Assembly (NCBI GenBank): GCA_016926185.1
Contig: JAFGPD010000038.1
Coordinates: 1 to 39,465, forward strand
From: Candidatus Woesebacteria bacterium
Lineage (GTDB): Bacteria; Patescibacteriota; Microgenomatia; UBA8517
DNA length: 39,465 nucleotides
Direction of reading: 5' to 3'
Below, one piece after another: positions 1-39,465 of this stretch (the first letter of the stretch is position 1; the number at the start of each line of letters is the position of its first letter). Below the pieces are notes generated by a model that saw nothing but the letters and a program-made list of their open reading frames with translations, was not told the DNA's origin and made no database searches. The position numbers were made by a program, and so were the translations under genes.

Positions 1-1521
1 CTGATTATCATTTTCCTGAGTTAACTCTAAATCACTGCTTGACAACGTTACACTTCCACCAGAGACACTTTCTTCTGCATCATCTGAACTTGAACAAACT
101 CTTCTTAAAACAGTATTTGGTGATAATGGAGGTGTGGGTGAAGGTATTGGTGTAGAAGTAGGAGATGGGCGAGGTGTTGGTGTATTGTAGGGGGTAGGAG
201 TAGATCCTCCTGTACCGTTATATTCATGACCGCCGTAGTCAGGCAAACTATCACGCAAGTTATAAAAATAATCATTGTAAATTCCTGACACATGATTGTT
301 ATGATCAATTGCAGGCGAGTTTGAAAGTAATCTGAACCAGTCAGCAGTTAACGCACCTGCTGAAGTTGGTCCAATCTTTGCCAGCAGCGGGTCTCCAATC
401 ACATCTCCCTCACCTCGGGCATTTGAATTGCTCGGTGCCACTGACCAGAGATTGTGGTGGAAATGAAGATCTGGATCACTTACTCCAATTGATGCAATTC
501 GAGAACTGCTTGTATTTACAAAAATATTATTAACAACATAAGTGTTTACAATATCTTTACTACTACCGCTTAAATAAAATGTTTCGTCGCTGCTATCGTT
601 AACAAAGGTATTGTGGGCGATGGTCGCATTTGTAAGGCCGATCCAGCACGATCCGCCCTGAATATTTAGTGAACCGTTTCCACCCATTGAAAAATTATTA
701 TAAATCCTTAAACCATCAGAGGCTTCTCTTTCGGTGCTATATGATTCGTCACAAACACTAATAGAAGCATGTCCTGTGCCTGCTTCTGATTGATATGCCA
801 AGTTATTTCGTACAATTGCTCCGGGACAATTATCTATATAAATATTTACTCTGTTGTTGTACGAGATATTATTTTCAATTATAGTTCTGCGGCCTTTGAA
901 ACATGATATTGCTTCACCATCGTTCTCATAGACAAGACTGTTTCTTATGATATTGTCTTCACCCTGAGCAGTTACACTGTACGTTCCGCTTGTTCTTCCA
1001 TCTGTTCTCATCGAGTTCAGGTAGACTTCGTTGTTTTCCAATAAATTCCTGTCACCGGTGATCAATATTCCGCTTTTCCAGCTATGATGAACTTTGATGT
1101 TTTCAATTAAGTTATCATTTCCGGTTACTCCTAAAGCTCTTTGAGGAGCGCTCTCAACAGGTGTATTTTCAATCTCAAAATTACGGAATCTGATATTACT
1201 GCCGCTGATCGTGACAAGGTATTCTCCGCCGGTCATGCTACCCGCATAGATACGGGGACGCGATCCCTCGATTCCGGCGACTGTAATATTCGAGCTGGAT
1301 ATAGAAAATTGCTCGTTATAATTACCTGCGCGAACGTATACAGTGTCTCCTGAGGATACAGCATTCACTGCTGACTGGATTGTTGAATAATTATCAGGAA
1401 CATAAAAGGTAGCTGCATTTGAATATTTTGTGAATGCAATGAAAAGTAGGGTAGTGAATAAGAAAAATAATTTCTGTTTTCGTTTGAAGTTCATCAAACT
1501 AAGAATACATTTTCTGGACAT
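1..1521 (-). CDS. Secreted right-handed beta-helix protein (3' end beyond window)
   Basis: Open for 507 codons from the ATG at 1521 and runs off the left edge, so the C-terminus is missing. It begins with MSRKCILSLMNFKRK and a hydrophobic signal segment ending near SNAATFYV. This is followed by a run of asparagine-rich beta-helix coils (patterns such as IIENNISYNN, IVRNNLAYQS and IYNNFSMGG). The C-terminal end of the helix has the usual SPAIDHNN...YGGHEYNG motif. A Thr/Pro linker follows (PTPYNTPTPRPSPTSTP), and then the start of a VCSSSDDAEE segment like that of the gene at 3277-4776. The helix fold is typical of polysaccharide-binding or -cleaving proteins, but I see no specific catalytic motif. 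Its first 15 residues match those of the next gene upstream, so the two are probably duplicates. Whether it also ends in a dockerin cannot be seen. Confidence 0.85.
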   Translation of the reverse strand, partial: MSRKCILSLMNFKRKQKLFFLFTTLLFIAFTKYSNAATFYVPDNYSTIQSAVNAVSSGDTVYVRAGNYNEQFSISSSNITVAGIEGSRPRIYAGSMTGGEYLVTISGSNIRFRNFEIENTPVESAPQRALGVTGNDNLIENIKVHHSWKSGILITGDRNLLENNEVYLNSMRTDGRTSGTYSVTAQGEDNIIRNSLVYENDGEAISCFKGRRTIIENNISYNNRVNIYIDNCPGAIVRNNLAYQSEAGTGHASISVCDESYSTEREASDGLRIYNNFSMGGNGSLNIQGGSCWIGLTNATIAHNTFVNDSSDETFYLSGSSKDIVNTYVVNNIFVNTSSSRIASIGVSDPDLHFHHNLWSVAPSNSNARGEGDVIGDPLLAKIGPTSAGALTADWFRLLSNSPAIDHNNHVSGIYNDYFYNLRDSLPDYGGHEYNGTGGSTPTPYNTPTPRPSPTSTPIPSPTPPLSPNTVLRRVCSSSDDAEESVSGGSVTLSSSDLELTQENDNQ

Positions 1522-1560
1522 CTGAATCAATGTAATGAAGGTTTAGATAGGAGTGAAGTA
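1477..1560. repeat. Direct repeat, copy 1 (gene-junction duplication)
   Basis: An 84-bp segment spans the start of one beta-helix gene and the stop of the next. It matches 3211-3294 with a single mismatch (a for c in the GAT(A/C)GGAG stretch). Beyond it the similarity continues at lower identity through the dockerin-coding DNA. Its presence at two successive junctions shows that the beta-helix genes arose, or are homogenised, by duplication including the junction. Confidence 0.9.
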
Positions 1561-3255
1561 GTAAGCCCAACTGGCATAATCGGTCAGATCAACATAATTA
1601 TCACAGTTAAAGTCTCCTACAGTTGGGCCTCCATAATTTCTTACAAATGGAGCAAAGTAATTAGCCCATACAGCATAGTCATATAGCGCTGCTCTTCCGT
1701 CACCATTGGCATCACCGTTTGATCGAGTGCATTGAGGAGGCGTAGTTGTCGGAGTGTTTGTAACTGTTGGCTTTGGAGTATTTGTTGGCAAGGGTGTTGT
1801 TGATGGTTGTGTACCGCTATATTCATGAGCTCCAATATCAGGGTTGGTATCACGGATGCTTCGAAAATAATCATCAAATACCTCGGGTAAGGGTATTCCA
1901 CGGTCTATAGCTGGAGAACTGCTCGTCAGCTTAAACCATTCTGCTGCTAACTCTCCACCCGTTATTGATCCTGTTCTGCTTATGTGTGGATCTCCGATTA
2001 TATCGTCATTAGGATTTTCACTTCTTACATCTGACGGTGGTGCTACCGTCCATAAATTATGCGAGAAAGTTATTCCTGGATCTCCCACACCACTTCCTGT
2101 TATTGGATGATTGCTTACAATTATATTGTTGGCAATTAGTGAATCCGAGTGTGCGCCTGCATAAATAATAAAGGCATATGACAGAGGATCGATTATAGTA
2201 TTATTGGCAAATGTCAGATCATTCAGTCCGCTTTCTGCCTCACTTGTCTGGTTATAAAAATAAAAGCCTGTATTTCCTCTCCAGAACAAATTATTGATCA
2301 CCTTTGCGTTTTTTGCTTTGAGGTTTGTAGAATCTACCACCTCATCTGTATAGTTAAAGCTATCACCAAAACGTCTTGAGCCTCCAACTTCCTTTTGATA
2401 ATAAAAAATACTATCCGGTGTGTTATAACTTATGTTTCTTTGATAAGTAGCGTTGTAGCAGTTACCCATATAGTAATGGCTATGTGATACGTTCCAAACA
2501 ATATTATCTTCAAATAATATTTCTCCTTCTCCGTCTTGATTCGCCTCATACGCGTTTATTCCAATTCCCCAATGTTCATGTACAACGTTTCTTCTTACTA
2601 TTACGTCTTTCACTCCGCCTCTGCTGATAGAGATAGCGCTGCTCCAGCAGCAAGTGCCCACCAATCTTTCCGACACGCGGGAACTGTAATAAACCTCGTT
2701 GTTTTGTATGATCACACCTGAACCTGATATCATTCTGATACCAGATCTCCAGTTATACTGAGATTTGTTATCACGTAAAGTTATATGATCTCCAGTAGTG
2801 GCAATACCATCACCACTGCTATTGGATACGATAAAACCATCGAATACTATCCAGTTACCACTGATTGTTACCAATGAACTCCATTCACTTGACGGAATAC
2901 TACCTCTTGTTGGCTGGTGGGGATTGTCGAAGTCTGGATCGGGGAGATCTCCTCTAATATTCACTTCTTCACCCGGATAAGCTTTGATAATGATAGGATT
3001 ACTGCTTGTACCAGAATTACTGATACTAACTTCTTCTGTATATGAACCTTTTCTAATATAGAGACTATCTCCTGCATAAGCAGTATCAACACCAGCTTGG
3101 ATTGTTGTAAAGTCTCCACTACCATCCTGGGCAACGGTGTAAGTGGCTGCAGATGCTGACCTAGTATATATAAGCATAAAAAGTATTGACAATGAAGAAA
3201 AAATGAATATTTTTCGTTTGAAGTTCATCAAACTAAGAATACATTTTCTGGACAT
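1543..3255 (-). CDS. Secreted right-handed beta-helix protein with C-terminal dockerin-like module
   Basis: 570 residues from ATG 3255; a TTG nine bases upstream is less likely. Order: signal peptide (to about residue 38, ending SASAATYTV), then parallel beta-helix coils to about residue 460 (IIVSNHPITG, LTFANNTIID). The helix closes with SPAIDRGIPLPEVFDDY...DIGAHEYSG. A short Thr/Pro linker leads into a type-I dockerin-like pair of calcium loops, [13 protein letters not shown] and [13 protein letters not shown], ending in YFTPI. The helix architecture suggests carbohydrate binding or lysis at the cell surface, but the substrate is unknown. It lies 21 bp downstream of the next gene's reading frame in the same orientation and is probably co-transcribed with it. 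Its 5' end and the preceding stop are copied almost exactly at the junction with the first gene. Confidence 0.88.
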   Translation of the reverse strand: MSRKCILSLMNFKRKIFIFSSLSILFMLIYTRSASAATYTVAQDGSGDFTTIQAGVDTAYAGDSLYIRKGSYTEEVSISNSGTSSNPIIIKAYPGEEVNIRGDLPDPDFDNPHQPTRGSIPSSEWSSLVTISGNWIVFDGFIVSNSSGDGIATTGDHITLRDNKSQYNWRSGIRMISGSGVIIQNNEVYYSSRVSERLVGTCCWSSAISISRGGVKDVIVRRNVVHEHWGIGINAYEANQDGEGEILFEDNIVWNVSHSHYYMGNCYNATYQRNISYNTPDSIFYYQKEVGGSRRFGDSFNYTDEVVDSTNLKAKNAKVINNLFWRGNTGFYFYNQTSEAESGLNDLTFANNTIIDPLSYAFIIYAGAHSDSLIANNIIVSNHPITGSGVGDPGITFSHNLWTVAPPSDVRSENPNDDIIGDPHISRTGSITGGELAAEWFKLTSSSPAIDRGIPLPEVFDDYFRSIRDTNPDIGAHEYSGTQPSTTPLPTNTPKPTVTNTPTTTPPQCTRSNGDANGDGRAALYDYAVWANYFAPFVRNYGGPTVGDFNCDNYVDLTDYASWAYYFTPI

Positions 3256-3294
3256 CTGAATCAATGTAATGAAGGTTTAGATCGGAGTGAAGTA
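3211..3294. repeat. Direct repeat, copy 2 (gene-junction duplication)
   Basis: Second copy of the junction repeat at 1477-1560, offset by 1734 bp. It covers the 5' end of the gene starting at 3255 and the 3' end of the gene ending at 3277, with the same 21-bp intergenic spacing. Confidence 0.9.
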
Positions 3295-4776
3295 ATTAGC
3301 CCATATTGCATAATCGGTCAGATCAACATAATTATCACAGTTAAAATCACCAACAGATACACCTCCATAATTTCTTACAAATGGAGCAAAATAGTTAGCC
3401 CATACCGCATAGTCATAAAGTGCTGCTCTTCCATCACCATTGGCATCACCGTTTGATCGAACACAGCCAGGAGTAGGAGTGGCTGAAATGCAGGCACCAT
3501 CATTACAACCATGTTCACAATCATAGACTAGTGTTCCTGGCACATAACTACCGCTTCCTTCAGGGCTTTCATAACACCACTTTTCATTAACTTGAGTGTT
3601 TGAACCATTACATTCATCATATAAAACGCTTTGTGTTCCAACTTCATTGGTATAAGTGACATTTCCTTTTATGAATATATCGTTTGGTGCTTCTTCCGCG
3701 TCAGAATCAACACAATTTAAAGGTTGCGGAGGGGTATTGGTCGGGCGTGGTGTTGGTGTCAGGGTTGGTCGCTGAAATTCGGTACCGCATGCATTTTGCA
3801 CGCCCAAAAGTGTAATTGTACGTGTACCGTTACTTACACCTCCATTGGCAAGATCTTCTAAAAGCACCTGGAAATTGGGAGAGCCCGAACTCCAAGACCA
3901 TGGGTTTAGCACATCTATCTTGCCCCAACCGCAAAGCTGAACATAATTATCCCAGAAGAGATAATTAGTAGATACATCCTCGCAACCGGGATATACAAAG
4001 ACCATAAGCTCATCTGTAAGATCTGACATGTATGTTTCCATGCATGAAATGAAAGAACTTGCCTGACCGCTTACGAGAAAACCTGATGCTCCCATCACCA
4101 TTTTACTGCCCAAAGGCGAAAGACCTTCTCGTGATCTCAGCAGATCAATTCTGTCTTTTACAAGCTTCATGTAGGAAAGAGAAGTAGTGCTGCCGATAGG
4201 TAAATTCGAAGGCAGACCGCCGTTTGATCTAATTACCTGATGCAGCATGTCGGCAAATCCCGGCTGGCTGTCTGTGCCAATAGGCAGTGAGTCAATATCG
4301 TTGCGTATCTCATGATAACCTCGACCGCAATTTTCCATGGTGTAACGATAACCACTGCAGCATCCGCAATTTTGCACTTCATCATAGAACCGAAGTGCAA
4401 GCAATGTACCGTCATTTACATAAGGCTGCAGCTGTGACCTTAGCGAGCTAGTCAGGATACCGTTAAAGTAGTTCACAGCTGACTGGTATTGGTAGAGGTT
4501 ATTTAACATATGATTGCATTCAGCTACACTGCCGACAGTGATGATGACGCTTTTCCCTGCTGCTCTAGCAGATTGCAATTCAGAAAGTATTTCGTTAGCA
4601 TTCCTCAGTGAACCGCTGGTATAAGCTTCCATGCTATATTGTGTCATTGCGGATATTGGCACATACATACCACCCCATTGAGTTTCGGTGCTTTGGGCAA
4701 AAACAGGCTTTACAAAGGTGGTGAAGAAAACGCCGATAAAAATGAAAATAATTAATACTTTAGGTCTTGAAGTCAT
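3277..4776 (-). CDS. Secreted protein of unknown fold with Cys-rich segment and dockerin-like module
   Basis: 499 residues. A signal peptide ends at VFAQS. Residues about 30-340 form a globular region I do not recognise. It has motifs such as WGGMYVPISAMTQYS and LLALRFYDEVQNCGCC and could be a TIM-barrel-like hydrolase, but no catalytic pair is assignable. Next come a [13 protein letters not shown] linker and a cysteine-rich domain (CVDSDAEEAPNDIFIKG ... CNDGAC), a type often seen in exported archaeal and CPR proteins. A second short linker and the dockerin-like module ([13 protein letters not shown] / [13 protein letters not shown], ending YFTPI) follow. The gene belongs to a four-gene minus-strand run of exported proteins. 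The partial gene at 1-1521 carries the start of the same Cys-rich domain after its linker. Confidence 0.85.
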   Translation of the reverse strand: MTSRPKVLIIFIFIGVFFTTFVKPVFAQSTETQWGGMYVPISAMTQYSMEAYTSGSLRNANEILSELQSARAAGKSVIITVGSVAECNHMLNNLYQYQSAVNYFNGILTSSLRSQLQPYVNDGTLLALRFYDEVQNCGCCSGYRYTMENCGRGYHEIRNDIDSLPIGTDSQPGFADMLHQVIRSNGGLPSNLPIGSTTSLSYMKLVKDRIDLLRSREGLSPLGSKMVMGASGFLVSGQASSFISCMETYMSDLTDELMVFVYPGCEDVSTNYLFWDNYVQLCGWGKIDVLNPWSWSSGSPNFQVLLEDLANGGVSNGTRTITLLGVQNACGTEFQRPTLTPTPRPTNTPPQPLNCVDSDAEEAPNDIFIKGNVTYTNEVGTQSVLYDECNGSNTQVNEKWCYESPEGSGSYVPGTLVYDCEHGCNDGACISATPTPGCVRSNGDANGDGRAALYDYAVWANYFAPFVRNYGGVSVGDFNCDNYVDLTDYAIWANYFTPI

Positions 4777-4820
4777 TACATACAGGATATATTAATTTAG
4801 AGGGTGAAATCAATTATATT

Positions 4821-7800
4821 TTAAATTGGAGTGAAGTAGTAAGCCCAACTGGCATAATCTGATATATCCACATAATTATCACAGTTAAAATCTCCTACAG
4901 ATGGACCTCCATAATTTCTTACAAATGGAGCAAAGTAGTTTGCCCATACCGCATAGTCATATAGCGCTGCTCTTCCGTCACCATTGGCATCACCGTTTGA
5001 TTTAACACAAGCGGTTCCGTGTGTAGAAGTTGGTACGGGGGTATTAGTTGGTCCGGAAGGCGGTGTCTCGGTGGGATTTGGTGTATTTGTGGGTCTGGGA
5101 GTAGAGGTAGGTCTTGGTGTGGAAGTCGCTGTTGGAAGAGGTGTGTTGGTGGGTGTGGGTTTAGGAGTGTTAGTAGGACGGGGAGTGTTCGTTGCAGTAG
5201 GTGTTGGTGTTGAAGTGGGAGTATTGGTTGGTCTGGGTGTGTTGGTGGGAGTAGGTGTGGATGTGTTTGTCGGGGTTGGGGTCGCGGGAGGTGTTGGCGT
5301 ATTAGTGGGAAGAGGCGTATTTGTCGGAGAAGGTGTATTTGTTGCAGTAGGTCTTGGTGTTGATGTGGAAGTTGGTATTGGCTCACCGGGGGGTATGACC
5401 GGATGATAGTAATTTGCCAGATTATAATAACCTGCAAGATAGTTATTGAGAATGACTGCGTTTGTGCGGAATTCCGATAACGAACGATCGTTAAATGACC
5501 AGAAAAGTCCGCATTCATAGAGATCGTGAGCATCAATTGGTTCGCTGACTTTTGGTGTAAAAAGCTGGTCGGCGAGATCTAGAAGCTCATAGCCTTTTAT
5601 CTGATCTTGATACGAAACAACATGGGCAAGAGGAGATATAAGAGTGCTTATAAGTTCAACAGCTGTTTCACCATCTTCTAAAACGACCAGACCTCCATCC
5701 GTTTTGAAATAAAGCGGTTTGGGACAATTATCACGGTTTTCGTCTGTACAGCAGGGAAGGACTTGGTCAGAACCCCGATAAGCAATTATTGTATCTTCAT
5801 TGAATCCTCCCGTTTGGAGATCTATATAAGAGTGATTATCTTTGCTGAAACTTGCATAGAACGAGTAATAATAATTCATGGCATTATCAAGATACTGCTG
5901 AGGAGGGAGTTCGCCGCTGAGTATCGCCATCTCACCGGATAAATGCTGCGACATGTATGTCAATCCGGTTTGGGCTTTGAGTGGTTGTGGATCGTACATA
6001 TACCATTCATGTTTTCCGCCCTGGCAGATATTCAGAGGGTTGAGAGCATTATTATTTACTGTACCTTCCGGACAATAACTAAATAGACTACCACGGACTA
6101 GTTCTCCGTAAAGATTTATGTCATGATAGTTATCATCTGGTTCGTTGTTACGATCGAATGAAAATACATATCCATTGGCGTTTATACCAAAATCTTCGAT
6201 TTGCTTGTACAAGTCACCGCCGCTTTCTGCTAGCCGAGCGTTCAGTGCCATTCCGCTCATTTGCCATCCAAAGAAGTGGGGACTCATATTTTGTTCCGGC
6301 AGATTTTTCCCCATAGTCCTTCTTCCCGCAAGATCATACCAACCTATTCCAGAGTCGGGATCAAATGTTGTGTTGGGAAAATCATAATAGACACGGTTGT
6401 CGATATCAGGATCAAATATTTGTATCCAATATTCTGGGCTATTCCAATATCTTTTGTTTAAATTGTTTGGATATGATCCGTTATCTAAGATCATCCATTC
6501 AGAGGCTACTTTAGTGGCAACCGCCGAGCTGACCCTGCGGATACGTTCCCAGAGGTTGATAGTCCGGCAATTCTTTCCTTGATCATATGGAATTTCCAAA
6601 GAAGTGCAGTAGGTCTGGGGAAGAATTCCTGCCGAGTGCATTATTCCCCAAATCCTGTATATACCGCTGCTATCCGGTAAATATCTCGCTGTTACTCCAG
6701 TGTCACGAAGTTTGAACGCATCAGGAGGAAATTTTTCAGGATCAAAGGGTGCTTGCGGATAAGCTTCATAAGGAAAACCTGATAGAGGTTTTTCATATTC
6801 CGGTCCGGTGGTCAGCATATCTATCTCGTTTACCGAAAGATATGTATGAGTGATCGCATTTTCAAGATCAGATTGTTTTCGTCCTTCGGTAAGATATTTA
6901 AATAAGTGATATCTGGCAAAGAGGGTGTTTCCGGCTGCCATACATTTCCTCCACTTAGCCCAGCTATCAAGCCATATGGCATAATCTATTTCCGGAGGGT
7001 ATTTCTCTTTTTCGGTATCCGGGATGTCAGGAGGGGTATAGGGAGGGGGATTTTGACAAAACAGTCGCGCTTTCCATGTTGCTCTTATATCGGCCGGAGC
7101 ATCTGCATATTTTGCATCAAGACTTGCCGCTGAGTCTTTAAACTCATCATCTATTTTCCCATCACCGTCTAAATCTTTTCCGTCGCCATCAACATCTTCA
7201 GCAAGCTGATCGTAAAAGGGATAAAAGTTCTCTTGTGTTTGGATCACTTGCTGGAATTTATTTTTGATGGTCTCGAATTTGTGCTGCAGATTGAACCAGA
7301 CTTCCCAGTCAAACGATGGTCCGACCCAAGTCCCTTTTCTATGCCAGACCTCTCTACCATCCGGACTTATGAATCTTTGCCAGCTGGTATTATCAGGATA
7401 AACGACCTGATTGAATATTGAGATCTCGGTGTAACCGGTTTGTTCATCAATGATAAGGTCCGTTATCAAACGGTCTTCCCAGTTACCCCAATCAAAAAAT
7501 CCGGAATCAGGATTCCAGGTACCTAATCGCTGCCAAACATGCTTACGGTCTGTCGTTATTATCCTTTGCCAGCTTGTGTTGTTGGGAAAAATGACTTGGT
7601 GAAAATGTCTGATATTGGTGTTCCCGGGGATCAGCGGTTTTTCGTTCAGGTCACGAACGGACCAGGTTTCCCAGTCAAAAAAACCAATTGAGGGATTCCA
7701 TGTTCCTTTTCTCTGCCAAAGATAACGCCCATCCTGTGATAATATCCGTTGCCAGCTGATATTGTCGGGGAAAACGACCTGATTGAACATTGAGATCTGA

Positions 7801-8168
7801 GTGAGCCCTGTTTCCTCATCAATATTTGTGTCTGTCACTTGTTTTCTTTCCCAATTACTGTCCCAGTCAAAACTGTTAGTATCAGAGTTCCATACTCCTT
7901 TTCGCTGCCACAAGCGTTTTCCGTCTGAGGCAAGCGCTCTCTGCCAAGCATCGTTGTTGGGAAATACTGTTTCATTAAAATCTAATAGATCATTAAGCTC
8001 AGCAGCCTCGTACATCGGTCTTGGCTGAGGATCAAAGGGAACTTCTAATGCTGCTTTTTCCCGCAGCTCCTGTCTTTGCTGAACAAGATATATTCCGGAT
8101 GCAAGTCCTATTACAAGAAGAAGCAGTCCTACGATCGAAGAAAACTTGATACTTCGAAAGACACGCAT
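4821..8168 (-). CDS. Giant membrane-anchored Trp-repeat protein with Thr/Pro stalk and dockerin-like module
   Basis: 1115 residues, first gene of the exported-protein run. A single N-terminal transmembrane or signal segment (about residues 10-28) has no lipobox. Four repeats of roughly 45-60 residues follow, starting near 64, 128, 189 and 252. Each has the pattern F-N-x-V-x-(F/Y)-P-(D/N)-N-x-(S/A)-W-Q-R, then W-(Q/H)-R-x-G-x-W and F-D-W. A large central region (about 300-930) is rich in Trp and Tyr and looks like an extracellular helical or enzyme-like domain, but I cannot assign it to a family. About 100 residues of TPTNTP-type stalk lead to the C-terminal dockerin-like module. The repeat region resembles a surface-binding array. 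Function is unknown; a surface glycan hydrolase or adhesin is possible. Confidence 0.85.
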
Positions 8169-8281
8169 AATTTAATGTATCACACAATTATCAATCCCGT
8201 ACATATATGAAATCCATATGGAAATTATTATTTTTAAAAAGAAGTGAGAATAAATAGAAAAAGAATCGGAGGTTAAATAAT

Positions 8282-9130
8282 TTAGTTAACTTTTAGCTTT
8301 ATTCCTGGTCCCATTGTGGAAGTTACAACGGCTTTTTCGATCTGGCGTGCTGTGATCGCATCAATTACAGCTGCAATATTTTCTTCAAGCTCATTATCTT
8401 TTTGACTTACTTTTCCAACGACAGTATGCATTACCGGAGCTTTCTTTTCTGTTTTTAAGGTCAGCTCGTCGGCCGAGAATTTCTTTGCATCCGAAGGGGA
8501 CTTTATCAGTGTACCGCTTTTTGGATTGGGCATGAGTCCTTTTGGTCCGAGATCCTTTGCAAAAGGTACCAGTTTTGGCATCATGTCGGGTGTTGCCAGC
8601 AGAATGTCAAAATCAATTTTGCCCTGCTTTAGTTTCTTTACCGTATTGTCATCTGCCACTTCCACCTTCTTTGTTTTTCCAGTCGGATGGGGGAGAGTCA
8701 CTTTTGCAGATAGACCTTCCTTTTTGACAACTACGTGCATTTCAACTGTGCCGTCGAATTTGGTGTATGAGGTTTCTTTGACAAGTTTGACTGCCTTGTC
8801 CAAAGGATAAAATTTTTCTCTGTCGATTTTGGAAAGTGATGTTTTGTATTTTTTACCCCGAATTCTTGGTTCGGATGTTCTTTTATCTGATCTTTCAGAA
8901 GTTTCTTTATCAATTTTTGGTTCATCAATAGGCAGTTCTCCCCCTACTACCTTGATCCTTTCACCGCCCTTTAGCCCCACACCTGAAACTGACCCTTTGC
9001 CTTTTTTGCTAAGTTTTGCTTCTTCGGCTTTTTTGGCCTCTTGTGCTTTTTTCTTTGCCTCATAAGCAGCTTTACCTGACAGATCTTCATCAGGTACTCC
9101 GCTAATGACTGCTGTTTTTGTTTTTCCCAT
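8282..9130 (-). CDS. rplA: 50S ribosomal protein L1 with long basic N-terminal extension
   Basis: 282 residues from ATG 9130; an upstream TTG would add two. The C-terminal ~190 residues are L1: KYKTSLSKIDREKFYPLDKAV, the domain with LPHPTGKTKKVEV, and the hallmark DLGPKGLMPNPKSGTLI, ending STMGPGIKLKVN. The first ~90 residues are a Lys/Ala/Glu-rich extension (AKKKAQEAKKAEEAK) that ordinary L1, about 230 residues, lacks. L1 binds 23S rRNA at the L1 stalk and in many bacteria represses its own operon. It lies downstream of rplK, as usual, but after a 142-bp spacer with repeats. No Shine-Dalgarno is visible before the start. Confidence 0.95.
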   Translation of the reverse strand: MGKTKTAVISGVPDEDLSGKAAYEAKKKAQEAKKAEEAKLSKKGKGSVSGVGLKGGERIKVVGGELPIDEPKIDKETSERSDKRTSEPRIRGKKYKTSLSKIDREKFYPLDKAVKLVKETSYTKFDGTVEMHVVVKKEGLSAKVTLPHPTGKTKKVEVADDNTVKKLKQGKIDFDILLATPDMMPKLVPFAKDLGPKGLMPNPKSGTLIKSPSDAKKFSADELTLKTEKKAPVMHTVVGKVSQKDNELEENIAAVIDAITARQIEKAVVTSTMGPGIKLKVN

Positions 9131-9221
9131 ATGCAAATGATTAAAATGCTAATATACTAATTAATTCGAATGCTACGAATTACTACTAATTTGTTAGCGT
9201 GAATAGCTATTAAGTTTAATT

Positions 9222-9270
9222 ATTAGTATCTATTTGTAACATTAGTATTCATTTGTTGATTAGTATTATC
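9222..9270. repeat. Imperfect short tandem repeat in rplK-rplA spacer
   Basis: Three imperfect units beginning ATTAGTAT, at 9222, 9241 and 9259. The first two are 19 and 18 bp and share ATTTGT in their second half. The unit is unlike coding sequence and lies between rplK and rplA. It may be drifted spacer DNA or part of the mRNA leader of rplA. Confidence 0.6.
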
Positions 9271-9272
9271 AC

Positions 9273-9698
9273 TTATTCTTCGTAGTCAACACCCATTGAC
9301 CTTGCTGAGCCTTGAACTATCTTCACTGCTGATTCCAGATTGTCCGTATTAAGATCGGCCATTTTGTCTGTTGCTATTTGCTCTATTTGCTGTTTTGACA
9401 ATTTCCCGGCTTTTTTTCTAGGTGTCTCACCGCTGCCTTTATCGATCTTCAGGACCTTTTTTATCATGTCTGTGACCGGTGCTAATTTTGTTTCAAAAGT
9501 AAAAGATCTGTCCTCATATATGGTGATAACAGCAGGGATGACTTCACCCTTTTTATCCTTTGTTGCGTTATTGTATTGATTGACAAAATCCATAATTGCA
9601 ACACCGTGTTGACCCAATGCCGGGCCCAACGGGGGAGCAGGGGATGCCTCTCCGCCTTTAAGGTTGACCTTTATCTTTGTTAGAACTGCTTTTGGCAT
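9273..9698 (-). CDS. rplK: 50S ribosomal protein L11
   Basis: 141 residues, the normal family length. The N-terminal domain has the GGEASPAPPLGPALGQHG motif used in 23S rRNA and thiostrepton-region binding. The C-terminal domain carries KKAGKLSKQQIEQIATDKMADLN and ends in GSARSMGV. L11 forms the GTPase-associated centre with L10/L12. In this genome it follows secE and nusG in the same orientation, as in most bacteria, but three small genes intervene. Confidence 0.98.
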   Translation of the reverse strand: MPKAVLTKIKVNLKGGEASPAPPLGPALGQHGVAIMDFVNQYNNATKDKKGEVIPAVITIYEDRSFTFETKLAPVTDMIKKVLKIDKGSGETPRKKAGKLSKQQIEQIATDKMADLNTDNLESAVKIVQGSARSMGVDYEE

Positions 9699-9838
9699 AA
9701 TATTAGTCTATTATCTGAAAAGTTTTTTCTAGTCTGGCCAAAGAAGTATATCGAAGGCGTATTTTCGACAAACTTGCTTTAAGCCGTCTACCTCGCTGAA
9801 TATGAAATTTTAGCGAAGTGTAGTGATTTTAACTGAAA

Positions 9839-10120
9839 TTAACCCAAGTGTAAAGAGCTTATTTGTTTTTTTGCACCATTAACTTCACCCTGAATTCTTG
9901 CAAGCCTTTCTGCAAAAGGTCCTTCGTTGACTTCTGTTACGTGTTCAGTGATTTTTCCTTCTCTGGCGACTCTTGTGATCATAGTACCGCCACCTTTTGG
10001 GTTGGGATGATATGTTACAAGACCATCTCTCATGGCTTGGCTGAAAGTCGCATCTACTTTTTCCTCCTTTGAAAGTGGCTGATTTTGAGGCTTATGATTT
10101 AGTGGATATCCTTCTTTCAT
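9839..10120 (-). CDS. Small hypothetical protein
   Basis: 93 residues, hydrophilic, no membrane segment and no recognised domain. It contains PNPKGGGTMITRVAREGKI, a glycine-rich turn that suggests a small beta-sheet fold. It is one of three small genes inserted between nusG and rplK on the same strand, so it is probably transcribed with the translation block. A weak TTTAAT box 8 nt before the ATG could give it its own near-leaderless promoter. Function unknown. Confidence 0.65.
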   Translation of the reverse strand: MKEGYPLNHKPQNQPLSKEEKVDATFSQAMRDGLVTYHPNPKGGGTMITRVAREGKITEHVTEVNEGPFAERLARIQGEVNGAKKQISSLHLG

Positions 10121-10203
10121 AAGTGTTTATTAAATCAGATTTATTTGAAGAATAAAAGCTTTAAATATGTTTTAGATATTTAATAAAAAAGGCGATTGGA
10201 AAA

Positions 10204-10498
10204 TTATTTATTTTTGTTGTCGAATTCGGACTTGAGACCAACGTATAAAGAAACTTCAAAGCTTCCGGGTTCAATTTTCGTTTCATCAATTCCATTCCAA
10301 GTTTTCAATTGTATCGTTACTCCGCCATTGGAATTTGGAATTATCTTTACATTTCCTTCTTCTAATCCAGCGCTTATAGTGTCTATCAGAGAATCTGCTT
10401 CACCGGGCAGCATTCCTTTATCTTTGTAGAATGTTTTTTTTGAATTTTGTGCTGGCGTCAGCCAGAGATTGAATAAATATTTCTTTTTTTCTTGTCAT
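10204..10498 (-). pseudogene. Small hypothetical gene with frameshift in an A8 run
   Basis: An ATG at 10498 opens MTRKKEIFIQSLADASTKFKK and then stops after 26 codons. A second frame continues seamlessly (KTFYKDKGMLPGEADSLID ... GLKSEFDNKNK, stop at 10204). The junction falls in a run of eight A residues on the coding strand (10434-10441). With seven As the two halves join into one 97-residue protein. The downstream frame alone has no canonical start before the internal ATG at 10413, although coding-like sequence extends upstream of it. The cause could be mutation, an assembly error, or polymerase slippage restoring the frame. Function unknown. Confidence 0.65.
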
Positions 10499-10541
10499 AT
10501 TATTTTTCTAGTGACCTAGAAATAAATTCATAATTTATTTA

Positions 10542-10787
10542 TCACTTCATTCCTGCTCTCCACATGCAAGAGAACCTTGCAGTGATACTATCTGTGGGTT
10601 CTTTTGTTTTTAGACAATGATTGCATTTATCTATCAAAGCATCGGTAAATCTTTTTTCTTCCGGGTGAGTTTTTCCTCTGTTTTTAAGTTGTTTCAACTG
10701 CTTGATGTTATTTTCCATGCCACAATTAGCACATCCAATGTCAAGCGATATTGCAAATTGTTCATCAATATTTATTCGATCTTTCAT
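10542..10787 (-). CDS. Small Cys-rich (probable zinc-binding) protein
   Basis: 81 residues with two CxxC knuckles (CANCG near residue 19 and CNHC near 55) plus one further Cys near the end, a likely zinc ribbon. No family assignment. It lies 55 bp downstream of nusG in the same direction, but has its own promoter. The -10 TATAAT ends only 6 nt before the ATG, so the mRNA would be leaderless. Confidence 0.75.
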   Translation of the reverse strand: MKDRINIDEQFAISLDIGCANCGMENNIKQLKQLKNRGKTHPEEKRFTDALIDKCNHCLKTKEPTDSITARFSCMWRAGMK

Positions 10788-10793
10788 AATAAT

Positions 10794-10822
10794 ATTATAG
10801 GATTTAGTTGACTGAAAATCAA
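10794..10822 (-). promoter_or_regulatory. Leaderless promoter for the 81-residue Cys-rich gene
   Basis: Read on the minus strand: -35 TTGATT (10817-10822), 17-bp spacer, -10 TATAAT (10794-10799), then ATTATT and the ATG at 10787. The 15-mer from the -10 box through the ATG is identical to that at 19067-19081. Confidence 0.7.
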
Positions 10823-10842
10823 AATGCTAAAAATCTTTTTGT

Positions 10843-11910
10843 TTAAACCTTTGTTATCTGGAGAAGATCCAACTCGACTGGGGTTTCGCGGCCGAATATT
10901 GAAACTAGAACTTTTACTTTTCCTTTTTCCTCGTCAATATCGTCAACCGATCCCAAGAATCCTGAGAATGGCCCGTCTGTTATCTTGACCGCTTCACCCT
11001 TGCTGAACTTTGTCTTGAATCTTTTTGCGGGTGTTGCAACGAACTTTTGGATATTGGCAACCTCTGCATCAGAAAGGGGAGTAGGGGTTTTGCCTGTTCC
11101 GACAAAGCCTGTGATCCCGGGAGTTGTGCGCACTGCCAGCCATGTTGGGTCATCCAAAATAAGCTTTATGAGAAGGTATCCGGGAAAGATCTTTTCCTTG
11201 ATGTTTTGCTTTTTACCGCTTCTTATGATGACCCTGTCCTGTGTTGGGACTAAAAGTTCAAATATCTTATCTTCAAGCATTTGGGTTTCGACTCTTTGCC
11301 TCAAGGTTTCTGCAACACGCACTTCGTGGCCGCTTGCGGTGTGGACGACATACCATTTTGCGCGCGGATCGTCTTTTTTATTGATCACAATATGGCCGGA
11401 AACCTTTCTATTGCCTGTTCCTTTTTCCTGAAGTTTATGTTCATCATTGGGGTCGTACTCTTTATCTATTTCTTCATTTACTTCCTCTTCCTCCTCATCT
11501 TCATCATCTTCATCGTCATTGTCATCTGAGCTTGATTTATCATCCTGTTCAGTTTCAGCATTATCACTTTTTTCAATTATGTCAGTGTCTTTATCGTCTT
11601 CAGTCTTCATTTTTTCGTCTTCATTTTTCTCAGAAAAATCAGTTTCCTCGGTGTTTGCAGATTCGTTATTGTCATCCTGAGTAACTTCAGGTTCACTTTC
11701 TTTGGGAGCATCTTCGTCAGAGGTTTGATCGTCATCAGATGGGGAAGCGGTATTTGAACTTTCTTCCACAGCCTCTTCAGAAGCAGTTTTTTCATCCTTT
11801 TCGTTTACCATAGACTCTTCAGAAGGTTTGGTATCCTCCTTCTTTGGATCAACATCTTCCTTAAGGGAATCGTTTTGATCGGTTATTAGTTGGTCTTCGT
11901 CTTTTGCCAT
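10843..11910 (-). CDS. nusG: Transcription termination/antitermination factor NusG with long acidic N-terminal extension
   Basis: 355 residues, about twice the usual length. Residues 1 to about 170 are a low-complexity acidic tract (EDDEDEEEEEVNEEIDKEYD) predicted to be disordered. The NGN domain follows (WYVVHTASGHEVRVAETL ... FPGYLLIKL ... VRTTPGITGFVG). A KOW domain closes the protein (KGEAVKITDGPFSGFLGSVDDID ... RETPVELDLLQITKV). NusG bridges RNA polymerase with Rho or the ribosome. It lies 6 bp after secE, the normal order. The start at ATG 11910 is fixed by that tight spacing. The acidic arm may act electrostatically at the polymerase or ribosome; that is inference. Confidence 0.95.
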   Translation of the reverse strand: MAKDEDQLITDQNDSLKEDVDPKKEDTKPSEESMVNEKDEKTASEEAVEESSNTASPSDDDQTSDEDAPKESEPEVTQDDNNESANTEETDFSEKNEDEKMKTEDDKDTDIIEKSDNAETEQDDKSSSDDNDDEDDEDEEEEEVNEEIDKEYDPNDEHKLQEKGTGNRKVSGHIVINKKDDPRAKWYVVHTASGHEVRVAETLRQRVETQMLEDKIFELLVPTQDRVIIRSGKKQNIKEKIFPGYLLIKLILDDPTWLAVRTTPGITGFVGTGKTPTPLSDAEVANIQKFVATPAKRFKTKFSKGEAVKITDGPFSGFLGSVDDIDEEKGKVKVLVSIFGRETPVELDLLQITKV

Positions 11911-11916
11911 GATCTA

Positions 11917-12102
11917 TTATATCGCAAGTAAATATTCTAATGCTTTTGTAAACAAAAAGTCCAGCCCTCCGGTATAGGCGGCCACAGCGGCTGAAATAAT
12001 TATTACTATCAGCGTTAGTTTTATAACTTCTTCCCGCTTGGGCCAAACTACTTTGGAGAGCTCCAACCTTACATCTTTAAGGTATTTGATTGCAGCCTTC
12101 AC
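11917..12102 (-). CDS. secE: Protein translocase subunit SecE
   Basis: 61 residues from a GTG start, the single-span short form. It has the conserved cytoplasmic helix YLKDVRLELSKVVWPKREEV followed by one transmembrane helix (LTLIVIIISAAVAAYTGGL). SecE clamps SecY in the SecYEG channel. First gene of the secE-nusG unit, divergent from lemA, with overlapping divergent promoters in the 70-bp gap. Confidence 0.95.
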   Translation of the reverse strand: MKAAIKYLKDVRLELSKVVWPKREEVIKLTLIVIIISAAVAAYTGGLDFLFTKALEYLLAI

Positions 12103-12111
12103 AACAGAGCA

Positions 12112-12140
12112 ATTTTATCATGTAGATTATTTACAAGCAA
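12112..12140 (-). promoter_or_regulatory. Promoter of secE-nusG
   Basis: Minus strand: -10 TAAAAT at 12112-12117, nine bases before the GTG start; a 17-bp spacer; -35 TTGCTT at 12135-12140. It interleaves with the lemA promoter on the other strand, so the two may compete for polymerase. Confidence 0.55.
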
Positions 12141-12158
12141 GAATTTTGTTTGTAAAAT
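12130..12158 (+). promoter_or_regulatory. Promoter of lemA
   Basis: -35 TTTACA (12130-12135), exactly 17 bp, -10 TAAAAT (12153-12158). The first possible ATG (12157) overlaps the -10 box and so cannot be used. Translation must start at the ATG at 12172, with a leader of only a few bases. Confidence 0.7.
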
Positions 12159-12171
12159 GATATCAGCAAAT

Positions 12172-12717
12172 ATGAACTTATCAACTTTATATATTATTCT
12201 CAGGGTATTGGCAGTGTTGATCCTCTTAGTTCTGTTTTGGGCGTGGTCTTTATACAATCAGCTTGTCAGAAAAAGAAATCAATATTTGACGGACCTTTCA
12301 GACACCAATATCCAAATTAAAAGAAAAGCTGAGCTGATCGACCGATTGATATCTTTGGTTACAGATTATTCCAAGCACGAAAAAAATACTTACAAAGGCG
12401 TTGCACAAGCTCGTTCAACTTTGAATAATGCAAAGTCGATAACAGGATCTGCAAAAGCTGAGAATATGCTTACCGAAACTCTGCGTTCTTTGATGGTTGT
12501 CATCGAAGCATATCCGGAGCTTAAGGCTAACGAAAATTATAAAGAACTAAGGATGGACCTTAAAAATCTTGAAGATAAAATTGCTGACTATCGTGAAGAG
12601 TATAACCGTTCTGTGCAAACATACAATAATGCTGTGCAACTTTTCCCCAGTGTTTTGCTGGCATCGATTCTAGGCTTTAAGGATGCGGAGCTGTTTCAGG
12701 TGAAAAGTTCTTCATAA
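12172..12717 (+). CDS. lemA: LemA family protein
   Basis: 181 residues. One N-terminal transmembrane segment (LSTLYIILRVLAVLILLVLF) is followed by the LemA helical bundle. Family signatures are YNQLVRKRNQ, the KRKAELIDRLISLV stretch, IEAYPELKANENYKEL, and the C-terminal YNNAVQLFPSVLLASILGF. LemA proteins are membrane-anchored coiled bundles of uncertain function, widespread in CPR. The start is chosen from the promoter position. It is followed on the same strand by an exported protein gene, probably the same transcript. Confidence 0.92.
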   Translation: MNLSTLYIILRVLAVLILLVLFWAWSLYNQLVRKRNQYLTDLSDTNIQIKRKAELIDRLISLVTDYSKHEKNTYKGVAQARSTLNNAKSITGSAKAENMLTETLRSLMVVIEAYPELKANENYKELRMDLKNLEDKIADYREEYNRSVQTYNNAVQLFPSVLLASILGFKDAELFQVKSSS

Positions 12718-12771
12718 GATGACAAAAGTAAGTGATTTTTTTGCCGATCTTGAGTTTGTGAAGATATTTCG

Positions 12772-13386
12772 ATGAATAATTTTGCAAGAAAAGCGAGAAT
12801 AGTGTTTTTCTCTCTTTTGGCGGCATTTTTGTTGACTGCCGTTCCAACCTTTGCACATGATCTGCAAAGCGGTTACTACAGAGAAAAAATTATTGAACCG
12901 TTAAAGAAATTGGGAGAAACAATAGATGAATACTCCAAAACCTCGGTTCCTACAGTTCCTCCGGTGAAAAAATATAACTACGAAAGTGAAGGTAGTGTAA
13001 AGACCAATGTTCAGATAAATATCAATGGAACCCCATATCAGCAAAAAGTTGCTCCAACAGTCACTCAGCAAAAAGTCACAATTATTCCTCAAAGAGAGTG
13101 TTATCGCTATATGGTTACCCATCTAGATGGTTCAACCTCTAATCTTTGCTATTCAAAGAGTGATTATGAACAGCTGAGAAGTTTTGGCTATGACCTTTCG
13201 TCTGCAAAGACCTTTTATGAGTTTCATTTGGAAGGGGTAGAGAATTATCAAGCCACTTATGAAAGGACCGGATCTGATATTTACTTGGACGCCAAAGCAA
13301 GTCAGCAACAAAAGGCTGATAGAGAAAAAGAAAAGATCAACCAGATCACGCTCCAAATGCAGCAAATAGAGGAGAGGGGATACTAG
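12772..13386 (+). CDS. Secreted protein of unknown function
   Basis: 204 residues with an N-terminal signal segment (IVFFSLLAAFLLTAVPTFAHD). The mature part is hydrophilic and has two Cys near the middle (RECYRYMVTHLDG and NLCYSKSDY) that could form a disulfide. It ends in a Gln/Lys-rich helix (KASQQQKADREKEKINQI). No known family. Its ATG overlaps the stop of an 18-codon open frame (12719-12775) in an ATGA arrangement after lemA, which suggests translational coupling or a minimal leader peptide. Confidence 0.8.
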   Translation: MNNFARKARIVFFSLLAAFLLTAVPTFAHDLQSGYYREKIIEPLKKLGETIDEYSKTSVPTVPPVKKYNYESEGSVKTNVQININGTPYQQKVAPTVTQQKVTIIPQRECYRYMVTHLDGSTSNLCYSKSDYEQLRSFGYDLSSAKTFYEFHLEGVENYQATYERTGSDIYLDAKASQQQKADREKEKINQITLQMQQIEERGY

Positions 13387-13462
13387 ATTAGAAGAGGTTT
13401 TCTTATCAAATAAAAGTTTTTGCTACTAGTTATTATTTCCACTATCAGCAAAAGACATACAG

Positions 13463-13666
13463 CTAAGGTTTAGAAGGGTTTTTCTCCTCGTCTTTTTTTC
13501 GTTGTTTGTCTAAAGTGTCTTCGGTAAATCCCCAAGCTGCTTTCTCTTCAGGTGTCATACCGTTAAATCTTTTTTTCTGTTCTAGGTTACTTTTTCTCCT
13601 CATCCACCTTGCAAGCTCTTTTTCGTTAACTGTATGCTCTCCGATTTCAAAATCATCTTCACCCAT
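13463..13666 (-). CDS. Small charged hypothetical protein with strong Shine-Dalgarno
   Basis: 67 residues, charged, with no membrane segment: GEDDFEIGEHTVNEKELARWMRRKSN ... ending in a Lys-rich tail. The start is decided by a near-perfect Shine-Dalgarno AAAGGAGGTG seven bases before ATG 13666; an upstream GTG lies inside that Shine-Dalgarno. The family is unknown. EKELARWMRR and MTPEEKAAWGF look helical. A TACAAT box upstream could be the promoter. Confidence 0.75.
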   Translation of the reverse strand: MGEDDFEIGEHTVNEKELARWMRRKSNLEQKKRFNGMTPEEKAAWGFTEDTLDKQRKKDEEKNPSKP

Positions 13667-13717
13667 TGAATACACCTCCTTTGATAGAAAGTATTGTATT
13701 TATCATACGAATAGATA

Positions 13718-13868
13718 TATAAATATCTTTTTACATCATAACAAAAGATACTGGATAATTGAAAAATATGAATTATATGCAAGGGACGGACCCTCGTTTA
13801 ACGGACCCTCGTTTAATATAAATACCTTTTAATATAATTGCAAAAATACTGGATAATTGAAAGATATA
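13718..13868. repeat. Imperfect direct repeat pair with a 15-bp tandem repeat between
   Basis: About 52 bp at 13718-13769 is repeated with mismatches at 13816-13868. The best-conserved part is ATACTGGATAATTGAA, at 13748 and 13847. Between the copies, ACGGACCCTCGTTTA occurs twice head-to-tail (13786-13800 and 13801-13815). The block fills the gap between two minus-strand genes and holds no gene. Confidence 0.75.
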
Positions 13869-13880
13869 GATTAAGGTTAG

Positions 13881-14450
13881 TTATTTACCTTTAATCCTTC
13901 TGAGGAAGTTCTGAGCGATATTGCCGGTTTCTTCTCTGATTTCTTCGATTTCGCTTGCAGTGCTGTTAAACGCAAAACCACCCGTTTTGGGGATTTTTGT
14001 TCCGTCAGCACCTTGGTCCTGATATTTGTTTTCGATATTGGTTCCAAATTGGGTAGCACCACCTTTTTTACTTGCAGTTTTTCGTGTTCTGCTAACTATT
14101 TGATCATCAGGTTCAGCGTCGGTTACTTTTACTCTGGTTAATTTATGATTTTGAGGAATAACGTCTTCACCAATATCATTTAGACGGCGATACGATATGG
14201 TTCCACTATCAGGTCTAAGGGATCTGAGAAATCTTACAACACCCTGGAGAAATAGAGGTGTTCCGTCAGGAAGTCTGTCAATGTTTCGTTTTCGCCATTT
14301 TGTTTCCTCAACCCCCTGAACTTCTTCTGGTTCTCTTCTGGAATTATACTTTGGTGGTTCTTGTTGAAACTCAGCCTCAAGGTCAAATTCATCTACGAAT
14401 TGATCATCAAACTCTCCCGGCTCAACTTCGTGTCCTATTCTTTTTTTCAT
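13881..14450 (-). CDS. Hypothetical soluble protein
   Basis: 189 residues, very acidic N-terminus (EPGEFDDQFVDEFDLEAEFQQEPP), then basic (KWRKRNIDRLPDGTPLFL, RVKVTDAEPDDQIVSRTRK). The C-terminus has a helical stretch ending RRIKGK. No signal peptide, no recognised domain; much of it looks disordered. The ATG at 14450 is preceded by AGGTGCT, a moderate Shine-Dalgarno. Confidence 0.7.
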   Translation of the reverse strand: MKKRIGHEVEPGEFDDQFVDEFDLEAEFQQEPPKYNSRREPEEVQGVEETKWRKRNIDRLPDGTPLFLQGVVRFLRSLRPDSGTISYRRLNDIGEDVIPQNHKLTRVKVTDAEPDDQIVSRTRKTASKKGGATQFGTNIENKYQDQGADGTKIPKTGGFAFNSTASEIEEIREETGNIAQNFLRRIKGK

Positions 14451-14500
14451 AGCACCTATATTTTATCATTGAAGTTCAATGAGTCTGTATTTTTGCAAAT

Positions 14501-15049
14501 TCAGAGGGATTCAAGGCTGAGCCTGTAGCGATCGTAGAGATCTTCAGTGAGGTGGCTGGGGTAGTTGGCCTTTATTGCGACAACGATCAGAGCTAGACTA
14601 GTGAGCAGAATATCTTTGTTGGTTTTTGATGACTTGGAAGTAGAGTAAAGACACAGCTTGTATTGATGTTGGAGAAATATTATTTGAGTGAAAAAATCCC
14701 TGTCCGAAAATCTTGGAGGAATATATATAGTTTTTGCCTTTTGTGTTAGCTTTTTGCCTTTTTTGAGTTTGCTTTGGGCGCTTGAGAGAGTTATCTCCTC
14801 AACTTCTATATTTCTATCTTTGATCTGTTCTTGGATAGATTCGACTGCATCTTTTAGTTTTTTACTTAGCACCATATCAGGAAGTGCTTTGAGCAGTTTG
14901 TCACTTTTGAATTTTGAACTGTCGAGCTTTTTCAAGTAATCTTTTTTTGCTTCTTTGACTCCTGTTTTATAATCAGCAAGAACTTGCTTGTATGTTTTTA
15001 GTTTACTTTTTGAAGTTTTTTTGATCTTTTCAGTACTTTTTTTAGCCAT
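14501..15049 (-). CDS. Hypothetical lysine-rich protein
   Basis: 182 residues. The N-terminal half is strongly basic and helical (KKSTEKIKKTSKSKLKTYKQVL, with heptad-like spacing to about residue 110). The C-terminal ~70 residues are more globular (IYIPPRFSDRDFFTQIIFLQHQYKLCLYST ... DLYDRYRLSLESL). No family recognised; nucleic-acid binding is possible from charge only. It diverges from rnhB across a 30-bp gap. Confidence 0.65.
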   Translation of the reverse strand: MAKKSTEKIKKTSKSKLKTYKQVLADYKTGVKEAKKDYLKKLDSSKFKSDKLLKALPDMVLSKKLKDAVESIQEQIKDRNIEVEEITLSSAQSKLKKGKKLTQKAKTIYIPPRFSDRDFFTQIIFLQHQYKLCLYSTSKSSKTNKDILLTSLALIVVAIKANYPSHLTEDLYDRYRLSLESL

Positions 15050-15079
15050 GGATCGATTCTGATGTTATATTTAGTCTAA

Positions 15080-15823
15080 ATGACGAAAGCAATATTTCCA
15101 AGTTTTGAATTTGAAGAAAGCTTATGGAGCAGTGGATATGATGTAGTTGCCGGTGCGGATGAGGTTGGCAGGGGATCATTTGCCGGACCGGTTGTGGCAG
15201 CGGCTGTGGCTTTCAGGAAATTTTCTGATTATCAATTTCCGATCATCAATGAAGACAAACAAAAGGTGGTTATCAGGGATTCCAAAACCCTGTCAGAAAG
15301 ACAAAGAATTATTGCAGGGGAGTGGATAAAAGGGCATTCAATATTTAGTAATGTAGGTCTGGCAAGTGTCATCGAGATCAACGAAAACGGAATTTCCGCA
15401 GCTTGTTTTTCGGCTTTTCGTCGGGCGGTGGGGGGTATGAATATCGGTACCGGAAATAGCGTACAATTCCTGCTCGTAGACGGATATATTATCCCTGAAA
15501 TAGGCATTAATAATAGTTCAAAACAAGAGCTTGTAGGTGCTGAAAATGCAATTAATCATTCATCAGATCAGCTTGCAATAAAAAAAGGTGATCAAAGATC
15601 TTTTTCTATCTCTGCTGCATCCATAATTGCAAAACTATTCCGTGACGATCTGATGAAAAAACTTGGCAGGGAAAAACAACACAAAGTTTACGGCTGGGCC
15701 AGTAATAAAGGTTATGGCACACAACAGCACACAATTGCGATATTAAAACACGGAATGACAGATCATCACAGGACACAATTTGTGGAAACTTTCCTTAAAA
15801 AACATAAAAGGGAAGATATTTAA
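15080..15823 (+). CDS. rnhB: Ribonuclease HII
   Basis: 247 residues, longer than the usual ~200 because of insertions around 155-170 (YIIPEIGINNSSKQELVGAEN). Catalytic motifs are intact: GADEVGRG (the Asp-Glu pair), DSKTLSERQR, LLVDG with the third acidic residue, and GDQRSFSISAASIIAKLFRD carrying the fourth. RNase HII removes ribonucleotides from DNA and RNA primers. The start fits a TATATT -10 box eight bases before the ATG. Its 3' end converges with rpsU, with only five bases between the stops. Confidence 0.95.
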   Translation: MTKAIFPSFEFEESLWSSGYDVVAGADEVGRGSFAGPVVAAAVAFRKFSDYQFPIINEDKQKVVIRDSKTLSERQRIIAGEWIKGHSIFSNVGLASVIEINENGISAACFSAFRRAVGGMNIGTGNSVQFLLVDGYIIPEIGINNSSKQELVGAENAINHSSDQLAIKKGDQRSFSISAASIIAKLFRDDLMKKLGREKQHKVYGWASNKGYGTQQHTIAILKHGMTDHHRTQFVETFLKKHKREDI

Positions 15824-15828
15824 AAATA

Positions 15829-16026
15829 TCACCTTTCGTTCCTTTTCTTCTGCAGCTTTATCTTGTGCTGGATCTCTTTTTTCTTTTTCTTTCTTTTTTC
15901 AGAAGGGGGTTCGTATCTGGCGTTATCTCTTGCTTCGTCTATGATGCCCCAGTCTCTAACTTTATTGCGGAATCGAGCAATGAGAGACCCTGAATCCTCG
16001 CCCGGCTTTCTTTTGACCTTTACCAT
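15829..16026 (-). CDS. rpsU: 30S ribosomal protein S21
   Basis: 65 residues. VKVKRKPGEDSGSLIARFRNKV ... PPSEKRKKKKKEIQHKIKLQKKR matches the S21 pattern: KR..GE...LI.RF at the N-terminus, then PSEKR and a basic tail. S21 helps mRNA base-pair with the 16S 3' end. A strong AAGGAGG eight bases before ATG 16026 fixes the start; an upstream in-frame extension to 16053 has no such signal. An overlapping open frame begins upstream (15962-16102). Confidence 0.88.
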   Translation of the reverse strand: MVKVKRKPGEDSGSLIARFRNKVRDWGIIDEARDNARYEPPSEKRKKKKKEIQHKIKLQKKRNER

Positions 16027-16102
16027 AAGTGATCGCCTCCTTCCCGTACTCAAACGGTTCTAAGTGTTTATTTTGTATGGTGTTTATTAGTTTTAAATCC
16101 AT
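15962..16102 (-). CDS. Possible upstream/overlapping leader ORF of rpsU
   Basis: 46 codons from ATG 16102, preceded by GAGGTGG four bases upstream. The frame runs over the rpsU Shine-Dalgarno and start in another frame and stops 22 codons inside rpsU. The product would be MDLKLINTIQNKHLEPFEYG and onward. No family. Translating it would disturb initiation at rpsU, so it could be a regulatory leader; it may equally be chance. An extended -10 box (TGTTAGAAT) lies upstream on this strand. Confidence 0.3.
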   Translation of the reverse strand: MDLKLINTIQNKHLEPFEYGKEAITYGKGQKKAGRGFRVSHCSIPQ

Positions 16103-16202
16103 AAAACCACCTCGCTTACCTTTATTCTAACAGATGTGTAAAGAGTTTTCTGGATAAATTGTCTTGAAATAATAACATATCTTATAGTAATATACTCGAA
16201 TA

Positions 16203-16646
16203 ATGCGAAAAGATAGGCTTTTTTGGAACTTAAGAGGTAAAAGAGCGAAGGATACAGAGGAGGACTTAACTCTAACTCATGTAGATTCTCGTCACAGAGG
16301 TGATGATCGTGAGTTAGTGCATGAAGATTGCGGTATGCCTTTTGGTCGAGGCACACAATTCCCTCCGCATGTAAATGCAGGAAACATAAGAGAGATGGAA
16401 AAAACAGTAGAAGGTGAGTGGCGCAACTACACAAAAGGACACCCAAGTAATATAAAAGAGGCTAAACCCGCAGGAGACGCAATGTATGTGGAAGTTAGGA
16501 TGGATAAGTACGGAGTAAGACTTGTTGGTGGTTTTTTGAGGCAGGGTCAGGTGGCAACAATATTTCCTGAAGAGGCTTGTGGTGGAAACCTGTTGAATTA
16601 CAAAGGAAGAAAAATAAAAAAATATAAAGATCGTAATAATGATTGA
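16203..16646 (+). CDS. Hypothetical soluble protein
   Basis: 147 residues, hydrophilic. It contains HRGDDRELVHEDCGMPFGRG and a central AMYVEVRMDKYGVRLVGGFLRQGQ with alternating hydrophobic residues, a likely beta-sheet. It ends in a Lys-rich tail. No family recognised. TATACT at 16191-16196 lies six bases before the ATG, so it is probably leaderless. It converges with the DNRLRE-type gene, with five bases between. Confidence 0.65.
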   Translation: MRKDRLFWNLRGKRAKDTEEDLTLTHVDSRHRGDDRELVHEDCGMPFGRGTQFPPHVNAGNIREMEKTVEGEWRNYTKGHPSNIKEAKPAGDAMYVEVRMDKYGVRLVGGFLRQGQVATIFPEEACGGNLLNYKGRKIKKYKDRNND

Positions 16647-16651
16647 TATTG

Positions 16652-17470
16652 TTACTTGTAATTTATTACCAACTCGGGAGTATTTCCTGATCTTTGTGTG
16701 TTTTCGCTTGATTCAAAGTATGCAAAATCTCCATTTTCGTCATCACCGACAACTTCTTTTTCAAAATGTAGCCTGTATTGTGTAGATGGCCTTGCGCTTA
16801 CAAGATCATTGACCAGTTGGTCTGTAACGTCAGCCTCTCTCCAGCCGGTTGCAGATTTTTCTGAAAATATCTCAAAACCGGAAATAAGTGCAGGAGTGGA
16901 GAAGTCGGTTGAATCAAGACTGTCGCCGTAGTCCAGATGGTCAATTAAAAGATCTCCTCCTGACTTGTAAGGATTTCCCAGTGTTTTGGTTTGGAATAGC
17001 CTTATTGTTGCTGAGATGATTTCTGCATCTTCAGGGATCACGGTAATATCAAAACTGATAAATGCCCTTGTGACCAGCTCATTATCCCTGCCTGCGCGGA
17101 TGTTGCTGCTTGTGCTGCCCGAACCATTGGAGGAGCGAAATCCTTCAAGATCTTTCTGAGGGGGAAGAATTATTTCGCGGGAACTTATTGATGGAATTGG
17201 CTGGGTTGGTTTCACTGGAGTTGGTGTCAGATCAAGTTTTGGAGTGGGAGTGGCTTCTACTTTTACTGGATTGACATTGCCTGTTTCGCTTCCCAAGATC
17301 AGTCTTCGGTCGGAATTCTCAACCGGCACGGTTCTAAGATTTGTTCTTGCGCTTTGTTTTCCCAGAATGAATGATACTGTGCTGACAGCAGATATTACTA
17401 CAAAGGCTGTCAGAGAAATTGCTATCTTTTTCCATTTTCTAATTTGTCCGTAAAGGTCCTCGTTTTGCAT
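16652..17470 (-). CDS. Membrane-anchored DNRLRE-type beta-sandwich protein
   Basis: 272 residues from ATG 17470, which has AAGG seven bases upstream; a longer TTG-initiated form is unlikely. A cytoplasmic tail is followed by one membrane helix (IAISLTAFVVISAVSTVSFILG) and a Thr/Pro stalk (PTPKLDLTPTPVKPTQP). The domain from about 110 to 272 matches the DNRLRE-type surface beta-sandwich pattern: RAFISFDITVIPEDAEIISATIRL, then WREADVTDQLVNDL and a terminal PELVINYK. Such domains stand on cell surfaces, often beside carbohydrate-active proteins. Confidence 0.82.
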   Translation of the reverse strand: MQNEDLYGQIRKWKKIAISLTAFVVISAVSTVSFILGKQSARTNLRTVPVENSDRRLILGSETGNVNPVKVEATPTPKLDLTPTPVKPTQPIPSISSREIILPPQKDLEGFRSSNGSGSTSSNIRAGRDNELVTRAFISFDITVIPEDAEIISATIRLFQTKTLGNPYKSGGDLLIDHLDYGDSLDSTDFSTPALISGFEIFSEKSATGWREADVTDQLVNDLVSARPSTQYRLHFEKEVVGDDENGDFAYFESSENTQRSGNTPELVINYK

Positions 17471-17507
17471 GTTGAGCCTTATTATATCAAGTAGAAGTAT
17501 AAAATAT

Positions 17508-17530
17508 TTGACAGGGGTTACCCCTGTCAA
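17508..17530 (-). terminator. Hairpin between two minus-strand membrane-protein genes
   Basis: Perfect 10-bp stem TTGACAGGGG / CCCCTGTCAA with a 3-base loop, 20 bp after the stop of the 17550 gene. On the minus strand it is followed by ATATTTTATA, so it can act as an intrinsic terminator. The same stem contains TTGACA, which could be a -35 box for the downstream gene. Either reading, or both, is possible. Confidence 0.6.
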
Positions 17531-17549
17531 CCCGTGTCGAAAAAGATGT

Positions 17550-18218
17550 TTATAGTATTTTGAAAGTGGAGATTATCTTTTCAACGTCCTTTTTGGTCAG
17601 GGTAGCGTATGAAACGTCTCCATTGTAGTAAGCTCCTATTATGTAAAGGTTTTCATCCGTTGTGATCACAAAACGCAGCTCATTGACCCCCAAAGGGAAT
17701 TCCCACGGTTTTGTATTCAAAAATACCCTTGCCTCTCTTCCGTTTATTAAGGTGTTGGGAAGCCTTTCGTAAATGAACCATTCACTATAGCCGGGTACAT
17801 TATTTACTTTGGAAATGATGCTCTGAGTGGAACCGGCATTTATGTTCATTAAATTTTTGAATTGTTCATAATTGTAGTTATAAACACGGTTGCTGTCCTT
17901 GATCTTTTCGCGGTTCACCACGGAAATATAAACATAATTTTTCGTTCCAAATTCGCCGGATTCTACATTAGGAACAAGGTGGACGCTTGCTTCACCCACA
18001 TCGGTGTTGACAAGCATATTTGTTGGCATTTTTATCCTGTAACCAAGTTCGCTTTCATAAGTTCTCCAGTCGTCCGGAATTTCTTCATTTGAGATTTCTG
18101 CAGTGGCGGTCGGGGTAGAGGATCTTTGTTTAAAAATATAACCATTTTTATAAAGGATGAAAACGGTGACTCCGCCAAGGATTATTAAAATAACGATGAA
18201 AACTCCGGCTTTTTTCAT
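17550..18218 (-). CDS. Membrane-anchored protein with PsbP/MOG1-like domain
   Basis: 222 residues. One N-terminal membrane helix (AGVFIVILIILGGVTVFILY) is followed by a short Thr-rich linker (SSTPTATAEIS). The extracellular domain begins WRTYESELGYRIKMP and ends VEKIISTFKIL. The pattern (W..Y.s..gy.i.yP ... internal IIGAYY ... iistFk) resembles PsbP/MOG1-like lipoproteins common in CPR and Chloroflexi; I infer the fold by pattern only. It resembles the 20332-21015 gene. Substrate unknown. Confidence 0.75.
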   Translation of the reverse strand: MKKAGVFIVILIILGGVTVFILYKNGYIFKQRSSTPTATAEISNEEIPDDWRTYESELGYRIKMPTNMLVNTDVGEASVHLVPNVESGEFGTKNYVYISVVNREKIKDSNRVYNYNYEQFKNLMNINAGSTQSIISKVNNVPGYSEWFIYERLPNTLINGREARVFLNTKPWEFPLGVNELRFVITTDENLYIIGAYYNGDVSYATLTKKDVEKIISTFKIL

Positions 18219-18295
18219 AAATGTTCAGTGAGAAAGCGATATGTAAAAATTATATCATTAAATCGTGTGTGAAGGCTGATTTATATGAATGTCAA

Positions 18296-18997
18296 TTATG
18301 GCTGCCAGACCTCTAAAGTATATAATCTGCCGGTATTGCCAATGCAGCCGTAGGTGGCGCTGGTGAGCATATTTGCGTTATGTCCCGAAGAGTTTCGCCA
18401 CAACTCAAAGGCTTTATTGGGACTGCTGGTATCGGCAATGTTTTCAGCGATGTGTGAGTAATCCGAGTAGGGAAGGGTGTTATTGTCGATCTTGCTTCTG
18501 AATCCTGTATGGGAAAATTCGCTTTGAAGTTCATTAGCCCTTAAACTTGCAAAATTACAGACAACTTCATTGTAAGAAAAGTCGGAAAGTCCGTTTTGTG
18601 ACCTATACCAGTTGATCTTGTTCATCAAAGCTGTTGCGTTATTGGGCGTTTCCAAGACTTCAATTTCTTTATCATTCATATCAAAATCATTTTTTGTAGG
18701 ATCATTGACGGGTACTATTATTGCCTCCGTGACCTGTGAATTATGAGTGTCATTTTCTTGAGGCTCATTTTGTGATCGAGATTGGGCATTTTTTGTCACT
18801 GCGTCGTATGAGATGACGTAACTTCCCAAGACGTCAACTTTGCTGTTAATTCTTTCGTTTACAGTTGATTGTTCAGTTGTATGTACAACGGTATTTTGGT
18901 TTAAATTCGAATGAGGGTCTTTTTTGGGATGAGCACGGCTTTGGATAAAGTTAGTAAAAAGCAGGATGTTCAGTGTTAAAAGCGCCAAAAATTGCAT
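18296..18997 (-). CDS. Secreted CAP (SCP/PR-1) domain protein
   Basis: 233 residues from ATG 18997. A signal segment (MQFLALLTLNILLFTNFI) is followed by a low-complexity linker and the CAP domain from about 140. It contains NKINWYRSQNGLSDFSYNEVVC, the first histidine in FSHTGF, the glutamate motif AENIA, and WRNSSGHNANMLT with the second histidine. Bacterial CAP proteins are exported and of varied or unknown activity. It overlaps nothing coding; the plus-strand neighbour starts at 19079. Confidence 0.88.
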   Translation of the reverse strand: MQFLALLTLNILLFTNFIQSRAHPKKDPHSNLNQNTVVHTTEQSTVNERINSKVDVLGSYVISYDAVTKNAQSRSQNEPQENDTHNSQVTEAIIVPVNDPTKNDFDMNDKEIEVLETPNNATALMNKINWYRSQNGLSDFSYNEVVCNFASLRANELQSEFSHTGFRSKIDNNTLPYSDYSHIAENIADTSSPNKAFELWRNSSGHNANMLTSATYGCIGNTGRLYTLEVWQP

Positions 18998-19066
18998 CAC
19001 GGGCAATTTAGCTTAAATGGCATTGAACGTCAAGTCCATACACTTTATAAATGTTATAAAAAGTCC

Positions 19067-19072
19067 TATAAT
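19067..19072 (+). promoter_or_regulatory. -10 box of leaderless promoter
   Basis: TATAAT six bases before ATG 19079. A candidate -35 TTTATA lies near 19044. The string from the box through the start codon is identical to that before the gene at 10787. Confidence 0.6.
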
Positions 19073-19078
19073 ATTATT

Positions 19079-20032
19079 ATGTCACCGGAAAAACCACTTT
19101 TTGGGAAAAAACTTCCTATGAATAAGAGACAATTAGAACAGGCCGCACGTGAGTTCCAAACACCATTTTTTGATAGTATGTTAAGTAAGACTGAAACTGA
19201 GAATAATAAACCTCCTTCTGCAAAGATAATCGAAGACGCCCTGGGTAAAGAGTATGTAAATGACTTACCTGAAAAGAAAGGTCTTTTTGCACAATTCAGG
19301 CAAGGATCAGGTCAAATAGAGGTGTTTGGTGATAATGGAGAACTTAGTCCTTACAAAAGAAAGTCTGGACAAAAAAGAGAAGAACATGCTTTAGTTGTGA
19401 CAGAACCCTTAGATGAGGGTAATAAAAACGCATTTTTTAAATTATTATCAAATATTAAAAAAAACCTATTACACAGTAACCAGAAACGAGAGGTTAATGT
19501 GGATGTGGTTGAAAGAAGATCGTCTTCAGAAGAACCTGATATTGAAGAAAGAAGAAGAATGTTGAAGGATGCCGGTCTATTAAAAGGAAAGGTTTATATA
19601 AGCGATCAGGAAATTGTTTGGAGAACAAGAACCGAAAAACGAAGAACTAGGGAGGAAATAGATTATTTAGACTTTGTGGATGTAGAACCGGAAGATAGAA
19701 GTGATCGGATGAGAAAGGCTAGTAGAAACGTAAGAAGATCTTATTCGCAGGCACGCAAAGAATACAAAAAAGATAATTTTGTTGTGCTAGAAAGACCAGA
19801 GGTTGAAATTTTGGGAAGGGAGTTGGGTAGAAGAGATTTAGAAAAAGGACATCCTATTATGACGAAATTGAGACATACTAAGTTTGTCCAAAAAGATTTA
19901 AGTGATTTAGAGAAAGGTTTTGGTTTGATAGTTAAAGCTAAAATATGCGGTTGTATTGTGGAAGTGGATCTGGGGGGATCGTGGAACATCTTAAAGAAAT
20001 GCCATTCTGGTATTTGTCAGCTTGAACGGTAA
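19079..20032 (+). CDS. Hypothetical highly charged protein
   Basis: 317 residues from ATG 19079; the longer frame upstream is excluded by the -10 box at 19067. It is rich in Lys, Arg and Glu (EERRRMLKDAGLLKGKVYISDQEIVWRTRT) and has no membrane segment. The C-terminal end holds three Cys (KAKICGCIVEV, KKCHSG, ICQLER) that could bind a metal. No family recognised. A weak hairpin (CCTAAA/TTTAGG) lies just after the stop. Confidence 0.7.
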   Translation: MSPEKPLFGKKLPMNKRQLEQAAREFQTPFFDSMLSKTETENNKPPSAKIIEDALGKEYVNDLPEKKGLFAQFRQGSGQIEVFGDNGELSPYKRKSGQKREEHALVVTEPLDEGNKNAFFKLLSNIKKNLLHSNQKREVNVDVVERRSSSEEPDIEERRRMLKDAGLLKGKVYISDQEIVWRTRTEKRRTREEIDYLDFVDVEPEDRSDRMRKASRNVRRSYSQARKEYKKDNFVVLERPEVEILGRELGRRDLEKGHPIMTKLRHTKFVQKDLSDLEKGFGLIVKAKICGCIVEVDLGGSWNILKKCHSGICQLER

Positions 20033-20076
20033 CCCTAAAGATTTAGGTATTTTGTTAGAAAAGTTGTTGAAAATAG

Positions 20077-20286
20077 TCAACTTTGCTGTCCCCATTTTCT
20101 GCCGGTCAGTTCGGTATGTTCCTCAGGTGAGCCAGCAAGTTTGTCGGCCAATTTAAAGACATTCTCTTTACCCATGCCGTATGTACCTGTAGTTAGTAAA
20201 AGGTTCTTTTGTACGTCTAGGATTTTTAAAATATCTTTTTCACTCAATACATTACACTCTTGTTGTTGATTTTGTCTTTCAGACAT
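20077..20286 (-). CDS. Small hypothetical protein with strong Shine-Dalgarno
   Basis: 69 residues, hydrophilic: SERQNQQQECNVLSEKDILKIL ... FKLADKLAGSPEEHTELTGRKWGQQS. Likely helical; no family. The start is fixed by GGAGGTGATAAA just before ATG 20286, the same extended anti-16S match found before the fasciclin gene. Confidence 0.7.
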   Translation of the reverse strand: MSERQNQQQECNVLSEKDILKILDVQKNLLLTTGTYGMGKENVFKLADKLAGSPEEHTELTGRKWGQQS

Positions 20287-20331
20287 CGTTTATCACCTCC
20301 TAAGAAAAATTGTGGGGAAATATTATCAAAT

Positions 20332-21015
20332 TTAGTTTTTATAATCAATTGAAGAGATGATCTGCTCTGCCATTTCGGAAAAACCGGCATTGGTCGGGTC
20401 TGCTACGAGCTTCGTGACGTGTACATACGTATTTTTGTCAAAGGGGATATAGATATGCGTGAAGGTTCCTAATCCTACCTCTTCGTATTGGTAAGCTGTT
20501 TTTCCGTTTATTGAACTTTCCGAAATTTCACTGATCTCAGAAACAGGAGACTGCTGAGCCTTTTCGTGTTCGCCTTCAACAAAATCCATTAAATTATCTT
20601 CTTCATATGTACCGCTGTCTATTGTTAAAATGATCCCGTCAAAGACTTCTGTGCCTTCAGTTTGTGTCGGACCAAGTTTGACAAAAACAACACTTCCATC
20701 TTCATTTTCCCGAATTTCAAGATCAGATGGATATAAGAGGGTGAAATAATAGTCGGGATCATCATAAACTTCCCAACCTTCCGGAGTCAAACTTGCGGAC
20801 TCTGTTGCTGTGGGAGTAGGTTTCAGTTTTGAAGTTGGTGTGGACTGAATTTGTTCTGGTGTAGGGGTGGGCAAGTCTTGTGAGTTATTGTCTGTACCTT
20901 TTCTATCTGACAGATATACACTTGCAGTGACACCGACTGCAAAGATTATTATGGCAATAGGAATAAGGACCTTTGAGCTGTTTTTGCCGACTTTTTCCTG
21001 TTGTTCTTCTTCCAT
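20332..21015 (-). CDS. Membrane-anchored protein with PsbP/MOG1-like domain
   Basis: 227 residues. A short cytoplasmic tail, one membrane helix (VLIPIAIIIFAVGVTASVYL) and a Thr/Pro stalk (PTPTPEQIQSTPTSKLKPTP) precede an extracellular domain. That domain starts GWEVYDDPDYYFTLLYPSDLEI and ends EQIISSIDYKN. The layout and motif order match the 17550-18218 gene, so they are probable paralogs. Role unknown; it likely sits at the outer face of the membrane. Confidence 0.78.
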   Translation of the reverse strand: MEEEQQEKVGKNSSKVLIPIAIIIFAVGVTASVYLSDRKGTDNNSQDLPTPTPEQIQSTPTSKLKPTPTATESASLTPEGWEVYDDPDYYFTLLYPSDLEIRENEDGSVVFVKLGPTQTEGTEVFDGIILTIDSGTYEEDNLMDFVEGEHEKAQQSPVSEISEISESSINGKTAYQYEEVGLGTFTHIYIPFDKNTYVHVTKLVADPTNAGFSEMAEQIISSIDYKN

Positions 21016-21027
21016 AAGCTTAGACTG

Positions 21028-21056
21028 ATGATATGACTAATCCTGCAGTTTGTAAA
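21028..21056 (-). promoter_or_regulatory. Promoter of the 20332-21015 gene
   Basis: Minus strand: -35 TTTACA (21051-21056), exactly 17 bp, -10 TATCAT (21028-21033), 12 bases before ATG 21015. Confidence 0.65.
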
Positions 21057-21094
21057 GCAAATATGAAATTTATTATTTACTGCCGGAATAATAC

Positions 21095-21124
21095 TTGATA
21101 AATTTGTGCGAGATTAATTATAAA
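21095..21124 (+). promoter_or_regulatory. Promoter of the NDT-like gene
   Basis: -35 TTGATA (21095-21100), 18 bp, -10 TATAAA (21119-21124). ATG 21139 follows after 14 bases, leaving a leader of about 7. Confidence 0.55.
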
Positions 21125-21138
21125 TGTAAAATTCAGCT

Positions 21139-21558
21139 ATGAAAATTTATGTTTCTTATAAATATAAGGGTTCTGACAAAAGAAAACTTATTAAAAACCT
21201 TAAATATGTCGACAGGGAGATCACCGAAGCGGACCATAAAAGCTATATTTATTTAAGAGATGCACTAAAGTGGGGGAAGGTCAAAAAGAAAGAGGAATTG
21301 ATAATTCGGGAAGCTTTTAAGGCAATTGATGGTTGCGATGCCCTCTTGGCGATAGTTGAAAGTGAGAATTTAAGCGAGGGAATGCTTTTGGAGATAGGTT
21401 ATGCGTATGCTAAGGGTAAAAAGATCTATCTTTCAATTAACGAAAAACTTGAAAAAGATCATTTGAGATTTGTCAGAAATTTAGCGACTAAAGAAGGATT
21501 ATTTTCAACAAAGACAAAAGATATGAGAGTAAATCACTTAGGCTTTTTTAGATCATGA
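21139..21558 (+). CDS. Nucleoside 2-deoxyribosyltransferase-like protein
   Basis: 139 residues. MKIYVSYKYKG at the N-terminus and DGCDALLAIVESENLSEGMLLEIGYAYAKGKKIYLSINE match the Rossmann-like NDT/TIR-related fold. The Glu within LLEIGYA is in the position of the family nucleophile. NDT proteins exchange or hydrolyse nucleoside N-glycosidic bonds; this one is a distant member and its substrate is not known. The stop overlaps an ATG in an ATGA arrangement, but that following frame runs through a strong terminator. Confidence 0.7.
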   Translation: MKIYVSYKYKGSDKRKLIKNLKYVDREITEADHKSYIYLRDALKWGKVKKKEELIIREAFKAIDGCDALLAIVESENLSEGMLLEIGYAYAKGKKIYLSINEKLEKDHLRFVRNLATKEGLFSTKTKDMRVNHLGFFRS

Positions 21559-21657
21559 TCAGCAAAGAACTGGATCTTTTTATAAATAGGATAATCAAGT
21601 TGGCTTCTGATGTATCTGTTTATAGTAAAAGGGATATCAGTGTCAAACAAACAGAAC

Positions 21658-21688
21658 AAAAAACCGAGGTTTTTATACCTCGGTTTTT
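21658..21688. terminator. Bidirectional intrinsic terminator
   Basis: ACCGAGGT / ACCTCGGT stem (21663-21670 with 21677-21684) and a 6-base loop. It is flanked by A5 on the left and T5 on the right, so it works on both strands. It separates the convergent NDT-like and fasciclin genes. Confidence 0.9.
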
Positions 21689-21716
21689 CATGGGCTACTT
21701 GACTATATTTTGTCTT

Positions 21717-22313
21717 TTATTGCGGTATTAATACTGCGTCGATAACATATATCACGCCATTTTCAGCCTCGATGTCTGTTGAAACAACATTGGCGTTATT
21801 GACCATTACGCTTGATCCTTCTACATCTATAGTTAGATCACTTCCTTGTACCGTTGTGGCTGATGTTAAGTTAATAACATCTTCTGCCATTACTTTTCCC
21901 GGTACAACGTGGTAGGTAAGAATTGCAGTCAGCTGGTCTTTGTCAGCTAACACTTCCTGCAAAGTTGCCTCTGGAAGTTTTGCAAAAGCCTCATTTGTTG
22001 GCGCAAAGACTGTGAATGGTCCTTCAGAGGATAGTGTCTCCACCAACCCTGCTTGTTTTACTGCAGTGACCAATGTTGAGAAGTCATCATTGGAAGATGC
22101 TATCTCCACAATATTTTGCATAGCATCTGAATCTTTCTGGACTTCTTCCATAGCAACCATTTTCTCAGACGTGTCAGCTACAGGCATGTCATTTACTGCA
22201 GCATCACTTGTTAAGTTCGCAGTGTCTCCCTGCATTGAGCCGCTTAGTAAAATAAATCCTGCAACTCCAATTACACCGACTATTAATAAAGTTATAATTA
22301 AATTTGAGTTCAT
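21717..22313 (-). CDS. Fasciclin (FAS1) domain membrane-anchored protein
   Basis: 198 residues from ATG 22313, chosen from the perfect AAAGGAGGTGA before it. An N-terminal membrane anchor ([19 protein letters not shown]) and a short acidic linker are followed by one FAS1 domain. It contains [36 protein letters not shown] (the H1 motif), [15 protein letters not shown] (the H2/YH motif) and [17 protein letters not shown]1 domains mediate cell-surface adhesion. It diverges from the Crp/Fnr gene; a perfect dyad lies in the shared control region. Confidence 0.93.
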
Positions 22314-22372
22314 TTTTATCACCTCCTTTCTTGAAATGTAATATGACTTTACAGTTTGGATCACATAGATTC

Positions 22373-22388
22373 TGTTAGCTGGCTAACA
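22373..22388. promoter_or_regulatory. Perfect dyad, probable Crp/Fnr-family operator
   Basis: TGTTAGC-TG-GCTAACA is a perfect 16-bp palindrome, of the form TGTTA-N6-TAACA, the half-site spacing of Crp/Fnr-family sites. It lies just upstream of a TAAGAT -10 box (22395-22400) for the Crp/Fnr gene and in front of the divergent fasciclin gene. It is therefore placed for autoregulation and for control of both directions. Confidence 0.7.
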
Positions 22389-22407
22389 ATGTGGTAAGAT
22401 TTGGTGC

Positions 22408-23091
22408 ATGGAAAGTAAAATCCAAGATAAAATTGATAAATTCTTCTCGAAATATAAGAGTAAGGTCTATAAAAAGGGGGAGACACTGATACTTCCGGAA
22501 GAGCCTTTGGTATATATCTTTAATCTTAAAAAAGGTTTTGTAAAAAGTTACTCTCTCAACGAGGGAGGGTTTGAGCTGACAATAAATATTTATAAACCCT
22601 ACAGTTTTTTTCCGATAACAGAGACTCTGGCCGGAAGGACCAATACTTACTTTTTTGAAGCGATCACTGATGTTATAGTTCAGAAAGCTCCCACACACGA
22701 GGTGCATGAGTTTGTTAAGGAGAATAGTGATGTATTGTTTGATCTGACTAAAAGAATTAGTAGCGGTCTTGAGGGGTTTATGGTTCGTACACAGTATCTT
22801 ATTCGTTCTAATTCATCTCAAAAGGTAGCATCCTCACTGGTCCTTTTGGCAAGAAGATTTGGGGAAAATACTGACGAAGGAAAAATAAAAATTGCAATTC
22901 CGCAGACTCACGAGGATATAGCAAATTTAGCCGGTGTATCGCGTGAAACGGCCAGTATTGAACTAAAAAAGCTGCGGGATATAAAAGTTATTTCCGAAAA
23001 GGCTAAAAAGTATACGGTTAACGATTATGACAAGCTTCAGGAGTTATCTACGATATATCACGAAGACAAACCACTACCTTTTAGGTTTTGA
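22408..23091 (+). CDS. Crp/Fnr family transcriptional regulator
   Basis: 227 residues. The N-terminal cyclic-nucleotide-like beta-roll has PLVYIFNLKKGFVKSYSLNEGGFELTINIY. A dimer helix follows, then a C-terminal winged helix-turn-helix with THEDIANLAGVSRETASIELKKLRDIKVI. The N-terminus lacks the Cys cluster of Fnr, so the signal is not oxygen via FeS. The -10 box TAAGAT ends seven bases before the ATG, so it is leaderless. It overlaps or abuts the MFS gene and most likely controls it, itself and the divergent fasciclin gene through the 22373 dyad. Confidence 0.92.
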   Translation: MESKIQDKIDKFFSKYKSKVYKKGETLILPEEPLVYIFNLKKGFVKSYSLNEGGFELTINIYKPYSFFPITETLAGRTNTYFFEAITDVIVQKAPTHEVHEFVKENSDVLFDLTKRISSGLEGFMVRTQYLIRSNSSQKVASSLVLLARRFGENTDEGKIKIAIPQTHEDIANLAGVSRETASIELKKLRDIKVISEKAKKYTVNDYDKLQELSTIYHEDKPLPFRF

Positions 23092-23105
23092 ATCACTGCA
23101 AGTTT

Positions 23106-24281
23106 ATGAAATTAACCAAAGAACTGATAATTATTTTCGTCATCAAAATTACTGAGGTGTTGGGGTTTTCCCTGATACTTCCGCTTCTTCCTTTTTACGC
23201 GAAAAGCTTTGGAGCCACACCTTTTGTGGTTTCTCTGATCCCTAGTGTTTTTTCTTTCTTTCAGTTTTTCTCCGCCCCGATCATGGGCAAGTTAAGTGAT
23301 CAGTATGGAAGGAGGCCGCTTCTGATAATTTCTCAGTTCTCAACTTTTTTAAGCTTTGTGATTTTCGGATTATCAAACTCGCTTTTTATGATCTTTTTAT
23401 CACGCATTGTTGATGGATTGTTGGGTAGCAATTTCACGATTACTCAAGCCTATATTGCAGATGTAACTGACGAAAAAGACAGAAGCAAGGCCTTTGGTCT
23501 CAGCGGTGTGGCTTTTGGGATCGGGTTTTTGATCGGTCCTGCGATCGGGGGATATTTATCAAAATTCGGAATAGCAGTACCCGCCTTTGTTGCTGCTGGG
23601 ATATCACTTCTTTCGATAATCGCAACAGCGGTAATGCTGCCCGAAACGGTTAAAAGAAAGAAGGCCTTTAAGATAGAAAAGATAAAAATCATTAATATAA
23701 AAGCAATAACAAAATATTTGACTGACGAAAAAACTGCAAAACCATTGTTTGAGCTGTTTAGTTTTAATTCTACGCATGTTATTTGGACCAGCAATTTTGC
23801 ACTTTTTTCTGGACTTAAGTATGGTTTCACTGTGGAGAGAGTTGGTTATGTTTTAGCTTATGTGGGATTGATAAGCATAATCATGAGGGGAGCGGTATTA
23901 CCGAAGCTGATTGACAGGTTCGAGGAGCATTCACTGAAAGTCCTTGCATCATTATCGATCGTGTTTGCTTTACTGCTTCTTGCATTTACAGAAAGTTTTA
24001 TGCTCTTGTTTGTGGCTTTCACCTTCTTTGCTTTTGGTGGGGGACTGGCCCGACCGCTTATGACCGGTACAATATCCAGAAGCGTAGGCAGGAGTGAGCA
24101 AGGGTCAATACTTGGAGTATCGAATTCAATGGGAAGTTTGGTGCAGATAATTGGACCAATGGTGGGAGGGTTGCTTTTGACAAAACTGGTTCCAGAAAGT
24201 CTGATGATAGTATCAGCAGCGATGATGCTGGTTGGTCTGCGTCTGATCCTGAAAAACGGGAAGACCTCCTTAAATACCTGA
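23106..24281 (+). CDS. Major facilitator superfamily exporter (TetA-like)
   Basis: 391 residues from ATG 23106, 14 bases after the regulator's stop; a TTG start would overlap it. Twelve membrane helices are expected. Motif A is present as GKLSDQYGRRPLLI, and AFGIGFLIGPAIGGYLSKFG matches the drug-antiporter motif C region. It resembles drug/H+ antiporters of the TetA/Bmr type. Substrate unknown. The pairing with a Crp/Fnr gene suggests regulated efflux. After the stop, the -1 frame stays open for about 53 codons with a charged, lysine-rich product (EKREDLLKYLKFKL ... TKTINEDD). Confidence 0.93.
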   Translation: MKLTKELIIIFVIKITEVLGFSLILPLLPFYAKSFGATPFVVSLIPSVFSFFQFFSAPIMGKLSDQYGRRPLLIISQFSTFLSFVIFGLSNSLFMIFLSRIVDGLLGSNFTITQAYIADVTDEKDRSKAFGLSGVAFGIGFLIGPAIGGYLSKFGIAVPAFVAAGISLLSIIATAVMLPETVKRKKAFKIEKIKIINIKAITKYLTDEKTAKPLFELFSFNSTHVIWTSNFALFSGLKYGFTVERVGYVLAYVGLISIIMRGAVLPKLIDRFEEHSLKVLASLSIVFALLLLAFTESFMLLFVAFTFFAFGGGLARPLMTGTISRSVGRSEQGSILGVSNSMGSLVQIIGPMVGGLLLTKLVPESLMIVSAAMMLVGLRLILKNGKTSLNT

Positions 24282-24441
24282 AATTTAAACTTGACTCTTC
24301 TATTAGTGGAAATTCTCTAAAAATATCAAAAAGATACGAAAAGCTGAAAAAGAAATATTCATACTCAAAAAAACAATATATGATCAAGAAAAATGAGTTT
24401 TTTGATAAGTTAACCAAAACGATCAACGAAGATGATTAGGA

Positions 24442-24660
24442 TCAGCGACGGACAACTTTTACTTGGGTTTCATTATCACCGGCTTTGCGGTAACTTTCCT
24501 CCCATCTTGGAACAGCTTCTTCTGCAGATACTCTTGTTGGGTAGATACCATTACGTGATATTATTTCGTCAATTGGACGAAGTGATCTAGGAACAAGTTT
24601 TCCAAGCAAGCACCCTGGATTAACCTCTCGATATCCTACTACCGTCCACGAATCCTTCAT
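24442..24660 (-). CDS. Small hypothetical protein
   Basis: 72 residues: MKDSWTVVGYREVNPGCLLGKL ... AVPRWEESYRKAGDNETQVKVVRR. No membrane segment; the pattern suggests a small mixed alpha/beta fold. No family recognised. A TAAAAT box ends seven bases before the ATG on this strand, so the gene is likely leaderless. It ends three bases after the open tail of the MFS -1 frame. Confidence 0.65.
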   Translation of the reverse strand: MKDSWTVVGYREVNPGCLLGKLVPRSLRPIDEIISRNGIYPTRVSAEEAVPRWEESYRKAGDNETQVKVVRR

Positions 24661-24879
24661 TATTTGTATTTTAGCATAAGATAGGGAAGGGCAGTATTGT
24701 CATCTTGAGGTCACATTCATTGAGGAAGCCTGCAGAGGTAAAGGAATTCGGTGGTTCGTATGATCCAAAGGCGAAAATATATTTGGCTCATCACCTGATA
24801 GACATCAGAAAAAGGATAAAGCTAAATAATTTTCTTTTTTTTCCAGCCCTTCTAAATTTATAGATAATAACCCATAATA

Positions 24880-24908
24880 TTGTTTAAAGGACTTTTTTTT
24901 GATAAAAT
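24880..24908 (+). promoter_or_regulatory. Promoter of the 24919 gene
   Basis: -35 TTGTTT (24880-24885), 17 bp, -10 TAAAAT (24903-24908), ten bases before ATG 24919. It excludes the longer upstream frame starting at 24880. Confidence 0.6.
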
Positions 24909-24918
24909 TGTGCGTATT

Positions 24919-25611
24919 ATGGGAAAAGACAGGGAAATTGTGACTTCTGATGAGATAGCTTCTGAATTTGAAAGAAAATTGAGAGAAAGAAAAAAATGCA
25001 TGCAAGCTGTACGAAATGCAGCTTTAGAATTGACTAATGCGCATCCTGACCAATTTAGCGTGATTCCGATAACGAATGAACATATGCAACAAATTCTGGC
25101 TGAAACGGAATTTGATGTTGAATTTGAAGACAGACCAGAAACTTTGAGACTTACTCTGGATGTAACTGCATGGGATAGTGGCGATTTGGAAAATTGTATA
25201 AATATCAGACCGGCAGAAGGGAAATGGATGGATGATGATGCGGTTTCTTACAGGTTGGATATAAGTCAAGGAAGAGATGTGATCGATGAATATGAAAGGT
25301 TGAAGGCTAAAATATCAATTGCTCCTGAAAGCACGTCTGATGAGTGGTTTCAAGAAACAATGAGAGGAGTAATTGCTGGGATGTATGATATTGGAGACAA
25401 CGGTATGGTCAGTGAAATGACTGATAATTATGCAGAGACTACTATAAAAACCGATACTGCTAAACAGATTCTAATAAATGCTAAGAATTTAAGGAGGCCG
25501 ATAGATGGATATGGAAGAGTGCGGGGGGTAACTTTTACGCAGTTTAGAGAATATATTGATCAGAATGAAGGCCGTCAATTAATATATCCGCAAAAAATGC
25601 TTGGTTTTTGA
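24919..25611 (+). CDS. Hypothetical soluble protein
   Basis: 230 residues from ATG 24919. The N-terminal helix is charged (SEFERKLRERKKCMQAVRNAALELT), followed by mixed alpha/beta sequence (LRLTLDVTAWDSGDLENCINI, VTFTQFREYIDQNEGRQL). No signal or membrane segment, no family recognised. The 230-residue length and even amphipathic pattern indicate a folded cytoplasmic protein. Confidence 0.7.
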   Translation: MGKDREIVTSDEIASEFERKLRERKKCMQAVRNAALELTNAHPDQFSVIPITNEHMQQILAETEFDVEFEDRPETLRLTLDVTAWDSGDLENCINIRPAEGKWMDDDAVSYRLDISQGRDVIDEYERLKAKISIAPESTSDEWFQETMRGVIAGMYDIGDNGMVSEMTDNYAETTIKTDTAKQILINAKNLRRPIDGYGRVRGVTFTQFREYIDQNEGRQLIYPQKMLGF

Positions 25612-25663
25612 AGGTGATATGTAGCTATTTATCCTACATTCTTTGAATTCATGGGTGAGTATC

Positions 25664-25682
25664 GTTTCTTGAAACAAGAAAC
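25664..25682 (+). terminator. Weak hairpin after the 24919 gene
   Basis: GTTTCTTG-AAA-CAAGAAAC, an 8-bp perfect stem followed by TCTTAT. The T-run is poor, so termination is uncertain; it could also be a binding site in front of the HAM1-like gene. Confidence 0.35.
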
Positions 25683-25691
25683 TCTTATCGA

Positions 25692-25721
25692 TTGAGTGAG
25701 ATTGGTTTGAAGTTATATAAT
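25692..25721 (+). promoter_or_regulatory. Leaderless promoter of the HAM1-like gene
   Basis: -35 TTGAGT (25692-25697), 18 bp, -10 TATAAT (25716-25721), seven bases before ATG 25729. The earlier ATG at 25720 overlaps the box and is rejected. Confidence 0.65.
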
Positions 25722-25728
25722 GCTTCCA

Positions 25729-26343
25729 ATGAAAGAACTATTAGTCGGAACTTCTAATCCTGCGAAAGTTGAACAAGTGAGAGGGGCTTTGTCTCCACTG
25801 GAAGACATATTGGTTGTTGGAGTAGAGGACAAGGCTGAATTGCCTGAAGTTGTTGAAGACGGAGAGACAGCTCAGGAAAACGCACGAAAGAAATCTATTG
25901 CTTACGCGGAAGCTTTGGGGACAACGGTGCTTTCAATGGACAATGCTTTGTATTTTGACGGTTTGGAAGGTGATGACAGACAGCCCGGTCTAAGCGTCAG
26001 AAGGTTTGCAAAAGAAGGGGAAAGACCCAATGATAATGAAATACTGAAATATTATTCTGACCTGATAGGTAGTTTGGGTCAGGAGGTTAATGGTAGGTGG
26101 GAGTTTGCAGTTTGTGTGGCCGATCAAGATGGGATAATTTCAGAAACAACAATACTTTCTCCTCGTGTTTTTACGAGTGTTCCAAGTAACAAGGTAATTG
26201 AAGGATATCCTCTCGAAAGTCTGCAAAAAGATCCTGAGACAGGTAAATATATTTCCGAGATGTCAAAAGATGAGTCAGATGAATTCTGGAACAAAATTAT
26301 CGGAAAATCCCTTCAGGAGTTTGTTTCAACTTTAGATCTATAA
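25729..26343 (+). CDS. Non-canonical purine NTP pyrophosphatase (HAM1/RdgB-like)
   Basis: 204 residues from ATG 25729, giving the family start MKELLVGTSNPAKVEQV. Other family features are EDGETAQENARKKSIAYAEALG, a substrate-loop region SMDNALYFDGLEG (usually DDSGLEVDAL, so diverged), QPGLSVRRFA and a C-terminal GKSLQEFV. HAM1 proteins hydrolyse ITP, dITP and XTP to keep them out of nucleic acids. The altered DSGL region makes it a divergent member. It converges with the RNHCP gene with a 31-bp overlap. Confidence 0.8.
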   Translation: MKELLVGTSNPAKVEQVRGALSPLEDILVVGVEDKAELPEVVEDGETAQENARKKSIAYAEALGTTVLSMDNALYFDGLEGDDRQPGLSVRRFAKEGERPNDNEILKYYSDLIGSLGQEVNGRWEFAVCVADQDGIISETTILSPRVFTSVPSNKVIEGYPLESLQKDPETGKYISEMSKDESDEFWNKIIGKSLQEFVSTLDL

Positions 26344-26809
26344 TTATACCCAAATAGGGCAATAAGCAGCTCATCCTTATCCTCTTTAGTTAGAAGGAAG
26401 ATATCTTGCCTTTCGAGCCTGTTTTTTAATTCTGTACTGATTTCTAGACTGCTATTGAATACCTCCAGGATAGTGTGGCAATTATCGTCTCCGGCGATAC
26501 GATTCACTTTAATTGCGCTACATCCCAAGCATAGATGGACCAGCTTGATCTCTCCGGTAGTTCTGCCAGTGTACCGATTGATCTGCAATTGTCCAAATGT
26601 GAGCCCGATCGGTTTCATTCGAGAGCGGCAATCACACATCCTGTCACCGGGACGGTTATCAACATGCAATGACCACAGGCAATACGGACAATGGTTCCTG
26701 TGCTTTGTGCCTATTAAGCTATCACTGAAGATCATCTCACGGCAATTTCGGCATCTGAATGCCTTATTGCGTGAGTCGCTGTTTTTGCACTGTAGTTAAA
26801 TCTCTTCAT
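26313..26809 (-). pseudogene. RNHCP domain protein, 5' frameshift in an A5 run
   Basis: From 26735 the frame reads RNHCPYCLWSLHVDNRPGDR and then KPIGLTFG ... LVHLCLGCSAIKVNRIAGDD, the full RNHCP signature. The family's first zinc knuckle (F-x-C-x-x-C, here FRCRNC) lies just upstream in the same frame but has no start codon. A leaderless promoter and ATG at 26809 open MKRFNYSAK in another frame. The two frames meet at an A5 run (26782-26786), and one extra A would join them. RNHCP proteins are small zinc-binding proteins of unknown role. The gene is either recently broken, mis-sequenced, or read by slippage. Confidence 0.75.
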
Positions 26810-26815
26810 AGCCAT

Positions 26816-26821
26816 ATTATA
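26816..26821 (-). promoter_or_regulatory. -10 box for RNHCP gene
   Basis: TATAAT on the minus strand, six bases before the ATG at 26809. It supports that ATG as the true start of the frameshifted RNHCP gene. Confidence 0.6.
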
Positions 26822-26896
26822 CAACAGGAGCTATTTATTCTTCTTTCCATCTTACAGATTGTGATACAATTCTTCTCGCTGCTTAGGTCTTTAAAT

Positions 26897-27127
26897 ATGA
26901 AGGAATGCAAATTTGGAACAGATTGCAAGGGGGGAGAAGATTGTTTGTTATTCAAAAGATATCAAACTGATAAAACTCTTAAGCCAATTCTATTTGTTGA
27001 AAACAGTTGTCCTGAAAAGTACGTCAGAATTGTACAAAGGGATTGGCTACTAAGAAGAGCAGGTGGCAACAAATTCACTGAAGATTTTCTTCGAGATTGG
27101 ACTACCAATGAAGCAAAGACTGAATGA
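26897..27127 (+). CDS. Small Cys-rich hypothetical protein
   Basis: 76 residues from ATG 26897. Cys at positions 4, 10, 15 (CKFGTDCKGGEDC) and a later ENSCPEKYVRIV could form a zinc site. The remainder is amphipathic (IVQRDWLLRRAGGNKF). A TACAAT box 26 bases before the ATG is a possible promoter. The longer upstream frame reads through the RNHCP promoter and looks non-coding. No family. Confidence 0.7.
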   Translation: MKECKFGTDCKGGEDCLLFKRYQTDKTLKPILFVENSCPEKYVRIVQRDWLLRRAGGNKFTEDFLRDWTTNEAKTE

Positions 27128-27199
27128 CCTCTTTGTTGTGAATTATTCTGAAATATATTCAATAAACAGGGGTTTTACCTTTGTTGGAATACAGAGATA

Positions 27200-27499
27200 C
27201 TATTTTTCAATGTGTGAAATATATTGACCAATATATTGACCGGAAGAAGCAGCGGAGCTTACAGCTACAAAACCTACATTTTCATCTTTTTGATAAAGAT
27301 AAAAATGTTGGTGAAATTTTCTTTCTGAATGATGTATTCTGCAATTTTCAATAATTGGACAATCTTTTGCTGTAGAACCTGTATTTATTTCAACAGTAAG
27401 CCTGCCAGTGAACTGCCAACTGCATTTTGTGCATTTGGCTGTCACTCCGATACTGGTATATTCTAGAGGTTCAGAATTTTGTAATTCTTCTTTTGACAT
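27200..27499 (-). CDS. Small Cys/His-containing hypothetical protein
   Basis: 99 residues. AKCTKCSWQFTG carries a CxxC knuckle; KDCPIIENCRIHH and HQHF supply further Cys and His ligands, suggesting a zinc-ribbon-like fold. The C-terminus is polar. No family recognised. One of four neighbouring small Cys-rich genes. Confidence 0.68.
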   Translation of the reverse strand: MSKEELQNSEPLEYTSIGVTAKCTKCSWQFTGRLTVEINTGSTAKDCPIIENCRIHHSERKFHQHFYLYQKDENVGFVAVSSAASSGQYIGQYISHIEK

Positions 27500-27553
27500 G
27501 ATTTAAGGTTTTTAAATTGTGCTATGCTGGGATTTGATTAGTAAAAAAAGAAG

Positions 27554-27922
27554 CTATTTCCTTTCTCGTCTTCTACCGCGTACTTTTTTAATACCTAAAA
27601 TTTTTCCACCAGGTACGAAAGTGACGTCTAGCTCTTTTTCTGTATTTACTATTCTTCCTAATATTATCTTTTTAGTAGTGCCGTTTGGGTTATGAATTAT
27701 TGTGTCCGGATATATTCTTTTAGCATGTTGCGCTATACGCATAGTTTGAGTATTATCGTCATTTCGGACCCATTTTGTTACTCTGCCACTGATATTCGTA
27801 AGCGGGCAAGAATTAAGACATACTTCTTGACCCCATTTTATTGGGCCAGCACACTGATCCGTGGAATTGATTCTAGTATTAGGACAACCGGGAGGCAGTT
27901 GATTAGTATTTTCCTTGGTCAT
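27554..27922 (-). CDS. Small Cys-rich N-terminus / basic C-terminus hypothetical protein
   Basis: 122 residues. Four Cys in the first 40 residues (GCPNT, DQCAGPIKWGQ, EVCLNSCPL) suggest a metal-binding or disulfide knob. The rest is basic and beta-rich (TKKIILGRIVNTEKELDVTF) and ends KKVRGRRRERK, compatible with nucleic-acid binding. No family known. Leaderless promoter just upstream. Confidence 0.68.
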   Translation of the reverse strand: MTKENTNQLPPGCPNTRINSTDQCAGPIKWGQEVCLNSCPLTNISGRVTKWVRNDDNTQTMRIAQHAKRIYPDTIIHNPNGTTKKIILGRIVNTEKELDVTFVPGGKILGIKKVRGRRRERK

Positions 27923-27930
27923 TGTAAAGT

Positions 27931-27959
27931 ATTATATAAAAATTTAAGATAAAAAACAA
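27931..27959 (-). promoter_or_regulatory. Leaderless promoter of the 27554-27922 gene
   Basis: Minus strand: -35 TTGTTT (27954-27959), 17 bp, -10 TATAAT (27931-27936), eight bases before ATG 27922. Confidence 0.6.
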
Positions 27960-27979
27960 CACTATAGGAATTATTTAAG

Positions 27980-28018
27980 TAAGTGATCTTGGGGAGTCCA
28001 GCCGGGATGGGAGGTACA
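27980..28018 (-). pseudogene. Relic of a cupin gene 3' end
   Basis: 39 bp that match 30280-30318, the 3' end of the cupin gene, with four mismatches. Read on the minus strand it still encodes CTSHPGWTPQDHL (the intact gene has CTSNPGWIPQDHL). No longer homology continues on either side, so a cupin-like gene was here and has been deleted, or this is a short transferred patch. Confidence 0.65.
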
Positions 28019-28034
28019 TATTTTTGTTAAAAAC

Positions 28035-28062
28035 TTGCATTAATATATTCCTATAGTACAAT
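28035..28062 (+). promoter_or_regulatory. Promoter of the duplicated gene
   Basis: -35 TTGCAT (28035-28040), 16 bp, -10 TACAAT (28057-28062), nine bases before ATG 28072. Confidence 0.45.
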
Positions 28063-28071
28063 AAACTTATT

Positions 28072-28459
28072 ATGGCACCGATTGAAAGTATAAGAAGAGC
28101 AACAGAAGAAGAACTGGAAACTTTAGACCCCCAAAATAATAAATCAATATGGGAAGATAAGGCTCGTAAGGTTATGAGTATAATTGCTGACGGAGAAATA
28201 GCGGCTCTTGATATTTCTGGAGGTTCTCGTGAGGTAAGAAGATAAGGCTCGTAAGGTTATGAGTATAATTGCTGACGGAGAAATAGCGGCTCTTGATATT
28301 TCTGGAGGTTCTCGTGAGGTAAACAGAACCTTCTCTGGTATACGCCATATTGTTAATAAAGAAGGTATTGAAATACACTCCAAGAGAATAAAGACGGGAG
28401 AGGGTGAAGATGGAGACCGGTACACACTTTATTTATCAAGCAGGAAATTTGAGGAATAG
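28072..28459 (+). pseudogene. 100-residue hypothetical gene broken by an 85-bp tandem duplication
   Basis: ATG 28072 encodes MAPIESIRRATEEELETLDP and onward, but stops at 28245 because an 85-bp segment is exactly repeated in tandem (85 is not a multiple of three). Removing one copy restores a continuous 100-residue frame ending RYTLYLSSRKFEE at 28459. An ATG inside the second copy (28259) could give a 66-residue C-terminal product. The intact protein would be small, acidic and cytoplasmic with no recognised family. The exactness of the repeat shows the event is recent or is a population variant. Confidence 0.75.
28153..28322. repeat. Exact 85-bp tandem duplication
   Basis: 28153-28237 is identical to 28238-28322. 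Both start GAAGATAAGGCTCGT and end CGTGAGGTAA. The pair sits inside a small gene and shifts its frame. Confidence 0.95.
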
Positions 28460-28471
28460 TTATTTTGTGCT

Positions 28472-29185
28472 ATGACTAGAAATATAGAAAGACCAAGCGG
28501 ACTAGAAGTGAGTTTAAGATTACTAGGTGCGGGTGTTGCGTTGGCAGGATGCAGGAGGGTTACACCAGCTGAGTCCCCAGAAAAAGCCGCGTTAAGAGAC
28601 TTGAACAGTAGGGGTAAAAGTGGTCAAGAAATTAGCAGACCCCCAGTTGAGAGCAAATCAGATATCGACGAGTTTAATGTGATTGTGACACCATTAGATT
28701 TAAGAGATCAATATTTACAAGAAGAGATGTTAGAAGCTGGAGTAGTTGAGCCGTACGAAACCAAGAATGGCGATGTGCTATATCTTGATCTTATTGCAAA
28801 GGTTTACACACCTGAGCAAAAAAAGCAAAGAACCCTAGATTATAGATCAGACCCTTCACTACAAGGTGTGGTTTGGGCAGAAAACGCTGATTTGAGAGTG
28901 TATACGACTGGTGAAGGTGCATTTTATCTTCCTGTTACCCCCGTAGATGAGGATGGAGGAGTAATAGTAAATGAGAGAGTGCCTTTTCCCTCAGATGAGA
29001 TTGATGATGAGGAACTGACAAAATTCACGAATGGTACATATATATTTGACCTAGAAAGACGTCAATGGGTAAGGCTAAATGAAGAAGATAAATTAGAGGT
29101 TTATCAAATTATTGAAGAAAAAGGTGAACAGCCCGGCCATTTTACAAGAGTGTCTGAACAATGGGTAACAGCAGATGGGAAATAG
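28472..29185 (+). CDS. Putative lipoprotein
   Basis: 237 residues. A short N-terminus with a hydrophobic stretch ends in a lipobox, VALAGC (Cys near residue 27), indicating a lipid-anchored exported protein. The segment after it is polar and Pro/Glu-rich. The folded part (VIVTPLDLRDQYLQEEMLEAGVVEPY ... YIFDLERRQWVRLNEEDK) has beta-rich repeats but no family I recognise. It begins 12 bases after the broken gene. A TATTTT box near 28461 may be its promoter. Confidence 0.72.
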   Translation: MTRNIERPSGLEVSLRLLGAGVALAGCRRVTPAESPEKAALRDLNSRGKSGQEISRPPVESKSDIDEFNVIVTPLDLRDQYLQEEMLEAGVVEPYETKNGDVLYLDLIAKVYTPEQKKQRTLDYRSDPSLQGVVWAENADLRVYTTGEGAFYLPVTPVDEDGGVIVNERVPFPSDEIDDEELTKFTNGTYIFDLERRQWVRLNEEDKLEVYQIIEEKGEQPGHFTRVSEQWVTADGK

Positions 29186-29240
29186 TAAAAATAACTATAA
29201 GTAATCTCCAATTATAACCCTACGCAGAAAAACCGATTTA

Positions 29241-29264
29241 TAAACAAGGGTTTAAACAAGGGTT
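29241..29264. repeat. 12-bp tandem repeat with adjacent hairpin
   Basis: TAAACAAGGGTT occurs twice in tandem. The second copy forms a short hairpin with the following GAACCCTT (AAGGG / CCCTT) and a T-run, a possible weak terminator between the convergent lipoprotein and FkbM genes. Confidence 0.55.
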
Positions 29265-29311
29265 GAACCCTTTTGCAATAATACCTTAAGTCTGAATATT
29301 TGTATTTATCA

Positions 29312-30181
29312 CTATAATTGACGTAAATATTTTGTTTTGTGGATAGCTAAGACGTTTCCTTGATCAGAGTGGCTGGTTTCAGATAATGGTTTGAGACCGT
29401 TTCCGTTCCATGAATGAAATCCATATCCAAGATTCCCAAGGAGATCAAGGCAGGCTTGAGTAGAGTTTTCAGGTGTTCTTCCGCAGTCTCCAGTTTCCAT
29501 GATGACACTTGGAAGACATATAGAGAGAGTTGCATGCGATCCTTCGAGTATAGGCATTTCATGGTTTTCAGCATCAATTTTGATAAGATTCGGCACGATA
29601 CCGCTTTCTGATACAAAATCATCAATAGATATAGTTTTAACAGGTAGAGAGTGTGTTTTTATTTTTGCCAATATTTCTGCAGGCAATCTAGGTACTTGAC
29701 CTAAAGTGTTACTAGCTTCAAATTTTGTAGGAAGAACCGTAAGGTTGAGAGTATTACCTGAAGAACTGGAAACCGCTGAATCAACTATTGTCACGTTTGG
29801 TAACATATCACAATTGGTATGTAGCATTCTCAAAGCTTCGGGGGAAGGTTCAAAAGCAACGATATTGCCATTACCTTGAAGGATCTGGTTAGCTTGGAGT
29901 GTTCGCAATCCATAATGTGCACCAATATCGAAAAAATTATCTTCTGGTGTGATTGACCCCTCGATCATTCGTGAAATTTCAGGTTCGTAATCACCTTCAT
30001 ATGCCAAAACTGTTGAGACATTTTCAGGTAGTTTAACTCTCATCACGGAACCGCAAGATAGTTTTACTGATGTTTCAAAAGGCCTTCCTGTAAATTGTGT
30101 TAATTTATTAACGGCAGACACTCGTAGCCTGTCGGGTCTTTCTATCAGTCTATTTCCTTTTGTGAAGATCTCTTTGAACAT
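29312..30181 (-). CDS. FkbM family methyltransferase
   Basis: 289 residues. SAM-binding motifs: NFFDIGAHYGLRTLQA (motif I), IVAFEPSPEALRML (post-I acidic), and the FkbM signature LIKIDAENHEMPILEG. The last usually reads KIDVEGaE, so ENHE is a small variation. FkbM enzymes O-methylate sugars or polyketides and are common near surface-glycan genes. No glycosyltransferase is nearby in this window. A TATAAT box (30194-30199) lies 12 bases before the ATG. Confidence 0.88.
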   Translation of the reverse strand: MFKEIFTKGNRLIERPDRLRVSAVNKLTQFTGRPFETSVKLSCGSVMRVKLPENVSTVLAYEGDYEPEISRMIEGSITPEDNFFDIGAHYGLRTLQANQILQGNGNIVAFEPSPEALRMLHTNCDMLPNVTIVDSAVSSSSGNTLNLTVLPTKFEASNTLGQVPRLPAEILAKIKTHSLPVKTISIDDFVSESGIVPNLIKIDAENHEMPILEGSHATLSICLPSVIMETGDCGRTPENSTQACLDLLGNLGYGFHSWNGNGLKPLSETSHSDQGNVLAIHKTKYLRQL

Positions 30182-30270
30182 TTAACTATAAGAATTATAC
30201 TAAAAACAGATGCAATGTTCTACTATAGGATTGATTATCGGCTAGAAAGATTGATTTTGTGCTGATAATT

Positions 30271-30627
30271 CTATTCTTGTAAGTGATCTTGGGGAATCCA
30301 GCCGGGATTAGAGGTGCATTTGATCCACGTTTCGCTGCCTTCTGCCCAGTGAGTCTGACCAGGCTCAATTGTGTAAGAATCAGCCTCGTGAAGTTCATGT
30401 TTCTTACCGTCGATGAAGAGAGTCAATTTTCCTTTTATGACTTCATAGTATTCTGTAGACTTGCTGTGGTAGTGGGGTTGAATTTTGTCGATAACTGCGA
30501 TTGCAACACTTTCTTCAGGGTTCTCTGTTGAAGGATTAACTTCACAGATTATTTCACCTTCGCCTTCTATCACAGTTTTTCCCGGATACTTTTTCTGGAG
30601 TTCCTTCACCACTTTCTTAGTGTCCAT
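30271..30627 (-). CDS. Small single-domain cupin
   Basis: 118 residues from ATG 30627, with a TATACT box seven bases upstream. Both cupin motifs are present. Motif 1 is around IQPHYHSKSTEYYEVIKGKLTLFIDG, with the His-x-His and downstream Glu. Motif 2 is YTIEPGQTHWAEG, giving the last His. The metal-binding triad is thus complete. Single-domain cupins act as isomerases, epimerases or small-molecule sensors; the specific reaction cannot be read. A short second copy of its 3' end survives at 27980. Confidence 0.88.
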   Translation of the reverse strand: MDTKKVVKELQKKYPGKTVIEGEGEIICEVNPSTENPEESVAIAVIDKIQPHYHSKSTEYYEVIKGKLTLFIDGKKHELHEADSYTIEPGQTHWAEGSETWIKCTSNPGWIPQDHLQE

Positions 30628-30681
30628 ATCCAAAAGTATATCATTCGAGGATATGTCAAAGATAAACCGTACAATCTTCCA

Positions 30682-30981
30682 TTATCTTCTTTTTAATGCT
30701 TCTTCATATAGCTTTTCAGCAGCGTTCGCAAGATCTTTTAGATTTTGATGTAATAATTCATTTCCGGTTTCATCAGCGAAACTCAAATCATCGACTGTAA
30801 CCCCGTAACCCTCTTGAGTTTTATCTTTGTGAAACTCGCTTTCTCCATACGGTCTAACAAATCCGGCATTATAACAGATCTCAAATGTCATTTCGTCTTG
30901 TTGAGCTCTCTCAAGAAGACGCATAAGTTTTTCTGAAGAATTAGGGTTTGTGTCGCATGATATTGAAGGTATAGGTTTCAC
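30682..30981 (-). CDS. Small hypothetical protein
   Basis: 99 residues from GTG 30981, or from an internal ATG 19 codons later. Acidic, helical at both ends (SEKLMRLLERAQQDEMTFEI and LKDLANAAEKLYEEALKRR), one Cys in the middle. No known family. Its 5' end overlaps the start of the plus-strand gene at 30950 by about 30 bp. If the internal ATG is used, the overlap disappears. Confidence 0.6.
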   Translation of the reverse strand: MKPIPSISCDTNPNSSEKLMRLLERAQQDEMTFEICYNAGFVRPYGESEFHKDKTQEGYGVTVDDLSFADETGNELLHQNLKDLANAAEKLYEEALKRR

Positions 30982-31399
30982 ATATGTTCCTAATTCAAAT
31001 GAAATTGCTTACTTTGCGGGTGTCGAAGATGTCTATAGTGCTTATACGATCAATTATTATGATCCCAACAACAAGAGAGTTGTAAAATATAAAATCCCTG
31101 GTGAAGGTAAAGATAGCATAGGAAATTTACAAGTTTCATCCAACAAGGCAATGGTTTGTTTCGAGCATGGTTCATCTGGATTTCATGGTTATTCAATTTA
31201 TCGTCTTTCAGATATGCTTGAATTGGGTAGTGGGGGACAATACTCATATTGTGAACATTGGATAAATAACTCCAGCATTGTTGTCAGATATAAACCATAT
31301 AATAATCCTTCACGAGTAACTCATAAAAGAATTTACGATATTGATACGGGAAAATTTGATTTTATTTCTGTAGACAACTACATGCATATGCCAGAATAA
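30950..31399 (+). CDS. Possible truncated beta-propeller-like protein
   Basis: 149 residues from a GTG; the frame stays open upstream to 30905. Sequence such as FTYVPNSNEIAYFAGV, YSAYTINYYDP, SIYRLSDMLELGSG and IYDIDTGKFDFI looks like successive beta-propeller strands. The coding region is short for a propeller and has no signal peptide, so its 5' part has probably been lost. A copy of the intergenic repeat starts 42 bases after its stop. Confidence 0.5.
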   Translation: MSHDIEGIGFTYVPNSNEIAYFAGVEDVYSAYTINYYDPNNKRVVKYKIPGEGKDSIGNLQVSSNKAMVCFEHGSSGFHGYSIYRLSDMLELGSGGQYSYCEHWINNSSIVVRYKPYNNPSRVTHKRIYDIDTGKFDFISVDNYMHMPE

Positions 31400-31440
31400 G
31401 CTTTTCATATACAACTTCGAGTGAACATATTTTTTTAGGT

Positions 31441-31475
31441 TAAATTGCAGGCTTGTGCTGAGTGTTGACGAAGTA
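31441..31475 (+). repeat. Intergenic repeat family, copy A
   Basis: TAAATTGCAGGCTTG, then TGAGTGTTGACGAAGTA, in the same orientation as the gene before it. Copies B and C follow the next two genes. A related tail, GGTCAGGAACTTC, appears at 31521 in a diverged continuation. Confidence 0.8.
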
Positions 31476-31604
31476 GGCTAGTGAACTTTGCTGTGCCTTT
31501 CTGAAGCCTTGTGCGAAAGAGGGTCAGGAACTTCAATATTAACCAATCAACATCGTTTGGTATAGAATACAGTTATGGATAATATTCAGTAAAAATCTTC
31601 AATA

Positions 31605-32006
31605 ATGTCAAAATTATCAAAACCTACTGGTAATAGATTTTTATCTAAAAGGATACTACTAATTTTAGGATTGATATTAGTTCTAATTATTATATTGGTT
31701 GGGGTAGAGCCAAGATTTCACTATCATGATGGTGGAGGCGTGTGTAAAGTAAGCGGTTGGGCTGGTTTGGGAATACCAGCTAAAAGAAGAATATGTTTTT
31801 GTGCAGGTATTGTAAGTCCAATCAGGACTGGCTGGTTTGAAGGACCATCAACCTACACTTGTGGAGGCTTGGGAACATCTTTCATAAGTCCTTTGAGTGT
31901 GCCAGGCAACATTAGTTCTAAAATTAATAAGGTTGTGGATTGTTTTAGCATGATTGGTTCAGGCAGTGATTATGAAGTAAGTAGTAAGTGCAAATTTTTG
32001 TTTTAG
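31605..32006 (+). CDS. Membrane-anchored Cys-rich hypothetical protein
   Basis: 133 residues. One N-terminal membrane helix (LLILGLILVLIIILVGV) and a small extracellular domain with six or more Cys (VCKVSGW, RRICFCAGIV, YTCGGLG, VVDCFSM, SSKCKFLF). These suggest a disulfide-stabilised fold outside the cell. No family recognised. It lies between two copies of the intergenic repeat. Confidence 0.68.
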   Translation: MSKLSKPTGNRFLSKRILLILGLILVLIIILVGVEPRFHYHDGGGVCKVSGWAGLGIPAKRRICFCAGIVSPIRTGWFEGPSTYTCGGLGTSFISPLSVPGNISSKINKVVDCFSMIGSGSDYEVSSKCKFLF

Positions 32007-32061
32007 TGTCCCTCTGAGTTCTATTACCACCCCAATGAACCTTGTCGTATTATTTTGAGGC

Positions 32062-32131
32062 TAAATTGCAGGCTTGTACTGAGTTTTTACGAAGTAGCTC
32101 GCACTGAGTGTTAACGAAGTGTCAGGAACTT
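32062..32131 (+). repeat. Intergenic repeat family, copy B (double)
   Basis: Begins TAAATTGCAGGCTTG, then TGAGTTTTTACGAAGTAG, and a second half GCACTGAGTGTTAACG ... GTCAGGAACTT. The repeat core (tgagtNttNacgaagt) thus occurs twice here. Confidence 0.8.
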
Positions 32132-32169
32132 CTTTCTATATTCAAAGCCAAATATTATACTTGTAGGTA

Positions 32170-33027
32170 ATGGAAAATGACTTTGATTGCGATCATATTA
32201 ATAATGAAAGAAGCAAAATATTCAGAGAGGTGTTTGACAAAATTAGCATAAAATCTGACCAGGAGCTTGCAATAGCATTGCAAGATTATTCAGTAGCATA
32301 TTTTGAAAAAGGTGGTAACGAAAAGGTAATTTGGAAAAACGTACCTCTTATGCGAGCTTATTTAATTAATAAAACATTTTCTTGGTTGCAAATGGATTCT
32401 CCTCAGAATCTTCTTGAATGCGGTAGTGCTGGTGACATATCTGCTGCCATATCTCTACCAAATACAGAAGTGACTTCTTATGATATTGATCCAGATATTT
32501 TTTTTAACGTTCCATATAACGATTTGCCAGAGGAATACTTAGGTGCTATTGGCAAGAAAAAAAATCTTGAGGGGTATGGACCAAAAGACTTGTTAGGTTT
32601 TAGGAGAAGAAAACTTGATTTAGTTAAAGAGGCATTACCAAACTGGAAAATGGAAGTCGGTGACGCAAATGAAATAAAACATCCTGACAATTCATTTGAA
32701 GCTGTTTTAGTACAAGGTACACCCAATATGCTGGATTTTATTGATGAGATGGCAAGAGTTGTAGAGCCAGGTGGTTTTGTTGTTTCTATTATTCACGAGG
32801 AAATTAGAATAGGAGAATATGAGTCTGTGTACAAAACGGGAAGATACAACACATTACCTGAGTATCAATTTGTAGATAGCGGAAAGCTTGAAGAGCTCGG
32901 TCTTGAAAAGGTAGAAATTCCACAGGAATTTAAGGAATATGAGAATTTATGTGAGTGGGGTAAAAACAAATCATCGGGTTTTGTTTTTGAAGTATTTAAA
33001 AAGAACCAACCACAGCCTTTTGGTTGA
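32170..33027 (+). CDS. SAM-dependent methyltransferase (class I)
   Basis: 285 residues. SAM motifs: LLECGSAGDISAAISLP (motif I, unusual GSAGD), YDIDPD (acidic end of strand 2), VGDANEIKHPDNSFEAVLV (motif II-III) and ARVVEPGGFVVSI (motif IV-V). It ends in NQPQPFG. The substrate is not apparent; the N-terminal ~90 residues are an extra helical cap. It lies inside the repeat-flanked segment and is followed four bases after its stop by repeat copy C. Confidence 0.82.
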   Translation: MENDFDCDHINNERSKIFREVFDKISIKSDQELAIALQDYSVAYFEKGGNEKVIWKNVPLMRAYLINKTFSWLQMDSPQNLLECGSAGDISAAISLPNTEVTSYDIDPDIFFNVPYNDLPEEYLGAIGKKKNLEGYGPKDLLGFRRRKLDLVKEALPNWKMEVGDANEIKHPDNSFEAVLVQGTPNMLDFIDEMARVVEPGGFVVSIIHEEIRIGEYESVYKTGRYNTLPEYQFVDSGKLEELGLEKVEIPQEFKEYENLCEWGKNKSSGFVFEVFKKNQPQPFG

Positions 33028-33030
33028 TCC

Positions 33031-33075
33031 TAAATTGCAGGCTTGCATTGAGTGTTAACGAAGTGTCACGAACTT
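33031..33075 (+). repeat. Intergenic repeat family, copy C
   Basis: TAAATTGCAGGCTTG, then TTGAGTGTTAACGAAG ... GTCACGAACTT. It abuts the 3' end of maf, which points the other way. Confidence 0.8.
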
Positions 33076-33654
33076 TTATTTCAATACAAATATGTCAAAC
33101 TCTTTAAGTTTCTCAACAAGACTGTTCAGTGGCAGTCCCATTACGTTGAAATAGTCACCTTCAATTTTTTCTACTAATATTGCACCCAATCCCTGTATTG
33201 CATAAGAACCAGCTTTATCAAGAGGTTCACCAGTGGAAACATAAGAATCTATTTCCTCATTGGTCAGTTTTTTGAAATATACTTTTGTCTCTACTGCATG
33301 GGAAAGTGTTTGTTTGGAGTCTGTGTCAATTATGGTGAATCCAGTAATAACTGAGTGCGACTTTCCACTCATCCTTTTTAACATTTCTTTAGCATCATTT
33401 TCATTAATTGGTTTGCCCAGTACTTTACCTTCAAAAGCAATAAAAGTGTCTGCACCAATAACAACAGCACCTTCTTGTGAATCTGCCACATCTGATGCCT
33501 TACCAAGTGATAACTTTTTGGCTAATTCCATTGGAGGAATAGCATCACTCATATTTTCCTCGTACTTACTTGGTATCACTTCAAATACTAGTCCAGATTT
33601 TTCTAATATTTCTTTCCTCCTTGGAGACCCAGATGCGAGTATTATCCTTTTCAT
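33076..33654 (-). CDS. maf: Maf-type nucleoside triphosphate pyrophosphatase
   Basis: 192 residues from ATG 33654. An extended -10 (TGTTATAAT, box 33664-33669) lies nine bases upstream; the longer frame to 33762 is not supported. Family motifs: ILASGSPRRKEIL at the start, VIGADTFIAFEGKVLGKP, MSGKSHSVITG, and DKAGSYAIQGLGA. Maf proteins hydrolyse modified or non-canonical nucleotides such as dTTP/UTP derivatives. With the HAM1-like gene at 25729 it gives this window two nucleotide-sanitising enzymes. Confidence 0.94.
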   Translation of the reverse strand: MKRIILASGSPRRKEILEKSGLVFEVIPSKYEENMSDAIPPMELAKKLSLGKASDVADSQEGAVVIGADTFIAFEGKVLGKPINENDAKEMLKRMSGKSHSVITGFTIIDTDSKQTLSHAVETKVYFKKLTNEEIDSYVSTGEPLDKAGSYAIQGLGAILVEKIEGDYFNVMGLPLNSLVEKLKEFDIFVLK

Positions 33655-33692
33655 TCTTAGATAATTATAACAGAAGCATTTGAGGCTACGCA

Positions 33693-33710
33693 GCAGGGTC
33701 GGAGGGAATC
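33693..33710. repeat. Isolated 18-bp copy of tRNA-Trp 3' end
   Basis: GCAGGGTCGGAGGGAATC repeats exactly the sequence at 33813-33830, which is the 3' end of tRNA-Trp plus two flanking bases. Such a duplicate of a tRNA 3' end is the usual scar of integration at a tRNA gene. Between the copies there are only about 100 bp. Confidence 0.65.
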
Positions 33711-33776
33711 CTCTTTCGTCAAGACTTCGGAAGGACACAGTCGAACCTTTGGGGATTCTCATTCCTCCTTACAAAC

Positions 33777-33808
33777 AAAAATCCCGGGTATAAATACACG
33801 GGATTTTT
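33777..33808 (-). terminator. Terminator after tRNA-Trp
   Basis: AAAAATCCCG-type stem: 10 bp (33777-33786 with 33799-33808), loop about 12 bases, T-rich on both sides. It directly follows tRNA-Trp on the minus strand. Confidence 0.85.
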
Positions 33809-33814
33809 ATCTGC

Positions 33815-33884
33815 AGGGTCGGAGGGAATCGAACCCCCAATAGCGGTTTTGGAGACCGCTGTTATACCATTTAACTACGACCCT
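33815..33884 (-). tRNA. trnW: tRNA-Trp (CCA)
   Basis: 70 nt. Acceptor AGGGTCG/CGACCCT, D-arm GTTA-AATGGTA-TAAC, anticodon stem GCGGT/ACCGC with loop CTCCAAA (anticodon CCA, reads UGG), 4-nt variable loop, T-arm GGGGG/CCCTC with TTCGATT. 3' CCA not encoded. Seven bases after the GIY-YIG gene stop. Confidence 0.96.
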
Positions 33885-33891
33885 ACATCTC

Positions 33892-34140
33892 TTATTTTAG
33901 TCGAATTCGCTTGAGCAATCCAGTTTTAGAAGAACCCCTTTGTTTGAGTTTTCTTTCGCGTTCGAAAGCCAGTTGTTTATTGGGATATGCTTCGTAGTAG
34001 TAAAGAATGGGGTTTGTTAATCTTTTTGACCAGAGACTTTTTCCGTTTTTATGTTCTTTAAGTCTTCTTTTAAGGTTTTTAGTGTATCCAATATAATGTT
34101 TGGTTTTATCTTCGTTAGCCAGGATATAAACATAATACAT
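33892..34140 (-). CDS. Single-domain GIY-YIG nuclease
   Basis: 82 residues from ATG 34140 (MYYVYILANEDKTKHYIGYT). The GIY-YIG core is present: Y-x-Y near the start, YIGYT, NLKRRLKEHKNGKS with the catalytic Arg, and FERERKLKQRG with the Glu. Single-domain members are common in CPR genomes and are often mobile. It lies between a tRNA-Trp-like 5' half (34184-34218) and the intact tRNA-Trp, all on the minus strand. The upstream extension of its frame reads through the tRNA half and is not considered coding. Confidence 0.9.
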   Translation of the reverse strand: MYYVYILANEDKTKHYIGYTKNLKRRLKEHKNGKSLWSKRLTNPILYYYEAYPNKQLAFERERKLKQRGSSKTGLLKRIRLK

Positions 34141-34158
34141 AAGAAATTCCGGTTTTGG

Positions 34159-34184
34159 ATCGAGCCTTTCGCGAAAGGCTCGAT
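34159..34184. repeat. Perfect 26-bp palindrome beside the tRNA half
   Basis: Half-site ATCGAGCCTTTCG and its exact complement, with no spacer. It forms a long stem. It begins exactly where the similarity to tRNA-Trp ends, after the CCA anticodon. Confidence 0.85.
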
Positions 34185-34218
34185 GGAGACCGCCATGATA
34201 CCATTTCATCACGGACCT
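34184..34218 (-). pseudogene. tRNA-Trp-like 5' half
   Basis: Minus strand: AGGTCCG, D-arm ATGA-AATGGTA-TCAT, then GCGGTCTCCA. It matches tRNA-Trp over acceptor 5' strand, D-loop, anticodon stem 5' strand and anticodon, then the sequence becomes a palindrome. It has no 3' half. Either a fragment left by integration of the neighbouring GIY-YIG gene or a degenerate duplicate. Confidence 0.6.
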
Positions 34219-34305
34219 ATGAATACAATTATAACATTGGGCATTATGTATCACCAGAATGGAGAAACACTCTTTTGCTTTAACCTGTTGATATAGTTTG
34301 ATGTA

Positions 34306-34334
34306 TTGAAATAAAATCAATATTATTTTATATT
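34306..34334 (+). promoter_or_regulatory. Leaderless promoter of the 34341 gene
   Basis: -35 TTGAAA (34306-34311), 17 bp, -10 TATATT (34329-34334), six bases before ATG 34341. One of the clearest leaderless promoters in the window. Confidence 0.75.
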
Positions 34335-34340
34335 TCAGTT

Positions 34341-34568
34341 ATGCTTACAAAAACAGATTTAAGTCAAATTACAAAAATTGTAAAATCTGAAAGCCAGTCA
34401 CTGGAGAATAAATTAAACAAGAAATTCGATAAAATGGATAAAAGGTTTGATAAATTAGAAAGAAAATTGGATTATGCAATCAATTTTCTAGATAGAGATT
34501 ATCTTAAGCTTCTTGATAGGGTAGAGGCAATTGAAGAGCACCTTCATCTTAAACCGGCATCGATCTAA
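34341..34568 (+). CDS. Small coiled-coil protein
   Basis: 75 residues. LENKLNKKFDKMDKRFDKLERKLDYAI shows continuous heptads with Leu/Phe at a and d positions, so a coiled coil over most of the length. No family assignment; small coiled-coil proteins of this type are common near nucleases and phage-derived genes but that is not specific. It converges with gmk, 18 bases apart. Confidence 0.7.
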   Translation: MLTKTDLSQITKIVKSESQSLENKLNKKFDKMDKRFDKLERKLDYAINFLDRDYLKLLDRVEAIEEHLHLKPASI

Positions 34569-34586
34569 AAGATTTTCGGATAATAG

Positions 34587-35198
34587 TCAATAATTATCAA
34601 CCAGTTTTAATATTTCATTAACAGCTTCATTTTGCTTACCGGTTTTGTTGACTACAACATTCGGGAATTTATCACGATTATTTTTCCATATCTGTATATC
34701 CTGCTGAAGCCTCTTTTGGAACTCTTCGAGGTCAGCGAGGTCATTTTCTCTGGATCTATAACGATTGAGCGCAACCTTGGGTGTGGAGGTTTTAATAAGT
34801 ATTTTTTCTGTACGTTTCACGATGATTGTACCGATAGTATGGTCTAAACTGGTTTGCAATGTTTCCTCGATAACTGCTGCCCTAGACATATTAATTCTCC
34901 AGATCAGATCTTGCCCTTCCAACACTTTGTTAAATTCTAACTTTGAAGTGCCTTTGTAATGAGAACCGTAACTGACATGTTCAATTAGCTGATCACTTTC
35001 TATCATTTGCTCAAAAGTCTCAGATGAGACGAAGTGGTAATCGACTCCTTCAGTCTCACTCTCACGCTTCGGGCGAGTGGTGTGGGTGACAACACGATGA
35101 ATGTGCGGTCTTTTTTGTAGCACCATATTCATCAAAGTATCTTTACCCGAGCCTGAGAAACCGGTTAAAACAATAAGCTTGCCCAGATCAGATTTCAT
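34587..35198 (-). CDS. gmk: Guanylate kinase
   Basis: 203 residues. P-loop GFSGSGKDT, GMP-binding VTHTTRPKRESETEGVDYHFVS with the Arg and Tyr residues, SYGSHYKGTS, and RYRSREN with the adenine-side Arg residues. It phosphorylates GMP to GDP. Normal length. The Ala-for-Ser style changes in the P-loop (GSGKD) are within family range. No operon partner on this strand in close proximity. Confidence 0.9.
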   Translation of the reverse strand: MKSDLGKLIVLTGFSGSGKDTLMNMVLQKRPHIHRVVTHTTRPKRESETEGVDYHFVSSETFEQMIESDQLIEHVSYGSHYKGTSKLEFNKVLEGQDLIWRINMSRAAVIEETLQTSLDHTIGTIIVKRTEKILIKTSTPKVALNRYRSRENDLADLEEFQKRLQQDIQIWKNNRDKFPNVVVNKTGKQNEAVNEILKLVDNY

Positions 35199-35295
35199 AT
35201 CAGTGAAAAGTATACTAAATAACTGTCGGTAGGAGAAATGCCTTTATAATAAAAGATAATATTAGATTTATAGTTTTTAATGAGAATAAGAAGAA

Positions 35296-35493
35296 TTAAC
35301 TCGTGTCTTTAGGTAAGGAAGCTCCATGACCATGTCCCGTTCCAAGTTTTGAATCTGTATCGATTGAGTCATAAACTGGCCTGGGTGAAAATTGTGGACC
35401 CTCATCTATACGAACAGTATACGTTTTACCTTCAAATTTCATTGTAGTAAACGTGATATTTATCCTGGCTGGTGTTTCTTCTTCGGATGGCAT
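35296..35493 (-). CDS. Small hypothetical protein
   Basis: 65 residues: SEEETPARINITFTTMKFEGKTYTVRIDEGPQF, a beta-hairpin-like pattern, then a Gly/His-rich tail (GTGHGHGASL) that could bind metal. No family. A good promoter lies upstream, so it is probably expressed. Confidence 0.6.
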   Translation of the reverse strand: MPSEEETPARINITFTTMKFEGKTYTVRIDEGPQFSPRPVYDSIDTDSKLGTGHGHGASLPKDTS

Positions 35494-35504
35494 AATTTGT
35501 ACTT

Positions 35505-35533
35505 ATTATAAAAAAATAAAAAAGTAATAACAA
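35505..35533 (-). promoter_or_regulatory. Promoter of the 65-residue gene
   Basis: Minus strand: -35 TTGTTA (35528-35533), 17 bp, -10 TATAAT (35505-35510), 11 bases before ATG 35493. Confidence 0.6.
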
Positions 35534-35782
35534 AAGTAGAAAGGAATACGATTATATTCAAATATCTTTATTAAATCAAGTATTAGCCAGTTGCCAGTAT
35601 TCAGGCTATTATCTTTAATAAGTAGGATATTAAAGCATCATTAAAGCATTTCAGTAACTGCAAACACAGTCAGCTATTATATCATCTGGGAATTATCGTG
35701 CTTAGGTCGAAACAATCAACTATGGGACTAAACCGGTTTAAAAATATACACTATTATTCTAATGAATTGTTTACATTGGGGT

Positions 35783-35812
35783 TTGTGAGAAAGTTTTTAA
35801 ATATGTTATAAT
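35783..35812 (+). promoter_or_regulatory. Promoter of the 35848 gene
   Basis: -35 TTGTGA (35783-35788), 18 bp, extended -10 TGTTATAAT (box 35807-35812). The leader is about 30 bases and carries GGGTGAT seven bases before the ATG, a Shine-Dalgarno. Confidence 0.6.
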
Positions 35813-35847
35813 ATGCAAATTTTGATACACATTGGGTGATTAATATT

Positions 35848-36195
35848 ATGAGTCCTTTAAAAGAAAAACCGGGAGTAGGAGAAAAGGCAGTAAAAGATAA
35901 AGAACTGGACCCATTCACTAGGCGAATTCTTGATGATATGTTTATTCAAAAGCCATTGTTGAAAGTACGCGAGGGATTACTTGCAAGAGCTGTTGGAGCT
36001 TTTATCGATGCCGTTAAGAAAAATGATGCAGGTATTCACTTCAACGAAAGTACGGTTAATGAGTTTCTTGATGAGTTAGATTTAGAAGAAGAGGAATTTT
36101 TAACAACCGTTGTAGATACTGATTCAACGACGCCTTTGGGCAAAAGAACACCATTAGCCCATATAAGACAAGAAGTTCAGGACAAAAAAAAATAA
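35848..36195 (+). CDS. Small hypothetical helical protein
   Basis: 115 residues from ATG 35848, selected from the GGGTGAT seven bases upstream. Amphipathic helices (KVREGLLARAVGAFIDAVKKN, ESTVNEFLDELDLEEEEFLTTV) and a Lys-rich tail suggest a small cytosolic helical bundle. No family recognised. Confidence 0.65.
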   Translation: MSPLKEKPGVGEKAVKDKELDPFTRRILDDMFIQKPLLKVREGLLARAVGAFIDAVKKNDAGIHFNESTVNEFLDELDLEEEEFLTTVVDTDSTTPLGKRTPLAHIRQEVQDKKK

Positions 36196-36453
36196 AGACT
36201 CCAATATTGGTTCAAATTTTTTATCTTACCTTATGCTCTTATTGTAGCTTTTATTTTTGAGTTTATCCTATGTAATCATACGCATGGAAGAAAATTGAAA
36301 TTATATCTTTCTAACTTAGACTTCATAACTTCAGTTTATGAATTTAACCCAGATTCATATCACAAAGTAAGAAAGTCAACATTTTCAGAGGGGACTACTG
36401 GTAATTGTTGATGAAATATTCACTTTACATATAGGATGGAAGTTTTAAATTTT

Positions 36454-37260
36454 CTAATTACGTCTAAAGCTGCGGGTTTTTGATAAGTTTTTTACACTTG
36501 CGTCTCCTGAGATAGGATCGAAACCACGAGGACGAGAAGCTGGTACGAAGTTATTATCTTCAGCCCAGCTTTCCAATGTTTTACGCATCTCGTCTCCAGA
36601 GTAGTACGATTCTACAGTGTTATCGTCTAGAACGTAAGCAAATTTTTGTCTTTTCTTCGGGTGCAGAAACTTTTTCAAAGTTTGAAGTATTCCTCCTTCC
36701 CTAATAACATCTGGATTGGGCGCGACCATTACAATCTCATCAGGAGATAATTTAGGGTAAAATTGCTGTAATTCCTCAACTTTTTTGTCATAGTGTACTA
36801 TTTTTAAGTTTGGGCCAACCGCTTTACCACCAGTACTGAAAAGCACCTTTTTACGTTTAGTTTCCTCTTCATTGTCAGGAGGATTACAAGTTACTAATAG
36901 TTCCTTTTTTTTGCCAAAACCAGATAAAAAAGAGAGAAAACGTTTTTTTTGTCCTACTCCTACTTCTAATTTGACAATGTCTGCTTCTTTTATACGTTTT
37001 TTAAGTTCTTTTTTTGAAAGATTGGCTTCTGCACTCACATGAATTTTCCCAAAAGCTTCAGGATAATTTCCAGAAAGATTGGCTTCTGCTTTTGCTTGTA
37101 GTTCTGCCATTTCTTCCTGATCTTTTTGTATCTGCTCTAATAGCCTTTTTTCCCTGCGGGATAGATTTTGTGGAGGAGCAGTATTCTCATTATTTCTGTT
37201 TCCACTACCCCCGCCTCTACCGCCCCATGGCTCTTGATATAAACCTTCGTGTTCAGTCAT
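36454..37260 (-). CDS. Hypothetical charged protein
   Basis: 268 residues. The N-terminus is Gly/Asn-rich and flexible (WGGRGGGSGNRNNENT). A long coiled-coil-like helix (SRREKRLLEQIQKDQEEMAELQAKAEANL) leads to a globular basic domain (KKELLVTCNPPDNEEE, KFLHPKKRQKFAYVLDDNTVESYYSGDEM). No signal peptide or family recognised. Controlled by a promoter whose -10 box lies in a dyad (37280-37305). Confidence 0.68.
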   Translation of the reverse strand: MTEHEGLYQEPWGGRGGGSGNRNNENTAPPQNLSRREKRLLEQIQKDQEEMAELQAKAEANLSGNYPEAFGKIHVSAEANLSKKELKKRIKEADIVKLEVGVGQKKRFLSFLSGFGKKKELLVTCNPPDNEEETKRKKVLFSTGGKAVGPNLKIVHYDKKVEELQQFYPKLSPDEIVMVAPNPDVIREGGILQTLKKFLHPKKRQKFAYVLDDNTVESYYSGDEMRKTLESWAEDNNFVPASRPRGFDPISGDASVKNLSKTRSFRRN

Positions 37261-37279
37261 TTTAATTCTGCTTTTTAAG

Positions 37280-37305
37280 CTTCTAAGATTATTTTAGCTT
37301 AGAAG
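37280..37305. promoter_or_regulatory. Dyad overlapping the -10 box: probable operator/hairpin
   Basis: CTTCTAAG (37280-37287), 10 bases, CTTAGAAG (37298-37305): a perfect 8-bp inverted repeat. The central spacer contains the minus-strand -10 TAAAAT (37291-37296), with -35 TTTGCA at 37314-37319 and a 17-bp gap. A repressor on this dyad would cover the -10. As RNA the 5' end would fold little, so the DNA role is more likely. Confidence 0.55.
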
Positions 37306-37439
37306 TTTCTTTATGCAAAGTCTTTTTTTTTTGCAATTCTTATCCCGACACAGATCTTACTTGCTCTCAAAAATTACGGGTTTGCATCGCAAGAGCGATT
37401 GTTCGGGACTGCGCTCGGCCTTGTCATGAAAAACTTATC

Positions 37440-37628
37440 TTATTTGAGTTTACTGGTCTCTTTATGGGTAGTTTTCTTTTTACAATTTTTGCAATATTTT
37501 TTCACTTCAAGCTTGCCGGAGCCTCCGGTCTTGTTCTGGATATTAACCTTGTTTCTGGTTGTTATATAGTTTTGGCTTTTGCACTTTGTGCAGACCATTC
37601 CTACTATTTCTCTTCCTGCTACGGCCAT
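37440..37628 (-). CDS. rpmG: 50S ribosomal protein L33
   Basis: 62 residues. MVCTKCKSQNYITTRNKV, LEVKKYCKNCKKKTTHKETSK is the L33 signature with both CxxC zinc knuckles (a zinc-binding C+ form). The first 10 residues (MAVAGREIVG) are an extension compared with usual L33. A TACAAT box lies 24 bases upstream. It is divergent from the Memo-AMMECR1 gene. Confidence 0.92.
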   Translation of the reverse strand: MAVAGREIVGMVCTKCKSQNYITTRNKVNIQNKTGGSGKLEVKKYCKNCKKKTTHKETSKLK

Positions 37629-37724
37629 TTTATTTTTAATTTCTCAAACGTAGGTATTGTAGCATTTAAGCGTTGTTTAGTCGATAAGAGAACGGCATTT
37701 TAACAATTAAGACAATGCTGTTAA

Positions 37725-37730
37725 TATAAT
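37725..37730 (+). promoter_or_regulatory. -10 box of leaderless promoter for Memo-AMMECR1
   Basis: TATAAT six bases before ATG 37737. No convincing -35 (best TTAACA at 37700 with 19 bp). Confidence 0.55.
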
Positions 37731-37736
37731 TAGTTT

Positions 37737-39290
37737 ATGAAGAAAAAGTGGATCTTGTTTGTGAGTATTTCACTTGGGCTATTGTTTGTGGCGATCATAA
37801 GCTATCTTCTTGTTCAGCAAAATAGTGATGACAAGCTGGGGGAGATAGATCTTTTTCCTGATAGTGAGTTAAGTGAGAAAAGCAGTGAAGAGCCTCAAAT
37901 AAGGGAAGCTGAGGTTGCCGGACAGTTCTATCCTGCAGATAAGGAGGAGCTTTCAAATAAGATTGAAAGTTATTTAGAAAATACTTCGAAGGTTGAAGCT
38001 AATGGTAAACCCAGAGTTCTTTTTGTTCCGCATGCAGGATTGAGTTACTCGGGTCAGACTGCGGCTTGGGGCTTTTCCCAGCTTCAGGGGCATGATTATT
38101 CGCACGTTGTGATCCTTTCGGCAAATCATCAGCTTCCAAATAGCAAAGCTGCAGTCTATTCAAAAGGCATATGGCAGACACCGCTGGGGGATACAGAGAT
38201 TGACGAGAGCTTTGCGTCAAACTTGATCGATAATGAGGCAAACATTATTCCCAATACTGAACTTTTTACAGGCGATCATACTATCGAAGTTGAGCTGGTG
38301 TTTTTGCAATCAATTTTGAATAACTTTAAGATAGTTCCGGTAATCTTGGGTCAGGTGAATGATGCAACAATTGAGACACTTGCAGGAAAGCTGTCTTATC
38401 TGATGGATGAGAAAACGCTTTTATTGGTGAGCACAGATCTTTCACACTATCCAACTTGGGAAGATGCCGGTAAAGTTGATGAGAATACAATTCAAGCTAT
38501 TTTGTCTGGAAGAGAGGGAAGCTATATTGATGGGGTTTCAAAGATCAACATAAGCGACTATCAGAACTTACAAACACTTGCATGTGGTGATAAGGCAATT
38601 CGGGTTGCATTAAAAACAGCTGAACTTTTAGGTGTAAACGATTTACGAAAGATCGCTTATTCCAATTCAGGTGATGTGACAGGGGACAAAACGAAAGTTG
38701 TTGGCTACGCTGCCATAGCCGGATATAAGGATTTTTTGCCAGAGTCACAACTTGATGAACAGACAAAAGAGGAGGCGCTAACAATTGCAAGAAATACTCT
38801 AGAGACCTATTTAACTACTAAAAAAGTACCGTTGTTATATCCGAATAATAGGTATCTTTATAAGCCATTGGGGGTATTTGTTACTCTTAATAAAGTTCAT
38901 AATCTCCGCGGCTGTATAGGCCGTTTTGAACCTGCGGACCCGTTGTATGAAGTGATACAAGATACAGCAATTGACGCTGCCCTTCATGACAGCAGGTTCG
39001 ATCCAGTCCAGCCGTCAGAACTGGAAGATATCGAAATTGAGATCTCGATAATGACACCGAAGGTAATCGAAGACAGTTGGCAGGATATTGAATTAGGCAG
39101 ACACGGTGTAGTTATTCAAAAGGGAAGTAAATCCGGAACTTTTCTGCCTCAGGTGGCAACGGATACGGGATGGTCCAAGGAGGAGTTTTTATCACAACTT
39201 TGCAGTCAAAAAGCCGGACTTCCAAAAGATTGCTACAAAGACCCGTCAGTTGATATCTACACCTTCGAAGCACAAGTGTTTTCAGAATAA
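37737..39290 (+). CDS. Membrane-anchored Memo-AMMECR1 fusion protein
   Basis: 517 residues. One N-terminal membrane helix (WILFVSISLGLLFVAIISYLL), short acidic linker, then a Memo/AmmeMemoRadiSam-B domain (about 55-330). Its metal-site motifs are kept: VPHAGLSYSG, SANHQ, DHTIEVELVFLQ, STDLSHYP and ACGDKAI. An AMMECR1 domain (about 335-515) follows with GVFVTLNKVHNLRGCIG, AALHDSRFDPV and EIEISIMTP. The two are usually separate proteins encoded together, often with a radical SAM partner, which is not seen here. The external or membrane-tethered location is unusual. Activity unknown. Confidence 0.92.
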   Translation: MKKKWILFVSISLGLLFVAIISYLLVQQNSDDKLGEIDLFPDSELSEKSSEEPQIREAEVAGQFYPADKEELSNKIESYLENTSKVEANGKPRVLFVPHAGLSYSGQTAAWGFSQLQGHDYSHVVILSANHQLPNSKAAVYSKGIWQTPLGDTEIDESFASNLIDNEANIIPNTELFTGDHTIEVELVFLQSILNNFKIVPVILGQVNDATIETLAGKLSYLMDEKTLLLVSTDLSHYPTWEDAGKVDENTIQAILSGREGSYIDGVSKINISDYQNLQTLACGDKAIRVALKTAELLGVNDLRKIAYSNSGDVTGDKTKVVGYAAIAGYKDFLPESQLDEQTKEEALTIARNTLETYLTTKKVPLLYPNNRYLYKPLGVFVTLNKVHNLRGCIGRFEPADPLYEVIQDTAIDAALHDSRFDPVQPSELEDIEIEISIMTPKVIEDSWQDIELGRHGVVIQKGSKSGTFLPQVATDTGWSKEEFLSQLCSQKAGLPKDCYKDPSVDIYTFEAQVFSE

Positions 39291-39393
39291 AACTAAACAT
39301 TAAATACTAAAAACTAAACACCTTAGCCATAACAGATATGAAAAGTATAAAAGCGGCATCGGAATTCTTAAATTAATAATTTTAATTATTTTG

Positions 39394-39465
39394 AGCCTGA
39401 GGTGGGAATTGAACCCACGACCCCTTTCTTACCAAGAAAGTGCTCTACCCCTGAGCTACCCAGGC
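39394..39465 (-). tRNA. trnT: tRNA-Thr (GGT)
   Basis: 72 nt, complete and ending at the window's last base. Acceptor GCCTGGG/CTCAGGC, D-arm AGCTC..GAGC, anticodon stem CTTTC/GAAAG with loop TTGGTAA (anticodon GGT), T-arm GTGGG/CCCAC with TTCAATT. 3' CCA not encoded (the downstream bases read CAAAA). Confidence 0.95.

Follow-up and report, generated by a model that had tools for sequence, protein, structure and literature searches.

Stand-alone GIY-YIG nuclease genes among tRNA relics in Candidatus Woesebacteria and related bacteria probably belong to homing-type units that split and replace tRNA genes

tRNA genes are usually viewed as vertically inherited genes and as passive docking sites, and group I introns with endonucleases occur in the anticodon loops of tRNA genes. 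In phage T4, the GIY-YIG nuclease SegB cuts within tRNA genes at the sequence RAWTSGAAC, the complement of the T-loop consensus (PMC13096335), and in phages T4 and T6 it drives the inheritance or amplification of the tRNA region (PMC13096335; PMC2988022). In the mitochondria of Allomyces and Glomus, mobile ORFs associated with duplicated gene ends (at atp6, atp9, cox2, and nad3) bring an endonuclease gene into an essential gene and supply a foreign replacement for the part that they displace, with the native part staying behind as a relic (PMC3630166). In CPR bacteria, selfish endonucleases, including GIY-YIG proteins, are located in introns or intervening sequences of rRNA genes; the paper that describes them regards GIY-YIG proteins as outside spread by homing and leaves tRNA unmentioned (PMC11270868). 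A search of the open-access literature did not reveal a report of tRNA-gene-splitting GIY-YIG units in bacteria.

Our analysis of a 39,465-nt stretch of Candidatus Woesebacteria DNA (the window) reveals a compact unit on the minus strand (34218 to 33693) in which a 5′ relic of tRNA-Trp, a palindrome, the continuation of the relic, a GIY-YIG ORF, tRNA-Trp, a hairpin bearing a T-run, and an 18-nt duplicate of the 3′ end of the tRNA follow one another in the direction of transcription (Table 1). The parts that an earlier note had named (the GIY-YIG gene, the intact tRNA-Trp, the 26-bp palindrome, and the 18-bp 3′ copy) are all present as judged from the sequence, ARAGORN, Rfam, and Pfam. The GIY-YIG gene is the sole ORF of the unit, which is flanked by Maf and a guanylate-kinase-like gene. 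A 75-aa ORF with coiled-coil-like repeats and no Pfam match lies between the unit and the guanylate-kinase-like gene (34341-34568, plus strand).

Table 1. Features of the tRNA-Trp/GIY-YIG unit in the window, in the direction of transcription.
Feature	Positions	Strand	Evidence
tRNA-Trp 5′ relic, tRNA positions 1 to ~36, AGGTCCGTGATGAAATGGTATCATGGCGGTCTCCA	34184..34218	-	Direct repeat D1
Perfect 26-bp palindrome in the anticodon loop of the relic	34159..34184	.	Inverted repeat I2
5′ relic resumed past the palindrome, TCCAAAACCGG	34149..34159	-	Direct repeat D5
Stand-alone GIY-YIG nuclease gene, 82 aa	33892..34140	-	Pfam PF01541, E 3.4e-16; ATG at 34140, stop ends at 33892
Intact tRNA-Trp (CCA)	33813..33884	-	ARAGORN; Rfam RF00005, 68.4 bits
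Hairpin and T-run 3′ of tRNA-Trp, likely terminator	33767..33811	-	Inverted repeat I1 and inspection
GGTTCGA, possible T-arm remnant of the 3′ relic (tentative)	33741..33747	-	Sequence
tRNA-Trp 3′ relic, 18 nt, T-loop to discriminator	33693..33710	-	18/18 versus 33813-33830

The unit, together with related units in other genomes, resembles SegB in that the nuclease is a GIY-YIG protein, is stand-alone, and adjoins tRNA genes. SegB is located in phages, between tRNA genes, and neither tRNA splitting nor relics around a replacement copy are known for it, whereas the units here are chromosomal; furthermore, in contrast to SegB, the window protein and its relatives contain almost nothing beyond the catalytic domain. 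The fungal mobile ORFs affect mitochondrial protein genes and replace the C-terminal end alone, whereas the bacterial units would replace a whole tRNA or a tRNA end. With the CPR rRNA endonucleases, the units probably share both structural RNA genes as targets and the same broad host group. With group I introns, they share insertion in the anticodon loop, but the tRNA appears to be replaced, not spliced. A group I intron was rejected as an identity for the insertion in the window, the Rfam scan of the window listing two tRNAs only and no intron.

The degraded 5′ part of tRNA-Trp occupies 34149-34218 in total, palindrome included, and its first segment belongs to a 36-nt direct repeat (34184-34219 versus the tRNA 5′ half at 33850-33885; 78% identity). 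Scans of shuffled sequence or of other tRNAs over the same gap almost never yielded comparable relics, and the pattern is repeated over isotypes and genera, placing the similarity beyond chance. The palindrome breaks the relic directly 3′ of TCTCCA. The relic had previously been described as cut after the CCA anticodon; the interruption is indeed at that point, but the relic does not end there, and because tRNA sequence (TCCAAAACCGG) picks up again behind the palindrome, the palindrome splits the anticodon loop of the relic. In an alignment allowing one long insertion, the relic is traceable to tRNA position 41. Downstream of the intact tRNA-Trp, a hairpin with a T-run is seen by inspection, as the terminator assignment of the earlier note had it, but the consensus terminator scan did not list one. 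The heptamer GGTTCGA lies 30 nt upstream of the exact 18-mer, and a similar arrangement (GGTTCG, hairpin, and 3′ end) is present behind the tRNA-Glu of L007. The Maf neighbor gene is present in few relatives, and 27 of the 30 tRNA-Trp loci of relatives, which are not syntenic with the window, have no nuclease.

The palindrome consists of two 13-bp arms (34159-34171 and 34172-34184) with no mismatch and no spacer, for which the chance expectation is, by arithmetic estimate, ~6e-4 per 39 kb. In the predicted fold of the relic, the D-arm and anticodon stem are retained, and the palindrome forms an extended hairpin with an 11-bp stem that ends ~20 nt ahead of the ORF start. Hairpins upstream of homing-nuclease start sites in T4 act as translational brakes (PMC2988022), and, by analogy, the palindrome is a possible translational brake on the nuclease. 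A search of the genome allowing up to 3 mismatches did not reveal a second copy of the palindrome. The proposal that the palindrome is the end of an element has to be abandoned, given this single copy and the location inside the relic, and a dispersed REP-like palindrome family was rejected on the same observations.

Stems of at least 8 bp are present in the 150 nt before the nuclease in 11/18 relic loci versus 8/110 control stretches; hairpins at that place are general, and their sequence differs between elements. In three genomes (L098, L138, and L143), the identical palindrome CCTGCCTGCCGGCAGGCAGG follows GGTTAGA in the D-loop of an Ile or His relic, always at one position, and two further occurrences lie elsewhere; a few palindromes are therefore common to several loci. 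The 5′ relics of tRNA-Glu in L007 and of tRNA-Gln in L149, from two genera, carry similar hairpin inserts (TCCGAGCTT...GATCGGCATAATGG) at a common point of the D-arm. These inserts are probably homologous, and the nucleases of the two loci are each other's nearest relatives.

The genome that contains the window has ten GIY-YIG matches, and six of the eight clear loci examined lie within ~210 bp of a tRNA or tmRNA gene, on the same strand. In particular, a tRNA-Glu(CTC) locus has the layout of the window, with a 5′ fragment, hairpin, nuclease, intact tRNA, and degraded 3′ fragment; at a tRNA-Gly locus, two hairpins are inserted in the 5′ relic, and the 3′ half begins in the anticodon loop; and a tRNA-Asn locus has an intact tRNA, the nuclease, and then an exact 14-nt copy of the 3′ end. 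We surveyed 50 genomes of the family, related genomes included, with ~125 GIY-YIG matches listed and 126 genes after duplicate removal. Sixty-eight of the 126 genes are located within 300 bp of a tRNA or tmRNA gene, 66 of them on the same strand (36 upstream and 30 downstream), and the density of tRNA genes is 0.344 per adjacent 250-bp bin versus ~0.02-0.05 farther out, approximately tenfold over background. In a class-wide sample, 26/35 GIY-YIG genes are near a tRNA or tmRNA gene. As a negative control, we used relatives of a single protein from a named collection (mostly proteobacterial, chiefly Bradyrhizobium), of which only 3/77 have a tRNA gene within 300 bp, indicating that the tRNA association is not general to the GIY-YIG domain. 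The pairing of nuclease and tRNA that had drawn attention at tRNA-Trp is found at many isotypes across genera. Related GIY-YIG genes are also present 97-201 bp downstream of tmRNA in five genomes (L003, which is C48 of the window's own genome, L077, L094, L102, and L116), which suggests that tmRNA may also be a target.

The window protein belongs to PF01541 and carries all of the catalytic Y, Y, G, R, and E positions, which are retained in 126/126, 125/126, 121/126, 126/126, and 122/126 of the family genes, respectively. The nearest nuclease from another genus flanks the same isotype in 21/53 cases (3.5 expected, p<0.0005) and is on the same side of the tRNA in 43/53, and distinct nuclease clusters are associated with Gly, Cys, Ile, Arg, Asn/Gln, Lys, and tmRNA. 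A near-identical subfamily behind tRNA-Arg, -Glu, and -Lys in three genera has a dN of 0.05-0.09 with dS saturated, and is, as judged from these values, under strong purifying selection; its hairpin starts within the CACC end of the tRNA itself, and both arms change together. The dN and dS values and the tracking of isotypes across genera indicate that the proteins are conserved and that their placement follows tRNA genes. A second subfamily, GQTNN(D) (L004, L105, L106, and relatives), is often located by a Lys-Glu-Gln tRNA group, is widely conserved across genera, and may be domesticated. A search of viral contigs did not reveal a relative.

We searched for tRNA relics on the far side of the nuclease using an alignment that allows one long insertion, with other isotypes and shuffled sequence as nulls. 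Where the nuclease precedes the tRNA, a 5′ relic of the same tRNA is present upstream of the nuclease in 19/43 pairs (other-isotype null, 3/86; shuffled, 0), and in about half of the pairs this alignment detects no relic; where the nuclease follows the tRNA, a relic of the same tRNA is present beyond it in 6/40 (other-isotype null, 2/80; shuffled, 0). Relics were found for Glu, Tyr, Cys, Gln, Gly, His, Arg, Ile, Val, Trp, Leu, Ala, and Asn. At a score of at least 14, relics accompany 24/80 tRNAs near a GIY-YIG gene versus 11/95 tRNAs far from any; the relics at distant tRNAs may be emptied sites or the result of a separate process. In the window's own genome, exact copies of the 3′ end lie ~60-125 bp downstream of tRNA-Arg TCT (17 nt, L026) and tRNA-Cys GCA (14 nt, L028) with no nuclease, and these are possible emptied sites. 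The same genome contains a partial second tRNA-Val(TAC) directly downstream of the intact gene (C9:124-190, L010/L037; 35/38 nt identical), which scores slightly under the tRNA cut-off.

Comparison of close relatives reveals sites in three conditions. In genus g8, the tRNA-Tyr site is empty in G057, with the Thr-Tyr tRNA pair intact; is occupied in G007, where the nuclease lies between a 5′ relic and a second relic ahead of the tyrosine gene; and in G058 contains a different tRNA-Tyr between a 5′ relic and the native 3′ half, with no nuclease. The tRNA-Gln site of this genus is empty in G057, is occupied in G058, and retains a relic without nuclease in G007. In genus g15, tRNA-Cys is split exactly at 34/35 around the nuclease and an intact copy in G060 and is unsplit in G014. 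Presence and absence in close relatives, a trait of free-standing homing endonucleases, is thus found at tRNA-Tyr, tRNA-Gln, and tRNA-Cys, and the empty, occupied, and emptied sites are the stages that would be expected of a homing cycle. The tRNA-Ile site of G022 was sought in its congener G068, with no match.

In several loci, the intact tRNA is of a different sequence type from the relics. Specifically, inspection of L083 indicates that the acceptor ends of the two relic halves largely pair with each other (5/7 pairs) and not with the intact tRNA-Gly. A foreign intact gene with a native relic, a trait of the fungal mobile ORFs, is found at G058 tRNA-Tyr and L083 tRNA-Gly, and the types in the window also differ: at least two tRNA-Trp sequence types exist in the family, and the joined 5′ relic of the window matches the tRNA-Trp of L280 at 40/41 positions and its own intact neighbor at 33/41. 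L280, which belongs to another family, is a GIY-YIG-bearing tRNA-Trp locus that shares the 41-nt spacing, and the intact tRNA-Trp of the window matches the type of G007, G020, and G058. The relic type may be that of the native gene, with the other type introduced by the unit, or the relic may have arrived with the unit.

These observations bear on local tandem duplication of a tRNA gene followed by decay, in which the GIY-YIG gene lands in slack DNA by chance or preference and does not cause the split. The relic is identical to the intact copy in L055, L056, and L049 (at L055 and L056, local duplication or gene conversion is a possible alternative), and relics occur at some tRNAs far from GIY-YIG genes. 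We nevertheless consider duplication an unlikely source of the pattern: in G058 tRNA-Tyr and L083, an intact tRNA of a different type lies inside two native halves, the relics are specifically on the far side of the nuclease, and the subfamilies of the nuclease follow isotype between genera.

Most 3′ relics start in the T-arm or T-loop, at tRNA positions ~51-60, and a second group starts in the anticodon loop, at 34/35. Homing at the anticodon, as the earlier note framed it, therefore describes one of two break regions, and not the one where most 3′ relics start. Both loops are known attachment positions in tRNA genes, and the order of intact tRNA, GIY-YIG gene, and exact 3′ end copy in L008, L137, and L141 also resembles the outcome of integration by a tyrosine recombinase, in which a decayed integrative element would have left the 3′ relic as its attachment-site repeat and the GIY-YIG gene as residual cargo. 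This explanation is very improbable: the units are ~200-450 bp, have GIY-YIG as their sole ORF, and occur at unrelated tRNAs in many genera; ORFs and Pfam matches at the window locus include no integrase; and integration at a tRNA 3′ end does not leave the commonest type of relic, namely a 5′ part that lies upstream of the nuclease. We give even less credence to a domesticated host function, in which the nuclease would stay beside tRNA genes owing to an action on tRNA, DNA repair, or expression, with the relics as by-products, since strong purifying selection on the protein, recurrence of GQTNN near the Lys-Glu-Gln group, and same-strand placement suggestive of co-transcription are set against patchy presence within a genus, relics left after nuclease loss, and 0 to 14 copies per genome.

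The reading that we favor, and consider likely, is that a homing-type GIY-YIG unit splits tRNA genes, with most breaks in the T-loop or anticodon loop, and supplies a replacement tRNA that restores function. Strong support for the entry of a nuclease-bearing unit into the tRNA gene and the rebuilding of the tRNA comes from recurrence of the layout at many tRNAs, from empty, occupied, and emptied sites, including those for tRNA-Tyr and tRNA-Gln within one genus, and from replaced tRNA types. Homing would be the most economical account; we infer cleavage, the repair step, the direction of transfer, and the role of the hairpins from sequence comparison. The unit would be a very small mobile element comprising a stand-alone GIY-YIG gene with either a working tRNA gene or the end of a tRNA. 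In an empty allele, the nuclease would cut the tRNA gene, chiefly in the T-loop or anticodon loop, and repair templated by the occupied allele would install the nuclease and the working tRNA. Of the native tRNA, a 5′ relic would persist upstream, often together with a 3′ relic downstream, and the intact tRNA from the unit would allow the cell to survive. Hairpins would gather in, or replace, the loops of the relic, where they could keep it from adopting a tRNA fold and may also restrain nuclease translation; later loss of the nuclease would leave a tRNA beside relics. By analogy, the unit would work like T4 SegB and the fungal mitochondrial mobile ORFs combined.

On the broader proposition, that these units (a single GIY-YIG gene joined to a replacement tRNA or the end of one) form a widespread class of minimal selfish elements that has gone unrecognized, is specialized for tRNA and tmRNA genes, and has isotype-tuned subfamilies, and that by repeated splitting and replacement of single-copy tRNA genes they drive the turnover and horizontal replacement of tRNAs throughout a class of small-genome bacteria, our judgment is evenly balanced. 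If the favored reading is correct, a single-gene element splits an essential single-copy tRNA gene and returns a different working tRNA, which would provide a natural model of target-plus-rescue homing. It would also give a function to the very common annotation "GIY-YIG domain protein" and would account for the tRNA relics and the patchy distribution of tRNA sequence types in these bacteria.
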